Shown piece after piece: positions 1 through 64,000 of a DNA stretch of 64,000 nt. Within the stretch, counting starts at the first letter, position 1. Every line of letters begins with the position of its first letter. Position numbers and translations under genes: made by a program. This DNA is from Turicibacter bilis (lineage in GTDB: Bacteria > Bacillota_I > Bacilli_A > MOL361 > Turicibacteraceae). Below the pieces are notes generated by a model, which was not told where the DNA came from, searched no databases, and saw only the letters and a program-made list of their open reading frames with translations. The stretch is taken from contig NZ_CP071249.1 of the NCBI RefSeq assembly GCF_024499055.1, positions 310,001 to 374,000 of the forward strand. The letters run 5' to 3'.

Positions 1-1
1 T

Positions 2-442
2 CATGATTATGAAAAATATGGGGGTGATTGTACGAATTATATTTCTCAGTGTTTGCATGCAGGAGATATTCCATTTGATGAATCAGGGCGAGATGTGACA
101 ACGAAATGGTATTGGTACAGTGATTACTCACGGACACCCTCTTGGACGGCAGCTCAACCATTTGAGACCTATTTATTAAATAATAATAAAGAAGGGACAA
201 AAAATTATGGGATTTATGCCTCATTTTGTGAATATGATGAACTTGAACTTGGGGATTTAGTCCAAAAACGGGTGAATGGTGTTTTAACACACACGATGAT
301 TGTGACTTCAAAAGTATTAGATCGGTACGGGAATATTGTTGACTATTTAGTCTGTCAACATTCTTATGATTTAAAAGATTTTCCGTTATCACAAAAAGAT
401 GGTGTTCATAGTTATATTAAAATTCATGGTTATTATGCCTAA
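2..442 (+). CDS. Amidase-domain protein, C-terminal part (5' end outside window)
   Basis: The frame is open from the left edge to TAA at 440-442, so only the last ~146 residues are seen. The fragment starts inside the motif GGDCTNYISQCLHAG, the Cys-containing catalytic block of the 'putative amidase domain' (Amidase_6, NlpC/P60-like papain fold) found in exported cell-wall-associated proteins of spore formers. A later LTHTMIVTSK block supplies the expected His and QHSYDLKDFPL follows, as in this family. No promoter or signal peptide can be judged because the N-terminus is missing. Family call good; substrate unknown. An internal ATG at 53 is not a plausible start because the catalytic Cys lies before it. 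Confidence 0.8.
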   Translation, partial: HDYEKYGGDCTNYISQCLHAGDIPFDESGRDVTTKWYWYSDYSRTPSWTAAQPFETYLLNNNKEGTKNYGIYASFCEYDELELGDLVQKRVNGVLTHTMIVTSKVLDRYGNIVDYLVCQHSYDLKDFPLSQKDGVHSYIKIHGYYA

Positions 443-504
443 TTCTTTATAAAAAAATAATCCAATTATTCTATAAAATACCTCGTTGAACTGTTGAAAA
501 AGAA

Positions 505-533
505 GAATGATTTCGAATTTTGGACTCATACTA
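505..533 (+). promoter_or_regulatory. Sigma-G-type promoter of first SASP-like gene
   Basis: GAATG (505-509), a 17-nt spacer, then CATACTA (527-533). This matches the forespore sigma-G consensus (gMATR, N16-18, CATnMTA). The same two hexamer-like boxes with the same 17-nt spacing recur before the next small gene at 880-908. Confidence 0.7.
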
Positions 534-537
534 TTAC

Positions 538-554
538 TGTTGTTTAAGACAACA
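538..554 (+). promoter_or_regulatory. 5'-end stem-loop in leader of first SASP-like mRNA
   Basis: TGTTGT (538-543) and ACAACA (549-554) pair around a 5-nt loop, starting 4 nt after the -10 box, i.e. at or next to the transcript start. The paralogous gene has a different-sequence stem at the identical position (913-927), so the pairing rather than the sequence is kept. Likely an mRNA-stabilising 5' hairpin; function inferred. Confidence 0.55.
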
Positions 555-577
555 ATAAAGAAAGTGAGGAATTCAAA

Positions 578-763
578 ATGAAAAATAATAATAACAGCAA
601 CAATAAAAATCAAGCAAACTATAATGCAAATACAAATGCAAATGTAAATGCAAAATCTAACCGTAACAAATCTAATGCAAACACAAATGCTAATGTAGAG
701 TTTGCGACTGATTTTGCTACTTCAAACAATTGCAGAAACAATTCAAACAACAAAGAATGCTAG
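578..763 (+). CDS. Asn-rich small acid-soluble spore protein-like (gamma-type)
   Basis: A 61-aa protein made mostly of Asn, Lys and Ala (NANTNANVNAK type repeats). Its one distinctive segment, EFATDFATSNN, resembles the QFGTEFASETN cleavage-repeat of gamma-type small acid-soluble spore proteins (SspE), the site cut by the germination protease GPR. The ribosome site GAAAGTGAGG lies 8 nt before the ATG. A sigma-G-type promoter upstream independently supports forespore expression, and a terminator follows. The next gene encodes a second short protein with the same kind of motif. The role proposed is amino-acid storage in the spore; the assignment rests on a short motif plus promoter, so it is probable rather than certain. 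Confidence 0.65.
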   Translation: MKNNNNSNNKNQANYNANTNANVNAKSNRNKSNANTNANVEFATDFATSNNCRNNSNNKEC

Positions 764-794
764 TTTAAGCAATCCAAATCCTAAAATGTTGAAA

Positions 795-828
795 TAAAAA
801 AATCATGACAAATGTCATGATTTTTTTA
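795..828 (+). terminator. Intrinsic terminator after first SASP-like gene
   Basis: Stem AATCATGACA (801-810) / TGTCATGATT (813-822), followed by a T-run; preceded by an A-run, so it may act in both directions. Confidence 0.85.
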
Positions 829-879
829 TTTGTGATTGATTAATAGGAAAAAATAAGCTTTATAGGGTTGTTCTGACAC

Positions 880-908
880 GAATGATTCTAAGTCATTTTC
901 TCATACTA
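880..908 (+). promoter_or_regulatory. Sigma-G-type promoter of second SASP-like gene
   Basis: GAATG (880-884), 17-nt spacer, CATACTA (902-908): identical boxes and spacing to the promoter at 505-533. Confidence 0.7.
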
Positions 909-912
909 ATAG

Positions 913-927
913 TGTCGTTTTTCGACA
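913..927 (+). promoter_or_regulatory. 5'-end stem-loop in leader of second SASP-like mRNA
   Basis: TGTCG (913-917) / CGACA (923-927) with a 5-nt T loop, beginning 4 nt after the -10 box exactly as in the first gene. Followed directly by the same ribosome site GAAAGTGAGG (929-938), 8 nt before the ATG. Confidence 0.55.
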
Positions 928-946
928 AGAAAGTGAGGTTACGATT

Positions 947-1126
947 ATGAGTTGTAAATCTAAAGCAAAAGCAGCAAAAACAGAAACAAATAATCAATGG
1001 TGTGGTCAAGCAGCAATTGGAAATAGCAGTGATCATGTAGAAAAAACTGAATTTAGTAATGAGTGGGCGTCAACCAATAAATTAGCGACTCAAGAACATC
1101 CAAATAAAAACAAAAAAACTTACTAA
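947..1126 (+). CDS. Second small SASP-like spore protein
   Basis: A 59-aa ORF, MSCKSKAKAAKTETNNQ..., rich in Lys, Asn, Thr and Ala. It carries EFSNEWASTNK, aligning with EFATDFATSNN of the preceding gene and with the TEFASE-type GPR site of gamma SASPs. The ribosome site GAAAGTGAGG is placed 8 nt upstream, and promoter, 5' hairpin and leader length match the neighbour. It holds two cysteines, unusual for a SASP. Ends in KKTY, then a terminator. Most likely a diverged paralogue of the first gene expressed in the forespore; the function is inferred from motif and promoter. Confidence 0.6.
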   Translation: MSCKSKAKAAKTETNNQWCGQAAIGNSSDHVEKTEFSNEWASTNKLATQEHPNKNKKTY

Positions 1127-1141
1127 ATCTTTAAGGTTAGT

Positions 1142-1188
1142 GACACAAAGCGCGAATGATTTTCTCATAGCGTTTTGTGTCTTTTTTT
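1142..1188 (+). terminator. Intrinsic terminator after second SASP-like gene
   Basis: GACACAAAGCG (1142-1152) pairs with CGTTTTGTGTC (1171-1181, one G-T pair), then seven T. A TATAAT at 1191-1196 directly after it is the probable -10 of the following HAD gene. Confidence 0.75.
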
Positions 1189-1228
1189 AGTATAATGGTA
1201 GATAACAACATGAAGGAAGGGTGAGGAT

Positions 1229-2062
1229 ATGGAACTATTCGTTTCTGATTTAGATGGTACCTTATTAAATAAAGCAAGTGAAGTCTCTGAAAATAGTCGC
1301 ACGATTATTAATGAGTTAATTGAAAAAGGGGTAAAGTTTACAGTAGCAACTGCTCGTACACATGCTACAGTTATTGAATTATTAGAAGGATTAAATATTC
1401 AAATGCCTATCGCCATTATGAATGGAGTAGGAATTTACGATTTAAAAAATAGAAAATATCTTGAGATTGTTGATATTTCAAAAGTAGCGGCGCAGCAAAC
1501 GTTAGAAATTTTTGATCAATTAGGATTAGAGCCAATGGTTTACGGCATTAAAGATGATCAATTATCAGTCTTTTATCGTCAAATTAATAATCCGGTTTCA
1601 ACAAATTTTTATGAGCAACGTAAAGATAAAACTCTAAAGACGTTTACCTCTGTTGATGAGTTTGAATCTGTTGTGGCGACTCACCAAATTGTAAATATAC
1701 TTGTCTTTGATAAGTTAGAGTTAATTGAAGAAGCTTATCGTCAAGTTCAAAAAGTTGAAGGAATTAATGCGACTTATTATCCGACTCGTGAAGAAGGATT
1801 TGGATATATGGAATTATATAGTGCTAATGCCTCAAAAGCAAATGGGATTAAAGCATTAGCAAAATATGTTGAATTTGAAAAAATTATTGGATTCGGAGAT
1901 AATTTAAACGATTTACCGATGTTTGAACTAGCAGATGAAGCATACGCTCCAGCAAATGCAGTAGATGAAATTAAGGCAGTGGCAACTAATGTTATTCGTC
2001 ATCATGATGAAGACGCTATTGCCCTATACTTAAAAGAGCGTCATGAATCTACTCAAAAATAA
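1229..2062 (+). CDS. Cof-type HAD-superfamily hydrolase
   Basis: 277 aa, normal length for the Cof/YidA subgroup of haloacid-dehalogenase phosphatases, cytosolic Mg2+-dependent enzymes that dephosphorylate sugar phosphates or cofactors. Motif I DLDGTLLN starts at residue 8 (nucleophile and acid/base Asp). The motif II Thr is in FTVATARTH, a type IIB cap occupies the middle, and a Lys (NASKANGIKAL) plus GFGDNLNDLPMF near residue 225 give motifs III/IV. Start at ATG with AAGGAAGGGTGAGG upstream. Transcribed alone between two terminators. The physiological substrate cannot be read from the sequence. Confidence 0.9.
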   Translation: MELFVSDLDGTLLNKASEVSENSRTIINELIEKGVKFTVATARTHATVIELLEGLNIQMPIAIMNGVGIYDLKNRKYLEIVDISKVAAQQTLEIFDQLGLEPMVYGIKDDQLSVFYRQINNPVSTNFYEQRKDKTLKTFTSVDEFESVVATHQIVNILVFDKLELIEEAYRQVQKVEGINATYYPTREEGFGYMELYSANASKANGIKALAKYVEFEKIIGFGDNLNDLPMFELADEAYAPANAVDEIKAVATNVIRHHDEDAIALYLKERHESTQK

Positions 2063-2070
2063 AATTAAGT

Positions 2071-2125
2071 GGTTGTCAAATTGCTAACTAAACTGATTTC
2101 GTTAGCGGTGTGACAACCCTTTTTC
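2071..2125 (+). terminator. Intrinsic terminator after HAD hydrolase
   Basis: GGTTGTCA (2071-2078) pairs with TGACAACC (2111-2118) around an inner GCTAAC/GTTAGC stem, then a T-rich tail. Confidence 0.75.
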
Positions 2126-2254
2126 TTTTGCTCCGATATTAAAACGCTTCAAATGTATTTATCTATTTTCGTAATGGCTAGTTATCCATGGACATTGTTC
2201 TTGTTCTCTCTGTTTTTAAGACCATTAATAAAATGAACGAGGAAGTGACTTAAT

Positions 2255-2306
2255 AAAAAAGAGTCGCTCTTGCTTAATTAAATGCGATTAGTCAGGTTAA
2301 CGACTC
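2255..2306 (-). terminator. Possible terminator of feoAB
   Basis: On the minus strand GAGTCG pairs with CGACTC (2301-2306 / 2261-2266) and is followed by six T. The loop of 34 nt is large, so moderate confidence only. Confidence 0.5.
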
Positions 2307-2314
2307 GGTTTCAT

Positions 2315-4447
2315 TTAGGCCCATCCAAATAAATGGAAAATCACAGTGGTAACAAAGCAGAGGGCAATCCCAATTAAAGTTGGAATGATAAACGCGAGGG
2401 CTGCCCATTTATAGCTTCCAGTTTCTTTTTTGATCGTCATTAATGTGGTCGAACAAGGCCAATGACATAAGGTAAACAGCATGACATTAAGTCCAGTTAA
2501 TAATGTCCATCCGTTATCTTTTAAGATTTGACTTAAAGTCGTGATACTATCAAATTCCACCATGGAACCACTTGATAGATACGCCATTAACAGAATAGGG
2601 ATAACGATTTCATTAGCAGGTAATCCAAGAATAAAAGCCATTAAAATGAAACCATCTAGTCCGATGAATTGGGCAAACGGATTTAAGAAATTGGCGATAT
2701 AAGTTAAAATGCTTAAGTCACCAATATAGAGATTGGCCATGCACCAAATGATAATTCCTGCAGGAACCGCAATCATGATGGCACGTCCTAACACGAAGAG
2801 GGTACGGTCAATAATCGATGTATAAAGGATGCGTCCTACTTGTGGGGTACGATATGGAGGAAGCTCAAGGGTAAAGGATGAGGGAACTCCTTTTAAAATG
2901 GTTTTAGATAACCCATAAGAAACAAGTAGCGTAATGATGACACCTAAAATAATAATTAAGCTTACGACAAGTGCGCTCATTAAACTGTTTTGAAAAGTGT
3001 TTAAGTTTAAGGTGAGTAGTAAGACACTTGCAATCGCGATAATAGTGGGAAATCGTCCATTGCAAATGACAAAGTTATTGGTTAAAATGGCAATCAATTT
3101 TTCTCGAGGGGATTCGATAATCCGACATCCAATAATTCCTGCTGCATTACATCCAAATCCCATACACATGGTTAAGCATTGTTTCCCATGAGCACAGGCT
3201 TTTTTAAATAAGTGATCGAGATTAAAGGCGACGCGAGGAAGGTAGCCTAAATCTTCGAGTAAAGTGAAGAGTGGGAAGAAAATAGCCATTGGTGGTAACA
3301 TGACAGAGACGACATTTGCTAAGGTTTGATAAACACCGGATAAAAGCATGTTATGAAGCCAAGTAGGTGTGTGAATCCAATCTAGGAATTGATCAATATA
3401 ACCTTCTACCCAAGAGAAAAAGTTAGCTAGTAGTTGGGATGGACCATTCGCACCTACGATGGTCAACCAAAAAATTACCAATAAAAGAAGAAGCATTAGT
3501 GGGATTCCGAACCATCTTGAAGTGATGACACGGTCAATTTTTAAATCGCGTTCGCGTGCGAGTTGCTTTTGATCAAGTGTATAAACATAATCGTTTTTGA
3601 TTTGTTCAGCTTTAGCATAACTAACTTCAGTTAAGTGATCACGAATTTGTTCCTTATTAAGAGGCAATGGGATGTGAGTAGCAATTTCAGTTAGGGATTG
3701 AGATTGTTCAGGGCTTAAATATTGATTCATAGATTGGTAGATGCTCTCATTACCATCCATGAGACGAAGGGCTAACCAGCGTGGATTAAGATTGGGGAAT
3801 TGCTTGTCAAGAAGCGGCATCAGTTCGTTCACATAAGCTTCAGTTTCCTGATTATAAAGCAGAGGTTGTTGATGAAAGTCATAGTTTTCATCAATGACTT
3901 GATCGATGGCAGCTTTTAGGTCATTGATTCCGACTCCGTTTCGAGCCGAGGTTAAAACAACTGGAATGCCTAAGTCTGCTTCAATTTCCGCTTTATTCAC
4001 GACAATTCCTTTTTTCTTTGCCTCATCGATTAAGTTAACACATAAAATCACACGATCAGTTAATTCCATAATTTGAAAGGCCAGATGAAGATTACGCTCT
4101 AAGGCAGTGGCGTCTGTGACCACAACGACGAGGTTGGGTTTTCCAAAGCAAATGAAATCACGAGCCACGATTTCTTCTTCTGAGGTCGCAAATAAAGAAT
4201 AGGTTCCAGGGAGATCCACTAAGACATAATCGTGGGTGGCTGTTTTAAACTCTCCGCGAGCATTGGTCACCGTTTTTCCTGGCCAGTTTCCGGTATGTTG
4301 ATGTAGTCCTGTTAACGTATTAAAGACTGTACTCTTTCCGGTATTCGGATTCCCAGCTAAGGCGATCACGAATTGGTCGTCTCGTCTATCAATATTAAAT
4401 AAATCTTGTAAAGCCTTCCTTTTAGTTGAACTATACGTCAATCCCAT
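2315..4447 (-). CDS. feoB: Ferrous iron transport protein B
   Basis: 710-aa membrane Fe2+ transporter. The N-terminal G domain has P-loop GNPNTGKST (about residues 32-40), G3 DLPGTYS and NLIDEA as G4, then the GDI helical region, and from about residue 310 a polytopic membrane part containing the two Gate regions (CGFGCNAAGI and the late HWPCSTTLMTIKKE block). Length is typical of Firmicute FeoB; the short C-terminal tail lacks the Cys/His-rich FeoC-like extension. Lies 17 nt downstream of feoA with its own ribosome site (AGGAGG just before the ATG at 4447). It imports ferrous iron under reducing conditions, fitting an anaerobic gut organism. Probably controlled by the palindromic sites upstream of feoA. 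Confidence 0.97.
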   Translation of the reverse strand: MGLTYSSTKRKALQDLFNIDRRDDQFVIALAGNPNTGKSTVFNTLTGLHQHTGNWPGKTVTNARGEFKTATHDYVLVDLPGTYSLFATSEEEIVARDFICFGKPNLVVVVTDATALERNLHLAFQIMELTDRVILCVNLIDEAKKKGIVVNKAEIEADLGIPVVLTSARNGVGINDLKAAIDQVIDENYDFHQQPLLYNQETEAYVNELMPLLDKQFPNLNPRWLALRLMDGNESIYQSMNQYLSPEQSQSLTEIATHIPLPLNKEQIRDHLTEVSYAKAEQIKNDYVYTLDQKQLARERDLKIDRVITSRWFGIPLMLLLLLVIFWLTIVGANGPSQLLANFFSWVEGYIDQFLDWIHTPTWLHNMLLSGVYQTLANVVSVMLPPMAIFFPLFTLLEDLGYLPRVAFNLDHLFKKACAHGKQCLTMCMGFGCNAAGIIGCRIIESPREKLIAILTNNFVICNGRFPTIIAIASVLLLTLNLNTFQNSLMSALVVSLIIILGVIITLLVSYGLSKTILKGVPSSFTLELPPYRTPQVGRILYTSIIDRTLFVLGRAIMIAVPAGIIIWCMANLYIGDLSILTYIANFLNPFAQFIGLDGFILMAFILGLPANEIVIPILLMAYLSSGSMVEFDSITTLSQILKDNGWTLLTGLNVMLFTLCHWPCSTTLMTIKKETGSYKWAALAFIIPTLIGIALCFVTTVIFHLFGWA

Positions 4448-4464
4448 TGAGTCATTCCTCCTTA

Positions 4465-4698
4465 TTAATCATGAATGGGTTTAACCATAATTAAACTTCC
4501 TTCCTCTTCTCGTAGTGCAATCATCGCTCCGCGAATGTTATAGACGGTAAGGTTGTTTTTAGGTCCTTTTTTAATGACATCGATTAAAGCACCAGTCGTA
4601 ATTCCTAATGCTAATAAACGTTCACGTAATAAGCCTGTTGCTGTGAGTTTTGTAACTTTAACTGTCGTTTGGCATTCAACTTCGTTTAATTTTTTCAT
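4465..4698 (-). CDS. feoA: Ferrous iron transport protein A
   Basis: A 77-aa SH3-like FeoA domain protein (ATGLLRERLLALGITTGALIDVIKKGPKNN... ends IMVKPIHD). FeoA is a small cytosolic partner that modulates FeoB. I place the start at the ATG at 4698 because GGAG on the minus strand sits 8 nt upstream; a GTG at 4707 is in frame but overlaps that ribosome site. First gene of feoAB. A TTAGC-N4-GCTAA palindrome lies 23 nt upstream of the start, where a repressor would block transcription. Confidence 0.93.
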   Translation of the reverse strand: MKKLNEVECQTTVKVTKLTATGLLRERLLALGITTGALIDVIKKGPKNNLTVYNIRGAMIALREEEGSLIMVKPIHD

Positions 4699-4720
4699 TA
4701 TCATCACTCCAATTAATATT

Positions 4721-4734
4721 TTAGCTATGGCTAA
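4721..4734. promoter_or_regulatory. Palindromic operator (DtxR/IdeR-like) before feoA
   Basis: TTAGC-TATG-GCTAA, a 5+5 inverted repeat just upstream of feoA. A second, better copy is at 4949-4962. The half-site resembles the TTAGG(T)/(A)CCTAA arms of iron-sensing DtxR-family operators; the regulator itself is not in this window, and Fur boxes look different. Confidence 0.55.
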
Positions 4735-5066
4735 CTTTTAGAATAAAAGAGAAGATAATCGAATGAGAAGGTGATTCTTCATTGACTCTTGGATCTTTTA
4801 TTTCATTGACTTGTATAAAATATGATATAAAACGTATGTTTGCACATCGTTTCGTGTCATTTTATAAAAATGGGCAGATTCGTCAAAAGCAGGGGAGAAC
4901 TGAAGGGAATTTAGAGGGTTCTGGCTCTCTATCAACCATTGATAAATCTTAGCCGGGGCTAACTTTTGAATGCTAGTCCCTATATCGTATGAGAAAGGTG
5001 AGAAAAGGTGACAAAAAACAAAATCATTCATTTTTTACAGTTTTTGTTTAATGGATGGGATAGTAT
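4735..5066. other. Intergenic regulatory stretch between feoA and yqhY
   Basis: About 330 nt without a convincing gene. It holds the second TTAGCC palindrome and AT-rich promoter-like sequence in both directions (for example TTGACT at 4782 and 4806, TATGAT at 4821). A 77-codon minus-strand frame covers 4798-5031 but has no ribosome site and contains the operator, so I do not call it. Confidence 0.5.
4949..4962. promoter_or_regulatory. Second palindromic operator upstream of feoAB
   Basis: TTAGCC-GG-GGCTAA, a perfect 6+6 inverted repeat. Both copies are followed by the same AACTTTT-type sequence (4732-4740 and 4960-4967), so the two sites look like a duplicated regulatory module 228 bp apart. 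Confidence 0.55.
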
Positions 5067-5095
5067 TTGCACAACGGTTCAAACTATAGTATTAT
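5067..5095 (+). promoter_or_regulatory. Sigma-A promoter of yqhY-like gene
   Basis: TTGCAC (5067-5072), 17-nt spacer, TATTAT (5090-5095), 34 nt before the start codon. Confidence 0.7.
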
Positions 5096-5129
5096 TATAG
5101 TAGTTGCATATGATTGGAGGAGAATATTG

Positions 5130-5501
5130 ATGGCTGTGTCAAAATATTATCGTATTGAAGAAGCAAACCAAGAAATTGGGAATATTGAAATTCATTCACA
5201 AGTTTTTGAAGTGATTGCCCATAACGCCACAGCAGAAATTGAAGGGGTTTCAAAGATGTTTGAAAGTATCTCACAATCAATTGCCGATACTTTTAATAGT
5301 AAAAAACACCGTAATGGTGTTGAAGTTGAATTTGATGAAAATGGATTAGTTATTGATGTATATGTGAGTATTAAAGTGGGTTATGCCATTAATGAAGTCG
5401 CTGAGAAAATCCAAAAAAACATTCATCAAATGATTTATCATATGACATCTGTCAAAACGTCTGAAATTTACGTTCATGTCGTATCGATTGATTTTGATTA
5501 A
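5130..5501 (+). CDS. yqhY: Asp23/Gls24-family envelope protein (YqhY type)
   Basis: 123-aa DUF322/Asp23 domain protein: GNIEIHSQVFEVIAHNATAEIEGV in the N-terminal half and an amphipathic VGYAINEVAEKIQKNI helix, both hallmark segments. Start chosen at the ATG at 5130 because GGAGGAG lies 7 nt upstream. In Bacillus the equivalent gene yqhY sits between accBC and nusB and is linked to control of acetyl-CoA carboxylase; here accBC is absent but nusB still follows. A bidirectional terminator separates the two genes, so they are not obligatorily co-transcribed. Confidence 0.88.
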   Translation: MAVSKYYRIEEANQEIGNIEIHSQVFEVIAHNATAEIEGVSKMFESISQSIADTFNSKKHRNGVEVEFDENGLVIDVYVSIKVGYAINEVAEKIQKNIHQMIYHMTSVKTSEIYVHVVSIDFD

Positions 5502-5502
5502 A

Positions 5503-5535
5503 AAAATAAACCACTTTTAGTGGTTTATTTTTATT
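5503..5535 (+). terminator. Terminator after yqhY
   Basis: AATAAACCAC (5505-5514) / GTGGTTTATT (5520-5529) with flanking A- and T-runs. Confidence 0.85.
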
Positions 5536-5647
5536 TTTTTCGGCAAATTCTTGATAAATATGATAACATATATAGTTGAAACCTTTAAAAATAGTATACA
5601 ATATAGTTGTAGCAACTTAGAAGATTTGAATAGAAAGAGGGATTTTT

Positions 5648-6127
5648 GTGATTCGTCATGTATTACGTCAATTTGCAGTACAAACATTATACCAAATGGA
5701 AGTGGGGCAGATGACCAAAGAAGAAGCCATCGAAAACGTTGAATGGATGGTTGAAGGTTTAAAAGAAGAAGCTATGGAATTAATGGCTGAAGAAGTAACA
5801 CCACATCAAATTCTTGAAGTCGAACGTCAATTTACATTAGATGAGTTCTATTTTGAATTAGTAAACGGTGTTTTAACTCATAAAGAAGATTTAGATCAAA
5901 TCATTGATGAAAACTTAAAAGGATGGAGTTTTTCACGTTTAAATAAAGTTGATAAAGCCATTTTACGCTTAGCAACATATGAGATGAAATTCTGTCAAGA
6001 GACACCTCATAAAATTATCATCGATGAAGCGGTAGAATTAACAAAAGAATTCTCAGATACTGGAGATGGAAAAGCACGTAGCTTTAATAATAAAGTATTA
6101 GACCAAATTAGTAAGCACTTTGCATAG
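5648..6127 (+). CDS. nusB: Transcription antitermination protein NusB
   Basis: 159 aa, all-helical NusB fold. The N-terminal VLRQFAVQTLYQMEVG block replaces the usual RRxAREaALQaLYq. The C-terminal signature INEAVELTKEF-like segment is present as IIDEAVELTKEFSDTGDGKARSFNNKVLDQI. NusB with NusE binds boxA of rRNA leaders to prevent premature termination. Starts at GTG 5648 with AAAGAGGG upstream. Slightly long because of an acidic insert after residue 30. Heads a run of closely spaced genes to ispA. Confidence 0.93.
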   Translation: MIRHVLRQFAVQTLYQMEVGQMTKEEAIENVEWMVEGLKEEAMELMAEEVTPHQILEVERQFTLDEFYFELVNGVLTHKEDLDQIIDENLKGWSFSRLNKVDKAILRLATYEMKFCQETPHKIIIDEAVELTKEFSDTGDGKARSFNNKVLDQISKHFA

Positions 6128-6142
6128 TAGGATGTGAAACCG

Positions 6143-7495
6143 ATGGAGGAGAGACAACCCTTAACCGTTAAGGCGTTAACGAAATATATTAAGTTAAAAT
6201 TCGATTATGATAAAAATTTACAACACCTCCTTCTAAAGGGAGAATTATCAAACGTCAAACGACATTCACGTGGACATCTTTACTTTACATTAAAAGATGA
6301 TGAGGCACAAATTAATGCGGTGATGTTTGCCAGTGCAGCTTCACATTTAACTTTTGTGCCGGCCGAGGGAATGCAAGTGGTTGTCAAAGGCCATATTACC
6401 GTTTATGAAGCGGGCGGTTCTTATTCAATGTATGTTAAAGAAATGACGGAAGACGGAGTTGGAAATCTTTATGTTGCTTTTACGCAAATGAAAGAGCGTT
6501 TAGGTGCAGAGGGATTATTTGATGCAAGATTCAAGCAACCTATCCCAACTTACCCCCAGGCGGTTGGGGTGATTACTTCACCCACAGGTGCTGCGATCCG
6601 TGATATTCTTTCCACGATTAAACGTCGTTTCCCACTCGTCAAAGTTTATGTGTACCCAGCACTTGTTCAAGGTGAACAGGCAGAAGCTTCGATTGTATCA
6701 TGTATTAAACAAGCGAATGAAATGAAGCTGGTGGATACGTTAATTGTTGGTCGTGGAGGAGGTTCAATTGAGGATTTATGGGCGTTTAATAAAGAGGGTG
6801 TAGCTCGTGCAATCTTTGAATCAAAAATTCCAATTATTTCAGCGGTAGGTCATGAAACAGATTTTACGATTGCTGATTTTGTGGCAGATCATCGTGCACC
6901 TACTCCAACAGGAGCGGCAGAGATGGCCGTTCCCAATTTACCAGATGTGTTAAAACATTTTAATCAACTAAATGTTCGACTCAATCATAATTTCAATGTT
7001 CAATTTGAACAAAAGAAGAATCAATTAGCACAGCTAAGTAATCATTATATTATGAAAAATCCACATGCTTTATTTGAGCAACGATTAATGCATGTGAATC
7101 AATTGAATGATAAGTTACAATTTGTTTTACAAGATCAGTTAACTAAACGGAAAGCTCAGTTTGCAACGGATTATCATCGATTAATTCAATTTAATCCAAT
7201 GGTCAAGGTTGACAGTTCTAAACAACACGTCGCCTTTTTAACTCAACAGTTAAAAGCATTGATGAGTGAGCACCTATCAGAGCATAAGCAAAACTATCAT
7301 GTGCTATTAACGAAACTTGAGATGTTAAATCCATTATCCATTTTGAAAAAAGGATATTCAGTGATTACTGATGAAAATGAAGAGATGATTACAACGGTTC
7401 AATCTATGAGGGTAGGTCAGATCATTTCAGTTGCCTTAGATGATGGAACCGTGAAAGCATCGATCAAAGAAATTCAACCAAGTGAAAGCAATTAA
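6143..7495 (+). CDS. xseA: Exodeoxyribonuclease VII large subunit
   Basis: 450 aa. N-terminal OB fold (LTVKALTKYIKLKFDYD...LKGELSNVKRHSRGHLYFTLKD), then the catalytic domain with GVITSPTGAAIRDIL, VGRGGGSIEDLWAFN and SAVGHETDFTIADFVADHRAPTPTGAAE, and a C-terminal coiled coil ending KKGYSVI. Forms ExoVII with XseB and degrades single-stranded DNA in DNA repair. I prefer the ATG at 6143 (AGGA 10 nt upstream) over GTG 6134, which abuts its own ribosome site. Follows nusB by 15 nt; folD, normally between them in Bacillus, is missing. Confidence 0.96.
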   Translation: MEERQPLTVKALTKYIKLKFDYDKNLQHLLLKGELSNVKRHSRGHLYFTLKDDEAQINAVMFASAASHLTFVPAEGMQVVVKGHITVYEAGGSYSMYVKEMTEDGVGNLYVAFTQMKERLGAEGLFDARFKQPIPTYPQAVGVITSPTGAAIRDILSTIKRRFPLVKVYVYPALVQGEQAEASIVSCIKQANEMKLVDTLIVGRGGGSIEDLWAFNKEGVARAIFESKIPIISAVGHETDFTIADFVADHRAPTPTGAAEMAVPNLPDVLKHFNQLNVRLNHNFNVQFEQKKNQLAQLSNHYIMKNPHALFEQRLMHVNQLNDKLQFVLQDQLTKRKAQFATDYHRLIQFNPMVKVDSSKQHVAFLTQQLKALMSEHLSEHKQNYHVLLTKLEMLNPLSILKKGYSVITDENEEMITTVQSMRVGQIISVALDDGTVKASIKEIQPSESN

Positions 7496-7509
7496 AGGGG
7501 TGATTTTGA

Positions 7510-7737
7510 ATGAGTGAATCAAAAATGAATTTTGATGAAGCATTACAGCAATTAGAACAAGTCGTGCGTCAATTAGAAGCAGGAAACTTACCATTAGAGC
7601 GCTCAATTGAGTTATATAAGCAAGGAATGTTGCTTTCAAATGAGTGCCATCAAAAATTACAACAGATTGAATCAGAGGTTGCTAAGCTCGTGGATCCAAC
7701 TGGTTCGATGACTGATTTTGAGGTATCGGGGGAATAA
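7510..7737 (+). CDS. xseB: Exodeoxyribonuclease VII small subunit
   Basis: 75-aa helical hairpin protein with the family core FDEALQQLEQVVRQLEAGNLPLERSIELYKQGM and a Cys-His near LLSNECHQKLQQIE. Small subunit of ExoVII, several copies bind each XseA. Good ribosome site AAGGGGTGA. 14 nt after xseA and 3 nt before ispA, clearly one operon. Confidence 0.96.
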   Translation: MSESKMNFDEALQQLEQVVRQLEAGNLPLERSIELYKQGMLLSNECHQKLQQIESEVAKLVDPTGSMTDFEVSGE

Positions 7738-7740
7738 TAG

Positions 7741-8616
7741 ATGTTAGCACAGTATATTGCAAAACATAAAACACCATTCGATGCGTACATGATGAGTTTA
7801 ATTGAAGGTGAAGCCATTCCAAACCAGTTAAAAGAATCGATGCTTTATTCGCTTTCTGTGGGTGGAAAACGATTAAGACCAATTTTATTATTTGCTGTTT
7901 TAGATACATTAGGATTAGAGGCAACCTGTGGTTATCAAACCGCTTCTGCTCTTGAAATGATTCATACGTATTCACTTATTCATGATGACTTACCTGCTAT
8001 GGATGATGATGATTTAAGACGTGGAAAACCAACTAATCATAAAGTGTTTGGTGAAGCAACTGCGATTTTAGCTGGAGATAGTTTGCTTACGCATGCGTTT
8101 AAGGTGATTTGTAGTGATGAAGGTTTATCGTTACAACAACGTTTAGAGCTTGTTTCAATGTTATCAATGGCAGCTGGGCCTATGGGAATGGTAGCTGGAC
8201 AAATGTTAGATATGGAAGCAGAGACGAAGCCAATTACACTTGAACAGTTAAAGCAGATTCATGTCAATAAAACGGGACGTTTAATCGAGTTTTCAATTGT
8301 TGCCGCAGCTGTTATTGCACAGGCATCTGAAGAGACGATTCAATTGCTGCGTCAATTTGCGGGGCATGTTGGATTAGCCTTTCAAATTAAAGATGATATC
8401 TTGGATGTGGAAGGTAAAGGTGATTTAATTGGGAAAGATGTTGGAAGCGATATGGAAAATGGGAAAAGTACCTATGTTTCATTAACTTCATTAGATGAAG
8501 CTAAAGTGATGCTCAATGAAGAAATTGAAGCAGCTCTAGCGATATTAGAGGAGTTACCATATGAGACTTCATTATTAGCGGCGATCACCGATTACGTCAA
8601 AGAACGTCAAGCATAA
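7741..8616 (+). CDS. ispA: Farnesyl diphosphate synthase (geranyltranstransferase)
   Basis: 291-aa all-helical prenyl transferase making FPP from IPP and DMAPP for isoprenoid, quinone and undecaprenyl chains. First Asp-rich motif HDDLPAMDDDDLRRG at about residues 81-95, preceded by GGKRLRPIL; second Asp-rich motif is FQIKDDILDVEG near 220. Short chain-length type (small residues around FARM). Translationally close to xseB (3-nt gap). Followed by a terminator, then dxs, the first enzyme of the MEP pathway supplying its substrate. Confidence 0.96.
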   Translation: MLAQYIAKHKTPFDAYMMSLIEGEAIPNQLKESMLYSLSVGGKRLRPILLFAVLDTLGLEATCGYQTASALEMIHTYSLIHDDLPAMDDDDLRRGKPTNHKVFGEATAILAGDSLLTHAFKVICSDEGLSLQQRLELVSMLSMAAGPMGMVAGQMLDMEAETKPITLEQLKQIHVNKTGRLIEFSIVAAAVIAQASEETIQLLRQFAGHVGLAFQIKDDILDVEGKGDLIGKDVGSDMENGKSTYVSLTSLDEAKVMLNEEIEAALAILEELPYETSLLAAITDYVKERQA

Positions 8617-8621
8617 ATTAG

Positions 8622-8652
8622 GGGGCGATTTTTATATAATCGCCTTTTATTA
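8622..8652 (+). terminator. Terminator after ispA
   Basis: GGCGAT (8624-8629) / ATCGCC (8639-8644), then TTTTATT. Confidence 0.7.
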
Positions 8653-8802
8653 TGTTTAAAGTCAATGATCTACCGAGGAAAAGAAGAGGTAGTTTATAGG
8701 AATTAAGGTCGAAATATGGTATGATAAAAAGAGATAGAAAAATAGAATTTTTATCTAAAATGACAGATAATAAATATGTGAAACAAGGTTGGAGTGATTA
8801 AG

Positions 8803-10674
8803 ATGTATGACATCGAGAAGATTACAAATCCTTCATTCATCAAGAATTTGTCAACTAAAGAAATGCAAGTGTTATGTCAGGATATTAGAACATTTTTGAT
8901 TGATTCTTTATCAAAAACAGGTGGTCATGTATCATCAAATCTTGGGGTAGTAGAGTTGACAGTGGCGATGCATAAAGTGTTTAATTCGCCAGAAGATAAA
9001 TTCATTTGGGATGTTGGACATCAAGTATATATTCATAAAATGTTAACGGGAAGAGCAAATCAATTTTCAACGTTAAGACAATATAAGGGATTATCTGGTT
9101 TTCCCAAGCGTAAAGAATCAGAGCATGATTGCTGGGAAACAGGACATGCTTCAACTTCGATTTCAGCAGCAGTCGGGATGGCTTATGCTAGAGATTTAAA
9201 TGATGAAAATTATCACGTAGTGGCAGTGATTGGTGATGGATCCTTAACAGGTGGGATGGCTTATGAGGCATTAAACCATATCGGTCATACGAATAAACGT
9301 TTAATTGTCATCATTAATGATAATGAAATGGCCATTTCACCAAATGTAGGGGCGCTTCATAATATTTTTGGAAGTATTCGTACGAATGAATCGTACTTAA
9401 ATACGAAACGTCGTCTGAAAAAGTTATTGAAAAATACGCAATTATTAAATCGTGTGATGTATCGTGCGAAAGGAAGTTTAAAACGTTTTGTTATCGGTGA
9501 GACACCATTTGATGCGATGGGATTCAAGTATTTTGGACCCGTAGATGGACATAATCTAGATGATTTAATTAAAAATTTAAACTTTGCTAAAAAAGCAGAC
9601 AAGCCAGTCATTGTTCATGTGAAAACGAAAAAGGGAAAAGGTTATTCGTTTGCAGAAGCAGATAAACTTGGAACGTGGCATGGTGTTGGGAAGTTTAATA
9701 AAGAAACGGGTGAAGTTTCAGTTCATAAAAAAGAAAATTGTGTTTCTTGGAGTAAATTAATGTGTAACGGATTAATTGAGTTAACTAAACATGACTCACG
9801 CGTTTCAGTGATTACACCTGCTATGATTAATGGCTCAGCATTAAATGATTATCAAATGCTTTACCCTGATCGATTAATAGATGTAGGGATTGCAGAAGAA
9901 CATGCGGTAACAATGGCTGGTGGAATGGCAACTCAAGGAATGAAGCCATTTGTTTCCATTTACTCAACGTTTTTTAAGCGTGCGTTTGACCAAGTTCACC
10001 ATGATGTTGCAAGACAAAATTTAAATGTTGTATTTGGCGTGGATCGTGCAGGAATTGTAGGGGCTGATGGAGAAACTCACCAAGGGCTATATGATATTCC
10101 AATGTTACGCCCCATTCCCAATATGACAATCATGATGCCGAAAGATGCGAAAGAAGCGTATGATTTATTGTATACGGCATATGAAATTAATGGACCAGTT
10201 GCGATTCGTTATCCGCGTGGTGATGTTTTCAATGTGGTACCAAATTATGAGTCGTGGCAATCAGTACCTGTTGGTTCTTGGACGACGCTTAAATCAGGAG
10301 CAGATGCTTATCTTCTTTCGATGGGACCGATTCTTGATGATTTAGTTCAATTAGCGGAAGATTTAAGTGAAGCCGAAGGAATTCACGTTGGAGTGATTAA
10401 TACCCGCTTCATTAAGCCACTAGATACTTGTCTTTTAGATGAGTTAGCAAAACTTGAGGTTCCGCTCATTGTTTATGAAGAGTCAGCGATGATTGGTGGA
10501 CTAGGAACAGCCATTTTAGAGTATTATAATGAAACAAACCAAACAGTTAAGGTGAAACGATTAGGAGTTCCAGATGTTTATGTTCAACATGGGAGTGTCC
10601 CAGAGGTGCTGGCAGAACTCCATCTTTCATTAGATGATATTAAAGCAGAAATTAATCAAGTAATTAAAAAGTAG
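8803..10674 (+). CDS. dxs: 1-deoxy-D-xylulose-5-phosphate synthase
   Basis: 623 aa, TPP enzyme condensing pyruvate with glyceraldehyde 3-phosphate, the entry step of the MEP isoprenoid pathway. TPP-binding block VAVIGDGSLTGGMAYEALN...IINDNEMAIS, then the central Pyr domain GIAEEHAVTMAGGMATQG with the catalytic Glu, DRAGIVGADGETHQG, and a C-terminal transketolase-like domain. ATG 8803 is used since GGAG lies 8 nt before it; GTG 8794 overlaps that site. Begins a unit dxs-tlyA-recN with 4-17 nt gaps. Confidence 0.97.
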   Translation: MYDIEKITNPSFIKNLSTKEMQVLCQDIRTFLIDSLSKTGGHVSSNLGVVELTVAMHKVFNSPEDKFIWDVGHQVYIHKMLTGRANQFSTLRQYKGLSGFPKRKESEHDCWETGHASTSISAAVGMAYARDLNDENYHVVAVIGDGSLTGGMAYEALNHIGHTNKRLIVIINDNEMAISPNVGALHNIFGSIRTNESYLNTKRRLKKLLKNTQLLNRVMYRAKGSLKRFVIGETPFDAMGFKYFGPVDGHNLDDLIKNLNFAKKADKPVIVHVKTKKGKGYSFAEADKLGTWHGVGKFNKETGEVSVHKKENCVSWSKLMCNGLIELTKHDSRVSVITPAMINGSALNDYQMLYPDRLIDVGIAEEHAVTMAGGMATQGMKPFVSIYSTFFKRAFDQVHHDVARQNLNVVFGVDRAGIVGADGETHQGLYDIPMLRPIPNMTIMMPKDAKEAYDLLYTAYEINGPVAIRYPRGDVFNVVPNYESWQSVPVGSWTTLKSGADAYLLSMGPILDDLVQLAEDLSEAEGIHVGVINTRFIKPLDTCLLDELAKLEVPLIVYEESAMIGGLGTAILEYYNETNQTVKVKRLGVPDVYVQHGSVPEVLAELHLSLDDIKAEINQVIKK

Positions 10675-10690
10675 GTCGGTGTCAAAAAAC

Positions 10691-11497
10691 ATGAAAAAAG
10701 AACGTATTGATGTGTTATTAACACAATTAGGATATTTTAATTCACGTGAAAATGCAAAGCGTGCAATTATGGCGGGTCTTGTTTTAGTCGATCAAGAACG
10801 CGTCGATAAACCAGGAGAAAAAGTGCCTGTAGAAGCAAAAATTACGGTTAAAGGAAATGTATGTCCATATGTTAGCCGCGGAGGATTTAAACTTGAAAAA
10901 GCGATTAAAACGTTTAATATTGATTTAACCGATAAAACGATTATCGATATTGGGGCGTCAACAGGTGGATTTACGGACTGTGCCCTGCAAAATGGAGCTA
11001 AGTTATCGTATGCTGTTGATGTAGGATACAATCAATTAGATTGGAAGATGCGTCAGGATGAGCGTGTTATTTGCATGGAGCGTACGAACTTCCGATATAT
11101 GACACCTGAAGACTTAAAGTTTGGAGCTCCTCAGTTTGCATGTATCGATGTTTCATTTATTTCGTTAAAAATCATTTTCCCTGTCTTAAAGCAATTACTA
11201 GCTAAAGAGGGTGAGATTGTTGCATTAATTAAACCTCAATTTGAAGCCGGAAAAGATCAAGTTGGTAAAAAAGGAATCGTTCGTGATGCTAAGGTACATA
11301 TTAAAGTTATTCAAGAGATTCTTGAATTTATTACAGCCCTTGATTTAAGTGTGCTTGGATTAACTTACTCACCCATTAAAGGGGGAGAAGGAAATATTGA
11401 ATTTTTAGTACATATAGGCTATAATGAAAATATGCGAACAAATGTTTACGAAAAAGATATTATTCAAATCGTAAGCGATGCACATAGTCAGTTATAG
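10691..11497 (+). CDS. tlyA: TlyA-family 2'-O-methyltransferase / hemolysin-like
   Basis: 268 aa: S4 RNA-binding domain at the N-terminus (RIDVLLTQLGYFNSRENAKRAIMAGLVLV), then an FtsJ-like SAM methyltransferase with DIGASTGGFTDCAL (SAM loop), DVGYNQLDWKMRQD and IDVSFISL, ending in PQFEAGKDQVGKKGIVRD. TlyA methylates riboses in 16S/23S rRNA. The ATG at 10691 aligns with usual family starts (MKKERID...); a GTG at 10679 would add four residues. Follows dxs closely, precedes recN by 12 nt. Confidence 0.94.
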   Translation: MKKERIDVLLTQLGYFNSRENAKRAIMAGLVLVDQERVDKPGEKVPVEAKITVKGNVCPYVSRGGFKLEKAIKTFNIDLTDKTIIDIGASTGGFTDCALQNGAKLSYAVDVGYNQLDWKMRQDERVICMERTNFRYMTPEDLKFGAPQFACIDVSFISLKIIFPVLKQLLAKEGEIVALIKPQFEAGKDQVGKKGIVRDAKVHIKVIQEILEFITALDLSVLGLTYSPIKGGEGNIEFLVHIGYNENMRTNVYEKDIIQIVSDAHSQL

Positions 11498-11509
11498 TAG
11501 GTGGTTAAT

Positions 11510-13195
11510 ATGTTATCGCATTTGTCAATTCAGAACATGGCGATTATCGAATCTTTACAATTAGATTTAAATAAAAATATGACTGTTTTAACGGGTGAAA
11601 CAGGTGCAGGAAAATCAATTATTATTGATGCTATTTCTTTATTAATCGGTGATCGTGCGTCAACTGATCTTATTCGTCATCATGAAGAGATGGCAGTGAT
11701 TGAAGGTATTTTTGAAATTGAACAAAATAAGCCATTAAAAGCTTATCTTTTAGAACAAAATATTCCAGTTGAAGAACAGTTATTGGTTAAACGAACGATT
11801 AAACGAGTTGGAAATGGTCAGATTCGTGTTAATGGTGAATTATTATCAGCGAATCAATTAAAGGAAATTGGACAATTTTTAGTTGATATTCACGTACAGC
11901 ATGATACGCATCGGTTATTCCATAACGAGTATAACTATCAATTAATTGATAATTTTGATTTAACGGAGCAAGTTAGTGTAACGAACGACGTTTATCAACA
12001 AGCACTTAAAGAATATAATCAAGCTAAACAGGCTTACATTAATTTTAAAAAGAACGCTGAAGAAATTCAAAAACGACTGGATTTAATTCTGTTTCAAAAG
12101 AATGAAATTGAGAAGGCTAACTTAAAAAAAGGTGAGCTTGAAGAGTTAGAAGAGCGTCGTCACCTGATATTGAATTCAGATAAGCTTCACAAAACATACG
12201 GTCAGATTTTACATGGTTTAAATTGCGACGGTGGGGCAGTAGAACGACTATATCAAGCATATAATGCGACGCAAACCTTAGCTAATATTGATGAAAGTCT
12301 TTCTTCTGCTGTGACGCAAATGGGTGATATTTATTATGGGTTAGAGGAGTTTGTTAATTTAATCTCATCTAAATTAGATGAATTGAATTACTATCCTGAA
12401 GAACTTGAAGAAATTGAATCGCGCCTCAATGAACTCCAACAACTCAAACGTAAATATCGTTTAGAAGTTGATGAAATCATGGCTTATTATGATCAAATTG
12501 TAACTGAACTAGCGCAGGTAGAAGATTCAGAACACTATGAGCATTCCTTGTATCAAGTTTTAGAAAAAGCGTATCATCACTTAATTGAAGCGGGAGAAGC
12601 ATTAAATCAAAAACGTTTAGAAATCTCAAATAGAATTAAGACACAGCTGATTGCTGAACTACAAGACCTTCAATTATTTAATGCTCAGTTTGATATTGAA
12701 TTTACACGTTTAAAAACAGATGATATGATTAATACTATTTTTTCGACACATGGAATTTATGAAATTCAGTTTTTATTAAGTACAAATAAAGGTGAGCCAA
12801 TGAAACCACTGAATAAAGTTGCTTCAGGTGGTGAATTATCTCGTATTATGTTAGCTTTAAAAACGATTCTCAATCGAGGGCAATACATATCTACCATTAT
12901 ATTTGATGAAATTGATACGGGGGTCAGTGGTCAAGTGGCATCAAGTATCGGCTCAAAAATGAAAGAAATTGCTAAGCAAAAGCAAGTTCTGTGTATCACC
13001 CATTTACCACAAGTTGCTTCACTTGCCGATCATCATATTCATGTTAGTAAATATGAAAAAGAAGGACGAACAGTGACGGCCGTTAAAAAATTAACAACAG
13101 ATGAACGAATACATGAAGTTGCAAGAATGTTAAGTAGTGATAATGTGACTGAATCTGCCTTGTTAAATGCTAAACAACTCCTACAACAACTTTAA
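11510..13195 (+). CDS. recN: DNA repair protein RecN
   Basis: 561-aa SMC-like ATPase. Walker A TGETGAGKSIIIDAI starts near residue 28, long central coiled coil (residues ~150-370, Glu/Gln/Leu rich), ABC signature KVASGGELSRIMLALK and Walker B TIIFDEIDTGVSG near the end, followed by QVLCITHLPQVAS. It gathers broken DNA ends for recombinational repair. ATG 11510 has AGGTGG 5 nt upstream. In Bacillus ahrC (argR) sits between tlyA and recN; here there are only 12 nt, so no arginine repressor gene at this locus. Confidence 0.97.
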   Translation: MLSHLSIQNMAIIESLQLDLNKNMTVLTGETGAGKSIIIDAISLLIGDRASTDLIRHHEEMAVIEGIFEIEQNKPLKAYLLEQNIPVEEQLLVKRTIKRVGNGQIRVNGELLSANQLKEIGQFLVDIHVQHDTHRLFHNEYNYQLIDNFDLTEQVSVTNDVYQQALKEYNQAKQAYINFKKNAEEIQKRLDLILFQKNEIEKANLKKGELEELEERRHLILNSDKLHKTYGQILHGLNCDGGAVERLYQAYNATQTLANIDESLSSAVTQMGDIYYGLEEFVNLISSKLDELNYYPEELEEIESRLNELQQLKRKYRLEVDEIMAYYDQIVTELAQVEDSEHYEHSLYQVLEKAYHHLIEAGEALNQKRLEISNRIKTQLIAELQDLQLFNAQFDIEFTRLKTDDMINTIFSTHGIYEIQFLLSTNKGEPMKPLNKVASGGELSRIMLALKTILNRGQYISTIIFDEIDTGVSGQVASSIGSKMKEIAKQKQVLCITHLPQVASLADHHIHVSKYEKEGRTVTAVKKLTTDERIHEVARMLSSDNVTESALLNAKQLLQQL

Positions 13196-13197
13196 TG

Positions 13198-13253
13198 AAA
13201 AGAATTCCAATTTTTTTATTCATTTGAACAAAAAAATTGGAATTCTTTTTTTT
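13198..13253 (+). terminator. Strong terminator after recN
   Basis: A perfect 20-bp stem (13198-13217 with 13230-13249, centre GAATTCCAATT), 12-nt loop, T-run. Confidence 0.9.
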
Positions 13254-13282
13254 CTATATTTAGTGTTGAAAAAGCCATAATA
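13254..13282 (+). promoter_or_regulatory. Forespore-type (sigma-F/G) promoter of spoIVB
   Basis: CTATA (13254-13258), 17-nt spacer, CATAATA (13276-13282). The -10 fits CATnMTA of sigma-G and the -35 fits four of five positions of GYATA. In Bacillus spoIVB is read by sigma-F/sigma-G, so this is expected. Confidence 0.5.
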
Positions 13283-13324
13283 ATAGCGTAGTTCGTGTCG
13301 AATGAAGTTGAAAGGAGGCGCAAT

Positions 13325-14503
13325 ATGAATAAAAAAATAAATAAAAAAAGCTTTTTAGCTCATAATATATTAATATTTGTCTTCTCTTTATTAAGTATTA
13401 GCGCTCCTGCACAAGAGTATGCATGGGCACAATCTAATAATGAACAACTTTTACATATTGATGAAAAACGAAAAATCTATGAGGTTTCTTATTCTTCAAG
13501 TGAAGAATCGACACCAGTTAACCAAACTGAAGGACGCTATATGTTAATCCCGGGTGGTGACGCGATTGGGATCAAAATTCAGACAGATGGTCTTGTGGTG
13601 GTAGATACGTATCAAGTCAATACAGCAGAAGGAACTATTAATCCAGCTAAAGATGCTGGGATTATGAAAGGTGATTTAATTTTAGCAGTTAATAATCAGA
13701 AGGTTTCAACGATTGAGGAGTATAAAGAGCAGCTTTTACTCGCAGAGCAAAGTAAACAAATGATTTTAACCATTAACCGTCAAGGAAAGACATCACATTT
13801 AACTGTTCACCCTGTGATCTCTACAGATGGAGTGATGACAACTGGACTATACTTAAGAGATAAATTAGCGGGAATCGGAACTTTAACTTTTATTGATCCG
13901 AATTCACATAAATATGGAGCATTAGGTCATGAAATAATCGATCAAGATACGAATCAGTTAGTTAGTATAAAAAATGGTGAAATTATTAATTCGAATGTAG
14001 TTTCTGTTCGTAAAGCAACAAGTGGTAAACCTGGTGAAAAAGTCGCCGACATCTTATTTGATGATAAGTTAGGGACATTAGAAAAAAATAATAATTTTGG
14101 TATTTATGGTGTTATGAGTTCAGAGTTACATAATCAAAAAGATTTAATGCCCATTGCTTATATTAATGAAGTAAAAGCAGGTCCCGCACAAATTTTAACT
14201 GTCTTAAATGGAAATAAAGTGGAAGCGTTTGATATTAATATTACCGAAGTTAATATGCAAACACAAAAAGCAATAAAAGGAATTAAATATACGGTAACAG
14301 ATGAACGTTTACTCAATCAAACAGGTGGAATTGTCCAGGGGATGAGTGGAAGCCCTATTATTCAAGATGGTAAAATTGTTGGTGCTGTGACTCACGTTTT
14401 AGTTCATGATTCAACGATGGGATATGGTATCTTTATTGAATGGATGTTACAAGAGTCGGGAATCAACTATCGTAGCGAAGAAGCACAATCTGATGCAGCC
14501 TAA
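13325..14503 (+). CDS. spoIVB: Stage IV sporulation protein B (SpoIVB serine peptidase)
   Basis: 392-aa secreted signalling protease made in the forespore; it cleaves SpoIVFA so that pro-sigma-K is processed in the mother cell. An N-terminal membrane anchor (FLAHNILIFVFSLLSISAPA), a PDZ domain at about residues 75-165 (GGDAIGIKIQTDGLVV...AGIMKGDLILAVN), then an S55 peptidase domain with His in GALGHEIID (~202) and Ser in GIVQGMSGSPI (~341). Start at ATG 13325 with AGGAGG; earlier in-frame codons lack a ribosome site. Directly upstream of spo0A, as in nearly all endospore formers. Confidence 0.96.
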   Translation: MNKKINKKSFLAHNILIFVFSLLSISAPAQEYAWAQSNNEQLLHIDEKRKIYEVSYSSSEESTPVNQTEGRYMLIPGGDAIGIKIQTDGLVVVDTYQVNTAEGTINPAKDAGIMKGDLILAVNNQKVSTIEEYKEQLLLAEQSKQMILTINRQGKTSHLTVHPVISTDGVMTTGLYLRDKLAGIGTLTFIDPNSHKYGALGHEIIDQDTNQLVSIKNGEIINSNVVSVRKATSGKPGEKVADILFDDKLGTLEKNNNFGIYGVMSSELHNQKDLMPIAYINEVKAGPAQILTVLNGNKVEAFDINITEVNMQTQKAIKGIKYTVTDERLLNQTGGIVQGMSGSPIIQDGKIVGAVTHVLVHDSTMGYGIFIEWMLQESGINYRSEEAQSDAA

Positions 14504-14520
14504 TAAGTGATATTCGTTTT

Positions 14521-14529
14521 TTCGACATA
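14521..14529 (-). promoter_or_regulatory. 0A box, inverted, upstream of spo0A
   Basis: Minus strand TATGTCGAA, eight of nine to the Spo0A-P box TTTGTCGAA. One of two in the 207-nt spoIVB-spo0A gap. Confidence 0.5.
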
Positions 14530-14592
14530 ATCAGACAACAACAAGATAAACTAAACCGAAACGAAATAAAAGACAAAACATGATAAAAAATA

Positions 14593-14601
14593 TTTGTCGA
14601 A
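14593..14601 (+). promoter_or_regulatory. Perfect 0A box upstream of spo0A
   Basis: TTTGTCGAA, exact Spo0A-P consensus, about 110 nt before the spo0A start. Autoregulation of spo0A through such boxes is known in Bacillus. AAGGAACT at 14659-14666 resembles a sigma-H -35, but I see no good matching -10. Confidence 0.65.
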
Positions 14602-14710
14602 TATATTTATGAAAATTTATAATCTCTCAAAAAATGAGAAGTAATTATTGAAAAATGTAAGGAACTGTAATTTAATAGATATATAACCGGAAAAATTAGG
14701 GGGCCAAAAA

Positions 14711-15520
14711 ATGAATAAATTAAAAGTTCTATTAGCTGACGACAATAAAGAATTAATAACGGTATTATCTGAGTATATTTCCTTACAAGAGGACATGGAA
14801 GTTGTAGAAGTAGCGGGAAATGGAAATGAGGTATTATCTGTTTTAAGACAACGCGACATCGACATTTTATTATTAGATGTTGTTATGCCTGATCTAGATG
14901 GGGTAAGTGTATTAGAAGAATTAAAAGAAAATCCAACCCTATATAAACGTCCACGACATATTATTATGTTTACTGCATTCAATCAAGAGAAAATCATGAT
15001 GCGTGCTGCTGAATTAGGGGCATCGTATTTCATTATGAAACCATTTGAAATTAATAAAATTGTTAAAATCATTCGTGATATTAATGTTCGTTTCGATACG
15101 ACAGAAGTATCAAAGCCGGTCAACCATTTATATGGAAATCGTCCAGCAGTAAAAGAGTTTGATTTAGAGTCAGAGATTACAAATATTTTACATGAAATGG
15201 GTGTACCAGCACATATTAAAGGGTACTTATACTTACGAGAATCAATCAATATGGTTTATAATGATATTGAACTTCTTGGATCAATTACAAAGGTATTGTA
15301 TCCAGACGTGGCTAAAAAATATAAGACAACAGCTTCACGTGTTGAACGTGCAATTCGTCATGCGATTGAAGTGGCATGGAACCGTGGAAATATCGAAGCT
15401 ATTTCAAATATCTTTGGGTATACAGTAAGCGTTTCAAAATCAAAACCAACAAACTCAGAGTTTATTGCGATGATTGCAGATAAACTACGTTTAGAACATA
15501 AAAATAAAGTTGCATCTTAA
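14711..15520 (+). CDS. spo0A: Sporulation transcription factor Spo0A
   Basis: 269 aa, master regulator of sporulation entry. Receiver domain 1-120 with acidic pair at residues 10-11, phospho-acceptor Asp56 ([11 protein letters not shown]), Thr in IIMFTAFNQ and Lys in YFIMKPFE. The C-terminal effector domain has the invariant [32 protein letters not shown] recognition region. Ribosome site is GGGGG. Two 0A boxes upstream suggest autoregulation. Together with spoIVB, spoIIM and SASP-like genes it marks the organism as a likely true spore former. Confidence 0.98.
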
Positions 15521-15531
15521 TTGTCTAATCC

Positions 15532-15562
15532 TTGAGCATTGAGTTCCAATGCTCTTTTTTTT
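15532..15562 (+). terminator. Terminator after spo0A
   Basis: GAGCATTG (15534-15541) / CAATGCTC (15547-15554), then eight T. Confidence 0.9.
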
Positions 15563-15655
15563 ATAGTATTCAACATCGTTGTACTTTTATCATATATTAA
15601 TTCAGAATGGAAGTAACTCACATCAAGAGACTAACATGACTGAAAATGATAATGA

Positions 15656-15695
15656 AAGGAGGAATAAGATGATTGATGAATAAACTTCATCAATC
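15656..15695 (+). promoter_or_regulatory. Leader with minicistron and hairpin before GHL10 gene
   Basis: A strong ribosome site AAAGGAGG (15656-15662... ) precedes ATG ATT GAT GAA TAA (15669-15683). This four-codon frame lies in the left arm of a perfect 10-bp hairpin, GATTGATGAA (15671-15680) / TTCATCAATC (15686-15695), with loop TAAAC and no T-run. The real gene starts 15 nt later with a weaker site. Looks like translational control or a remnant of a former start. Confidence 0.4.
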
Positions 15696-15709
15696 TCTTA
15701 AAAGAGAAG

Positions 15710-17545
15710 ATGGGATATTATAAAATTCATACTTATCAATTAACGTGTGATTGTCCATATTGTCAACGAATTCGTTCATCAAACGCATCCGTGCAATCGA
15801 ATACAGAGGTGGCACAAGAAACGAGTCATGAGTTAATGAGACAAACGGCTCGACAAGATACATCCGAAGGCAATTTAATCACCTTGAACAATGCCTTTAC
15901 ACAGGCACCTATTACAGTTGGTGGAGAAGTGGTTTATGTACCGAAAGTATTAGGACCTAAAAAAGAGGAATTGCGTGGGGTTTGGATTACAACGGTACGT
16001 AACAATGACTTTCCTAGTAAGGCAGTTTATGAGAATGGGTTTAATCTGGAATTATTTAAATCTGAATTTTTAGCAATTCTTCGTCGCTGTAAAGCATTAA
16101 CTTTAAATGCAATCTTTTTTCAAGTTCGACCTGAAGGAGATGCCTTTTATGAATCAGGTGTCAATCCATGGAGTGCTTACTTAACAGGTGAACAAGGCGT
16201 TAAACCCGATTGGGGTGACTTTGATCCCTTAACATGGATGATTGAAGTGACCCATCAAGAAGGGATTGAATTTCATGCCTGGTTTAACCCGTACCGCTTA
16301 ACACCAGTGGGTGATCCAAACTCAACGAAACAAAGTCTATTAAATTCATTGAGTGATACACATTATGCGAGACGTCATCCTGATTGGGTTTATTATTTTA
16401 ATCGTCAAATCTATTTAGATCCAGGTGTTCCAGAAGTTCGTGAGTTTATTGTTCAAACCGTCATGGAAGTTGTTCAAAACTATGCCATTGATGCCGTACA
16501 TTTTGATGATTACTTCTATCCGTATTCATATGAAGCAGAAGTTAATGGACAGCCAACGGTCATTAGCTTTGCTGATGAAAGTCCAGATTATGCGACTTAT
16601 GAAGCTAATCATGAACCTAATCAAGATATCGATACCTGGCGAGAACAAAATATTAATCAGTTAGTCTACACATTATCACGCACCATTCATGAATATGATG
16701 TTGAAAATGGAAAAAGTATTGCATTTGGAATCAGTCCATTTGGGGTTTGGGCCTCAGCTGAAGAAACGGAGGGCGTAGGTTCGAATACTTCATCAGCCCA
16801 GTTATCCTCTTTAAGTGAATACGTGAATTCAAAACTATGGGTGGATGAAGAATGGTTAGATTATATTGTGCCACAAAATTATTGGTCATTGTCAGATTCT
16901 CTTTCATCGTTTGCGGAAGTAGCTGCCTGGTGGAATAAAGTGGTTGGGAATTCTCGTACCCAACTTTATATGGGATTAGGTTTATATCTTTATAATGAAG
17001 ACTATCAGCACCCAGCTTGGCAAAATCCTGAAGAAATCGTCGACCAAATACGTTATCTTCGCACCCTTTCTGATAATGATGGTTATGTGTTCTTTACTTA
17101 TCATAATTTAATTGCTTATGATAATAATGAGCCCGGTCAACAAGTGTTAAATCAGGCTCTTTCTCGTTTAGAAAATGAAGTCTTAACCACTTATAGTCTT
17201 GTACCCCCTCGACCATGGTTACAAATGCGTGTGACTAATCCGGTACAAAATTTAATGGTGACACCATGTGATGAAGAATGTACTTTAATTCAATTTGAAG
17301 ATTCACTTGAAAATAATAGTCAATACTATGTGATCTATCGGGTTCCTCGAGCAAGATATCGTGAAACGATCGATTTTTCAGATGCAAGTTATATTTTAGA
17401 TGTCATTGGAAAAAATAAAGGAGAAGTTGTTCAACATTATACAGATACAACTGCTGATCCAAATGCCGTTTATACTTATGCGGTCACCGCGTTATCACAA
17501 GCGCAAGTAGAATCAAGCCCTGTTTCATTTGTATATATTCCTTAA
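15710..17545 (+). CDS. GHL10-family glycosyl hydrolase-like protein
   Basis: 611 aa. The central ~330 residues are the GHL10 (formerly DUF187) TIM barrel: LRGVWITTVRNNDFPSK, IFFQVRPEGDAFYES, GIEFHAWFNPYRLTP, DAVHFDDYFYPY with the likely acidic catalytic residues, and IVPQNYW. Relatives act on cell-wall or polysaccharide glycans. The C-terminal ~110 residues look like a fibronectin III-type domain. There is no signal peptide; the N-terminus instead has CDCPYC and about 60 low-complexity residues, which is unusual for this mostly exported family, so the enzyme may be cytosolic or spore-associated. Alone between two terminators, just after spo0A. Confidence 0.85.
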   Translation: MGYYKIHTYQLTCDCPYCQRIRSSNASVQSNTEVAQETSHELMRQTARQDTSEGNLITLNNAFTQAPITVGGEVVYVPKVLGPKKEELRGVWITTVRNNDFPSKAVYENGFNLELFKSEFLAILRRCKALTLNAIFFQVRPEGDAFYESGVNPWSAYLTGEQGVKPDWGDFDPLTWMIEVTHQEGIEFHAWFNPYRLTPVGDPNSTKQSLLNSLSDTHYARRHPDWVYYFNRQIYLDPGVPEVREFIVQTVMEVVQNYAIDAVHFDDYFYPYSYEAEVNGQPTVISFADESPDYATYEANHEPNQDIDTWREQNINQLVYTLSRTIHEYDVENGKSIAFGISPFGVWASAEETEGVGSNTSSAQLSSLSEYVNSKLWVDEEWLDYIVPQNYWSLSDSLSSFAEVAAWWNKVVGNSRTQLYMGLGLYLYNEDYQHPAWQNPEEIVDQIRYLRTLSDNDGYVFFTYHNLIAYDNNEPGQQVLNQALSRLENEVLTTYSLVPPRPWLQMRVTNPVQNLMVTPCDEECTLIQFEDSLENNSQYYVIYRVPRARYRETIDFSDASYILDVIGKNKGEVVQHYTDTTADPNAVYTYAVTALSQAQVESSPVSFVYIP

Positions 17546-17549
17546 ATAA

Positions 17550-17588
17550 AAAAAATCATTTACTAAGTCAGTAAATGATTTTTTTTTA
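17550..17588. terminator. Bidirectional terminator between GHL10 gene and small minus-strand gene
   Basis: AATCATTTACT (17554-17564) / AGTAAATGATT (17570-17580) flanked by A- and T-runs, serving both converging genes. Confidence 0.9.
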
Positions 17589-17732
17589 TTAAAAGAAAGG
17601 CATATCGCGAAGATTGATAATACTTACGATTAATGAAATTAAAGGGACAACGACGAATGATAATGCTAAAATTAATAATAAGATTTTTGTGCCCTTCATC
17701 TTGTTTAAATTATGTTGTGCTTTTTTAGCCAT
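17589..17732 (-). CDS. 47-aa single-span membrane protein
   Basis: Minus-strand ORF MAKKAQHNLNKMKGTK followed by one hydrophobic span (ILLLILALSFVVVPLISLIVSI) and NLRDMPFF. GAGGTG lies 7-8 nt before its ATG (plus 17739-17744), and it ends in the shared terminator. The basic N-terminus then one helix suggests an N-in, C-out small membrane protein, resembling the DUF4044-type short proteins of Firmicutes, though I cannot confirm the family. Easily missed because of its size. Confidence 0.7.
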   Translation of the reverse strand: MAKKAQHNLNKMKGTKILLLILALSFVVVPLISLIVSIINLRDMPFF

Positions 17733-17738
17733 ACTAAA

Positions 17739-17767
17739 TTCACCTCATAGACAAAATTTGCTATAAT
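17739..17767 (+). promoter_or_regulatory. Putative sigma-A promoter of dinB
   Basis: TTCACC (17739-17744), 17-nt spacer, TATAAT (17762-17767). A further TATAAT is at 17789. The -35 overlaps the ribosome site of the divergent small gene. Confidence 0.45.
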
Positions 17768-17827
17768 GTATACTGTAACTTAGTCTATTATAATATAAAT
17801 GCTTAGAAAAAGGAAGAGGATTTAACT

Positions 17828-19018
17828 TTGGGAACGCCGATATTTAGAATTATATTCCATATTGACTTAAACGCTTTCTTCGCTTCGTGTGAAACGATAT
17901 TACGACCAGAATTGCAAAACTTACCGTTGGCTATTACAGGTGAGAAGTCTTCGAAGCGTGGAATTGTGGTTACTGCAAATTATGTTGCTCGTCAATATGG
18001 GGTTCATAGTGCCATGCCACTGATGCAAGCTAAAAAAAAGTGTCCACATTTAGTGGTTGCATCGGCGAACTTTGATTTATATCGAAAAATATCTCAGCAA
18101 TTTATTCAGTTATTACATGAATATAGTGATCAAGTTGAAAAGGCATCCATTGATGAGGCGTATGTGGATGTCACTCACCTTTATCAAGAGATTCACCCGC
18201 TTCACTTAGCACAACAAATTCAACAACGCATATTCAATGAATTAAAGATTGGATGCAGTATTGGTGTCGCACCGAATAAGTTTTTAGCAAAGATGGCTTC
18301 TGATATGAAAAAGCCGAATGGGATAACGGTTTTAAGGAAACGAGATTTGCCACACATCCTATGGCCGATGCCGATTGAGGAGATGTTTGGGGTAGGTAAA
18401 GCCTCTTCACCTAAATTAAAGCAATTAGGGATAAATACAATTGGCGACTTGGTGCATTATAAAGACGTTGATAAAATTGAGCAACTCTTTGGGCATCATG
18501 CACTCAAATGGATTGAGAATGCAAAAGGCAATGATCAAAATCCAATCAACCCAAATAAGTATGAAGTCCCGTCCAGCATCGGTCATTCGACGACCTTTTC
18601 TAAAGACTATTGTTTTGCTGAGGAAATAAAAGCAGAGGCCAAGCGAATGTGTATTAAGACGTCGAATCGATTAAAAAAATATGGTTTATATGCTAAGACG
18701 ATTAGTATTCAATTAAAAGATACGTCATTTAAACAAATCACACGGAGTCAAACGGTTCAAATTCCGATTCAAAGTGTGAATGAACTCTATCCAATCATTG
18801 AAGAGCTATTTGATGAACATTGGGAAGGACAAGCCCTGCGCTTAATTGGAGTGAATACGACGAATTTAGTCAATACGAATAAAGTGACTCAACAATTAAA
18901 TCTCTTTAATTATCAGTCGTTTGCGAGTGAAGAGAAGTTAAACCAAACCATTCAACAAATAAAAACAAAACATGGGACCCATCTTATTCAAAAAGGGATT
19001 CAGAAAGGACAAAAGTGA
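17828..19018 (+). CDS. dinB: DNA polymerase IV (Y family)
   Basis: 396 aa translesion polymerase. Motif FHIDLNAFFASCE contains the first metal-binding Asp; KASIDEAYVDVT gives the SIDE catalytic pair; GCSIGVAPNKFLAKMASDMKKPNG follows; then GVGKASSPKLKQLGINTIGDL (HhH) and the little-finger domain. The C-terminal sliding-clamp motif appears as QLNLFNYQ. Starts at TTG 17828 with GGAAGAGGA 7 nt upstream; no in-frame ATG precedes the catalytic motif. Overlaps or abuts nudF downstream. Confidence 0.95.
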   Translation: MGTPIFRIIFHIDLNAFFASCETILRPELQNLPLAITGEKSSKRGIVVTANYVARQYGVHSAMPLMQAKKKCPHLVVASANFDLYRKISQQFIQLLHEYSDQVEKASIDEAYVDVTHLYQEIHPLHLAQQIQQRIFNELKIGCSIGVAPNKFLAKMASDMKKPNGITVLRKRDLPHILWPMPIEEMFGVGKASSPKLKQLGINTIGDLVHYKDVDKIEQLFGHHALKWIENAKGNDQNPINPNKYEVPSSIGHSTTFSKDYCFAEEIKAEAKRMCIKTSNRLKKYGLYAKTISIQLKDTSFKQITRSQTVQIPIQSVNELYPIIEELFDEHWEGQALRLIGVNTTNLVNTNKVTQQLNLFNYQSFASEEKLNQTIQQIKTKHGTHLIQKGIQKGQK

Positions 19019-19020
19019 TT

Positions 19021-19566
19021 ATGAAAAAATTGAAAGAAAAACAATTGACAAGTCAGGAGTATTATCGCAACTCATTTTTAAAGGTGACAGAGGATGAGGT
19101 CATTTTACCAAATGATAAACAGGCCAAACGTGTCGTTGTTCATCATCCAGGAGGAGTGAATTTAATCGCCCTAGATGAGGCGAATCGTTTAATGTTAGTC
19201 GAGCAATATCGTTATCCGATTGAAAAAGCGACCTTGGAAACACCAGCTGGTAAAATTGAACCCGGAGAAGAAACTGGTGTGACAGCTAAGCGTGAATTAG
19301 AGGAGGAGACAGGCTACACGTGTGAATCGCTACAAATGATTGGTCGTTTCGCCACGTCACCAGGTTTTTGTAATGAATATATTGAAAACTTTTTAGTCAT
19401 TAATCCCCAAAAGCTAGATTATGAAGTGGCTGGAGATGAAGACGAATTTATTAATTTATATCATGTCACAAAAGAGGAAGCCTTAAAGTTCGTAGAGGAA
19501 GGGCGTATTTGTGATTTTAAAACGATTTATGCGATTCAATACTTGATCCTTCATCATCAGTGGTAA
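19021..19566 (+). CDS. nudF: NUDIX ADP-ribose pyrophosphatase
   Basis: 181 aa. The Nudix box GKIEPGEETGVTAKRELEEETGY (GX5EX7REUXEEXGU; residues about 79-101) and the downstream TSPGFCNEYIENFL loop identify the ADP-ribose hydrolase subgroup, which cleaves ADP-ribose to AMP and ribose 5-phosphate. Start taken at ATG 19021, aligning with relatives; GTG 19015 overlapping the dinB stop is possible. The order nudF-spoIIM-fur-xerD-deoB matches Bacillus. Confidence 0.93.
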   Translation: MKKLKEKQLTSQEYYRNSFLKVTEDEVILPNDKQAKRVVVHHPGGVNLIALDEANRLMLVEQYRYPIEKATLETPAGKIEPGEETGVTAKRELEEETGYTCESLQMIGRFATSPGFCNEYIENFLVINPQKLDYEVAGDEDEFINLYHVTKEEALKFVEEGRICDFKTIYAIQYLILHHQW

Positions 19567-19758
19567 TCAGCATTCTTAAACTGACAAGAGTTGTCATAGG
19601 GGGAGAAACCATCGTTAAATTAGAACATATCATTGAGGAATATTAAGCGAATGTGTCGGCGGTCTTTGATTTTAAAGAATAACCATAAATCTTTACTATT
19701 TTTTAGCATAGTCTCTCTTTTTCTTTCATAAAGTTAGAAAAGAAAGGGGGAAGTGCTC

Positions 19759-20481
19759 ATGGTCGCACAAAAACGTCGCAAAAAATCGTTCTCTTATGTC
19801 TTATATGTCATGTATGTTCTACTACTACTCGTCATCATTGGTGATATTATTGGGTCTTCACTTTATATTAAACTGGAACAATCGTCACAAAGTTTAATGG
19901 TGAACTATGTGAATGAAAATATTAATGCGTTTGATCAAACTCAATGGTCATTTAATCAATTATTTTATAAACAATTCATGTATCAAGGAAGTATGTGGGT
20001 GTTAGGATTAACTGTCATTGGTGTCGTCGTCAATTTGTTTTTAGTTTTCTTAAAAGGAGTCATTGCTGGATTTAATGTCTTCTTTATCTTTCAAACATTA
20101 GCACCTATGCAAGCCATTTGGACAAGTTTTCTTTGGTTAATTCAGTATTCACTTATTTTAGGTGTTACCATTTTAAGTGGTTATTTTAGTGTTCGTTTTG
20201 TAATTATGGCGGTCAAAATTATTTTCTTTAAGAAGAATACGACTCTTTTAAAAAAGCATTTACTATATTACTTTTATCAGTTATTCATTATTATGGTTTT
20301 AACATTGGTGACTTCAGGAGTGACGTACTTAATCCAACCGATTGTCTACCATCAGTTTGAAAAAGCAGGTCAAGCTCAGCCCGTAGAACAGTCAGCTGAT
20401 GACTTTATTTCGACGTCTTCTGATGCGACATCAAATCTAATGTTGCAAATAAATATTAATTTTGAAAGAGAAGTGTTATAA
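19759..20481 (+). CDS. spoIIM: Stage II sporulation protein M
   Basis: 240-aa polytopic membrane protein of the SpoIIM/DUF95 family, about five spans; SpoIIM is part of the SpoIIDMP machine that drives septal peptidoglycan remodelling and engulfment. Supporting segments: a hydrophobic N-terminal helix, GSMWVLGLTVIGVVVNLFLVFLKG and GFNVFFIF. The hydrophilic C-terminal tail (~35 residues) is longer than in Bacillus. Start at ATG 19759, 8 nt after AAAGGGGG. Position between nudF and fur is the conserved one, which strengthens the call. Confidence 0.88.
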   Translation: MVAQKRRKKSFSYVLYVMYVLLLLVIIGDIIGSSLYIKLEQSSQSLMVNYVNENINAFDQTQWSFNQLFYKQFMYQGSMWVLGLTVIGVVVNLFLVFLKGVIAGFNVFFIFQTLAPMQAIWTSFLWLIQYSLILGVTILSGYFSVRFVIMAVKIIFFKKNTTLLKKHLLYYFYQLFIIMVLTLVTSGVTYLIQPIVYHQFEKAGQAQPVEQSADDFISTSSDATSNLMLQININFEREVL

Positions 20482-20526
20482 TAAACTATAACTAAATTTA
20501 GATTTTAATAGCAAGATGGTGAAAAA

Positions 20527-20961
20527 ATGACACAACTTTCAAAATATGAAGCAATGATCGTTAAATCAGGTTCGAAATTAACCAAACAGCGTAAACAAAT
20601 TTTAAAAGTCATTGTTGATCATTCAGATGAACACTTTTCTGCCGAAACGTTATATGATTTAGTGAGACATATTGACAGCTCGATTGGAATTGCAACCGTC
20701 TATCGAACGTTGGAGCTGTTTGAAAAGCTAAAAATTATTCGCAATGTTAAAATAAAAAATGATGGGGTTAATTATTATGATGTAATTGATTTAGATGAGC
20801 AAAATCATTTTCATCACCATTTAATTTGTACCACGTGTAATCGCATCATTGAAATTGCGGATGAATTAGAAAGTTATGAGGCCTTTATCAAAGAAAAGTA
20901 TGGATTTAATGTCACTGATCATGATCTAACCCTTTATGGAACATGCGCATCATGTCAATAA
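20527..20961 (+). CDS. fur: Fur-family metalloregulator
   Basis: 144 aa. Winged helix with SSIGIATVYRTLELFEKLKII recognition region, a His-rich HFHHHLICTTC metal site and closing CASC giving the structural Zn CxxC pair. The regulatory-site Asp found in PerR (xRFD) is replaced by YYDV, so Fur/Zur type rather than PerR. The spoIIM-fur-xerD order matches Bacillus fur. It could control feoAB or other iron uptake; no obvious Fur box was found at feoAB, which instead has a different palindrome. Confidence 0.88.
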   Translation: MTQLSKYEAMIVKSGSKLTKQRKQILKVIVDHSDEHFSAETLYDLVRHIDSSIGIATVYRTLELFEKLKIIRNVKIKNDGVNYYDVIDLDEQNHFHHHLICTTCNRIIEIADELESYEAFIKEKYGFNVTDHDLTLYGTCASCQ

Positions 20962-20973
20962 TCAAAGGAATGT

Positions 20974-21010
20974 TAAGAGCTTCTACTTAAGTAGAAGCTC
21001 TTTTCTTTTT
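20974..21010 (+). terminator. Terminator after fur
   Basis: A perfect 28-nt palindrome (20975-21002, centre TACTTAAGTA) followed by TTCTTTTT; the xerD ribosome site follows immediately. Confidence 0.85.
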
Positions 21011-21024
21011 AAGGAGAGAAATAG

Positions 21025-21966
21025 ATGAACTATCAAATGGAATTGAACGGATTTTTAACTTATTTAATGATTGATCGTGGATTAAGCTTAAATACAAAAG
21101 AGAATTATGAACGAGACTTAAGAAGTTACTTAAGCTTTATCAAACAGCAATCTGTTGAGCAACTCAATCAAATTGAGCGCGAGCAGATTCAGCTTTACTT
21201 GATTGAACTATATGAGCGAGGGCTCAATACTAAGTCAGTCGCTCGTCATTTGTCAGCGATTCGGGCGTTTCACCAGTATTTAATCATTGAGAAAGTTTGT
21301 GTGAAAAATCCATGTGATTTAATTGAAAGCCCGAAGTTAACACGTGATTTACCGGAAATTCTAAGTATCGAGGAAGTCGATGCATTACTTGAAAGTTTTA
21401 AACAAGATACACCAGGAGACCTTCGAAATCGAGCGATGGTCGAATTATTATATGCCTCAGGTCTTCGTGTCACTGAACTTTTGAATTTAAGACTTGAAGA
21501 TTTACATTTATCGATGCAATTTATTAAATGTCAAGGAAAGGGAAATAAAGAACGAATCGTTCCGATTGGTGAAGTGGCTGCTGAGGTGCTAGATCTTTAT
21601 TTAACAATTGCCCGACCTAAACTTTTAAAGAAACCGACAGATGTCTTGTTTTTAAATCGTTTCGGTGAGATGATGACACGCCAAGGTTTTTGGAAAATTT
21701 TAAAAAAACAAGCTCAAATGGCGGGGATTACAAAAGAATTATCTCCCCATAAGCTTCGCCATTCCTTTGCCACACATCTAATTGAAAATGGGGTCGATTT
21801 ACGTTTAGTACAAGAAATGTTAGGGCATTCTGATATTGCAACCACTCAAATTTATACGCATATTAGTAAAGATCATTTACGTGGGGTATTTGAGCAAGCG
21901 CATCCACGAAGCGGGAAAACAAGTGCTGAAAATGAAGGCTTTTTCTCGCAAAGTTTGGAAAAATGA
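21025..21966 (+). CDS. xerD: Tyrosine recombinase XerD
   Basis: 313 aa. N-terminal SAM-like core-binding domain (FLTYLMIDRGLSLNTKENYERDLRSY), then catalytic domain with Arg in LLYASGLRVTELL, Lys in CQGKGNKER, HKLRHSFATH, GHSDIATTQIYTHI carrying the nucleophilic Tyr. XerCD resolves chromosome dimers at dif. Ends with a ~20-residue tail (HPRSGKTSAENEG...) beyond the usual Xer C-terminus. Ribosome site AAGGAGAG. Conserved locus next to fur and deoB. Confidence 0.95.
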   Translation: MNYQMELNGFLTYLMIDRGLSLNTKENYERDLRSYLSFIKQQSVEQLNQIEREQIQLYLIELYERGLNTKSVARHLSAIRAFHQYLIIEKVCVKNPCDLIESPKLTRDLPEILSIEEVDALLESFKQDTPGDLRNRAMVELLYASGLRVTELLNLRLEDLHLSMQFIKCQGKGNKERIVPIGEVAAEVLDLYLTIARPKLLKKPTDVLFLNRFGEMMTRQGFWKILKKQAQMAGITKELSPHKLRHSFATHLIENGVDLRLVQEMLGHSDIATTQIYTHISKDHLRGVFEQAHPRSGKTSAENEGFFSQSLEK

Positions 21967-22041
21967 AATATAATAAATAAGTAAACGGGATTGATTAATA
22001 CTAAGTTTGTATTAGTTTGTACGTTAGAAAGGAAGTTATTT

Positions 22042-23223
22042 ATGAAGTATAATCGTATATTTTTAGTTATTATGGACTCTGTAGGGGCTGGGGAATTACC
22101 AGATGCAAAAGATTATAATGATACAGGGGCAAATACGTTAAAACATATTGCAGAGACTGCTAAAGGATTAAATATGCCTCATATGCAAGCATTAGGACTA
22201 GGAAATTTAACTGAAATTGAAGGTGTGGCACCGATTCGACCAGAAAAAGGATATTATACGAAGTGTGAAGAGTTATCAGTAGGGAAAGATACGATGACTG
22301 GACACTGGGAAATCATGGGGCTTAAAATTACAGAACCGTTCCGTACCTTCACGGACACGGGATTCCCTAAAGAGTTAATTGATGAATTAGAGGCGCGTAC
22401 AGGTCGTAAAGTAATTGGAAATAAATCATCATCTGGAACGGAAATTTTAGATGAATTGGGAGAGCAGCACATGACAACAGGTGATATCATCGTTTATACA
22501 TCAGCGGATTCTGTGCTACAGATTGCAGCTCATGAAGGTGTTATTCCAGTTGAAGAGTTATGGAATATGTGTAAGGTTGCACGTGAGATCACAATGAAAG
22601 AAGAATGGAAAGTTGGACGTATTATTGCACGTCCATTCGTTGGGCCGAAAAGAGGGGAATTCAAACGTACACCAAATCGTCATGATTATGCGTTAAAGCC
22701 ATTCGGACGTACGGTCTTAAATGAATTAAAAGATGCAGGTCAAGAAGTGATTGCGATTGGTAAAATCAATGATATTTATGTTGGAGAAGGTGTAACAGAA
22801 GCTATCTTAACAAAATCAAATGAAGATGGAATGAATCAATTATTAAATGTGATGAAACGTGACTTCAATGGATTAGCCTTCTTAAACTTAGTTGATTTTG
22901 ATGCGATGTATGGACATCGTCGTGACCCATTAGGATATGCGAAATGTTTAGAAGCATTTGATGTTCAATTAGGAGAGGTGTTATCAGAAATGAAAGCAGA
23001 TGATTTATTAATTATCTCTGCTGACCACGGAAATGATCCAATTGCATCAGGAAGCGATCATACACGTGAGTATATCCCAGTCATTATGTATTCACCATCG
23101 ATGCAAGCAAGTGGGGAGTTACCAATCGGTAAATCATTTGCTAACATTGGAGCAACAGTGGCCGAAAACTTTGGTGTAGAAATGCCAGCCATTGGAGAAA
23201 GTTATTTAAATCAATTAAACTAA
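22042..23223 (+). CDS. deoB: Phosphopentomutase
   Basis: 393 aa, Mn2+ alkaline-phosphatase-superfamily enzyme interconverting (deoxy)ribose 1- and 5-phosphate in nucleoside salvage. [17 protein letters not shown] binds metal, the phosphothreonine is in [14 protein letters not shown] (about residues 84-88), and late ISADHGNDP...SDHTREYIP completes the site. ATG 22042 follows AGAAAGGAAG; upstream in-frame codons lack support. Confidence 0.97.
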
Positions 23224-23227
23224 TTTG

Positions 23228-23258
23228 AAAAACTCAAGGGTAACCTTGAGTTTTTATT
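23228..23258 (+). terminator. Terminator after deoB
   Basis: AACTCAAGG (23231-23239) / CCTTGAGTT (23244-23252), loop GTAA, then T-run. Confidence 0.9.
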
Positions 23259-23326
23259 CAGAAGTAGACAGCGTTGTAAATTTTTATTAAAATAAAGAAA
23301 AGCTTTAATGTAAGAGGGTGAGAAAT

Positions 23327-23854
23327 ATGGAATCAGTAACACGTCGCGAGGCGATTTATGAGACGTTATCGAAGGCCATCCAACCGATTAAAGGTAGTGA
23401 ACTGGCTAAAATGTATCAAGTGAGTCGTCAAGTTATTGTGCAAGATATCGCATTATTACGTGCGAAAGGAATCCAAGTAGTGGCAACTCCTTCTGGATAT
23501 ATGATTCAAGAACCTGTAGCCTCAGGTCTTTTGAAAACGATTTGCTGTAAACATGGACATACGATTGAAGAGTTACAAACGGAATTAGAGTTAATTATTT
23601 CGTATGGTGGAAAAGTGATTGATGTGATTGTTGAACATCCGGTTTACGGTGAGATTCGAGTCGTTTTAAACTTAAATTATTTAAACGATGTCAAAACGTT
23701 TATTGAAAAAGTGAGTCAAGCTCAAACAAAGCCTCTATCTTTGTTAACAGAGGGCATTCATTATCATACGTTAGAAGTCGAAAATGAACAGATGTATGAA
23801 GAGATTGTCAACGAATTAAAACAACATCATTTCATTCATGAGCGATTGAAATAA
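23327..23854 (+). CDS. niaR: NAD biosynthesis repressor NiaR (3H domain)
   Basis: 175 aa: winged HTH (RREAIYETLSKAIQPIKGSELAKMYQVSRQVIVQDIALLRAKG) plus a C-terminal 3H domain with the three conserved His regions (CKHGHT, VEHPVYGEI, EGIHYHTLEV). The family represses NAD synthesis and niacin transport genes with nicotinic acid as co-repressor. ATG 23327 is preferred to GTG 23318, which overlaps AGAGGGTG. The promoter region has AGACAGCGTTG (23266-23276), echoed as AGACAGCAGTTG before the next gene. Confidence 0.9.
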   Translation: MESVTRREAIYETLSKAIQPIKGSELAKMYQVSRQVIVQDIALLRAKGIQVVATPSGYMIQEPVASGLLKTICCKHGHTIEELQTELELIISYGGKVIDVIVEHPVYGEIRVVLNLNYLNDVKTFIEKVSQAQTKPLSLLTEGIHYHTLEVENEQMYEEIVNELKQHHFIHERLK

Positions 23855-23888
23855 TAAATAAAATATGAGTCTTCACCAAAAATGGCGC

Positions 23889-24072
23889 TTGACAATTTCT
23901 TGCTATTAAAACTATTAATTTTAGTCTTAAAATTAGCTATTTTCCGTGTAATTTAAACATCATTTTAAATAAGAAAATATTTTTTTAAAATCAAGAACCA
24001 ATTTTGGTGATGATCCTAAAATATGGTAAATTTATCATTAATCAATTTCATGGCTTGGTCATGAAATTTTTT
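23889..24072 (+). promoter_or_regulatory. Promoter and leader with terminator-like hairpin before EIIC gene
   Basis: TTGACA (23889-23894), 18-nt spacer, TATTAA (23913-23918). About 125 nt later is a hairpin AATTTCATG (24044-24052) / CATGAAATT (24060-24068) followed by T-residues, i.e. an intrinsic terminator about 50 nt before the next gene. This could be an attenuated leader, but I do not recognise a riboswitch or antiterminator site. Confidence 0.4.
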
Positions 24073-24084
24073 AAAAAAACTTGG

Positions 24085-24106
24085 TGACAAGACAGCAGTT
24101 GACACA
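24085..24106 (+). promoter_or_regulatory. Candidate operator with direct TGACA repeats before EIIC gene
   Basis: Two TGACA copies at 24085-24089 and 24100-24104, 15 bp apart, separated by AGACAGCAGT. The AGACAGC-GTTG core is repeated near the niaR promoter, so NiaR is the obvious candidate ligand; this is inference. Confidence 0.35.
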
Positions 24107-24120
24107 ATAGGGGGATTGAA

Positions 24121-25122
24121 GTGAAGAATAAATTGATTAGAACGTTAAATGGAATGGGAACTGGATTGTTAGCCACTTTAGTGGTGGGAACTATTATGGT
24201 TTAAATAGGAACCCTTTTAAACCTTTCATTGTTAAATGAAGTGGGAGGATTTGCGAAAGTCTTCATGGCAGCTGCTATTGGAGTAGGGGTCACTTATGCT
24301 TTAAATGCTAAGCCACTTGTGATATTTGCCTCTATAGTAACTGCCACGATTGGAGCAGGAGCTATGGATTCAGTAGATGGACAAATTGTTTTAAGTATCG
24401 GTAAACCAGCAGGTGCCTATTTAGCAGCGTTAACAACAGCATGGGTTGGAAACCGAGTGATTGGCAAAACAAAGGTTGATATTATTTTAGTTCCTATGAT
24501 TTGTTTAGTTATCGGAGGATTAGTGGGGGTCTTTGTTTCACCTGCCATGGCTCAAGTAACTAAAATGATTGGTGTGTTTATCAATGAGGCGACACAACTA
24601 AAGCCGTTATATATGGGAGCCATTGTTTCCGTTGTCATGTGTTTAGTCATTTTATCACCCATTTCATCAGCGGCTTTAGCTGTCAGTTTGGGACTTGAAG
24701 GGTTAGCTGGTGGTGCCGCTGTTGTTGGTTGTGCATGTTCTATGGTTGGGTTTGCAGTGATTTCATATCGAGGAAACGGAATTAATGGATTACTTTCACA
24801 AGGAATTGGAACGTCAAAGCTTCAGTTTGCTAATGCTGTTAAAAATCCGTACATTGTTGTTCCTACAATGGTCGCCAGTTTGTTATGTGGAATGCTATCG
24901 ACGACTCTTTTTGAGATTGAATGTAATAGTTTAGGAGCAGGCATGGGAAGTAGTGGATTCGTTGGACAAATACAAACCATCGCTGTCATGGGACCCCGCG
25001 TGATTCCAGCTCTTGTGATTTTGCACTTTATCCTTCCTGCTGTTTTTAGTTTAGTCGTTTCAAAAGTAATGCATCAAAAAGGATTAATTGAGCAAGCTGA
25101 TTTGAAATTATCTTTAAATTAA
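24121..25122 (+). pseudogene. PTS EIIC-family (PTS_EIIC_2) transporter, interrupted by one in-frame stop
   Basis: GTG 24121, with GGGGG upstream, opens a frame VKNKLIRTLNGMGTGLLATL that meets TAA at 24202-24204 and then continues in the same frame as IGTLLNLSLLNEVGGFAKVF... for another ~305 residues. The expected residue at the stop is probably Gln (CAA to TAA). The rest is intact: about eight hydrophobic spans typical of the stand-alone PTS_EIIC_2 membrane family, ending LIEQADLKLSLN. Possible re-initiation at TTG 24229 would remove the first helix. Adjacent to niaR, so it could have been a NiaR-controlled vitamin-type transporter; substrate unknown. Either a recent pseudogene or a sequencing error. 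Confidence 0.75.
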
Positions 25123-25131
25123 ATGAGATTA

Positions 25132-25163
25132 GAGGCTATTTCTGATCAGAAATAGTCTTTTTC
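25132..25163 (+). terminator. Terminator after EIIC gene
   Basis: GGCTATTTCT (25134-25143) pairs with AGAAATAGTC (25148-25157), one G-T, then T-run. Confidence 0.85.
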
Positions 25164-25185
25164 TATTAAAATTTTAAAAAAAATA

Positions 25186-25285
25186 ATGAACTTTTTATCA
25201 GTTTGTGTGTCTTATTAGTGAGAGAAAAAGTTTCATGAAGCTATAAAAATAGGAATGAACTTTTTTTAAACGGAGGGACCTCATC
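25186..25285 (+). promoter_or_regulatory. Repeated ECF-type promoter elements before sigma gene
   Basis: ATGAACTTTTT occurs at 25186-25196 and again from 25255. ECF sigma -35 boxes typically read tGAAC; the first is followed after 17 nt by GTC (25209-25211), the second by GACC/TCATC at a similar distance. This suggests autoregulation of the downstream sigma factor; not proven. Confidence 0.4.
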
Positions 25286-25368
25286 ATTCAAATAATCTAA
25301 CTTTAATAAATAGAGAGGAAAAAATAAACAAGAGAATGAGGTCTAATGGATGAAAGAGGGTGAGAGTT

Positions 25369-25887
25369 TTGGATGAGGAGCAACTAGTCAGACGAGCTAG
25401 AGCTGGTGATCGACACTGTTTAAATATTTTATTCGATATGCATTACAAAATGGTTTTTGGCTATTTAATTAAATTGTGTGGAAATGTTCATTTGGCAGAA
25501 GATTTAGTACAAGAGTCATTATTAAAGGCAACGCTAAATATAAAAAAATTTCGAGGGGATTGTAAGTTTTCAACCTATTTAATTGAAATTGCAACGAATT
25601 GCTATAAAAATGAAGTCCGAAAACAACAACGGATGATTTATGATGAGGAAGCGTTGCAGCATTTGAGTGTTAATGCTGAAGGTGAAGTGTTTACTCAATT
25701 ACAATTTAGAGAGGCATTAGACACCTTGCAACAAATGAATGAGGAACAACGAGTGAGCTTTATTTTGAGGCATTATTATGGTTACAGTATTGAAGAAATA
25801 TCAACTTATTTTAATGTTGCTCACGGAACAACGAAGTCAAGAATCCATTATGTGATTCAATCGATGCGAAAAAAATTATTAGAATAG
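25369..25887 (+). CDS. ECF sigma factor (SigY-like)
   Basis: 172 aa. Region 2 with LFDMHYKMVFGYLIKLCGNVHLAEDLVQESLLKATLNIKKFRG and region 4 with LDTLQQMNEEQRVSFILRHYYGYSIEEISTYFNVAHGTTKSRIHYVIQSMRKKL. No anti-sigma domain. Residue pattern and the following small membrane gene resemble sigY-yxlC of Bacillus. Likely start TTG 25369, preceded by AAAGAGGGTG; GTG 25360 abuts the ribosome site. It probably directs an envelope-related stress regulon. Confidence 0.88.
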   Translation: MDEEQLVRRARAGDRHCLNILFDMHYKMVFGYLIKLCGNVHLAEDLVQESLLKATLNIKKFRGDCKFSTYLIEIATNCYKNEVRKQQRMIYDEEALQHLSVNAEGEVFTQLQFREALDTLQQMNEEQRVSFILRHYYGYSIEEISTYFNVAHGTTKSRIHYVIQSMRKKLLE

Positions 25888-25898
25888 GAGGAATAGTT

Positions 25899-26183
25899 AT
25901 GGAGTGTTTGAAAGATGAAAAATTAGAAGAAGCAGGACTAATTCCCAAAGTTGATACGTTAAAAATTATTCAAGAGGCGAATCAACGACAAATCAAAAAA
26001 CGTCAAAAGCAATTAAAACTTTTGATTATACTTATGATCGGATGTTGCTTTTTAGGGCAATGGATTTGGTTTGAACTCTTTGGATTTCAAAAAGAAGTGT
26101 TTTTAATAGGTGGGGGGTATCTTTTAATAGGAACCATTATTTTGTTAGTTCGTGTCTTAGTTGAGGGAGGAAATGTATTGTGA
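25899..26183 (+). CDS. Small two-span membrane protein, YxlC-like (possible anti-sigma)
   Basis: 94 aa: a charged cytosolic N-terminus (residues 1-43, KRQKQLK), then two hydrophobic helices (LLIILMIGCCFLGQWIWFELFGF and VFLIGGGYLLIGTIILLVRVLV). The position 11 nt after the sigma gene and this layout match YxlC, the negative regulator of SigY. Its end overlaps the next gene by 4 nt (GTGA), so they are coupled. The anti-sigma role is inferred from context. Confidence 0.65.
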   Translation: MECLKDEKLEEAGLIPKVDTLKIIQEANQRQIKKRQKQLKLLIILMIGCCFLGQWIWFELFGFQKEVFLIGGGYLLIGTIILLVRVLVEGGNVL

Positions 26184-26539
26184 TAATCGTAACTTTACTG
26201 ATGTGTCTACTGTTATTTGTTTGTATTTGTTTTGGAATTGGGCAAGTTGTTTGGATTTATTTAGATGCTAAAGAACGAGGAGATCGTTTGAAGGTCGTTT
26301 GGGCTCTTTTTGCGGTATTTCCTATTTTTATGCCTTATTTATTACCACTACCACTTATTGTTTATTTACTTATTAGTCGTAGCTATGCGTCTTCATGTCC
26401 AACTTGTAATGAAAAAATTAGACCAGATTATGTCACTTGCCCACGTTGTGGTCAACATTTAAAAGAAAAATGTTTAAACTGTGGACGTTCAATTGAAAAA
26501 AGTTGGAATTATTGTCCGAGCTGTTCAAAAGAGTTATAA
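26180..26539 (+). CDS. Membrane protein with double zinc-ribbon tail (sigma operon)
   Basis: 119 aa. Two N-terminal spans with VWIYLDAKERGDRLKVVWALFAVFPIFMPYLLPLPLIVYLL, like the PLD-nuclease N-terminal/YxlE-type membrane unit, then two zinc ribbons: CPTCNEKI..CPRCGQ and CLNCGRS..CPSCSKE. GTG start overlapping the previous stop. Third gene of the ECF operon; function unknown, perhaps part of the sensing complex. Confidence 0.7.
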   Translation: MIIVTLLMCLLLFVCICFGIGQVVWIYLDAKERGDRLKVVWALFAVFPIFMPYLLPLPLIVYLLISRSYASSCPTCNEKIRPDYVTCPRCGQHLKEKCLNCGRSIEKSWNYCPSCSKEL

Positions 26540-26557
26540 AATAAAGGAGAAAAAGAG

Positions 26558-27106
26558 ATGAAGATTATTTTAAAATATAAAAAAACATTTATAGCAGTCG
26601 TGATGGTGTCTCTTTTGCTTGCAATTTTACCTGCTATATCGATGTGGGGATTTATGTCTATCACATTTAGTGAGCATGACACGATGGTAGAGACGTTTAA
26701 TGGCTATTTAAATGATTATGATTACCAAAGTTCACTTCCAGAAGATTATGTCTATCAAGCAGTGAATTTAAAGATGGATTCAACAGCTAATCTAGAACAC
26801 CCAAGTTGGAATGGGAACCAAGTTCAGTTCACAAAAGAAGAAACGTTTTCTAAAATAAAAAGTAAACAATTGATGGTACAGGAATGGTATTTAAAAGAAG
26901 GGACGACTCTTAAATGGAGAGCAACCGGTAACGTAGAAGAAGGTTATGCAGAATATTGTTTATTAAGTGAAAATGGGGTAGAGGAGTATTTAGCGATTGG
27001 TGCAGAAGGCGAATTTAAGATCGAAAAATCAGGGAATTATGGAGTTTTATTGAATGCTAATTTTTTTAAAGGTAGTGCAACCATTCATTTAGATCTCATG
27101 AAGTAA
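26558..27106 (+). CDS. Hypothetical membrane-anchored exported protein (sigma operon)
   Basis: 182 aa; one N-terminal anchor (TFIAVVMVSLLLAILPAISMWGF), then a soluble exported domain of ~145 residues without cysteines, ending in a beta-rich IEKSGNYGVLLNANFFKGSATIHLDL. I do not recognise a family. Good ribosome site AAAGGAG. Fourth gene of the SigY-like operon, before a terminator; plausible envelope sensor or target gene. Confidence 0.6.
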   Translation: MKIILKYKKTFIAVVMVSLLLAILPAISMWGFMSITFSEHDTMVETFNGYLNDYDYQSSLPEDYVYQAVNLKMDSTANLEHPSWNGNQVQFTKEETFSKIKSKQLMVQEWYLKEGTTLKWRATGNVEEGYAEYCLLSENGVEEYLAIGAEGEFKIEKSGNYGVLLNANFFKGSATIHLDLMK

Positions 27107-27133
27107 AACACCTTTTATAGTTATTAATGATAA

Positions 27134-27167
27134 TAAAAAAGCAATCGATAATGGATTGCTTTTTTTA
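27134..27167. terminator. Terminator of the ECF operon
   Basis: AAAAAAGCAATC (27135-27146) / GATTGC plus seven T (27154-27166). Confidence 0.9.
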
Positions 27168-27240
27168 TGAGTAAGGATGAATAAATGAGGCATTAAATGG
27201 GTAGAGTAGAGTGGAATGTTGAAATTTAAAGGTGATATTG

Positions 27241-28617
27241 ATGAGACGCTGGATTCATAGTTTAATGATACTATATTCAATCTTAGGTTTATGCCAACTT
27301 CAACCCCTGATTCAAGAAAGTGAGCAATTGGCTTCCCAATGGGTAGAAATTGTACAAGGAGAGGTAAAGGGAAGTATTGTGGGAAAGGATGGAAAGCCAG
27401 TCATTGCTCAATTGAGGTTTTTTGATAGTGATGGAGCACTCATTAAGCGAATTCAAACGGATATAGACGGAAACTTTGAAATCCTATTAGATGAAGGCCA
27501 TTATAACTTAGAAGTATCTAAGGGTTATGAATATGAGATGAAACAATTGCCGATTGAAGTAAAGAAAGAAAATCCTCTTAATTTAAAGTCGATAAGTCTT
27601 ACACGATTAATGGATTGGACAGCTAAAAGTTATTTGTGTGGTGACTTACACCAACACTCTCAGTTTAGTGATGATGGACTTAATACAGTTGAAGAAGTTC
27701 TAATTGCAAATCTGGCCAATGGTTTAGATTTTGGAGCAATGGCTGATCATAACACAGTGGATGGAAATGACGAATGGCTATCATTATCACAAAAGCTAAG
27801 TTATTTAGCGATTCCAGCACAAGAGATTACAACAAATCAGGGACATTACTTAGCTTTAAATACGTCGAATTTAATTGATGTGACCGCTCTTACTTCCGAA
27901 GATGAAATAGATCAAATGATTGATGAAACTCATCATCAAGGTGGGATGATACAAATTAATCATCCAGGAAGAAATTTTTCATTTTGGAACGTAGGGGGGC
28001 AATTTGATGCGATAGAAATTTGGAATGGACAGGCGATGCCACCCATTCCGAATTTGAACGATATTGATGAAGAATTTGCATATAATCAAATAAGTAAACA
28101 GAAGTGGTTTGATTTATTGTCAGAAGGAGTTAAAATAACGGCACTTGGTAACTCAGATAATCATGATATTAGTAGTGAAAGTATAACGGCACCAATTAGT
28201 GAAAATGAGCAGTTTAACGAATGGATTGCCCAAGGGTTATATAATGGAAATCCTAGAAACTATGTAAAAGTAGAGGAAGAGAGTGTTGAAGGCATTTTAA
28301 AAGGAATTAAAGATGGACATGTTTTTATTACAAATGGTCCGTTAATGGATGTAACGTTAAATGAAGCAACTTTTGGTGATCGAGTGGTTAGTACTAATGA
28401 AGCAGAAATTTCGTATCTTATCGCTTCTAATCAGGGCTCGTTAGAAGCATTAAATGTCATCGCAGATGGGCAAGTGATTGAAACCATTCCATTAGCGGAA
28501 GATGTTCCGACACTTGGAACGATTAATTTAAATTTGTCAAACTATCAATGGGTTGTATTCGAAGTGATTAGTAAATCTTATGAGTATGCGATTTCAAACC
28601 CAATTTATTTAAAATGA
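27241..28617 (+). CDS. Exported PHP-domain metallophosphoesterase (CehA/McbA-like)
   Basis: 458 aa. A signal-like N-terminus (RRWIHSLMILYSILGLCQLQPL), then a carboxypeptidase-regulatory-like beta domain (EVKGSIVGKDGKPVIAQLRFFDSDGALI...TDIDGNFEILLDEGHYNLEV), and a PHP metal-dependent phosphoesterase domain from about residue 135: GDLHQHSQFSDDG, MADHNTVDG, INHPGR, IEIWNG, ALGNSDNHD. CehA-type PHP proteins hydrolyse phosphodiesters or aryl esters outside the cell. ATG 27241 has AAAGGTGA 5 nt before it. Monocistronic. Confidence 0.85.
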   Translation: MRRWIHSLMILYSILGLCQLQPLIQESEQLASQWVEIVQGEVKGSIVGKDGKPVIAQLRFFDSDGALIKRIQTDIDGNFEILLDEGHYNLEVSKGYEYEMKQLPIEVKKENPLNLKSISLTRLMDWTAKSYLCGDLHQHSQFSDDGLNTVEEVLIANLANGLDFGAMADHNTVDGNDEWLSLSQKLSYLAIPAQEITTNQGHYLALNTSNLIDVTALTSEDEIDQMIDETHHQGGMIQINHPGRNFSFWNVGGQFDAIEIWNGQAMPPIPNLNDIDEEFAYNQISKQKWFDLLSEGVKITALGNSDNHDISSESITAPISENEQFNEWIAQGLYNGNPRNYVKVEEESVEGILKGIKDGHVFITNGPLMDVTLNEATFGDRVVSTNEAEISYLIASNQGSLEALNVIADGQVIETIPLAEDVPTLGTINLNLSNYQWVVFEVISKSYEYAISNPIYLK

Positions 28618-28650
28618 TAAGAAAAAAATAAGCCAAAAGTCGTCGAAGTA

Positions 28651-28679
28651 TTGAATATTGTGTAAGTTTTCAGTAAAAT
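28651..28679 (+). promoter_or_regulatory. Sigma-A promoter of Dabb gene
   Basis: TTGAAT (28651-28656), 17-nt spacer, TAAAAT (28674-28679). Confidence 0.6.
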
Positions 28680-28710
28680 AAAATTAAGTAAAAATAAATG
28701 GAGGTACATG

Positions 28711-29013
28711 ATGGTTAAACATATCGTTATGTGGAAGATTCAAGGTGTTAATGGTCAATCTAAAGAAGAGACTGCACAAGAAATTAAGCGTACATTAGAA
28801 GATTTAAATGGAAAAATCGAAGGATTAATTCATTTAGAAGTTGGAATTGATTTCTTACAATCAGATGCATCTTATGATGTTGTTTTATATTCAGAGTTAG
28901 CAAACAAAGAGGCATTAGATTTTTATCAAAATCATCCACTACATGTTAAAGCAGCAACAGAGGTTGTTAAACCAGCTGCGACTTCTCGCATTGTCGTTGA
29001 TTACGAAATGTAA
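28711..29013 (+). CDS. Dabb-family (stress-responsive A/B barrel) protein
   Basis: 100 aa dimeric alpha/beta barrel: KHIVMWKI at the start, LIHLEVGIDFLQSDASYDVVLYSELANKEALDFYQNHPLHV in the centre, and ATSRIVVDYEM at the end, the usual Dabb signature. Function in bacteria mostly unknown. ATG 28711 gives a 6-nt gap to GGAGG; ATG 28708 is too close. Monocistronic. Confidence 0.88.
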   Translation: MVKHIVMWKIQGVNGQSKEETAQEIKRTLEDLNGKIEGLIHLEVGIDFLQSDASYDVVLYSELANKEALDFYQNHPLHVKAATEVVKPAATSRIVVDYEM

Positions 29014-29017
29014 TAAA

Positions 29018-29056
29018 TAACAAGCAATGACGACTTGTTGTTATTGCTTGTTTTTT
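29018..29056. terminator. Terminator after Dabb gene
   Basis: AACAAGCAAT (29019-29028) / ATTGCTTGTT (29043-29052), T-run. Confidence 0.85.
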
Positions 29057-29077
29057 AGTGGAGAAAGGTGAGATGAC

Positions 29078-29105
29078 TTGTCGGTTATCGAAAATTTAAT
29101 ATAAT
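29078..29105 (+). promoter_or_regulatory. Sigma-A promoter of PfkB kinase gene
   Basis: TTGTCG (29078-29083), 16-nt spacer, TATAAT (29100-29105). Confidence 0.65.
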
Positions 29106-29166
29106 GACAGAATAAGTAGAATTCACTTTGATCTACCATTTTAACTAAAGGGAGAGGCTAGCAAGC

Positions 29167-30120
29167 ATGAAAAACAATCAAGAAGCATATAACTTAGTCT
29201 TTGGTATATCAATTTATGATATTTTTGGATTTACAAATATGAACTATCGTTCTCATGATTCAAATCCTGGACGTGTGAAAGTATCCTTTGGAGGAGTATG
29301 TCGTAATATCGCCGAAAATATGGCTCGTGTCGGTGCGAATACGAAGTTTATTTCTGTATTAGGAAATGATGAAAAAGGAAAGAGTATCTTAGAACATTCA
29401 AAACTAATGAATGTGGATATGTCTGATTCACTTATTGTTGAAGGAGCTTCAACACCAACATATGTTGCGATTTTAGATGAGCATGGTGAAATGGTTTCTG
29501 CGATTGTTGATATTAATGTTGATCACCATATCACGGAAGCGTTTATTGATTCAAAAGCGTCAGTTATTGAAGAAGCAGAATATATGTTCTTTGGTGCTGA
29601 TAATCCTGAAATTCTTGAATATATTGTAAAAAAATATGAAGGTAAAACAAAGTTTGTTTTAGATCCAGTATCTGCTGCGAAAGCAGTAGAGGTTAAACAT
29701 TTATTACCTTACTTCCATACCGTTAAACCGAATCGTCATGAAGCAGCAGTTTTATGTGGATTTGAGATTAATACAGTTGAAGATGTTCGTAAAGCAGGTC
29801 AGTATTTACTTTCATTAGGTGTGAAACATGTCTTTATTAGTTTAGATGCTGATGGTGTCTATTATTGTACAGCTGATGAAGAAGGAATTGTTAAACCGAA
29901 TCGTGTAGAGGTCATCAACGTAACAGGTGCTGGTGATTCATTTATTGCAGGTGTAGGTTATGCGTATTTAAATCAGTTATCAATTTTAGAAACAGTTAAA
30001 TTAGCACAAACCATGTCAATCATTACAATTTCACACGAAGAAACGATTCATCCAGAGATGGCAGTTGATTATGTTAAGGAAAAAATAGATGCTATTGAAT
30101 GGACTGTTACAACATTCTAA
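29167..30120 (+). CDS. PfkB-family kinase, pseudouridine-kinase-like
   Basis: 317 aa ribokinase-fold kinase. SFGGVCRNIAENMARVGANTKFISVLGND is close to the GGVxRNIAxNLARLG motif of pseudouridine kinases (PsuK/YeiC); the C-terminal active-site motif is INVTGAGDSFIAGVGYAY with catalytic Asp, and FGADNPEILEYI, VKPNRHEAAVLCG are family features. Phosphorylates a nucleoside or sugar with ATP. No PsuG partner gene next to it, so substrate assignment is tentative. Flanked by its own promoter and terminator. Confidence 0.85.
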   Translation: MKNNQEAYNLVFGISIYDIFGFTNMNYRSHDSNPGRVKVSFGGVCRNIAENMARVGANTKFISVLGNDEKGKSILEHSKLMNVDMSDSLIVEGASTPTYVAILDEHGEMVSAIVDINVDHHITEAFIDSKASVIEEAEYMFFGADNPEILEYIVKKYEGKTKFVLDPVSAAKAVEVKHLLPYFHTVKPNRHEAAVLCGFEINTVEDVRKAGQYLLSLGVKHVFISLDADGVYYCTADEEGIVKPNRVEVINVTGAGDSFIAGVGYAYLNQLSILETVKLAQTMSIITISHEETIHPEMAVDYVKEKIDAIEWTVTTF

Positions 30121-30135
30121 AATCTTATAGACCTT

Positions 30136-30178
30136 TGAAAAAAGATGTCGTTATTTATAACGACATCTTTTTTCTTTT
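30136..30178. terminator. Terminator after PfkB kinase gene
   Basis: 16-bp stem (30138-30153 with 30158-30173, core GATGTCGTTA/TAACGACATC), 4-nt loop, T-run. Confidence 0.92.
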
Positions 30179-30264
30179 GTATAAAAATAAGTTTTATAAC
30201 TATTTTTATACAAAAGAACAGTTATTGTCGAAAAACGTGTTATCGGTTACATACTGATTATCTG

Positions 30265-30293
30265 TTGTCTTCTTATTGTGAAAGCGATATAAT
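30265..30293 (+). promoter_or_regulatory. Sigma-A promoter of alpha-glucoside operon
   Basis: TTGTCT (30265-30270), 17-nt spacer, TATAAT (30288-30293). Confidence 0.7.
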
Positions 30294-30305
30294 CAAGGTG
30301 TCGAA

Positions 30306-30326
30306 GAAAGTAATGCGTTTACTTTC
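30306..30326. promoter_or_regulatory. Inverted-repeat operator in alpha-glucoside leader
   Basis: GAAAGTAA-TGCGT-TTACTTTC, a perfect 8+8 repeat just downstream of the predicted start, next to a smaller CGGAA/TTCCG repeat (30326-30339). Candidate site for a local sugar-responsive repressor; no regulator gene is adjacent. Confidence 0.5.
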
Positions 30327-30340
30327 GGAACAGTTTCCGT

Positions 30341-30354
30341 TGTAAACGTTTTAA
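30341..30354. promoter_or_regulatory. cre site (CcpA) in alpha-glucoside leader
   Basis: TGTAAACGTTTTAA matches 13 of 14 positions of TGWAANCGNTNWCA. Lying downstream of the promoter, it would act as a roadblock for catabolite repression. Confidence 0.7.
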
Positions 30355-30413
30355 ATGAAGGTGACACTTTACCATAAGCAGCAGGAAAGAAGAAAAAGGA
30401 GTCGTATGAGAAG

Positions 30414-32078
30414 ATGAATAAAGTATGGTGGAAAGAAGCTGTGGCTTATCAAATCTATCCAAGAAGTTTTATGGACTCGAACGGAGATGGAATTGGTGAT
30501 CTCAACGGTATTATTTTAAAACTTGATTATTTAAAAGCGTTAGGAATCGATGTCATATGGGTGAGCCCATTTTATAAATCACCAAATGATGACTGTGGTT
30601 ATGATATTAGTGACTATAAAGATATTATGGATGAGTTTGGAACAATGGAAGATTTTGATCGCTTATTAGAAGAGGTACATAAGCGTGGAATGAAATTAAT
30701 TGCAGATTTAGTCATCAATCATACGAGTGATGAACACCCATGGTTTATCGAATCTCGTTCATCGGTTGATCATCCAAAACGAGATTGGTATATTTGGCGA
30801 GATGGAGTAAATGGAGCGGAACCTAATAACTGGGAAAGTATCTTCAGTGGTTCAGCTTGGGAATATGATGAAAATACTGGACAATACTATATGCATCTAT
30901 TCTCAAAAAAACAACCCGATTTAAACTGGGAAAATGCTGAAGTACGTGAAGCATTATATGAAATGGTGAATTGGTGGTTAGATAAAGGAATTGATGGTTT
31001 CCGAGTAGATGCGATTAGTCATATTAAAAAAGAAGAGGGATTAACAGATATGCCAAATCCCCACGCATTAAAATATGTTTCATCATTTGATAAACATATG
31101 AATGTGGAAGGGATTCATCCTTTATTAGACGACTTAAAGGCAAATACGTTTGATAAATACGATATTATGACGGTAGGGGAAGCTAACGGCGTTAAAATTG
31201 AGGATGCTCATCTATGGGTTGGCGAAGAAGAAGGAAAATTTAATATGGTGTTTCAGTTTGAGCACTTAGGTTTATGGAAGGATAATGGCGATCAAGGAAC
31301 AGATGTCCGTCAATTGAAAAAAATCTTAACAAAGTGGCAAAAAGGATTAGAAGGTGTCGGATGGAATGCGTTATACATTGAAAATCATGATTTAGCCCGT
31401 ATTGTATCCACACTGGGGGATGATCAAAACTATTGGAAAGAAAGTGCTACATCTCTTGGAATGATGTATTTTATGATGAAGGGAACACCATTTATCTATC
31501 AAGGTCAAGAAATTGGAATGACGAATGTTCAGTTTGATAAAGTAGAGGATTATCAAGATGTTCAAAGTACGGGACTTTATTATTCTAAACTTGAACAAGG
31601 AATGAGTCATGAAGATATTATGGAAATTATTTGGGCCACAGCACGTGGAAATAGTCGTACACCGATGCAATGGAGTCATGAAGCAAATGGTGGATTTACA
31701 ACTGGAACACCATGGTTAGCAGTTAATCCAAACTATCAAACCATTAATGTTGAAGCACAAGAAGAAGATCCAGATTCGATTTTAAACTTCTATAAAGAAA
31801 TGATTGCTTTAAGAAAATCAGAAGATATCTTCGTTTATGGAACATATGACTTAGTGTTTGAAGATCATCAAGAGATTTATGCTTATACACGAACATTAGG
31901 TGAAAAACGTGTGCTTATCTTATGTAACTTAACGAATAAGCAAACAAGTATTAACTTAGAAAAGATCACAGTTTCAACGGATCAGTTATTATTATCAAAT
32001 ATCCCAGTTGAGGAACATGAGTCAATTCAAGAGTTAACATTAAAGCCATTTGAAGCACGCATCTACAGCTTAAATTAA
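30414..32078 (+). CDS. GH13 alpha-glucosidase (oligo-1,6-glucosidase/MalL-type)
   Basis: 554 aa, complete GH13 subfamily 31-like enzyme: WWKEAVAYQIYPRSFMDSNGDGIGDL at the N-terminus, DLVINHTSDEHPWF (region I), DGFRVDAISHI with nucleophile Asp, MTVGEANG with acid/base Glu, and IENHDLARI with the transition-state Asp. Cytosolic hydrolysis of maltose- or isomaltose-type sugars. Trehalose-6-phosphate hydrolase is a close alternative. An odd MRR minicistron (ATG 30406, overlapping the start as ATGA) carries the best ribosome site AAAAAGGAG. First gene of glucosidase-EIICB-EEP operon. Confidence 0.92.
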   Translation: MNKVWWKEAVAYQIYPRSFMDSNGDGIGDLNGIILKLDYLKALGIDVIWVSPFYKSPNDDCGYDISDYKDIMDEFGTMEDFDRLLEEVHKRGMKLIADLVINHTSDEHPWFIESRSSVDHPKRDWYIWRDGVNGAEPNNWESIFSGSAWEYDENTGQYYMHLFSKKQPDLNWENAEVREALYEMVNWWLDKGIDGFRVDAISHIKKEEGLTDMPNPHALKYVSSFDKHMNVEGIHPLLDDLKANTFDKYDIMTVGEANGVKIEDAHLWVGEEEGKFNMVFQFEHLGLWKDNGDQGTDVRQLKKILTKWQKGLEGVGWNALYIENHDLARIVSTLGDDQNYWKESATSLGMMYFMMKGTPFIYQGQEIGMTNVQFDKVEDYQDVQSTGLYYSKLEQGMSHEDIMEIIWATARGNSRTPMQWSHEANGGFTTGTPWLAVNPNYQTINVEAQEEDPDSILNFYKEMIALRKSEDIFVYGTYDLVFEDHQEIYAYTRTLGEKRVLILCNLTNKQTSINLEKITVSTDQLLLSNIPVEEHESIQELTLKPFEARIYSLN

Positions 32079-32114
32079 GCTATGATGATATAGAGTTATT
32101 AGGAGGGAATAGTT

Positions 32115-33770
32115 ATGAAAAAACCAGGATTTATGTCGTTTGATTTCTGGCAAAAATTTGGAAAGGCCTTAATGGTTGTAATTGCTGTTATGCCAGCAGC
32201 GGGGATTATGATTTCTTTAGGGAAATTAGTTGGAATGTCAGGGGGAGATATTGCTGTTATTGCAACGATTGCTACAGTGATGGAAGATATCGGATGGGCA
32301 ATTATCGGAAATTTACATGTCTTATTTGCGGTTGCCATCGGGGGATCATGGGCAAAAGAACGTGCAGGTGGAGCATTTGCAGCTTTAATTGCATTCTTAT
32401 TAATTAACCGTATTACGGGAGCATTATTTGGAGTATCAACAGCGATGTTGGCAGATCCAACTGCAACCGTTCAATCATTCTTTGGATCTGAGATGGTTGT
32501 TTCAGATTACTTCACTGAAGTTTTAGGCGCATCAGCTTTAAATATGGGAGTGTTTGTTGGGATTATCTCAGGGTTCTTAGGAGCATCATTATTCAACAAA
32601 TACTATAACTTTAATAAATTACCACAAGCATTAGCCTTCTTTAATGGGAAACGATTTGTTCCATTCGTTGTTATCGGTGGATCAGTAGTGACAGCATTAG
32701 TTTTATCAATTATTTGGCCATTTGCTCAAGGAGCTTTAAATAACTTTGGTCAATGGATTGCAACTTCACAAGATACAGCACCAATTCTTGCACCATTCGT
32801 GTATGGAGCAGGGGAACGTTTATTATTACCATTCGGTTTACACCATATGTTAACTATTCCAATGAATTATACAGAATTAGGTGGAACGTATGAAATCTTA
32901 ACAGGTTCAAATGCTGGACAAATCGTTGCAGGTCAAGAATCTTTATGGTTAGCTTGGGTAACAGATTTAAATAACTTAAAATCAGCAGGTGATATGGAAG
33001 CTTATAACTCGTTATTAAATGCAGTGACTCCAGCTCGCTTTAAAGCAGGTCAAGTTATTTTATCAACTGCATCTTTAATGGGAGCTGCCTTTGCCATGTT
33101 CCGAAATGTCGATTCAGATAAAAAATCAGCATACAAATCAATGTTTATTTCAGCAGCATTAGCAACATTCTTAACAGGGGTATCTGAACCATTAGAGTTT
33201 ATGTTCATGTTTATTTCACCTGTGTTATACTTATGCTATGCAATTTTAGCGGGATTAGCATTTGCTTTAGCTGATATTATTAACTTACGTATCCATGCTT
33301 TTGGTATCATTGAGTTCATTACTCGTATTCCAATGATGGCGAATGCAGGATTAACGGGAGATATGATTAACTTTGTCTTAGCATGTTTAGGGTTCTTTGC
33401 TTTAAACTTCGGGGTGTTCAACTTTGCGATTAAAAAATTCAAAATTGCAACTCCAGGACGATTAGGAAATTATAATGAAGAAGATGAAACACAAGGAGAA
33501 GGATCAACATCAACAACAGCAGCATCTGGTAGTCAATTAGCAAATGATATCATTTTCTTGTTAGGTGGAGCTGAAAATATTGTAGATGTAGATGCTTGTA
33601 TGACTCGTTTACGTGTGACAGTTAAAGATTCAGGAACTGTTTCAGACCAACCAGATTGGAAAGCAACAGGAGCATTAGGATTAATCATTAAAGATAATGG
33701 AATCCAAGCGATTTATGGACCAAAAGCAGACGTGTTAAAATCAGAAATTCAAGATATTTTAGGTCTATAG
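32115..33770 (+). CDS. PTS alpha-glucoside/maltose transporter EIICB
   Basis: 551 aa. A glucose-family EIIC membrane domain (residues ~10-430; WQKFGKALMVVIAVMPAAGIMISLGKL, YGAGERLLLPFGLHHML, GVSEPLEFMFMFISPVLY), a Ser/Thr-rich linker (~455-470), and a C-terminal EIIB with phospho-Cys in NIVDVDACMTRLRVTV. No EIIA; a soluble glucose-type EIIA elsewhere must supply phosphate. Resembles MalX/MalT-type maltose permeases. AGGAGG ribosome site. Imports and phosphorylates the disaccharide used by the neighbouring glucosidase. Confidence 0.92.
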   Translation: MKKPGFMSFDFWQKFGKALMVVIAVMPAAGIMISLGKLVGMSGGDIAVIATIATVMEDIGWAIIGNLHVLFAVAIGGSWAKERAGGAFAALIAFLLINRITGALFGVSTAMLADPTATVQSFFGSEMVVSDYFTEVLGASALNMGVFVGIISGFLGASLFNKYYNFNKLPQALAFFNGKRFVPFVVIGGSVVTALVLSIIWPFAQGALNNFGQWIATSQDTAPILAPFVYGAGERLLLPFGLHHMLTIPMNYTELGGTYEILTGSNAGQIVAGQESLWLAWVTDLNNLKSAGDMEAYNSLLNAVTPARFKAGQVILSTASLMGAAFAMFRNVDSDKKSAYKSMFISAALATFLTGVSEPLEFMFMFISPVLYLCYAILAGLAFALADIINLRIHAFGIIEFITRIPMMANAGLTGDMINFVLACLGFFALNFGVFNFAIKKFKIATPGRLGNYNEEDETQGEGSTSTTAASGSQLANDIIFLLGGAENIVDVDACMTRLRVTVKDSGTVSDQPDWKATGALGLIIKDNGIQAIYGPKADVLKSEIQDILGL

Positions 33771-33780
33771 GAGATTATTT

Positions 33781-34575
33781 ATGAAGTTATTAACCTTAAA
33801 TTGTCATGCTTGGCAAGAAGAAAACCAAATTGAAAAAATTCAACATTTAGCACAAGTCATTAAAGAAAAACAATATGATGTCATTGCTTTACAAGAAGTC
33901 ATGCAGTTAATTGACACAACGACTTCAGAGAAAGTAAAACAAGATAATTATGCAGTCGTTTTATTAAGTGAATTAATGAAGTTAGGCGTTAATGATTATA
34001 AATTTGTGTGGGATCTTGCTCATATTGGGTTTGATATTTATGAAGAAGGATTAGCCATTTTAACACGATGTGAAATTAACAATGCAAAATCTTTTTTAGT
34101 GACAAAGAGTGACGATATTAAAAACTTCCGTACTCGTCGTGTCATTGGGTTAGAAATCATGCATGAAAATCAACCCGTTACGGTATACTCATGTCATTTA
34201 GGTTGGTATCATGATGAAGAAGAGCCATTTCAAGGGCAAGTGAATGAATTAGTTGCGCAGTTAAATCCAAATCATCTCAATATCGTTATGGGAGATTTTA
34301 ACAATGATGCAAATATTCGTGACGAAGGATATGACTATTTATTAAGTAAAGGTTTAATCGATACTTATAAGGTAGCGAACATAAACGATGAGGGAATGAC
34401 CGTTGAAGGTAAGATCGATGGGTGGTCTGACAATAAAAAAGATTTACGTATCGATCTAGTTTTAACGAATCAACCAGTCAGAGTCAAGTCATCACATGTT
34501 ATTTTTAATGGCAAAAATAAAGAAGTGGTCTCGGATCATTTTGGTGTCGAAGTGGAATTAGAATTAACTCATTAA
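33781..34575 (+). CDS. Endonuclease/exonuclease/phosphatase-family hydrolase
   Basis: 264 aa, EEP fold: MKLLTLNCHAWQ, IALQEVMQ (metal Glu), CHLGWYHDEEEPF, NIVMGDFNN, and VSDHFGVEVEL with the catalytic His. Ten nt after the EIICB gene and clearly in the same operon; similar genes accompany maltose PTS operons in several Firmicutes. In this setting a sugar-phosphate phosphatase role is more plausible than DNA cleavage, but that is inference. Confidence 0.85.
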   Translation: MKLLTLNCHAWQEENQIEKIQHLAQVIKEKQYDVIALQEVMQLIDTTTSEKVKQDNYAVVLLSELMKLGVNDYKFVWDLAHIGFDIYEEGLAILTRCEINNAKSFLVTKSDDIKNFRTRRVIGLEIMHENQPVTVYSCHLGWYHDEEEPFQGQVNELVAQLNPNHLNIVMGDFNNDANIRDEGYDYLLSKGLIDTYKVANINDEGMTVEGKIDGWSDNKKDLRIDLVLTNQPVRVKSSHVIFNGKNKEVVSDHFGVEVELELTH

Positions 34576-34577
34576 TA

Positions 34578-34610
34578 CAAAACCCCGCTACTTTGGTAGC
34601 GGGGTTTTTA
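34578..34610 (+). terminator. Terminator of alpha-glucoside operon
   Basis: AACCCCGCTAC / GTAGCGGGGTT stem with loop TTTG and T-run (34578-34610). Confidence 0.92.
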
Positions 34611-34722
34611 TGGGGTATGGGAAAAGCTGTACTTTAGCTTCTTAGAACGATTAAAGGATTGCGGTAATTGAAAATGTTTTCTGGAGTTTATTAAATTATG
34701 AAAATAATCATTAAACGAACAT

Positions 34723-34755
34723 AAAAAGCAACTGATAGATTTCAGTTGCTTTTTA
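34723..34755 (-). terminator. Terminator of HNH gene
   Basis: AAAAAGCAACTG (34723-34734) / CAGTTGCTTTTT (34743-34754), usable on the minus strand. Confidence 0.85.
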
Positions 34756-35418
34756 TTAGATTTCAGTTGGTTCAGCAATCTCTAGTGCTTTAACCTCTAA
34801 GTTTTGACGACGGTTATCTAATGGGTTTTTATTAATGTGATGAACACGGAACCCTGGTTGACAGTTTGTTAAATAAGTATCTAGGTAAACACGTCCCGCT
34901 TCTGTATGAGCAATGGCATAAGGTTGACCATTTGCTTTCTTCTGACAAACCCATGTATATTTTTCATTTACGACTTGATCCAGGTCTTCAGCAGAAATTA
35001 ATGCTTTATTGACTAAGTTTCCATAGCGGTCCTTTAAATGAATGGCAATGACCTGATTCTCTAAAACATCATAATCGTTGATTTGACGACGATTATATAT
35101 TTCTAGGTTCGATTTTCGATTATCTAATAAATCACCGTTTAAATGACGGATTGGTGCGTTAGGACTTGTTCCTAAGACGGTTGATTGTAGGGTAGGTTTA
35201 ATATAACGCTTTTTACCTTTTTGAATAACTTCTGTACTGGTTTGAATGATATAGTTATTAAAGTCTTTATTCCATTGGGCATGCCACGTTCCTAATGCTT
35301 TAACTTTTTCAAGATCTTCTAAATCAAATTGAGCCGTAAAGGCTTTTCCTTTTTTGTTGAAAACTGTTAATTTAACCACATCATTATCGATTTCATATTG
35401 ATTTTTATTTTGCGTCAT
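34756..35418 (-). CDS. Protein with two tandem HNH-like units
   Basis: 220 aa. Two ~105-residue halves have the same plan: a beta-rich segment (LTVFNKKGKAFTAQFDLEDL... / IHLKDRYGNLVNKALISAEDL...), a W-rich strand (GTWHAQWN / YTWVCQKK) and an HNH-like core (IRHLNGDLLDNRKSNLEI / VHHINKNPLDNRRQNLEV). Such units occur in homing-type and phage HNH nucleases; the first copy has Arg where the usual Asp/His sits, so it may be inactive. Start at ATG 35418 with AGAGGTGA 8 nt upstream. Alone, divergent from a coat-like gene. Nuclease or DNA-binding role; precise function unknown. Confidence 0.75.
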   Translation of the reverse strand: MTQNKNQYEIDNDVVKLTVFNKKGKAFTAQFDLEDLEKVKALGTWHAQWNKDFNNYIIQTSTEVIQKGKKRYIKPTLQSTVLGTSPNAPIRHLNGDLLDNRKSNLEIYNRRQINDYDVLENQVIAIHLKDRYGNLVNKALISAEDLDQVVNEKYTWVCQKKANGQPYAIAHTEAGRVYLDTYLTNCQPGFRVHHINKNPLDNRRQNLEVKALEIAEPTEI

Positions 35419-35558
35419 CCTGATGATCACCTCTATTGTATATTCTTTCTAATCCATTAGGTCATTATAACAAAAGATGTTAGATATTTCTATGGTTAAA
35501 CGATAAATATCAACATCATGCAAGAATATTGATAAAAGCATATGCAAAAATAAAGTTC

Positions 35559-35589
35559 ATGAATAAATTATAGTGTAGTTGAAATTAAC
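35559..35589 (+). promoter_or_regulatory. Shared promoter block of coat-like gene 1
   Basis: From ATGAATAA (35559-35566) through TTATAGTGTAGTTGAAATTA (35568-35587). The same block lies before coat-like gene 2, but there split by IS66 (36511-36525 plus 38986-38999). TATAGTGTA differs from the sigma-K -10 CATAnnnTA by one base; no clear AC -35. Likely a late mother-cell promoter. Confidence 0.5.
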
Positions 35590-35612
35590 ATGTTCAAAGG
35601 AGCTGAAGAAAT

Positions 35613-36140
35613 ATGCGTAATAGAAATAATAATAATATAAATACTACTAATTTTGACCCTGATTCAATCTTTAATTTTGATAATGACGATGATAACTGTG
35701 GATGTAGAAGACGAAATCGTCGTCATCCTGATGATCGAGAACGTGATTATCGTCCAATCATTACAAGTGGAGATGTTTTAGCAACTGGAAATGTATTTGC
35801 AACAGGGAATGTTTACCGTGTAGGTAACTCAACTAATTCTACAATTAGTAATCAGAACTTGACTTCAAATAATTCAAATACATCAAGTACATCAGGTACA
35901 TCAAGTACGCGAAGTACGACTGGAACATCTATGACACGCGGTGGATGTTGCTGTCGCAGTCGCAGTGCTTATCAACAAGGTTTTAGAGATGGGTGTCGTC
36001 AAGGTTATCAACAAGGTTTTAGAGATGGGTACCGCCAAGGATCAAACAATGGATGCAGTTTTGGAAACAGTCGATTCACTGCAAATAATTCAACTACAAA
36101 TACAAACATGAACAATGCTGATGATTTCTTTTTATTTTAG
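35613..36140 (+). CDS. Cys/Arg/Gln-rich spore coat-like protein 1
   Basis: 175 aa low-complexity protein: Asn/Asp-rich N-terminus, CGCRRRNRR, a conserved core DVLATGNVFATGNVY, a Ser/Thr/Asn linker, then GGCCCRSRSAYQQGFRDGCRQGYQQGFRDGYRQG and a polar tail. The composition (Cys clusters, Gly/Gln/Tyr repeats) resembles crust/coat proteins of spores. Paralogue at 39023-39634 shares the LATGNV core and the AYQQG-Cys region. Ribosome site AAAGGAG. No database-level family recognised; the coat role is inferred from composition, promoter and context. Confidence 0.6.
   Translation: MRNRNNNNINTTNFDPDSIFNFDNDDDNCGCRRRNRRHPDDRERDYRPIITSGDVLATGNVFATGNVYRVGNSTNSTISNQNLTSNNSNTSSTSGTSSTRSTTGTSMTRGGCCCRSRSAYQQGFRDGCRQGYQQGFRDGYRQGSNNGCSFGNSRFTANNSTTNTNMNNADDFFLF
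35970..36041 (+). repeat. 36-bp tandem repeat inside coat-like gene 1
   Basis: Two copies (35970-36005 and 36006-36041) of a 36-nt unit encoding YQQGFRDGxRQG. They differ at only a few positions, indicating a recent in-frame duplication. Confidence 0.9.
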
Positions 36141-36162
36141 ACATTAATTAATTCATAAAAAT

Positions 36163-36210
36163 GAGTTATATCTAAGCTGTTGTTATGACAAGTTAGATAT
36201 AACTTTTTTA
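36163..36210 (+). terminator. Terminator after coat-like gene 1
   Basis: AGTTATATCTAA (36164-36175) / TTAGATATAACT (36193-36204), then T-run. Confidence 0.85.
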
Positions 36211-36517
36211 ATAATAGGATTTGACTAAAGTCATGTAAACTCGTTTGATGTGAATAGTTATGGTAATTCAATGATTATAAACTAAATAAGGGAAGTTATT
36301 GTTAATGATAGCGTGTTTTCTATAAGTGACTGAATCAAGCTTGTGTGCCTATGCTCCAACAGTCAGATAAGGAGGTAGCTGCATCGCAAGTTAGTGGCTA
36401 TTAGATAGTGCTCATTATGAAACATTGGTCTTGTTGCTAGCGGATTTAGTTTGAGTATTTTCTAGAATTCATAGTGTCTATAGGCCAAACTATATCCATT
36501 ATTTTTATAAATGAATA
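36211..36517. other. Gene-free stretch before IS66
   Basis: About 300 nt with many stops in all frames and no recognisable gene. Its right end, ATGAATAAGTTATAC, is the left half of the coat-like gene 2 promoter block, cut off by the IS66 insertion. Confidence 0.6.
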
Positions 36518-36525
36518 AGTTATAC
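36518..36525. repeat. Target-site duplication of IS66, left copy
   Basis: AGTTATAC; identical copy at 38978-38985. Eight bp is the normal IS66 duplication length. Confidence 0.93.
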
Positions 36526-36548
36526 GTAAGCGGGTAATATAAACCTGT
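36526..36548 (+). repeat. IS66 left terminal inverted repeat
   Basis: Begins GTAAGCGGGTAATA; pairs with 38955-38977. Confidence 0.92.
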
Positions 36549-36611
36549 CTATTTTGACCTCCAACTTTGAGCTAAAATGAAGCTATCAAAGAAAAGGAGG
36601 TCAATTTTTTT

Positions 36612-36806
36612 ATGAAAGAGAATCCAATCATTGTTCCCGTTCAGCTAGATCAATCGAATTTGGTTGAAGCACATCGTACTAAAACTCAAGGCTCTATCCC
36701 TTCCTGTCAGCTTAAAATGAATGGAGCTGAAGCCACTTTTTATAATGGAGTTGATAAACATATCTTACATGCCGTTTTAGCGGAGATGTCTAAACATGCT
36801 CGTTAA
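36612..36806 (+). CDS. tnpA: IS66 accessory protein TnpA
   Basis: 64 aa ending ...ATFYNGVDKHILHAVLAEMSKHAR, like the C-terminal half of IS66 Orf1 proteins (…xxYxGVDxxxLxxLLxxL). Ribosome site AAAAGGAGG. Shorter than the usual ~100-130 aa and without an obvious HTH, so either a short subgroup or N-terminally reduced. Its stop overlaps the tnpB start (ATG 36796), the usual IS66 arrangement. Confidence 0.7.
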   Translation: MKENPIIVPVQLDQSNLVEAHRTKTQGSIPSCQLKMNGAEATFYNGVDKHILHAVLAEMSKHAR

Positions 36807-37201
36807 TTTCTCGAATGTTCAAAACATATTCATTCCCTACCAGTGGAGGAGATATTTACTTCGTAAATGGTAGGTGACCCATCGTTTGTGGTCACACTGA
36901 TATGCGCTGTGGCATTGATGGACTAGCAGGTATCATCACAGACAAGTATAATCTTGATTTATTTAACGATGCCCTTTTCCTATTTTGTGGACGAAAAAAA
37001 GACCGATTCAAAGCCCTTTATTGGGATAAAGACGGTTTTATCTTATTATATAAACGGATTGAGAAGGGTAACCTTCAATGGCCACGAAACCAAGAAGAAG
37101 TCAAAAATTTAACCCATCAGGAGCTTCGTTGGCTACTTGAAGGCTTATCTATTCAACAACCTAAAGCCATCAAACCAGCTCAAACAGGATGTCTGATTTA
37201 A
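36796..37201 (+). pseudogene. tnpB: IS66 TnpB (Orf2), interrupted by a 49-nt insertion
   Basis: From ATG 36796, overlapping the tnpA stop, the frame reads MLVNFSNVQNIFI, then enters a 49-nt insertion (36835-36883) where it hits TAG at 36871. Deleting those 49 nt joins it in frame to VCGHTDMRCGIDGLAGIITDKYNLDLF...KDRFKALYWDKDGFILLYKRIEKGNLQWPR, the canonical IS66 Orf2 (PF05717) sequence to TAA 37199-37201. Orf2 is required with TnpA and TnpC for transposition. The rest is undamaged, suggesting that the insertion is recent or tolerated. Confidence 0.88.
36835..36883 (+). repeat. 49-nt structured intervening sequence in tnpB
   Basis: Begins CCCTACCAGTGGAGGA and ends AGGTGACCCATC. Outer stem CCTACC (36836-36841) / GGTAGG (36869-36874); 12-nt bulge AGTGGAGGAGAT; inner stem ATTTAC (36854-36859) / GTAAAT (36863-36868) with loop TTC. 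Preceded by in-frame codon ATT and ending in ATC. A related copy is at 38694-38744. Restores the tnpB frame when removed. Confidence 0.85.
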
Positions 37202-37264
37202 ATCATTATAAAATGGTAATAAAACCTGTATTTTCTATTTGATTTTGGGCATACTAAGCCTAAC

Positions 37265-38897
37265 ATGAATCATTTAGAAAAAGAGGTGGCACCGTTGAGT
37301 ACGTTTGAATCGAAACTAATCAAAGAAAATCAGAACCTATTAAAAAAATTGGATCAACAAACTCAACGAATCACTGAACAAGATCAACAAATTAAACAAT
37401 TAACTGAACAGGTTGAGTTTTTAACAAAAAAGCTTTATGGATCCTCAAGCGAGAAAACTAAAGTTGATCCAAATCAACTCTCACTTTTTGAGGATCCTCA
37501 TTTAGAAAACCACCAAACAAAGATTGAACCAACAGAAGAAATCACGTATCGCCGCCGTAAGGCATCTGGTCGTAAAGCCGAGCTAACAAAAGATTTACCC
37601 GTTGAAGAAATTCACTGTGAGTTACATGGTGAAGATTGTACATGTGACCAGTGTGGTCAAAAGATGAAACCGATGGGAAAGAAACTCATTCGCGAAGAGG
37701 TCTGCTTTATCCCAGCCAAGTTATATAAAAAAGTGTACTATTCACACGCTTATAAGTGTGATTGTCATGATGACTCCTATGAAACACAGCCGATTCAATG
37801 TGCTGAAGTCCCTAAAGGACCGATCCAAAGAAGCTTAGCAGGACCTAGTGTTCTTGCCTGGATGATTCATCAAAAATACGAATTAAGTCTTCCGCTTTAT
37901 CGCCAAGAAAAGGAATGGAAGACGTACGGATTACAATTAAGTCGACGCACGATGGCGAATTGGATGATAACGGTGGCGAAGGATTGGTTGCGCCCACTTT
38001 ACGATTATTTCGCCAAAATCTTGGTAAAAGAAGAAGTTCTTCATGCCGATGAAACGCACTATCAAGTGTTAAATCGAATGGATGGACGTGACGCAACATC
38101 TCAAGCACGAATCTGGTTAATTCAAACAGGTAAAGAATGCGAAACACCCATCGTTTATTATCACGCAGATTTAACTCGTGCAAGAGTCGTCGCTGAACAA
38201 TTACTCGATGGATTTAAAGGCTACCTGCATTGTGATGGTTATTCCGGATATAAGAACTTACCGAATATTGAATTAGGGAATGGGATGTTGGGCGCATGCC
38301 CGTCGCAAGTTCAAGGATGTGCCAGGGAAGAATGGGAAAGCAAAACAAGCCATTGACTACTGTAACCAAATTTTTAAGATTGAACGAGAACTCCAGGAAT
38401 TATCGCCTGAGGAGCGTTATGAGCAACGTCAGTTACAAGTCAAGCCAGTGATCGAAGCTTTTTATGACTTTCTAGGGAGCTTCATTCCCATGAAAGGTAA
38501 GTTACAAACTGCGGTTCACTATGTTTTAAATCAAAAGAAAGAACTGATGGCATTTTTGAAAGATGGACGATTAGAAGTATCGAATAATCGTGCCGAACGT
38601 GCCATCAAAACCGTGGTGATTGGACGGAAAAATTACTTATTTTCAACAAGCTTATCAGGGGCTGAAGCCAATACGATCATTTATAGCGTCATTCCCTAGC
38701 AGTGGAGGATTAGATTATCTTCGATAATCGCCAGGTGACCCATCGAAACGGCTAAGGAACATGGCTTAAATGTCTATAAGTATTTAACTTATTTATTTGA
38801 ACACCTACCAAATGTTGAGTTTTTAATGAAACCAAAGCTCTTGGAGGACTTTTTACCATGGGCAAAAAAGGTTCAAGAACATTGTAAAGGAATCTAA
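37265..38897 (+). pseudogene. tnpC: IS66 transposase TnpC, frameshifted and interrupted by a 51-nt insertion
   Basis: N-terminal coiled-coil/leucine-zipper (ENQNLLKKLDQQTQRITEQDQQIKQL), Zn-binding CTCDQCGQKM, and DDE transposase segments LHADETHYQV (Asp) and HCDGYSGYKNLPNIEL in frame 2. A 4-nt excess near 38276 (GAATTA-GGGAATGGGATG instead of GAATTAGTGGGATG) then shifts to frame 3, where GCWAHARRKFKD...SNNRAERAIKTVVIGRKNYLFS continues with the catalytic Glu. At 38694 a 51-nt insertion brings TAG; after it ETAKEHGLNVYKYLTYLFEHLPN...KVQEHCKGI completes the protein to TAA 38895-38897. Full ancestral length about 525 aa, typical. Confidence 0.88.
38694..38744 (+). repeat. 51-nt structured intervening sequence in tnpC
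   Basis: Begins CCCTAGCAGTGGAGGA, ends AGGTGACCCATC. Outer stem CCTAGC (38695-38700) / GCCAGG (38730-38735, one mismatch), 12-nt bulge AGTGGAGGATTA, inner stem GATTATC (38713-38719) / GATAATC (38723-38729) with loop TTC. Same plan as the copy in tnpB; the 2-nt length difference is exactly one extra inner base pair. Preceded by codon ATT, ending in ATC; removal restores SV-I-ETAKEHG. Confidence 0.85.
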
Positions 38898-38901
38898 AAG
38901 A

Positions 38902-38950
38902 AAAGAGACCTCATCTGTACTTTCAGTCTACAGGTGAGGTCTCTTTTTTT
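38902..38950 (+). terminator. Terminator at IS66 right end
   Basis: AGAGACCTCA...CTGTA pairs with TACAG...TGAGGTCTCT, then seven T; reduces read-through into coat-like gene 2. Confidence 0.85.
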
Positions 38951-38954
38951 CTAT

Positions 38955-38977
38955 ACATGTTATTATTACCCGCTTAC
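38955..38977 (-). repeat. IS66 right terminal inverted repeat
   Basis: Complement begins GTAAGCGGGTAATA; 20 of 23 identical to the left end. Confidence 0.92.
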
Positions 38978-38985
38978 AGTTATAC
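38978..38985. repeat. Target-site duplication of IS66, right copy
   Basis: AGTTATAC; followed by TGTAGTTGAAATTA, the right half of the split coat promoter block. Confidence 0.93.
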
Positions 38986-39022
38986 TGTAGTTGAAATTAC
39001 AACGAACAAAGGGGACAACGAA

Positions 39023-39634
39023 ATGTATAATAATTATAATATTACAACTAAATATCTTGATTGTGATGAAAGTTTTAGTTTTGAACAAAACAACGACTGA
39101 GAATATGCTGAAGAAGACGATGATGAAAGAAAAAATGATGCTAAAGAGGCACGTCATAAAGACTCTGACAGAAAAGAACGTTGTAAAAAACAGCGAGATA
39201 AAAAAGAAGATGAGAAAGAACGAGGAAGAGGTAAAAAACCGCCTCTAAAACCTCATGAACGTCCAATCATGACAGATAAAGAAGTATTAGCAACCGGAAA
39301 TGTATTAGCAACAGGGTCTGTTTATCAATTATCTGGTAATAGGGGAATGGCTGCTTCACAAGCGAGTACAAATACAGCATCGATGTATAACGCTTCTGAT
39401 GAATGGATGGGAAGTTATACGTCTTCATCAACAACCTCTTCTCAATCTGCTAATCAAGAATACAGTAATCAAGGAGCTAGTAACTGTCAATGGGGTCAAA
39501 ATTGCTGTTGTTGTGCTCGCCATGCTTATCAACAAGGGTTACGTGAAGGTTATCGTCGCGGATGGTGCGCTTGTCGTCGTCAAAATTGCTGCAAATGTTG
39601 CGGTAGAAACAACACGTTTGGAAATGACTTCTGA
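39023..39634 (+). pseudogene. Spore coat-like protein 2, with in-frame TGA and IS66 in its promoter
   Basis: ATG 39023, with AAAGGGGACA upstream, opens MYNNYNITTKYLDCDESFSFEQNND, meets TGA at 39098-39100 and continues in the same frame through a highly charged EEDDDERKND...KKEDEKERGRGKK stretch into HERPIMTDKEVLATGNVLATGSVYQ and the Cys-rich NCCCCARHAYQQGLREGYRRG...CCKCCGRN tail. Core and tail match coat-like gene 1. The promoter block is split by IS66. Both lesions suggest decay, though the 120 downstream codons remain open; an internal ATG at 39269 has no ribosome site. Confidence 0.7.
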
Positions 39635-39656
39635 TTTTAATTGATTAAAACAATGA

Positions 39657-39695
39657 CAAAAAAGGTGTAGAATCAGCATTCTACACCTTTTTTTC
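39657..39695. terminator. Bidirectional terminator between coat-like gene 2 and lipoprotein gene
   Basis: 16-bp stem 39658-39673 with 39678-39693 (core GGTGTAGAAT/ATTCTACACC), A- and T-runs either side. Confidence 0.92.
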
Positions 39696-39716
39696 AATCT
39701 ATTCTTAAATCAGAAA

Positions 39717-40577
39717 TTATTTATTTTCTAAAGCTTGTTCGATTAATGGTAAGTAAGAACCAACTTTAATTGATACACCAGAAACTGCATCAGTGTGTCC
39801 ATCTTCATCAGTTAAGTTTACTTTTGATAAATCAAAGTTGTTTGCAACGATGAAGTCTTCTAATAAGTCCATTTGCTCATGCCAAGCTAATTCTCCACCC
39901 ATGTCATAAGTTCCTTCTTCAGAAGCGGCACGTTTAGAAGATCCGTCTTCTTGAATCATATCGATGTTTAAGTTAACAGCTTTTCCATTATCATAAACGA
40001 TTTCGATGATATTAGTTCCTTTTTCACCTTCGATTTCTGTTGTTTTCACACCAGAGAATTCAAAGTCAGTATTACCTTGTGCAACAGCATCGATCAATTC
40101 TTGTACTAATTGTACATAAGTTCCAACTTTAATTGATACTCCTGTTACTGAATCTGTATGTCCAGCATCATCAGTGATGTTGATTTTTGTTGTGTCAAAG
40201 TTATTATCTGCTAAAGCTTTTTCTAATTCTACGATTTGTGCATCCCATTGTAATGCACCTTCTTCTGTGCTCATTACGTATTCACCACTAGCAGCTAATT
40301 CTTTTTTAGATTGCCCATCCATTAATACGTCGATATCAACTGATGTAGGTTTTCCGTTTTCAAATTCCATGACGATTGAAACAACATCAGTTTTTGCTCC
40401 AGTTGGATCATATAAACGTTCGTAAGTTAATGCTCCTGTGTATCCTTCAGTTGTCTCTGAAGGAGATTCTGATTGAGTTGTTTGTGGTTGTTCTTGTTCT
40501 TGTGGTGTCTCATTTGAGCAAGCCCCTAAGAATAAGACAGCCGAAGCTAACGCGATTAAAAGTTTACCTTTTAACAT
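39717..40577 (-). CDS. Lipoprotein with two FMN-binding-like repeats
   Basis: 286 aa. Signal peptide with lipobox LFLGAC at residues ~15-20, an acidic Gln/Glu/Ser linker, then two ~115-residue repeats, each ending in a nearly identical block: DDAGHTDSVTGVSIKVGTYVQLVQ and DEDGHTDAVSGVSIKVGSYLPLIE. This block resembles the SGAT region of FMN-binding (FMN_bind) domains, but with Ser in place of the Thr that is covalently flavinylated. Surface-anchored, possible redox or pheromone-precursor-type lipoprotein; function uncertain. ATG 40577 has GGGGG upstream; earlier codons lie before the signal peptide and lack support. Confidence 0.75.
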   Translation of the reverse strand: MLKGKLLIALASAVLFLGACSNETPQEQEQPQTTQSESPSETTEGYTGALTYERLYDPTGAKTDVVSIVMEFENGKPTSVDIDVLMDGQSKKELAASGEYVMSTEEGALQWDAQIVELEKALADNNFDTTKINITDDAGHTDSVTGVSIKVGTYVQLVQELIDAVAQGNTDFEFSGVKTTEIEGEKGTNIIEIVYDNGKAVNLNIDMIQEDGSSKRAASEEGTYDMGGELAWHEQMDLLEDFIVANNFDLSKVNLTDEDGHTDAVSGVSIKVGSYLPLIEQALENK

Positions 40578-41304
40578 GTGTTTATACCCCCTACGGTTAA
40601 TTTTGTATCTCAAAGACAAGCTATATTCTAGCAATAAAGGAACAATAAAGTAAGTCCTTTTTGTGTTTTTTTTAACAAAGAACATAAAAAAAACATAAAA
40701 AATGTTGAAAATTAGCATCGAATTGGCTTTTAATGGTATAAAATTCAAAAGAATATGGATATCTTGTAAAAGTCGTGAATTTTATAGTAATGGATAATGT
40801 TTTATAGCATATGCGTCCTATTGAACTAAATATTGAATGGGGATGTACCAATGAGCTCAGTTAACACTTATCATTCAGTAATGAGAATTAAGATAAGAAA
40901 ATTGAAAATAAGCCTAGCAATGACATGAAAATTTATGATTTAATTTTCGAAATGAGACGAATGTCTTATTGGTGAGATGAATTATGTGATTTAGTAAAAC
41001 GTCTGATTTATTTAAAGAGACGAATCAAGTTATTGTAAGAGAGAAAATCCAAATAGTAATTAGGCATTACCTAACAGCAAGTTTAACCTTATTTATAGGA
41101 TTAAATATTAATTTCTTTTATCATGTAATGAATGATTAGTTTATAACAGTGATGACGTCGTTTTTACCTTAAATAAAAAAACGGGATATTATACCAATAA
41201 AGTGATAACATGGAAACGATTACAGTTAGGAATGATTAGATAGAGTTTCAGACCTATGATAAAATGGTGCTGTAACTAAAAAAAGCTAAGAGGGGATGAA
41301 GTTA
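40578..41304. other. Long intergenic stretch with a decayed reading frame and a cre site
   Basis: About 700 nt. From about 40925 a broken frame (MKIYDLIFEMRRMSYW-stop-DELCDLVKRLIYLKRRIKLL) suggests a lost small gene I cannot identify. The right part carries the regulatory region of the second GH13 gene, with TATGAT at 41255-41260 as probable -10. Confidence 0.5.
41211..41224. promoter_or_regulatory. cre site (CcpA) before second GH13 gene
   Basis: TGGAAACGATTACA matches 13 of 14 positions of TGWAANCGNTNWCA. It lies about 30 nt before the putative -10, so it could block the promoter. Confidence 0.65.
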
Positions 41305-43017
41305 ATGACAGGAGCAGAACGTAAATGGTGGAAAGAAGGCGTAGGATATCAAATCTATCCAAAAAGCTTTTGTGATAGCAATGGAGATGGAATTGGTGAT
41401 TTAAAAGGGATTATTAGTAAGCTAGATTATTTGGCCTATTTAGGAATTAATATTATTTGGTTATGTCCAGTTTATCAGTCACCGATGGATGATAATGGAT
41501 ATGATGTCTCAGATTATTATCAAATTGCCCAAGAATTTGGAACCATCGAGGAGTTTAAACAATTATTAGAAGAAGCTAAAAAACGTGACATTAAAATTGT
41601 GATGGATTTAGTATTAAATCATACAAGTGATGAACATCCATGGTTTGTAGAGGCAAGAAAATCTGTTGATAGTCCTTATCGTGACTACTATATTTGGCAA
41701 AAAGGAAAAGTCGATGAATTTGGAAATGAAACAGAGCCAACGAACTGGGCTTCATTTTTTACACCGTCTTGCTGGGAAAAAGATGAGGCGACAAATGAAT
41801 ATTATATGCATATTTTTTCAAGAAAAATGCCTGATTTAAACTGGGAAAACGAAAAAATGCGTAAAGATTTATATAAAATGGTGAAATGGTGGCTTGAATT
41901 AGGAATTGATGGATTCCGCGTTGATGCGGTAGCGCATCTTGATCGCGATTTAACGTTTACTGATTCAACATTAGAAAGTGATGGCCGATATAAACCAGAT
42001 TGGTCAAAATTTTCAAATCTTCCAAAGGTTCATGATTACTTAAAAGAGTTAAATCAAGAAGTGTTCTCAAATTATGATATGTTTACTGTTGGTGAAGTAG
42101 GTGGAGGAGCAAGTGTAGACGATGCTTTATTATATGCATCGACTTCATCTAATGAGTTAGATATGGTATTTACGTTTGATCACTGTTGGTTAAATAATGG
42201 GTTTAATTCGTTAAGTGAAACATGGAGTAATCAAACCGATTTAATCGAACTTAAGAAAGTATTTAAAAAATGGCAATTAGGTTTATATAATAAGGCATGG
42301 AATCCACTTTATTGGTTAAATCATGATCATCCACGTGTCATGTCACAATACGGTAGCCCGATTCATTATCATAAAGAATCTGGAAAAATGTTAGCGACAA
42401 GTTTATTTATGATGTGGGGAACGCCATTTATTTATAATGGTGAAGAAATTGGGATGACAAATGCTAATTATGAAAATTTTGAAGATTATCGTGATGTTTC
42501 AGTTCTTGAAAGTATTGACCTCTTATTGCAAGCAGGACATCCAAAAGAATTAGTTAAACGTCATATTGCCGTAACGGCACGTGATAATGCAAGAACACCA
42601 ATGCAGTGGAGTAATGAAGAAAATGCCGGATTTAGTACGGCAACACCATGGATTAAAGTAAATCCGAATTATCAAACGATTAATGTTCAAGATCAAATCA
42701 ATGACGAAGATTCAATTTTACAACATTACCGTAAATTAATTGAATTAAGACGTTTTAGTTCTTATAAAGATGTCATTGTTTACGGTGAGTATACACAATT
42801 AAGTGAGAACCATCCGAATGTTTATGCTTATTTAAGAACATCAAATGATCAACAATTATTAGTTGTCTCAAACTTCTTTGAGAAACCTGCGATTATTTGT
42901 TTACCTAAATTTACAGCTAAACAAATTATTTTATCAAATTACAAAGATTCATCGATGCAGTTATCTTGTTTAACTCTAAGACCATTTGAATCGATTATTT
43001 TTGAACTAGAGAAATAA
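41305..43017 (+). CDS. GH13 alpha-glucosidase, second copy
   Basis: 570 aa, paralogue of the enzyme at 30414: WWKEGVGYQIYPKSFCDSNGDGIGDLKG, DLVLNHTSDEHPWF, DGFRVDAVAHLD (nucleophile Asp), FTVGEVGGG (acid/base Glu), WLNHDHPRVMSQYG (Asp). Cytosolic alpha-glucosidase of the oligo-1,6-glucosidase / trehalose-6-phosphate hydrolase group. ATG 41305 lies 9 nt after AGAGGGG; ATG 41296 touches it. Monocistronic with its own cre site and terminator, so it is controlled by carbon catabolite repression but independently of the PTS operon. Confidence 0.92.
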   Translation: MTGAERKWWKEGVGYQIYPKSFCDSNGDGIGDLKGIISKLDYLAYLGINIIWLCPVYQSPMDDNGYDVSDYYQIAQEFGTIEEFKQLLEEAKKRDIKIVMDLVLNHTSDEHPWFVEARKSVDSPYRDYYIWQKGKVDEFGNETEPTNWASFFTPSCWEKDEATNEYYMHIFSRKMPDLNWENEKMRKDLYKMVKWWLELGIDGFRVDAVAHLDRDLTFTDSTLESDGRYKPDWSKFSNLPKVHDYLKELNQEVFSNYDMFTVGEVGGGASVDDALLYASTSSNELDMVFTFDHCWLNNGFNSLSETWSNQTDLIELKKVFKKWQLGLYNKAWNPLYWLNHDHPRVMSQYGSPIHYHKESGKMLATSLFMMWGTPFIYNGEEIGMTNANYENFEDYRDVSVLESIDLLLQAGHPKELVKRHIAVTARDNARTPMQWSNEENAGFSTATPWIKVNPNYQTINVQDQINDEDSILQHYRKLIELRRFSSYKDVIVYGEYTQLSENHPNVYAYLRTSNDQQLLVVSNFFEKPAIICLPKFTAKQIILSNYKDSSMQLSCLTLRPFESIIFELEK

Positions 43018-43033
43018 ATTAATTGAATCTTAG

Positions 43034-43082
43034 TGTCCGGCATGAAACTACTGTTGAATCAGTTTCATGCCGGATTTTTTTA
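43034..43082 (+). terminator. Terminator after second GH13 gene
   Basis: TCCGGCATGAAACT (43036-43049) / AGTTTCATGCCGGA (43061-43074), then seven T. Confidence 0.92.
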
Positions 43083-43237
43083 GAGAAGAAATAGGGTTCA
43101 TTGCCTTCGTTAGGAGGTGTTACTGAAAGTTAAACACAGGATTCAATTTCAAAAATAGAAAACGGTTGCATTTATGCTACTCAATCTCTAAATTATTTGG
43201 TAAAATAGACCCATCATAAGATAAAGGGGGAGTAGAG

Positions 43238-43885
43238 ATGGTGAAACAAAATATTAAGTTAAAAGAGATGACCATGAAAAAACGATGCAGTTATTTTTGG
43301 GATTATTATCGATATCATGTGATTGGGGCTTGTTTAATTCTTGTATTGATGGGAACTGTTATAAGGGAGGTAGCTAACCAGTCAACTATTTTGCTAAATG
43401 TCGTGATTTCAGAAATGATCAATGAAAGGACGGATGTAACGGAGTTAGAACAGCAGTTAACTCAACTAGTTAAGTCTGAAGCAGAAGAGAACGAAACGAT
43501 TCGCATTTATACTTATCCTTTTAATAATATCGAAAGTAGTTCTAGTGATTTAACCCAAGTCTATTTAGAGAAGTTTGTTGCTCAAGTGGCTATTAGTGAA
43601 CTGGATGTGTTTATCTTGGAGGAGAATGATTTCTCATATTTTTACGAACAAGGACTTTTTAAACCACTGGATGAACTGTTACAAGAAGTAGAGGGAATCG
43701 ATTCAAGTGATTATCTTTTAGCAGAGGATGACCATGTTTATGCCATTCGATTAGAGGGAAATAAGTTATTAGAGGCCAAAGGAATAGAGACAAAAAATAA
43801 AGTTGTGACGGTCTTGAGTAATTCGTTAAGACAAGAGGAGAGTGCGGACTTGATTTTAGCTCTTTTAAATAAATCATTCAAATAG
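43238..43885 (+). CDS. Hypothetical membrane-anchored protein
   Basis: 215 aa. Short basic N-terminus, one transmembrane helix (VIGACLILVLMGTVI at about residues 29-43), then an extracytoplasmic acidic domain of ~165 residues (LDVFILEENDFSYFYEQGLFKPLDELL), whose pattern recalls a degenerate periplasmic-binding-protein lobe. Ribosome site GGGGGAG. A TTGCAT/TAAATT promoter at 43166-43194 overlaps a weak cre-like site. No family recognised. Confidence 0.65.
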   Translation: MVKQNIKLKEMTMKKRCSYFWDYYRYHVIGACLILVLMGTVIREVANQSTILLNVVISEMINERTDVTELEQQLTQLVKSEAEENETIRIYTYPFNNIESSSSDLTQVYLEKFVAQVAISELDVFILEENDFSYFYEQGLFKPLDELLQEVEGIDSSDYLLAEDDHVYAIRLEGNKLLEAKGIETKNKVVTVLSNSLRQEESADLILALLNKSFK

Positions 43886-43949
43886 CTATTGTCTTAGCTA
43901 TTTTCCATTGATAAAATTAAACTAAGCTAGATGAATAAAGGAGAACGTT

Positions 43950-44189
43950 GTGAAAGTCGCTATTCAACTAATGATTTTGATGGCTTGTTTTATAATCGTG
44001 CTAAAACAGTACCGAAGACAGCCTCAGATGTATTTGTTAGTCACATTAATAACTTTAGGTTTATTAGGTTTAACTAAAAGTATGCTACCTTGGATTGAAA
44101 CGAAAGGGTTACGCTATGGGTGTGTGATTATTGCATTGATTGGTTGTGTATGGAGTTATTATCTGATTCAAAAACAAGAAAAAAAATAA
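43950..44189 (+). CDS. Small two- or three-span membrane protein
   Basis: 79 aa, almost wholly hydrophobic: helices at about residues 3-19, 27-46 and 55-72, with short loops (KQYRRQ, IETKGLRYG) and a basic QKQEKK tail. Starts at GTG 43950 after AAAGGAG. 64 nt after the previous gene and before a terminator, so perhaps co-transcribed. Size and layout are reminiscent of SpoIIIAC/AD-type small membrane proteins, but I see no decisive motif. Confidence 0.6.
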   Translation: MKVAIQLMILMACFIIVLKQYRRQPQMYLLVTLITLGLLGLTKSMLPWIETKGLRYGCVIIALIGCVWSYYLIQKQEKK

Positions 44190-44243
44190 AAAAAAGACCT
44201 TAAGACCTTGCAGAAGTGGCCAGGGATGATGAGGTCTTTTTTT
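44189..44243 (+). terminator. Terminator after small membrane protein gene
   Basis: AAAAAGACCT / AGGTCTTTTT arms (about 44192-44201 and 44231-44240) with a 29-nt loop, T-run. Confidence 0.7.
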
Positions 44244-44444
44244 GTTTGAGTGGAATGAGACAAAGGAAAAGTCAAATTTTTTTCTATTTCATATAGTATC
44301 GTGGGGGAAGGGTTCACCCCCGTACCGTTCTATGGATAGATAGCTAAATCACAGATATTGCTTCTGGCTTTTATTTGTCTCACTTGACGTAGTAAACTTA
44401 ACTAGAAGAATAAAATTCATCAATCCCTCAGGAGATGAGTTGAA

Positions 44445-44696
44445 ATGAAACAACTATTAGATTAGTTAAAGTGGCGTGTCAGAAATTATGGATTTTAGCT
44501 AAGTTTATTTTCATTAATTCCACTGATGGTTCAAGTATGTGGAATCGAGTTAATTCCCAATTATGATCTATTCGGTCACATTATTTTAAGAATTTTAGTC
44601 TTATATGGAAATCATTTGAAATAAAAAGTTGAGGATCTTTTATTAGAGTCTAAATCTACTAATGAAGATTCTAATAAGTATTTAAAACAGGAATAA
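44445..44696 (+). pseudogene. Decayed phage holin (phi-LC3-like) gene
   Basis: ATG 44445 opens an 83-codon frame with three internal stops: MKQLLD-stop-LKWRVRNYGF-stop-LSLFSLIPLMVQVCGIELIPNYDLFG...LVLYGNHLK-stop-KVEDLLLES. LKWRVRNYGFWLSLFSLIP and the two-helix layout are typical of small class II phage holins that make lysis pores. A ribosome site CAGGAGATGAG remains. No other phage genes are nearby, so this is an isolated relic of a lysis cassette. Confidence 0.65.
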
Positions 44697-44703
44697 AAGA
44701 TGT

Positions 44704-44735
44704 GGTAACGTCAAAAAAGACGTTACCCCTTTTGT
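44704..44735 (+). terminator. Terminator after holin relic
   Basis: GGTAACGTC / GACGTTACC stem with loop of A, then CCTTTTG. Confidence 0.75.
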
Positions 44736-44919
44736 TAACCATATGAGGAAGAGTTTTTAGTCGCTTCTTTTTTCATGAATAAAGTTGTTAAATCTACGAT
44801 TCATCGGGCGATTACATATATTTCAAACCTAAAGACGAATAAGATACAGTAGAGCAAGGATTGTAGTTGTTTTAAAGTAGGATAAGAACTTAGGAAATCT
44901 CTAATTCGAGGTGAAGAAA

Positions 44920-45129
44920 ATGGTTAATCGAGGCAAAGATGGGTGGAATAAAGGTATGTTACAAAGAGAAACAAAGTCTTCCTCAAGTACGCGTAACCAC
45001 AAAAAAACACCTCTTCAACAATTTGACGTCGCGGCTTTCTTTGAAGAAAATTTATTCGATATCATTGACTTAGAAGAAAATCGTTCAGGTGTTAAAGAGT
45101 TTGAAGATGCTGTGAAGAAAGAAGAATAA
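44920..45129 (+). CDS. Small protein upstream of MazF-like toxin, candidate antitoxin
   Basis: 69 aa with a basic N-half (VNRGKDGWNKGMLQRETKSSSSTRNHKK) and an acidic C-half (FDVAAFFEENLFDIIDLEENRSGVKEFEDAVKKEE). The ending resembles the acidic toxin-wrapping tail of type II antitoxins, but there is no visible AbrB, RHH or HTH DNA-binding fold. ATG 44920 is 6 nt after AGGTGA. Four nt separate it from the MazF-like gene, so the two form one operon. The antitoxin role is inference from position and charge pattern. Confidence 0.6.
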   Translation: MVNRGKDGWNKGMLQRETKSSSSTRNHKKTPLQQFDVAAFFEENLFDIIDLEENRSGVKEFEDAVKKEE

Positions 45130-45133
45130 TCGA

Positions 45134-45685
45134 ATGGATTTACCCCGACTTGTTCAAAGTAAAGATATCCATCGAGGGAAAATCTTCTATGTCGCATTAC
45201 CGTATACGCAGGGAAGACCGTTTCGGTTTGTCGAGAAAGATGGACAGCATGAAGACTTATATCGAATCATCGAACGACCAGATGGATTTGAAGGAGTCTC
45301 AGAACCTGAAACCGGAAAACGTCGTTCAGAAAGTCTTGAAGTGGTGACAGGAATTAAGTTACGCCCATGCATTATTATTCAAAAAGATCAGTATAACCAT
45401 AATGAAAAGTATCCATTTGTCGTCGTTCTACCGATCGCGACATTAACGAAAGAACATAAGCAGCGCCCTATTTTTAAACGACTCATTGAACATAATGATT
45501 TGGATCAGTTCTACTATCTTGGAAATGACTGTTACATTACCGTGAATGATCCAAAGCGTGTTTATAAAAATACGTTATTTTATGTAGAGGGGCGATTAAA
45601 AATTGAAGAAAGCGACATTGATATGGATGAATTAATGATGCGCTTTGCTGAGTGCTTAGCTGTCAAAAAAATACGTTCAGAATAA
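45134..45685 (+). CDS. PemK/MazF-family toxin-like protein
   Basis: 183 aa. The beta-barrel core HRGKIFYVALPY...LRPCIIIQKDQYNHNEKYPFVVVLPIATLTKE has the RPxIIIQ(N/K)D and V.PI(T)... strands of MazF/PemK RNases. A ~45-residue insert after the first strand (RPFRFVEKDGQHEDLYRIIERPDGFEG...) and a longer C-terminus (DPKRVYKNTLFYVEGRLKIEESDIDMDELMMRFAECL) set it apart from classical ~115-aa MazF. Probable endoribonuclease toxin or a derived regulator, with its partner directly upstream. Confidence 0.72.
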   Translation: MDLPRLVQSKDIHRGKIFYVALPYTQGRPFRFVEKDGQHEDLYRIIERPDGFEGVSEPETGKRRSESLEVVTGIKLRPCIIIQKDQYNHNEKYPFVVVLPIATLTKEHKQRPIFKRLIEHNDLDQFYYLGNDCYITVNDPKRVYKNTLFYVEGRLKIEESDIDMDELMMRFAECLAVKKIRSE

Positions 45686-45699
45686 GTAAAGGATACGTA

Positions 45700-45730
45700 A
45701 GGAGGAATGAGCTCACATTCCTCTTTTTAT
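45700..45730 (+). terminator. Terminator after MazF-like operon
   Basis: GAGGAATG (45702-45709) / CATTCCTC (45716-45723), T-run. Confidence 0.85.
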
Positions 45731-46517
45731 TTTTCGCTCTGTTAGACCATGTTATTGAGGTTTTAAAACGTTGATAGCGTTGCCTTTTAAAGAAAATTAA
45801 AATTTCTATTGGATTAGACAAATAGACGTTATCTTATATCGGAATGGTTTCATTTATCAAAGTTTTATTTTTAGAGGAAGGATGAAATGAGATGTTAGAA
45901 GTCCTTTTAATAAAGGTTGAGAAGGCGAGCTATTATCCTATTTTTTATCATAGAAATGGTGGCCCTTTTCTTATGAGCATATTAAAAAGATGGAACGATT
46001 TAGTGATTTATTTGGTGGTAGTTCATGGGGGGGTGCAATAATCATGCTAGTCTAAGGTGTCATATTGTACAAAATAAGAGGATAGGTTATAGTTAGTATC
46101 TTAGGATCTATGCCCCAAAAGGTGATGACTATAATCGGTTCAAAATGAATGAGGTGATGGCGGTAGATTGATCTCATGTCATTCAGTTAGATTAAACGAG
46201 AATAAAATATCGAATATTATGTTAAAGCTATTTGTTTTCAATCAAGAGTATGGTAAATTAGTTATGCTAGATGAAGCTTTTAATCGTAGATTGGTTAGAT
46301 GACCAGATTGAATTTGGTATTAATTATATATTGATTCAAAGAATGAGTTGATTTCTCTCATCACAAGAGGATTAATATCAGTGATTCTTTGATGGGGAAT
46401 AACATCTAACATAGCTTTTGTTTTTAAATCAGAAGCTATTTATATCTAGCAATATCCGGCCTTTATTAGAAAGTGTGGAAGGATAGGTAGTTGATAATAG
46501 AAGGGTATCGAACAAGT
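45731..46517. other. Gene-poor, decayed stretch
   Basis: About 790 nt with no intact gene. A 49-codon frame at 45892-46041 (MLEVLLIKVEKASYYPIFYH...) follows a plausible GGAAGGATG but looks like a fragment. A hairpin ATAGCTTTTG (46411-46420) / CAGAAGCTAT (46430-46439) lies upstream of the next gene. Otherwise only scattered short frames. Confidence 0.5.
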
Positions 46518-48170
46518 ATGACAACAAAGAGAAATTTAAGAAGAAATGACATTAAACAATTAATTGAAAAAGTAAAAACATTAAGTCCATTTGAATTAAA
46601 AGATGAATTTATTAAAATGGCACAAAAATCAAAACAGGTGAGTAATCATCAGATTTTAAATGCAGGACGTGGAAATCCCAATTGGACGGCGGCTACACCA
46701 CGCCAAGCCTTTTTTACCTTAGGTCAGTTTGCTGTTGAAGAAACGCAGTTAACATGGTGTGAGGGGGATTTGGCGGGAATGCCACAGCAAGAAGGAGCCT
46801 ATGAGCGCTTTTTAGCCTATGTTCAAACGCATAAAGAAGCCCCAGGTATTGATTTATTGCGTGCCATTGTGGAATATGGAATTGAAGAACATCAGTTTAA
46901 TCCAGATGCTTGGGTCTTTGAATTAGTGGATGGAATCATTGGTGATAATTATCCAGTTCCTGATCGAATGCTGATTAAAATTGAACAAGTGGTTAAAGAT
47001 TATTTAATAAAAGAAATGGGTGGAGATGTTAAAACGTCGACGCATGATTTATTTGCTGTTGAAGGTGGAACAGCGGCGATGTGCTGTATTTTTGATTCAC
47101 TAAAAGCCAATTATCTTTTAAAACCAAAAGATAAAATTGCGTTATTTGTGCCTATTTTTACTCCATATGTTGAAATTGCAAATTTACCATCCAATGAGTT
47201 CGAGATTGTTATGATTCATGCATCTGAGGTAAATGAAGATGGGATACCAACGTGGCAATATCCAAAAGAGGAATTAGATAAATTAAAAGATACAAGTATT
47301 AAATTAGCTTGTGTGGTCAATCCAAGTAATCCACCAGCAGTTGCGATGAGTGAAGCATCAATGGCTTATTTAAATGAAATTGTCACAACCTATCATCCTA
47401 ATTTAATGATTATTACAGATGATGTATATGGGACATTCTGTGATGGGTTTAAATCATTAATGGTAACGATGCCATACAATACATTAGGTGTCTACTCTTA
47501 TTCTAAATATTTTGGGGTGACAGGATGGCGCTTAGGTGTCATTGCGTTAGCTAAAGAGAATGTTTATAACGACTTGATGGCAAAGTTACCAGCCGAAGAA
47601 AAACAAATCTTACACCACCGTTATGAAGCTTTAACAACAACACCTCATGCCATTCCGTTTATTGATCGCATTGTGGCAGATAGTCGTCAGGTTGCTTTAA
47701 ATCACACTGCTGGATTATCGACGCCACAACAAGTACAGATGGCCATTTTCTCAGTCTTTGCGATTCTTGATGAAGAAAATCGTTATAAAGAACAAACAAA
47801 AGCTATTTGTCGTCGTCGTGAGCAATTAGTTTACAATGAGTTAAAAGGTTATCCGTATCTTGAGAACCAATTGAATACGGCTTATTACAATAAATATGAT
47901 TTATTAGTTTGGGCAAAATTAAAATACGGGGCATCATTCGCCACTTATTTAGAAAATGAACGAAGTGTTTTAGAATTTTTATTTGATCTTTCACATCGCT
48001 ATGGCATTGTTCTTTTAAATGGAAGTGGATTTGAAGGTCCAGCGTGGTCTATTCGTGTATCATTAGCTAACTTAAACGAGCAAGATTATCAACAAATTGG
48101 TCAAGCCATTAATGAACTATTTGATGAATATGCTAAAGATTGGCGTCTACATCAAAAAGCGTTTGCGTAG
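46518..48170 (+). CDS. aspD: Bifunctional aspartate aminotransferase / aspartate 4-decarboxylase
   Basis: 550-aa PLP fold-type I enzyme (aspartate beta-decarboxylase), converting L-Asp to L-Ala and CO2 with transaminase side activity. NAGRGNPNW near residue 48 (with TPRQAFFTLGQFAVEE) is a hallmark of this decarboxylase family; VVNPSNPPAVAMS, DDVYGTFCDGF and SYSKYFGVTGWRLG carry the PLP-binding Asp/Tyr and the Schiff-base Lys. Such enzymes pair with an Asp/Ala antiporter to make proton motive force; no antiporter is next to it here. ATG 46518 chosen; TTG 46491 also possible. Confidence 0.92.
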   Translation: MTTKRNLRRNDIKQLIEKVKTLSPFELKDEFIKMAQKSKQVSNHQILNAGRGNPNWTAATPRQAFFTLGQFAVEETQLTWCEGDLAGMPQQEGAYERFLAYVQTHKEAPGIDLLRAIVEYGIEEHQFNPDAWVFELVDGIIGDNYPVPDRMLIKIEQVVKDYLIKEMGGDVKTSTHDLFAVEGGTAAMCCIFDSLKANYLLKPKDKIALFVPIFTPYVEIANLPSNEFEIVMIHASEVNEDGIPTWQYPKEELDKLKDTSIKLACVVNPSNPPAVAMSEASMAYLNEIVTTYHPNLMIITDDVYGTFCDGFKSLMVTMPYNTLGVYSYSKYFGVTGWRLGVIALAKENVYNDLMAKLPAEEKQILHHRYEALTTTPHAIPFIDRIVADSRQVALNHTAGLSTPQQVQMAIFSVFAILDEENRYKEQTKAICRRREQLVYNELKGYPYLENQLNTAYYNKYDLLVWAKLKYGASFATYLENERSVLEFLFDLSHRYGIVLLNGSGFEGPAWSIRVSLANLNEQDYQQIGQAINELFDEYAKDWRLHQKAFA

Positions 48171-48192
48171 TTTTTAAACTGATAAATGAATC

Positions 48193-48232
48193 AAAACCTC
48201 CCTCATCTAGCGTAGATGTGGGAGGTTTTTAC
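48193..48232 (+). terminator. Terminator after aspartate decarboxylase gene
   Basis: AAACCTCCC-CATCT / AGATG-GGGAGGTTT stem, T-run. Confidence 0.88.
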
Positions 48233-48308
48233 ATAAATCTAAGGGAAAGGTATGATAAACTAAGAAAATCATTGTATAATAAATTTATCGAATAATCAGG
48301 AGGTTAAC

Positions 48309-48794
48309 ATGATGTCAAAAGTTAAAACAAATGCCATACGCATACTAGATAAACATAAAATTAGTTATGAACTCATGACGTATGAAGCGGGGGAGGCTAT
48401 TGATGGGGTTTCAGTTGCAAATAAAATAGGACGTGATCCAGAAGAAGTTTTTAAAACGCTGGTGACACGAGGAAATAGTAAAGAGATTTATGTTTTTGTC
48501 ATCCCAGTCGCTAAAGAATTAGATTTAAAAAAAGCAGCTAAAGTGGTGAAAGAGAAAAAAATTGAGATGATTGCAGTCAGTGAGATTAATAAATTAACTG
48601 GATATATTCGAGGTGGGTGCTCACCAGTTGGAATGAAGAAAAATTATCAAACGATCATTCATGAAAGTGCAAAAGACCTTTCTTCATTTATTGTGAGTGG
48701 AGGAAAGATTGGATTACAGATGGAACTCAATCCACAAGATTTATCAAAGGTTATTTCAGTCGTGTTTGATTCAGTTGTTGTGGAGGAATCATAG
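48309..48794 (+). CDS. ybaK: Cys-tRNA(Pro) deacylase YbaK/EbsC
   Basis: 161 aa YbaK editing domain: AIRILDKHKISYELMTYE, DPEEVFKTLVTRG, FVIPVAKELDLKKAAKVV with catalytic Lys region, LTGYIRGGCSPVGMKK and SGGKIGLQMELNPQDL. Trans-editing enzyme that removes Cys from tRNA-Pro. AGGAGG just upstream; ATG 48309 or 48312. Followed after 1 nt by a DUF1294 gene, so they are translationally linked. Confidence 0.93.
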   Translation: MMSKVKTNAIRILDKHKISYELMTYEAGEAIDGVSVANKIGRDPEEVFKTLVTRGNSKEIYVFVIPVAKELDLKKAAKVVKEKKIEMIAVSEINKLTGYIRGGCSPVGMKKNYQTIIHESAKDLSSFIVSGGKIGLQMELNPQDLSKVISVVFDSVVVEES

Positions 48795-48795
48795 G

Positions 48796-49059
48796 ATGTG
48801 GTGGTTTGTTTGGATTGGCATGAATGTAGTGGGCTATACGTTAATGGGAATTGATAAACGACGTGCTATTCAGGGAAAGTGGCGAATCAGTGAAAAAGCA
48901 TTATTTACATGCGCCGCTTGTTTTGGAAGTTTTGGAGTGTACGCGGGCATGCAGCAATTTCGGCATAAAACGAAACACTGGTCTTTTAAAATCGGCATTC
49001 CTTGTTTGATGGTCATTCAACTCTTATTGGTTAGCTATGGCTTTCAAATGATGAAATGA
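48796..49059 (+). CDS. DUF1294 small membrane protein
   Basis: 87 aa: helix 1 WFVWIGMNVVGYTLMGIDKRRA, the signature KWRISEKALFTCAACFGSFGVYAGMQQFRHKTKHWSFKIGIP, and a last helix LMVIQLLLVSYGF. About three spans. Start at ATG 48796, 7 nt after GGAGGAA that lies inside ybaK. Function of DUF1294 is unknown. Confidence 0.88.
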   Translation: MWWFVWIGMNVVGYTLMGIDKRRAIQGKWRISEKALFTCAACFGSFGVYAGMQQFRHKTKHWSFKIGIPCLMVIQLLLVSYGFQMMK

Positions 49060-49213
49060 CAAAAAATGTAGTATAGACGATATCGTTTTTTATAGATGTA
49101 AGAAATAAGGCGATGGTATGAGATAGAAGCTTATTTTTAAAACTGACGGGATGAAGCTAGGTCAACACCGACCTACTTTTTTTACATGAGGAAGTCGAAT
49201 AGAGGGATAGGAA

Positions 49214-49808
49214 ATGAAAACAGCAATCACCTGGTGGAAGAATTGCAGGGATGAGACAGCCCTATTTCCATCAACTCATCTTTGTTATTCACAAGAAACG
49301 TTAAATGAAATCATAAGTCTAAGATGCAGGTGGCCGTTTACGCCATTGGAGATTTAGCGATTGAGACTGCTTTAAATGGCATTGGATCACTCCAATATCA
49401 TCAAGATCATCCACGTGGAATTGGCCGTTGTCAAATCACGAGGATGGGTGATTAGAACGATTGGTAAAGCTGAATATATTCCCTTATACTCAACTGGTTT
49501 TCTTAGATTTTAATACACCAATGATTAATCGTCGTATGGATAAGGGGGATTTTAAGCATTATACGCCTTTAAAATAATGTTGAATAAAGGGATTCATAGT
49601 TCCCTTGGAACGGATGGTGGGGTTGAATATGTCTTAATTTATATTGTGCGATCATACGTCAAGATTTATCGGGACAACTAGAATCAGGTGGAATATAAAA
49701 GAAGCTTTAACACTTAAAGAGTGTGTAAAAGGTTCGTTAAACGTTGGAAAGTTTGTGGACTTTATTGTTTTAAATCAAGATATCTTTGAATTGGAGCCGA
49801 TCGATTGA
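49214..49808 (+). pseudogene. Decayed YtcJ-type amidohydrolase
   Basis: Recognisable pieces in shifting frames: STHLCYSQETLNEIIS, QVAVYAIGDLAIETALNGI, a metal-site-like LGTDGGVEYV near 49600, and LTLKECVKGSLNVGKFVDFIVLNQDIFELEPID ending at TGA 49806-49808, which is the usual amidohydrolase C-terminal KGSLxxGKxADFxVL block. Several frameshifts, stops and a deletion between KECV and KGSL. The rest of 49060-49989 holds no gene I can identify. Confidence 0.7.
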
Positions 49809-49989
49809 TTAAAAACTGAAGTGTGACAAACATTTGTGAATGAATGTTGTGTTTATGAGGCGAGTTAAAGTAGAAAACATCAAATTTTAATTCATTTTGG
49901 CTATTACTTTGGAAATCATCACCTCAGAACTCATGTGAGAGTTTTATGCTGCATATAGTTAAGTAAGGCACATAAAGGAGTGTGAGGAG

Positions 49990-50346
49990 ATGATTAAAGA
50001 CTTAGACAAGATTCATCATCAACGAAATGGATTTGTTCGTGTCGGATTATTAATTGAATATCTTGATCAACTAGCGGAGTTAAAAAAGTTAGAGATGGGA
50101 ACTTATGAAGCAGGTGATGGAGCATTAGTCAGATATGTCGTGGTAGCAAAAGGTTGGAATCATGCTGGATCCTATATTCAATTATTATATATCCCAAGGC
50201 CATATGGTAAGAGATATCGGTTTTTACTTGGGAAAGTAGAAGATCCGATTGATTATTATGAACAATTTGACTGTTACTTAACAGATGCTATTCCGATGAC
50301 AGAAACTTTAATTGAATATATCGTCAATCAGAGTGAACAACTTTAA
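49990..50346 (+). CDS. Hypothetical protein, 118 aa
   Basis: Soluble alpha/beta protein, MIKDLDKIHHQRNGFVRVGLLIEYLDQLAEL...GTYEAGDGALVRYVVVAKGWNHAGSYIQLLYIPRPYGKRYRFLLGKVEDPIDYYEQFDCYLTDAIP. Strong ribosome site AAAGGAGTGTGAGGAG. No signal peptide or membrane span. I do not recognise a family. It is the only intact gene between two decayed ones, so it may be under selection or simply recent. Confidence 0.6.
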   Translation: MIKDLDKIHHQRNGFVRVGLLIEYLDQLAELKKLEMGTYEAGDGALVRYVVVAKGWNHAGSYIQLLYIPRPYGKRYRFLLGKVEDPIDYYEQFDCYLTDAIPMTETLIEYIVNQSEQL

Positions 50347-50366
50347 TCATTTTGATGGGGGAGGAC

Positions 50367-50820
50367 ATGATTTATAAAGAGGGTGTGCTGTTTTACGATT
50401 GAAACACCTGGGATTTGTCCGAATTGGGGGAAGTTAAAAAGAGTTAAAATCAATGAGTTTATTATCTCAAGAGTTAGAAGTTCCTCAAATTTATTATGAA
50501 TTAGAGTCATGTGAAGTCAGAGCAAATGATGTTTCGCCGCTTGAATTAAAGATCTTAGAACCCTATGATGTCTTAGAAATAGACCTATCGGATAGCCGCC
50601 AAATGCAGAATCGTTTTGATTAATGGAAGGTTAAAATGCTGCACGTTATGAACAATTCGTTAAGCTAGAGGTAGCGGGTATTATTTGATTTAGTAGGAAT
50701 GTCATTGATGACTCCAACTTAACAGATAGGGAGGTTCAAGAATTAAATCAAGTGTATTAGTCTGACGAATCAATTTGTCATTACGTTAGAATTTCTGGTT
50801 CTACTCGTAGAGGAGATTAA
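50367..50820 (+). pseudogene. Decayed unknown gene
   Basis: ATG 50367 after GGGGGAGG reads MIYKEGVLFYD then TGA at 50400; the next intact part is MSLLSQELEVPQIYYELESCEVRANDVSPLELKILEPYDVLEIDLSDSRQMQNRFD (50453-50623), followed by frameshifted ARYEQFVKLEVAGII and REVQELNQVY, ending at TAA 50818. Reads like one ~140-aa protein with several lesions. Family unknown. Confidence 0.5.
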
Positions 50821-50844
50821 TCCATACTTAAGAATGATTAAATA

Positions 50845-50868
50845 AAAAAGATAGAATCCTATCTTTTT
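50845..50868 (+). terminator. Terminator after decayed gene
   Basis: AAAAAGATAG (50845-50854) / CTATCTTTTT (50859-50868). Confidence 0.8.
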
Positions 50869-50871
50869 CTG

Positions 50872-50903
50872 ATTGACAAAATTTATGATTTGTCAATTAG
50901 AAT
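50872..50903 (+). promoter_or_regulatory. Promoter/operator of GIY-YIG gene
   Basis: ATTGACAAA (50872-50880) and TTTGTCAAT (50889-50897) form a perfect 9+9 inverted repeat with an 8-nt spacer. The left arm contains a TTGACA -35 and TAGAAT follows at 50898-50903 (19-nt spacing). A dimeric repressor could bind here; none is identified. Confidence 0.5.
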
Positions 50904-50957
50904 TCACTTCGGTAAAATAGGGAATAGATGAGGTTGGAAGAAGTAAAGGAGAAAGAG

Positions 50958-51206
50958 ATGCACTGGATTTATATTGTAGAGTGTTCAGATGGAATGTACT
51001 ATACGGGGTATACACGAAATGTTGAGAAACGGATTAAAGAGCATAATGAATCTAAAAAAGGAGCAAAGTATACTCGATGCCGTCGTCCCGTTGTCTTAAG
51101 ATATGCAGAAAGTTTTGAAAGTCGTCAAGCAGCTTGTCGACGTGAATATGAGATTAAGCAATTATCACGTGTGAAAAAAGAAGAGTTAATCAAAAAGAAA
51201 GCTTAA
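50958..51206 (+). CDS. GIY-YIG nuclease-superfamily protein (UPF0213/YhbQ)
   Basis: 82 aa: HWIYIVECSDGMYYTGYTRNVEKRIKEHN with the GIY-YIG-like YIV..YTG pair and catalytic Arg, then KGAKYTRCRRPVVLRYAESFESRQAACRREYEIKQLSR. Normal length for the single-domain YhbQ/UPF0213 group, some of which cut nucleic acids. ATG 50958 follows AAAGGAGA by 5 nt; an upstream ATG at 50928 lacks a ribosome site and would precede the conserved start. Confidence 0.92.
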   Translation: MHWIYIVECSDGMYYTGYTRNVEKRIKEHNESKKGAKYTRCRRPVVLRYAESFESRQAACRREYEIKQLSRVKKEELIKKKA

Positions 51207-51225
51207 GTTTATATGGTGAAGCATA

Positions 51226-51254
51226 TTGACATTCTCAAACTATTCTTCTATACT
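51226..51254 (+). promoter_or_regulatory. Sigma-A promoter of PerR-like gene
   Basis: TTGACA (51226-51231), 17-nt spacer, TATACT (51249-51254). An AT-rich TTATAAT-centred segment at about 51273-51290 resembles half of a Per box, consistent with autorepression. Confidence 0.7.
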
Positions 51255-51330
51255 TAAATTAGTAATCATTATTATTATAATATTGGTATATACTATAATT
51301 GGGTATTAAAATGTAGAATAGGTGGTTTAG

Positions 51331-51717
51331 ATGAAATATTCAAAACAACGAGAAATGATTTATAATTGTATTAAGGATAACCCGATGCATTTAACTGCCG
51401 ATGCCATTTATGAAATGTTAAAGAAAGATAATCCGAACTTAAGTTTAGGGACTGTTTATCGTAATTTATCGCAGCTTGCGGATCATGATATGATTAGAAA
51501 AGTCAGTATTCCTGGCTATCCTGATCGCTTCGATGGAACCTTAGAAGATCACTTCCACTTTTTATGTTTAGAGTGTGGAGAAGTTCAAGATTTATTCATT
51601 CAAGAATTATATGGAATCGGATCAGTTGTGGAACAATCAACAGGTGCCGACATCTCAAAATGTGAAATGGCATTTAAAGGTGTTTGTCCAAAATGTAAAT
51701 CAAAACACGTTAACTAA
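51331..51717 (+). CDS. perR: PerR-like Fur-family peroxide/metal regulator
   Basis: 128 aa. Winged helix LSLGTVYRNLSQLADHDMI, then YPDRFDGTLEDHFHFLCLECGEVQDL and C-terminal CPKC. The RFD segment (Asp of the PerR regulatory site) and the His of HFHFLC favour PerR over Fur, and the two CxxC pairs bind structural Zn. PerR senses peroxide through His oxidation and represses oxidative defence genes. A second Fur-family gene is at 20527, so the two share out the metal-sensing roles. Confidence 0.8.
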   Translation: MKYSKQREMIYNCIKDNPMHLTADAIYEMLKKDNPNLSLGTVYRNLSQLADHDMIRKVSIPGYPDRFDGTLEDHFHFLCLECGEVQDLFIQELYGIGSVVEQSTGADISKCEMAFKGVCPKCKSKHVN

Positions 51718-51719
51718 AA

Positions 51720-51757
51720 AAATCCGTTTAGATAATATCTAAACGGATTTTTTTAAG
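51720..51757. terminator. Bidirectional terminator between perR and MATE gene
   Basis: AAATCCGTTTAGAT (51720-51733) / ATCTAAACGGATTT (51737-51750), 3-nt loop, A- and T-runs. Confidence 0.9.
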
Positions 51758-51767
51758 TTTCAAGCTC

Positions 51768-53138
51768 CTATTCTTGTGGGGAATGGACAAATGTTTTACG
51801 GTAGAATATAATAAAGCAAATGACTGTTGTTAAGGCTGCAATAATATCAGCGACGGGTTCAGCCATGAAGACTAAGTCTAATGGGGCCATAAATGCTTTT
51901 AGTGTCGCTGGTAAAATGAAGATTAATGGAACTAATAGGATCATCTTACGAAGTAAGGCAAGTACTAATGAGATTTTAGCTTGTCCTAATGCTAAAAATG
52001 TTTGTTGGCAAGCAACTTGTACACCAAAAACGAATATTCCAGCGAAGAAAATACGAAGACTACGAGATGTGATGGCCACCAATTCTGGTTTATCATTAAA
52101 GATATTAACGAAGACTTCTGGAACGAGCAGGATGCCTAACCACATCGTAGTTGTATAAATCAAGCAAACAATTAGCAACAGGATAAAGGTTTTTTTGACG
52201 CGATCGAACTGTTGCGCTCCGTAGTTGTAACTAATGATCGGTTGAGCTCCTGAGGTTAATCCCATTAAGGGTAATAAAATAATTTGATTCACACTACTGA
52301 TAATCGTCATGGCACTAACTGCTAAATCTCCCCCATAGTGTGCTAATTGATTATTTAATGAAATTAATACAATACTTTCTGTTGCTTGCATAATAAATGG
52401 TGAAACTCCAAGGGCCATGATAGGTAAGACCACTTTTGGTTCAGGGATTAAGAACTCTTTTCTAATCTTTAATGTACTTTTCTTACCGAATAAGAAGCGA
52501 ATGACCCAAATGGCTGAAATAAATTGAGCGGTAATCGTTGCAAATGCAGCTCCTTTAACCCCTAAATTGAGTCCAAAAATGAAGATGGGATCAAGAATAA
52601 TATTAACCACTGCTCCAACCATTACGGTCATCATCCCGATTTTAGCAAAGCCCTGTGTATTAATGAAAGGGTTCATTCCAATAGCGATTTGAACAAATAA
52701 TGTTCCTAGAATATAAATACCTAAATAATCATTGGCATAAACTAAGGTTTGGCTACTAGCGCCAAATGCTAATAATAAAGGCTCTTTAAAGATTAGTAAG
52801 CTCATCATTAATAAAATTGAAAGGATAACTAGCATAGAGAGTGCATTGCTCATAATTTTTTCTGCCCCATCATGATCTTGTTCTCCCATTTTTATGGCTG
52901 CGAGTGGGGCACCTCCCATTCCGATTAAAGCACTGGTTGCTGAGATTAGCATGATAATTGGGAAGGCTACGCCAATACCTGCCATTGCTAAATCTCCTTC
53001 TGGTAATCGGCCAATAAAAATTCGGTCTACGATATTATATAAAACATTGACTAACTGGGCGATAATAGCGGGAGTAGCCAATTTGAAAAGGAGTTTTCCA
53101 ATAGAATCTCTCCCTAAATCTGTTGTTTGTGTAGACAT
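51768..53138 (-). CDS. MATE-family multidrug efflux transporter
   Basis: 456 aa, twelve predicted membrane helices in two MatE halves: IGKLLFKLATPAIIAQLVNVLYNIVDRIFIGRLPEGDLAMAGIGVAFPI at the start and the repeat VLPIMALGVSPFIMQATESIVLISLNNQLAHYGGDLAVSAMTIISSV in the second half. MepA/NorM-like Na+ or H+-coupled exporter. AGGAGG upstream; ATG 53138 gives a 6-nt gap, ATG 53141 3 nt. Monocistronic. Confidence 0.93.
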   Translation of the reverse strand: MSTQTTDLGRDSIGKLLFKLATPAIIAQLVNVLYNIVDRIFIGRLPEGDLAMAGIGVAFPIIMLISATSALIGMGGAPLAAIKMGEQDHDGAEKIMSNALSMLVILSILLMMSLLIFKEPLLLAFGASSQTLVYANDYLGIYILGTLFVQIAIGMNPFINTQGFAKIGMMTVMVGAVVNIILDPIFIFGLNLGVKGAAFATITAQFISAIWVIRFLFGKKSTLKIRKEFLIPEPKVVLPIMALGVSPFIMQATESIVLISLNNQLAHYGGDLAVSAMTIISSVNQIILLPLMGLTSGAQPIISYNYGAQQFDRVKKTFILLLIVCLIYTTTMWLGILLVPEVFVNIFNDKPELVAITSRSLRIFFAGIFVFGVQVACQQTFLALGQAKISLVLALLRKMILLVPLIFILPATLKAFMAPLDLVFMAEPVADIIAALTTVICFIIFYRKTFVHSPQE

Positions 53139-53411
53139 CATATTCCTCCTATAGAAAATAAAATTACTTTTCTCATCAAATAATGATACTATATTTTGAC
53201 GTAAGGGGAAATATGAAATGGAAAAAAATAAGTTAGCTTTATTGGTTATTAGAATGAATCAAAGGAGTGTGTTGGATAAATGGCATGAGAAAGAGAAGCT
53301 CAAGCTAGACCTTGTTTCTTATTGGATTTAATAAATCATCAAGATGAGACGATGATTATGAAGCAAATCAATGATAGAATAGATGAGAAGCTTATGAGTG
53401 GGAGGTCTCAA

Positions 53412-54266
53412 ATGAAAAAACAAAGAAAATGGTTGTTATTTACAGTGGGGGGCATTGTGACGACGATTGCTGGGTATACCGTGTATCGCTTTAGTAAACG
53501 TCCCGCCAATACACCTGAAAAATTTCTCAAGTCAGAACACTTTTCTCGAAAGGTTGTAGCTTGTTTAGGGGATAGTCATACTCAAGGAACGATGGCTCAT
53601 AACTTTGTAAATGATTTAGCCGTTCAGATGGGGGATAAAGGATATGATTTTATTAATGCAGGAGTGAATGGGGATTTAGTTTATAATGCGTTACACCGTG
53701 TGGAAGATGTTATTGAATGTGAACCAGATTATATTATTATTTTAATTGGAACGAACGATATTTTAGCTCGTTTAAGTAAGTCAAACGAAATTCATTTTGA
53801 AATCAAAAAACAGTTACCACAGAAACCGACCGAATCATGGTTTATTCAAAATCTGAGACAGTTAATTAGCTTACTTAAGTTACACACGAATGCGAAAATT
53901 GCGATTTTATCTTTGCCGTTGATTAGCGAAGATAGTGATTCAGTTGCTTTTAAAGCGGCTGTTGAGTATAGTAAACAAATTCACGCCGTAGCGCAAGAAA
54001 CTAACATCACCTATTTACCACTAAACGAGCGTCAGCTCGAATATTATGAAACCCATCGCCCGACTAAACAGAAACGAGTAGTTCGTTCTCCTTTCGCTTA
54101 TTTTATCCCATCTTTTAAGCATTATGTTCTGAAAAAATCCTGGGAGGAAATCTCACAGGAAGCGGGATTAAGTTTAACAATTGACACCGTCCATCAAAAT
54201 AAAATGGCAGCTCAAATGATTGAACAATTAGTTCGTGGATTTTTAGAAAAAGAAATGAATGATTAA
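53412..54266 (+). CDS. Membrane-anchored SGNH/GDSL-family hydrolase
   Basis: 284 aa. One N-terminal helix (WLLFTVGGIVTTIAGYTVY), then an SGNH esterase domain: VVACLGDSHTQG (Ser), FINAGVNGD (Gly), ILIGTNDIL (Asn) and DTVHQNKMAA (Asp-His pair near the C-terminus). Catalytic set complete. Likely an outward-facing lipase/esterase or polysaccharide deacetylase. ATG 53412 has GGGAGG 6 nt upstream; more upstream in-frame codons lack a site. Confidence 0.87.
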   Translation: MKKQRKWLLFTVGGIVTTIAGYTVYRFSKRPANTPEKFLKSEHFSRKVVACLGDSHTQGTMAHNFVNDLAVQMGDKGYDFINAGVNGDLVYNALHRVEDVIECEPDYIIILIGTNDILARLSKSNEIHFEIKKQLPQKPTESWFIQNLRQLISLLKLHTNAKIAILSLPLISEDSDSVAFKAAVEYSKQIHAVAQETNITYLPLNERQLEYYETHRPTKQKRVVRSPFAYFIPSFKHYVLKKSWEEISQEAGLSLTIDTVHQNKMAAQMIEQLVRGFLEKEMND

Positions 54267-54294
54267 AAACTCCTCCTAAGAGGAGCTTTTTTTG
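54264..54294 (+). terminator. Terminator after SGNH hydrolase gene
   Basis: CTCCTC (54270-54275) / GAGGAG (54280-54285), loop CTAA, then C and T-run. Confidence 0.75.
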
Positions 54295-54348
54295 TTCTAT
54301 TTTTTAGTTAATCCGCATAAGGTTGATTGTAAAATAAAAAGAAAGAAG

Positions 54349-57075
54349 GTGTCGGTCATTAAACGTTTGGCAAATGAAGCAGAATCAGCTAATATCGTCG
54401 TTACAAATTTAAAAACAGGATTAAAACAGCAAGAAGTCGAATCTTTAAGAACCCAATACGGTGCTAATGAATTTACAAAGCCAAAAGAACGTGGCCTATT
54501 ATTTGAGTTACTTGATGTTTTTAAGGAACCACTCATGGTGATTTTATTTATTGCCAGTGGAATGAGCTTTTTAGTAGGAGAGTATCAGGATGGAATAGGG
54601 ATTTGTATGGCTGTGCTACTCGGAATTATTATCGGACGCGTCACAGAGGGAAGATCAAAAAAAGCCGCTGAATCATTAGCTAAAATGACAGACGACGTTT
54701 TAGTTAAAGTGTTACGAGATGGACGAAGACAGATGGTACACAAAACCGAAATCGTGCCTAATGATTTAGTTTATCTAGAAACAGGAGATATGGTTCCAGC
54801 AGATGGCGTCATTTTAGAGGCGACAGAATTAAAGTTGCGGGAGGATATGTTAACAGGTGAAGCTGATCAGGTCACAAAAGAAAAAGAACATATTGTTTAC
54901 GGCGGAACACTCGTTGGAAACGGATATGGCCTAATGCAGGTGACTAAAATTGGGGATGCCACAGAAATGGGAGTAATTGCAAAAGATTTAAATCAAGAAG
55001 AACAAATGACGCCACTCCAGTTAAAATTAGGAAAACTTGGACAGCGAATTTCTTCGATTTCTTCTGCAGTTGCAGCGATGCTCTTTATTTACATGATTAT
55101 TCAAATCTTTAAAGATAGTCAAATTCAGTTGAAATTCTCTAGCTGGGATGCTTTCGTTCATTCTTTACACGATGTTAACATGGTATTCCCAAGTATTAAA
55201 ACGGCTTTTGTTGTTTGTGTCGGATTGATTGTCGCTGCCGTACCAGAAGGGTTACCAACCATGGTTAATATCACGCTTGCTATGACAATGGCTAAAATGG
55301 CCAAAATTAATGTCTTAATTCGCAAGAAAGAAGCATGTGAAACAATAGGGTCTGTTAGTGTGATTTGTAGCGATAAAACAGGGACATTGACTGAGAATAA
55401 AATGAAAGTTGGAAAAGTTTTTGTGGATGGCCATGAAACTTTATTTAAAGAGGTAAATGAACATCCGATTTTAGTTGAAAACTGTTTAGTTAACAGTTCG
55501 GCTGATGTTGAATTTAATGGAACTCATCAAAATTACATTGGGAATCCAACTGAGGGTGCGATTATCTCGATGATTAACAATCCAAGTTATCAACAAGTTC
55601 GAGAATCGGCACAGATTGTGTATCAAATTCCATTTACTTCATCGAACAAATATATGTTAACGGTCACTAAGCGACCAACTGGGTATCTCATCTTATCTAA
55701 AGGTGCCCCAGAAGTCATTTTAAAACAATGTAAAAATGAGATCGTTGATGGAAAAGTTCGTCCATTAACAAAAGTTCGTGAACAAGCCATTTTAGATAAA
55801 ATGAAAGAATTACAATCAAATGCTATGCGAATTATTGCCTTTGCTTATCAAGAAACGACAAAAAAAGAAGATTTTATGGATAAAAATCATTGGAGTGCGC
55901 AATTTACGTTTCATGGATTTGTTGGGATTAATGATCCGTTACGCGAGGGCGTTAAAGAATCTATTGAATGTGCACGTCAGGCACGAATCGAAACAAAAAT
56001 TTTGACAGGGGATAATATCCATACAGCCATCGCCATTGGAAATGAACTAGGTATTTTAACACCTGATAAACGTGCGGTTGAAGCGAGTTATATTGATGGC
56101 TTAACCGATACTGAATTGAGAAAAGAAATTAAAAATATTGCGATTGTGGCACGTTCAATGCCAAATACCAAAATGCGAATTGTTGCTGCGCTTCAAAAAA
56201 ATGGAGAAGTCGTAGCCGTTACAGGAGATGGGATTAATGATGCCCCAGCTTTAACGAAAGCAGATGTTGGAATTGCCATGGGGATTGCTGGAACTGAAGT
56301 GAGTCGTAATGCAGCAGATATTATCTTAACAGATGATAGTTTTAATACGATTGTTGAGGCAATTAAGTGGGGAAGAGGGATTTATAATAACTTCCAACGT
56401 TACTTGCAATTTACGTTAACAGTTAATGTCATTGCTTTTTTACTTACGATCATCACTCAATTAATGGACAAACCGCTGCCATTTACAACGATACATTTAT
56501 TATGGGTAAATATTATCATGGATGGTCCACCTGCGTTAGCTCTAGGAATGGAACCTGTCCGACAAACGGTAATGAGACGTAAGCCAACATCAAAAAATGC
56601 AAATATTATTAACCGCTTTATGATTCATACCATTGTGATTAATAGTTTATTTATGATTATTGTGTTATTAGGTCAATTACAATTTAACTTCCTTGGAGCG
56701 GATTTAAATCATGTGACCAGTGGTGCAAGTGAAGGGCAAACAGTTATTTTTAGTCTGTTTGTTAGCTTAGTTCTGTTTAATGCCTTAAACTGTCGAGAAT
56801 TTGGACTAGTTAGTATCTTTATGAATTTCTTTAAAAATAAAATTGCTCTTCTCATTTTAGCGCTAACATTTGGAATCCAGGTGATTGTGACACAAGTAGC
56901 AGGAGATTTCTTCCACACAGTTCCATTAAGTGGAGTGATGTGGTTAAAGATTATCGGAGTTGGTTCAACCGTCGTTTTATTTAATGAAGTGTTTAAATGG
57001 ATTTTACGTTTAATTAATCAATCACGTAAGAGAGCACGTCGTGCAAAAAAACATGACGTTGTGGTTTCAAATTAG
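54349..57075 (+). CDS. Cation-transporting P-type ATPase (Ca2+ type)
   Basis: 908 aa, P2-type pump: N-terminal cation ATPase domain (TNLKTGLKQQEVESLRTQYGANEF), actuator TGEADQVTKE (TGES-like), AAVPEGLPTMVNITLAMTM in helix 4, phosphorylation site ICSDKTGTLTENK, ATP-binding KGAPEVIL, hinge TGDGINDAPALTKADVGIAMG, and a C-terminal membrane part. Exports Ca2+ or Mn2+ using ATP. Start uncertain: GTG 54349 (directly after AAGAAGG) or ATT 54358 fit better than codons that overlap the upstream terminator. Confidence 0.93.
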   Translation: MSVIKRLANEAESANIVVTNLKTGLKQQEVESLRTQYGANEFTKPKERGLLFELLDVFKEPLMVILFIASGMSFLVGEYQDGIGICMAVLLGIIIGRVTEGRSKKAAESLAKMTDDVLVKVLRDGRRQMVHKTEIVPNDLVYLETGDMVPADGVILEATELKLREDMLTGEADQVTKEKEHIVYGGTLVGNGYGLMQVTKIGDATEMGVIAKDLNQEEQMTPLQLKLGKLGQRISSISSAVAAMLFIYMIIQIFKDSQIQLKFSSWDAFVHSLHDVNMVFPSIKTAFVVCVGLIVAAVPEGLPTMVNITLAMTMAKMAKINVLIRKKEACETIGSVSVICSDKTGTLTENKMKVGKVFVDGHETLFKEVNEHPILVENCLVNSSADVEFNGTHQNYIGNPTEGAIISMINNPSYQQVRESAQIVYQIPFTSSNKYMLTVTKRPTGYLILSKGAPEVILKQCKNEIVDGKVRPLTKVREQAILDKMKELQSNAMRIIAFAYQETTKKEDFMDKNHWSAQFTFHGFVGINDPLREGVKESIECARQARIETKILTGDNIHTAIAIGNELGILTPDKRAVEASYIDGLTDTELRKEIKNIAIVARSMPNTKMRIVAALQKNGEVVAVTGDGINDAPALTKADVGIAMGIAGTEVSRNAADIILTDDSFNTIVEAIKWGRGIYNNFQRYLQFTLTVNVIAFLLTIITQLMDKPLPFTTIHLLWVNIIMDGPPALALGMEPVRQTVMRRKPTSKNANIINRFMIHTIVINSLFMIIVLLGQLQFNFLGADLNHVTSGASEGQTVIFSLFVSLVLFNALNCREFGLVSIFMNFFKNKIALLILALTFGIQVIVTQVAGDFFHTVPLSGVMWLKIIGVGSTVVLFNEVFKWILRLINQSRKRARRAKKHDVVVSN

Positions 57076-57100
57076 AATTAATCTAACTCTTTAAACAAGC

Positions 57101-57132
57101 AAAAAAGGATATCGAGCAGATATCCTTTTTTC
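57101..57132. terminator. Terminator after P-type ATPase gene
   Basis: AAAAAAGGATATC (57101-57113) pairs with GATATCCTTTTTT (57119-57131). Confidence 0.9.
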
Positions 57133-57283
57133 TTTGAAAGATATACAAGTTGTACTTAGGTGACAAGATTTATATCAAGTATACATTAATAAATCTATTT
57201 CTCCCTATTCATTAAGTAGTAATGATCATTTGATCAAACATAAAGAACTTTTTAGCTACCAAAGAAGGTGATAGGGGAAATCA

Positions 57284-59236
57284 CTATTGAAAAGTAACGG
57301 ATTGATGAAGAGGGTAGACGATATTGTCAACTTCTAAATATAGTTCATATTGTCCAAGTAATCCCTCTGCATTGACATATTTAGTAATGCTTAGACGATC
57401 AGCATTTGTCACCTGATCAGGATTGAATAAATCAACACACATGGCCGTATAAGCAGTCGTTGTAATTCTGATGTCATAGACACGTTGATCACCGAGTTTA
57501 TTTAAAATAAGTTTGACTTTTTGTCCTTCTTTGAAATTTCCAGTTAATATTAAACGATCGGACTCTTGCGTGAGTTTAATTTGATACTCCTCACCTAATT
57601 CATTTTTATTAAAACGTAACCCCTTGACTTTAATCGGTAAGGTTTTGGTTTCTCCAAGTGTTCCGACGCGTTTTCCAGGTGTTAGTGAATAGTTATTTGA
57701 ATCAGTGTAAAGGCTTAACTTAGATGCACGATAAAAATGACTGGGTAAATCGAGTTCAAAAATGCGCTCACCATCTAAAACTTCAACGGTTTGGCTAGAT
57801 AAATTGGCATTTTCATAGAAGAAAGCCGGCTGATTTAAAGCTTCCCCATTGATGGATCCGATACCACCAGAATGAATTAAGTAATGGTTTGCACCTAAGT
57901 AATCAATTTCTGAGATATAGGGAGAATAGAATGAGCTTCCTCTCTCTTTTCCATATTCAAAGACTTGTTCAATCGTCATATTGTTAGTGTCTAGGTGATA
58001 AATCACGCCTCGTGAATAGTTATTATTTGGATTGACATAATTATAAGGATTCTTTGAACGATTGTTTCCGTTATCAAAAATCGCAAGATCTCCACTTGGG
58101 AAGATTTTTGCAGAATGTTGTGACCATTGCCATTCAAAATTTTCGCCAATAGGAGTAAAGAAATAGTGTTGCATTTCTTCAGGCCAACCTGTTGAATCCC
58201 CAACAATCCAGTTTAAATCACCTGTTTTGTAATCAATACTGATGACAGCATCTTGGTGGCGTCCTGATAAAATAATGGCTTGATTTGCTTCATCAAAATC
58301 AACGGAGTTATTATGGAACCAATCATGCTCAGTCCAATTTTCACTTTTTGCTGCCTCAGTGGGGAGAATAGATGTTAAGTCCCAAGATTTGATGACTTGT
58401 CCTGTTGTACGATCAAGTTCCACAACATAATCTTCTACCGTCATGCGATCTGGATTATTACCAGCGATTAATAGGTTTCCATTTGGAAGTTCGATAGCAT
58501 CATGGTGATATCCTGCTTCAAGGACGTACTCTACGTAGACTTTACCGAGTAAATCCATTTCCATTAGACCGGTCATATAATAAGGTGGGGCCATCGTTCG
58601 ATCAGAGCTGAGTAAGAGATTTCCGTTTTCTAGACGTTTGACGTCCCAAACATTTTTACTAGTTAAATACCATCTGACATCGCCATTGATATCATATGCA
58701 GCTGTATAGCCTTGAGAGGATGGAGTCACGAAATAGAGGTCATTTTCTAACCTAGATTTATCCGCATAGACAGATGAAGGAAGTGCTAAGTCGTTAGGGA
58801 GTGGATCCGTTTGGATTTCAATTGTTTGTGTACGACCATCACTTAAAGTGAGTGTGATTTGATTTAAGCTATCAGCATAAAGTCCATAAACAGGAATTAG
58901 GTGTGAGGTAGCTTGACCAAACTCATGCGTGAAGGTTGATTGTTCATCTTTTCCTGCAACTGTTATCGTTACAGACGTCTCTTTTTCAGTTGAAAAGGCA
59001 ATTAAAGCTGATAAAGGAGCATTCCCGTAAGGATTCAGAATGACAAAAGGTTGTTCTAGAGTATACGTTCCATTTGTGATCGTTTCGCTTAAGGTAGAAT
59101 CAATCTCTTGTTGAGAAGTTAAGGTATCTTGAACGATTTCAACAGAAGGGGAATTAGAGTGATATAAAAACAGAACGAGTATTGCTATGATTAGACAAAT
59201 GCAGCCTAGTAAGTATTGTCGATAACTTTTTTTCAT
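57284..59236 (-). CDS. Aryl-sulfate sulfotransferase, membrane-anchored
   Basis: 650 aa. N-terminal membrane anchor (YLLGCICLIIAILVLFLY), an N-terminal beta domain, then a six-bladed propeller of the ASST family. GYHHDAIELPNGNLLIAGN, EHDWFHNNSVDFDE (the nucleophilic His of ASST lies in the HNNS motif), SGRHQDAVISID and WSQHSAKIFPSGDLAIFDNGNNR (His and Arg of the active site) are all present. It transfers sulfate between phenolic compounds without PAPS, which in the gut could act on drug or host aryl sulfates. No DsbA/B-like partner next to it and few cysteines, so no disulfide is needed. AAAGGAG upstream. Confidence 0.9.
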   Translation of the reverse strand: MKKSYRQYLLGCICLIIAILVLFLYHSNSPSVEIVQDTLTSQQEIDSTLSETITNGTYTLEQPFVILNPYGNAPLSALIAFSTEKETSVTITVAGKDEQSTFTHEFGQATSHLIPVYGLYADSLNQITLTLSDGRTQTIEIQTDPLPNDLALPSSVYADKSRLENDLYFVTPSSQGYTAAYDINGDVRWYLTSKNVWDVKRLENGNLLLSSDRTMAPPYYMTGLMEMDLLGKVYVEYVLEAGYHHDAIELPNGNLLIAGNNPDRMTVEDYVVELDRTTGQVIKSWDLTSILPTEAAKSENWTEHDWFHNNSVDFDEANQAIILSGRHQDAVISIDYKTGDLNWIVGDSTGWPEEMQHYFFTPIGENFEWQWSQHSAKIFPSGDLAIFDNGNNRSKNPYNYVNPNNNYSRGVIYHLDTNNMTIEQVFEYGKERGSSFYSPYISEIDYLGANHYLIHSGGIGSINGEALNQPAFFYENANLSSQTVEVLDGERIFELDLPSHFYRASKLSLYTDSNNYSLTPGKRVGTLGETKTLPIKVKGLRFNKNELGEEYQIKLTQESDRLILTGNFKEGQKVKLILNKLGDQRVYDIRITTTAYTAMCVDLFNPDQVTNADRLSITKYVNAEGLLGQYELYLEVDNIVYPLHQSVTFQ

Positions 59237-59427
59237 AAAGGTCTCCTTTCTAAAAGATTGTAAAATCCTTCTTATAGTATCATATAAATAATAATAAAAA
59301 TTAGTAAATTTTAAGCAAAATTATGTTTTTTTTCAAAAAAGGGGAGATTTTAATAAAATAATGTAATTTTCATATATTTTTACATCAATAAGCGCATATA
59401 ACATACTCAGTTTAGGAAGATTTATAA

Positions 59428-59604
59428 ATGATTAGAGAACGATGGATTATTACAATTTATGTCTATCTTTCTTACTCATTTTTTAAACATCACATTATGG
59501 AAGAACGTGCTTTTGATGGACAATGTTTTTTGGGATTTGGGATGGCTGCTTTGTTTGTGATTAGCGTTTATCAGATGTTCAGTAGCCTAGTGAAAGATGA
59601 TTAA
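59428..59604 (+). CDS. 58-aa small membrane protein
   Basis: ORF MIRERWIITIYVYLSYSFFKHHIMEERAFDGQCFLGFGMAALFVISVYQMFSSLVKDD (given by segments: helix ~6-19, helix ~34-51). AGGAAG lies 8 nt before the ATG and it ends in a shared terminator. Two hydrophobic spans with a short charged loop. No family recognised. Intergenic placement and the good ribosome site make it likely real. Confidence 0.6.
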   Translation: MIRERWIITIYVYLSYSFFKHHIMEERAFDGQCFLGFGMAALFVISVYQMFSSLVKDD

Positions 59605-59607
59605 TAG

Positions 59608-59640
59608 AAAAAGCCGTCATTTAAACGGACGGCTTTTTTA
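59608..59640. terminator. Bidirectional terminator
   Basis: AAAAAGCCGTC / GACGGCTTTTTT stem with loop ATTTAAACG; ends both the small membrane gene and the minus-strand phosphoesterase gene. Confidence 0.9.
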
Positions 59641-59644
59641 AATT

Positions 59645-61159
59645 TTATTTGATGACTTTAATAAATTGACGATCATCGACGGTAATGTATTGATGTTTTT
59701 TGAAGTAATTGATGATAATCTCAGTCATTTCAATTTGGATTTCTTTAATAACTGGGCAGTCACGGAAGAATTCATAACCTCCAACACCACTTGAACGATA
59801 GTTGTTCATGACTAAACTGAAAGTATCTTCAGGTTGAACTTTTTTGTCATTTACGATCATGGATGTGACGCGTTCACCAACTGGTTTGGTTAAATCAAAG
59901 GTATAGAAGACATTTGAGAAGAAGTCATAGTTGTAGTGAGCGACTTTTGGTTGTAAGAAACGACGAGAAACTGAAAGTTCACCATTTTCATTATGAATGT
60001 ATGAAGCACAAACTTCTAATGCTTGTTTTAAGACCGTTCCAGTGACTTCAAGGACAACAAGCGTATTTGGATAAACGTACGTTGACACGATATCACGAAC
60101 AGTGACACTTGTATCAAATCCTTTGATTGCATTAGCAAAGGATGTACAGGCTAAATCTGATTCAGCTACTTCTAATTGGATTTGATTAATAAAGTTCGCT
60201 AATAGTGAACCATTTACTGCCATATCTATACGCTCTGCAGGTTGTAATTCAACATTTAAATAACCCACTGGAGAGTCTAGCCATTGCTGAACTCGAGTTT
60301 CTAACGGCATTAATTCTTGATATAAATGGGGCTCTGGATTGATTGAAACGGCATTCAAAGACGAATGAATAGAAAGTTTTTGATCGTCTGCAACTGTTAT
60401 ATTGACTTGAGCGTACTTAGAGGCATTATGTGGAGTTTGGATAATATGCGTTCCAAATAAATCTCGATCTTGAAGTGGGACATGCTGATGTCCAGTTAAT
60501 AAGAGATCAAACTGTAATTCTTTACAAATTTTATAAGCAATATTTTCAGATGATGTGCTCAGTTGTTCGTGAGTTTCTAAATCATATTCAAATCCACCGT
60601 GGTAAATCCCGATTAAAACATCAACTTTTGGTTTTAATTCATCATGAATCTTTTGAATCGAAGAAAATGTATCTAATACATCAAAATTAGTTAAGTTATA
60701 CGCTTTTTCCCAAATTGGAATGAAGTCAGTTGTAAATCCAATGACACCTACTTTTAATCCATTTTCCATGACTTTAATGTCAGATGATGCAATCGGTAAA
60801 ATGCCAGTTTTATCTATGATATTAGCACATAAACATTTCGCGTTTAAGTTTGTTAAATACGATTTTAAATAGTCATAGCCATAGTTAAATTCATGGTTAC
60901 CTAAGGTGATATAATCATATCCACCTTGATTCATAACGGTTGCAACCGGATGTTTTTCTAGATTTTCAGTACTTAAAAAAGTCATAAATGGTGAGCCTTG
61001 AATGGTATCACCAGCATCAATAATTAATGTGTTTCCATCTTTTTGATAGTGAGACAAAATATTTAATAGTCCCATTGGTTTTTCTGTTGTATCGGTATAA
61101 TCTGTTGGGTAGACGTAACCGTGTAAATCAGATGTAAAGTAAATTTTTAACTGTTTCAT
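59645..61159 (-). CDS. 5'-nucleotidase / cyclic-nucleotide phosphodiesterase family protein
   Basis: 504 aa two-domain metallophosphatase: metal-binding KIYFTSDLHGYVYP, IIDAGDTIQGSPFMT, YDYITLGNHEFNYGYDYL, GIYHGGFE and LLLTGHQHVPL in the N-terminal domain; C-terminal 5'-nucleotidase domain with NGSLLANFINQIQLEVAESDLACTSFANAIKG and the substrate-stacking YNYDFFSNVFYTFDLTKPVGERV. It lacks a signal peptide, so it may be cytosolic unlike many UshA relatives. ATG 61159 lies 6 nt after AGGTG. Confidence 0.9.
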   Translation of the reverse strand: MKQLKIYFTSDLHGYVYPTDYTDTTEKPMGLLNILSHYQKDGNTLIIDAGDTIQGSPFMTFLSTENLEKHPVATVMNQGGYDYITLGNHEFNYGYDYLKSYLTNLNAKCLCANIIDKTGILPIASSDIKVMENGLKVGVIGFTTDFIPIWEKAYNLTNFDVLDTFSSIQKIHDELKPKVDVLIGIYHGGFEYDLETHEQLSTSSENIAYKICKELQFDLLLTGHQHVPLQDRDLFGTHIIQTPHNASKYAQVNITVADDQKLSIHSSLNAVSINPEPHLYQELMPLETRVQQWLDSPVGYLNVELQPAERIDMAVNGSLLANFINQIQLEVAESDLACTSFANAIKGFDTSVTVRDIVSTYVYPNTLVVLEVTGTVLKQALEVCASYIHNENGELSVSRRFLQPKVAHYNYDFFSNVFYTFDLTKPVGERVTSMIVNDKKVQPEDTFSLVMNNYRSSGVGGYEFFRDCPVIKEIQIEMTEIIINYFKKHQYITVDDRQFIKVIK

Positions 61160-61354
61160 ATGTAACACCTCAATTCGAATTATACCACAAAAATCGACAT
61201 TAAACTGTTTTTCTACAGTGTTATTGTCGCATAATTTAATGAAATCATGTAAAAAATAATGATGTAACGGAAAAAAGGGTGAAAAATACTAGGTAATTCA
61301 CTAAACTATGATAAAATATAAAAAAGACACTTGGATTAAAAAGGAAGAATAAAG

Positions 61355-61834
61355 ATGACAGAAAAAATAATTGATTATAACAAGTCTGAAATCAACATGT
61401 CACCAATTAAAGAATGGAAAGATTTAGAGGGAACTGAATTCTTAGAGTTATTAACATCGGGAGCAGAACTGGATGCTGAACTTTATGAGTTAGCTGTTAA
61501 AAAAGTTCCTCAATTAGTGAAACAAAGTAAACTTGTCCTTAAATCAAGTCATAAAACGATGAAACAGACCATGAAATCAAGTAAACGAACGAAAAAATAT
61601 TATTATAAAGTGTCAAAAGCGATTATGAAATTACTAAAGCGTGATGATATTGCTCATGAATTAAAGTTAGAGTTAATTGAATTATTAAAAGAATTAACCA
61701 TTAAAGTTGAAAAGTGTGATGAAAGAGATCAGTATTTTTTCAGTGAACAACATAAAAAAACAATGGGCTATGGAACGGTTGCCTTATTTACAGTGGCAGC
61801 GATTTATGGAGTGGTGACTAGTAAAAAGTCATAA
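61355..61834 (+). CDS. Hypothetical protein with C-terminal membrane helix
   Basis: 159 aa. Acidic N-half, then a strongly basic Lys-rich helical region (SSHKTMKQTMKSSKRTKKYYYKVSKAIMKLLKR), an amphipathic ELKLELIELLKELTIKVEKC helix, and a short C-terminal span (GYGTVALFTVAAIYGVV). Tail-anchored topology likely. Ribosome site AAAAGGAAG. No family recognised. Confidence 0.6.
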   Translation: MTEKIIDYNKSEINMSPIKEWKDLEGTEFLELLTSGAELDAELYELAVKKVPQLVKQSKLVLKSSHKTMKQTMKSSKRTKKYYYKVSKAIMKLLKRDDIAHELKLELIELLKELTIKVEKCDERDQYFFSEQHKKTMGYGTVALFTVAAIYGVVTSKKS

Positions 61835-61837
61835 GAT

Positions 61838-61880
61838 GAAAACGGTTAAGAGAGAATCCTTTCTTAGCTGTTTTTTCTTA
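61838..61880 (+). terminator. Terminator after tail-anchored protein gene
   Basis: AACGGTTAAGA pairs imperfectly with TTCTTAGCTGTT, then T-run. Confidence 0.65.
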
Positions 61881-61977
61881 TCAAAATGTGTTTGATTATA
61901 GAACATTTCTTTATTCATGTTTTAAAGTCATCGAGAATACACTGTACTAGATGACTTTATGAGGGAGGCGGGTGAGG

Positions 61978-62565
61978 ATGAGAGGTCCAATCCAATATCA
62001 ACGACAATTCATTTTACAGGTTCATTGTGGGATTAATGCCTTTTGTTTTATAGTCACGCTAATTTGTATTCTGGCACTACGGTTTAGTATTGGTTTAATC
62101 GAATTATTTGCTCTGATTTTACCCATTATCGGAGTTTTATCACTATTTATGAATTCTAATTTAGGAAAAGGTCGGAAAGTCATGAAAGAATGCTATCTTT
62201 TCGGAAGTTTAGCGAGTATTCTATCATTATTTTTAGTCTCACAAGTATTAATTCAGTTTTGCTATAAGAGCTGGCTATGGGGAGTTGGATACTTTTTATT
62301 CACAGGAGCAGCCCTTGTGGCGATTGTGTATTTGCTCTTTTTTGGAGATATGCATTTTCTTTATAAATGTTTGACTCCGGTGACGTTAATTGCTGCTTTG
62401 ATTATTGGGATTTTGGTTTCAATCGTTATCTATAGATTTTTTCTTAGCTGGTGTTTTACTCCAGGCTTTGTTTTATTTTTAAGTTATCTATTATGGATTA
62501 TTGACCTTATTATGACGGTGTTTATTTGTTTAGATTTAAGAATTATCTTATTTAAAGGACGTTAA
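61978..62565 (+). CDS. Hypothetical polytopic membrane protein
   Basis: 195 aa, six hydrophobic segments (e.g. CGINAFCFIVTLICILAL, GLIELFALILPIIGVLSLF, SLASILSLFLVSQVLI, VGYFLFTGAALVAIVYLLFF, VTLIAALIIGILVSIVIY, FVLFLSYLLWIIDLIMTVFICL). No motif recognised. GGGAGG 9 nt before ATG 61978. Starts a three-gene run with the acetyltransferase and the last hypothetical gene. Confidence 0.65.
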   Translation: MRGPIQYQRQFILQVHCGINAFCFIVTLICILALRFSIGLIELFALILPIIGVLSLFMNSNLGKGRKVMKECYLFGSLASILSLFLVSQVLIQFCYKSWLWGVGYFLFTGAALVAIVYLLFFGDMHFLYKCLTPVTLIAALIIGILVSIVIYRFFLSWCFTPGFVLFLSYLLWIIDLIMTVFICLDLRIILFKGR

Positions 62566-62583
62566 GTCTAGAGGAGTTTTAAG

Positions 62584-63126
62584 ATGTTGAAAGCAGAAGA
62601 GTCAGTGAGCGTTAGTTATCGTGCCTTAAATCAATCTGATTTAGAAGAACTGTTAAAGTTATACCAGGATAAATTATTTATTCAAGGATACGGAAAAATA
62701 GATGAAGACAGACAGACAAAACAACAGTTAGAAGATTGGTATGAGCATTCTATTCATTCTTTGGATGAGTATTACTTTTCAATTTGGATGGAAGGCGGTA
62801 AAGAATGGATAGGTTTTATTAGTTTAACTGACTTTAATGAGGATCAAAGTGAGGCTTGGATGAGTATAGGTATAAAGCCAACTTGGTGGGGCATGGGAAT
62901 AGGAACAAAGGTTCTTACAGCATTCATTGATGATTGCTTTACCAATTGGCATCTTAAAACGTTAAGATTGAGTGTGTTTTCAACTAATCACCGAGCGTTG
63001 ATGCTTTATCAAAAAGTGGGATTTCAAGTTGAAATGATTTACAAGCAAAATCAAGCACCGAATTGGTTTAATACAGATATTTATCAGCTTTCTTTAAGCC
63101 AATCGTATGAAATATTGGGGGAGTGA
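62584..63126 (+). CDS. GNAT-family N-acetyltransferase
   Basis: 180 aa. Acetyl-CoA-binding core: EAWMSIGIKPTWWGMGIGTKVLTAFIDDCF (motif A, QxxGxG/A variant WWGMGIGT) and KTLRLSVFSTNHRALMLYQKVGFQVE (motif B). RimJ/RimL-like. Substrate unknown. Ends overlapping the next gene by a few bases. Confidence 0.88.
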   Translation: MLKAEESVSVSYRALNQSDLEELLKLYQDKLFIQGYGKIDEDRQTKQQLEDWYEHSIHSLDEYYFSIWMEGGKEWIGFISLTDFNEDQSEAWMSIGIKPTWWGMGIGTKVLTAFIDDCFTNWHLKTLRLSVFSTNHRALMLYQKVGFQVEMIYKQNQAPNWFNTDIYQLSLSQSYEILGE

Positions 63127-63128
63127 AT

Positions 63129-63581
63129 ATGAAAGGGAATAGCATTAAAAATAGTGTGTGGTGTGAAAGGGAAGGGGAGTTTCCCCGATATTTTAAAACG
63201 GATGGACAACTTCACTTTGATCAAACAGAGATTGATGGTTATAAGGTTGGTAGCCTTAGTTTTAGTAAAGAGGATTATGAGCGCTTAGTTTATACTGAAA
63301 CAATTAACACGGTAGGTAAAAGACAATTGACCATTGGATTGATTATTCGGGGAAATGATGTGGATGAAATCAATTATAAAGTTGCGTTTTATAATGAAGC
63401 TGATTCTTGTATTGATGTTTGTTGTCATAATGTTGCTTCTGAAGTGACTCCACATTTTAAACGAATTTGTGTGACCTATCCTATTCCTGCAGATAACTGT
63501 TATGTTAGAGTTGGCTGGGAGTTTAAGGGGATTGTTACTGGGGTGACATTTTTTCATCCGTCATTAATCTTAATAGACTAA
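63129..63581 (+). CDS. Hypothetical beta-rich protein
   Basis: 150 aa, mostly beta strands (VGSLSFSKEDYERLVYTE, KRQLTIGLIIRGNDVDEINYKVAFYNEADSCIDVCCHNV, NCYVRVGWEFKGIVTGVTFFHPSLILID), probably a jelly-roll or CBM-like sandwich; four cysteines. ATG 63129, 5 nt after GGGGGAG which also ends the acetyltransferase gene. Family unknown. Confidence 0.6.
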   Translation: MKGNSIKNSVWCEREGEFPRYFKTDGQLHFDQTEIDGYKVGSLSFSKEDYERLVYTETINTVGKRQLTIGLIIRGNDVDEINYKVAFYNEADSCIDVCCHNVASEVTPHFKRICVTYPIPADNCYVRVGWEFKGIVTGVTFFHPSLILID

Positions 63582-63587
63582 GGAAAT

Positions 63588-63618
63588 AAAAAAAACTCTC
63601 GAAATCGAGAGTTTTTTT
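63588..63618. terminator. Bidirectional terminator
   Basis: AAAAACTCTCG / CGAGAGTTTTT with loop AAAT, A- and T-runs. Confidence 0.9.
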
Positions 63619-63623
63619 TATTT

Positions 63624-64000
63624 CTATTTTTGCTCTGTTGATTGACGTTTTTCCATTGTCCATCCTGTGGCTGCTAAAATTAATGAAATCATAGGCGATA
63701 ATAAGTTAAAGAAAGCATATGGTAAGAAGGCAATTGGATTAATCCCTAATGTGGCAATCATGTATGAACCGCAGGTTGTCCATGGGATTAAAGCTGATGT
63801 TACTGTTGCGCTATCTTCAATCGCACGTGATAAGTTTTTAGCTGCTAAGTTACGTTTCGCATATTCGTCTTTATACATGCGTCCAGGCATGACAATTGCT
63901 AAATATTGATCTCCAGTTACAATGTTTGTAAAGATACATGTGATAATTGTTGCAAAAACTAAACCGAATGTTCCTTTAGCAAACTGTAAGATACGTGTTG
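63624..64000 (-). CDS. nhaC: NhaC-family Na+/H+ antiporter, C-terminal part (runs off window)
   Basis: Open on the minus strand from the right edge to the stop at 63624-63626 (~125 residues). TIITCIFTNIVTGDQYLAIVMPGRMYKDEYA, SRAIEDSATVTSALIPWTTCGSYMIATLG and YLPYAFFNLLSPMISLILAATG-type segments are the conserved C-terminal region of NhaC antiporters, which exchange Na+ (or malate/lactate in relatives) for H+. N-terminus lies beyond the window. Confidence 0.88.
   Translation of the reverse strand, partial: TRILQFAKGTFGLVFATIITCIFTNIVTGDQYLAIVMPGRMYKDEYAKRNLAAKNLSRAIEDSATVTSALIPWTTCGSYMIATLGINPIAFLPYAFFNLLSPMISLILAATGWTMEKRQSTEQK

Follow-up and report, generated by a model that had tools for sequence, protein, structure and literature searches.

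A short hairpin at the predicted 5' end of putative sigma-G-dependent spore-type messages in Turicibacter

Results

Two neighboring small genes of Turicibacter bilis, located in the 64-kb stretch of DNA analyzed here (the window), each possess a sigma-G-type promoter that is followed at a fixed distance by a short hairpin and then by a Shine-Dalgarno region. The sequence and geometry of this arrangement, the conservation of the pairing and its recurrence on three gene families are established. The most likely role of the hairpin is that of a 5'-terminal stabilizer of forespore (sigma-G) mRNAs, a reading to which we give a probability of roughly 0.55 and under which the hairpin would fold in vivo and prolong the life of the message. 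The features of the two genes are as follows.

505-533, + strand: sigma-G-type promoter of gene 1, GAATG (505-509), N17, CATACTA (527-533); sequence and pattern search
538-554, + strand: hairpin 1, TGTTGT-TTAAG-ACAACA, 4 nt past CATACTA; sequence and folding
560-569, + strand: Shine-Dalgarno region GAAAGTGAGG of gene 1, followed by 8 nt and the ATG at 578; sequence
578-763, + strand: gene 1, 61-residue Asn-rich protein (25 Asn)
802-828, + strand: likely intrinsic terminator of gene 1, ATCATGAC-AAAT-GTCATGAT-T run; sequence
880-908, + strand: sigma-G-type promoter of gene 2, GAATG (880-884), N17, CATACTA (902-908); sequence and pattern search
913-927, + strand: hairpin 2, TGTCG-TTTTT-CGACA, 4 nt past CATACTA; sequence and folding
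929-938, + strand: Shine-Dalgarno region GAAAGTGAGG of gene 2, followed by 8 nt and the ATG at 947; sequence
947-1126, + strand: gene 2, 59-residue protein with two KTxxxNxWxSxN repeats
1142-1188, + strand: likely intrinsic terminator of gene 2, GACACAAAGCG..CGTTTTGTGTC-T7; sequence

Each gene is monocistronic: promoter, Shine-Dalgarno region and likely terminator are separate for the two, and a strict consensus terminator scan returned neither of the terminators. A preliminary description of this DNA had spoken of one exact cassette shared by both leaders. This holds for the spacing between promoter and hairpin (4 nt) and between ribosome-binding site and ATG (8 nt), but gene 1 has 5 nt between hairpin and GAAAGTGAGG and a stem of six pairs, gene 2 has 1 nt and five pairs, so that the cassette is not exact over the whole leader. 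Searches of Rfam gave no match above the gathering score for the leaders; the sole match, BSnc120 at 779-836, was rejected since it is below threshold and overlies the terminator of gene 1. Elsewhere in the window (2315-4707, - strand), Pfam matches identify the ferrous iron transport genes feoA-feoB.

Promoter elements and assignment to sigma-G

The pattern GAATG-N15-19-CATACTA was encountered twice in the 64-kb window, where 0.11 occurrences are expected. When the genome of 2,786,784 bases was searched for the combination CATACTA-N8-37-GAAAGTGAGG, only these two copies were obtained and the reversed-pattern control gave none; the combination of TTCGACAAG with GAAAGTGAGG marked no further genes. 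The spore-type promoter that had been suggested was confirmed in that sigma-G-type elements are present upstream of genes 1 and 2 and of their orthologues, as GAATG-N17-CATACTA and variants of it, including TCATA-N18-CATACTA in Niallia. Judging from these elements, the hairpin-led genes are probably controlled by sigma-G. In the literature searched, no mapped start sites or records of forespore expression came up for Turicibacter bilis. Like the sigma-G promoters of the Bacillus subtilis ssp genes, those studied here have elements of the GNATR-N17/18-CATNNTA type ahead of small spore-type genes, but the Turicibacter leaders additionally keep a fixed spacing to a hairpin that contains the predicted +1. 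To our knowledge, no such fixed spacing has been described for the sigma-G regulon.

Relatives of genes 1 and 2 and their leaders

Gene 2 is present in all five Turicibacter genomes searched (five species); wherever its locus was read, the neighboring gene is of the Amidase_6 type. A homologue (E = 5.9e-7) occurs in G006, a member of another genus of the Turicibacteraceae, and another one, with 47% identity and the same pair of KTxxxNxWxSxN repeats, in Niallia taxi. The latter is a protein of 43 residues (L085, 3001-3132) encoded behind TCATA-N18-CATACTA; its promoter is present and the hairpin is absent. As judged from their sequences, the KTxxxNxWxSxN proteins of Niallia taxi and Turicibacter represent an undescribed small spore-type family. 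Among eight genomes of the family, an orthologue of gene 1 (56 residues) was found only in G002, on reading its locus; a search with the gene 1 protein returned the own genome only, and beyond G002 no relative was detectable.

In all of these Turicibacter but one lineage, gene 2 is preceded by a stem of 5-6 bp at the same place. The hairpin reads TGTCG-TTATT-CGACA in G004 and TGTCGA-GAT-TCGACA in G002, where the -10 boxes of gene 2 were assigned by eye and are off consensus, and that of gene 1 in G002 reads GTCGA-CCAAT-TCGAC. The exception is formed by the near-identical G001 and G003, in which a weak GTC..GAC stem of only three pairs is left (MFE -1.6, z -0.13) and the 3' arm TTCGACA is unchanged despite the broken stem. 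At the same place, G006 carries a stem with no sequence likeness to those of Turicibacter: its CATACTA is followed by 5 nt and GCTAAG-C-CAA-GCGAT-TTG-A-CTTAGC, which forms nine pairs (MFE -8.6).

Conservation of pairing

It had been proposed that the pairing is kept while the letters change, and this was mostly borne out by a number of species and by all three families of hairpin-led genes. Taken alone, the two window leaders differ by one compensatory pair (C-G to U-A) and one added pair, and the stronger evidence for conserved pairing comes from the sequences of the relatives. Folding yielded an MFE of -5.2 kcal/mol (z -2.55) for hairpin 1 and of -5.3 (z -1.68) for hairpin 2; a stem of 5 bp with a loop of 3-7 nt begins at 0.9% of the window positions. 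In an alignment of nine leaders, standard pairs occupied 90.6% of the cells as compared to 82.2% in shuffles, with 3 of 500 shuffles reaching as high a value, and sliding the partner arm left 11-67% paired. Two pairs had changed on both sides (seven cells) and two were invariant, covariation being limited to two pairs because the Turicibacter stems are all TGTYG/CRACA-like. Single leaders were only modestly better than shuffles on folding, and likewise in a first shuffle test (P 0.01-0.4), which was weak in that G-U pairs and several offsets were allowed. For comparison, stems of 0, 0, 3 and 4 pairs (G-U allowed) were obtained for four further sigma-F/G-like leaders from this genome, and none of them beat the shuffles.

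The arms are separated by 5 or 7 nt, and in all four leaders with the 7-nt spacing a sixth pair is formed. If these cases were independent, the chance of this would be 0.27^4, or about 0.005, but the four leaders group two by two as orthologues or paralogues, and the data were already known when the test was devised. The constant compensation of the wider spacing by a sixth pair favors an RNA hairpin over a DNA site for a dimeric binding protein, in which the spacing would be fixed. Furthermore, the sixth base past the -10 box is a G located inside the stem in 10 of 10 leaders. We infer that this G is the +1 (G539 for gene 1 and G914 for gene 2) and, since it is always paired, that the mRNA probably starts within the helix. 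A stem with conserved pairing thus lies at the predicted 5' end, as in known 5'-terminal stabilizing stem-loops, although it is weak in G001 and G003.

A third target and the alpha/beta SASP leaders

A covariance model (R1) of the gene 1 and gene 2 leaders was searched over eight genomes and recovered all seven of its members at E<1e-8. Its weak matches included an unrelated gene, a one-domain DUF1540 gene of G002 with the leader CATACTA-TAAT-TGTTG-TTTAA-CAACA. A DUF1540 search provided the orthologues, which are preceded by TATACTA-TAAT-TGTTGTG-GTA-CACAACA in the own genome and by CAAACTA-TACT-TGTTGT-GTCAA-ACAACA in G004. The DUF1540 hairpins are found 4 nt past the -10 box in three species, at a locus distant from genes 1 and 2. 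In the stretches read, two-domain DUF1540 genes had no such hairpin leader. The linkers of the two-domain proteins (L142, L145, L147, L152) contain EFATEF/EFAEDF-like strings that resemble EFATDFA of gene 1 and the GPR site EIANEF of alpha/beta SASPs; a protease site shared by these three kinds of proteins is possible on the basis of these strings. Genes 1 and 2 themselves differ from DUF1540 (PF07561) genes in that they lack the domain.

When a second model (R2) was built from nine leaders, alpha/beta SASP promoters ranked directly below the training members in Turicibacter genomes, which may be explained by the promoter alone. Several alpha/beta SASP leaders contain TGTCA-GGAGG-TGACA 4 nt past CATATTA, with the Shine-Dalgarno sequence as the loop. 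Because the pairing is inconsistently kept, being lost in many copies, no hairpin is claimed for these genes. The Spo0A-box-like TTTGTCGAA lies inside the sigma-G spacer of many Turicibacter alpha/beta SASP promoters, including those of G001-G004, and was not seen in the leaders read from the sister-genus genomes G006 and G007. The own genome holds 51 copies of it, four of them within four of the seven SASP promoters:

G000:C1:2446783, 2447128, 2727574 and 2727967 (loci L068, L054): alpha/beta SASP promoters bearing TTTGTCGAA

At L054, L055 and L056, upstream of alpha/beta SASP genes with ..QMKYEIASEQGV, long inverted repeats overlap the promoter and their letters are species-specific (e.g., CATTAGAGTGTC/GACACTCTAATG and TCCATCGA/TCGATGGA).

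The encoded proteins

The two proteins had been likened to gamma-type SASPs. They resemble SspE (Pfam SASP_gamma) in being small, Asn-rich and endowed with an EF-containing string, but neither they nor their relatives gave any meaningful match in Pfam or NCBIfam even at E<=10, and the gamma-SASP label is therefore not accepted. No clear TEFASET repeats are apparent in them; single EF strings occur, VEFATDF in gene 1 and TEFSNEW in gene 2. Their EFxx(E/D)(F/W) form is similar to the GPR site EIANEF of alpha/beta SASPs from the same genome, a resemblance only. Outside Turicibacter, the EF of the 59-residue protein is missing from the G006 and Niallia homologues (KTATHNEWTSTH, KTATDNQWTSAN), and it is the KTxxxNxWxSxN repeat that these homologues conserve. 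No relatives were found among solved structures, nor were relatives of the Niallia protein found on plasmids or relatives of the gene 2 protein in phages.

Discussion

According to a review (PMC3997798), mRNAs of B. subtilis are stabilized by a hairpin situated at their 5' end or close to it, and the RNA pyrophosphohydrolase BsRppH requires at least two unpaired nucleotides there. A 5' end located within the stem would withhold such nucleotides from BsRppH, and for this reason protection of the 5' end is taken as the most likely role of the hairpin. In a small set of Turicibacteraceae sigma-G genes, the mRNA would begin at, or 1-3 nt from, the short hairpin, with 4-5 nt separating the stem from a -10 box of the CATACTA type, and with the G at base 6 serving as a base-paired +1. 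Neither the pyrophosphohydrolase nor the 5' exonuclease RNase J would have access to a 5' end closed by such a blunt or nearly blunt hairpin, and in the maturing forespore the protected short mRNAs might then persist for the time that mass synthesis of small spore proteins takes. The three-pair stem of G001 and G003, the invariant TTCGACA and the Niallia homologue that lacks the hairpin are points against this role. Stabilizing stem-loops of this kind head E. coli papA and other transcripts and the B. subtilis aprE leader (PMC3997798). Like them, the Turicibacter hairpin is a short stem-loop, predicted to lie at the very start of the mRNA and ahead of the ribosome-binding site, but it differs in that it recurs on several small spore-type genes with its distance to a sigma-G-type -10 box kept constant, and its description is based on sequence analysis. 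A broader version, in which a forespore-specific leader class of the Turicibacteraceae has sigma-G polymerase starting inside the first pairs of a blunt 5' hairpin, as a built-in cap for spore-protein messages, with an alpha/beta SASP variant carrying the Shine-Dalgarno sequence as the loop, is offered as a tentative suggestion.

The inverted repeat could alternatively act as duplex DNA, as an operator over the start site through which Spo0A or some other dimeric regulator keeps the genes off outside the forespore. The Spo0A box is TGTCGAA, and Spo0A comes into question as the regulator because TTCGACA resembles this box. Moreover, five species share an unaltered TTCGACAAG at gene 2, including those whose 5' arm has diverged, the spacing of TGTYG-N5-CRACA is like that of operator half-sites, and the presence of TTTGTCGAA in the spacer of alpha/beta SASP promoters would fit as well. 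We nevertheless consider an operator rather unlikely, given that the arm spacing varies by 2 bp with an extra pair compensating, that the leaders of window gene 1 and of the DUF1540 genes are devoid of a 0A box, and that the stem occupying this position in G006 is unrelated.

These different letters in the other genus also speak against a palindrome that is a functionless relic of one ancestral promoter region, and so does the hairpin that three species carry ahead of DUF1540 genes, far from genes 1 and 2. Shared descent would account for the adjacency of genes 1 and 2, for the likeness of their leaders (GAATGATT, CTCATACTA, GAAAGTGAGG) and for the weak stem of G001 and G003, but a relic of this kind seems unlikely. 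Finally, the hairpin might act on translation instead of mRNA decay, holding the ribosome-binding site open or serving as a timing element. The alpha/beta SASP leaders with the Shine-Dalgarno sequence in the loop are in agreement with such a role, which appears very unlikely since this sequence lies downstream of and outside the stem in the three hairpin-led families and since the pairing of the alpha/beta leaders is lost in many copies.

If protection of the 5' end is indeed the function of the hairpin, promoter architecture would be tied to mRNA longevity in the forespore, with the same small hairpin heading several spore messages through changes of sequence that preserve its pairing. This would offer a direct way to test how mRNAs for spore proteins outlast metabolic shutdown, in a common gut bacterium whose spore biology is little known.
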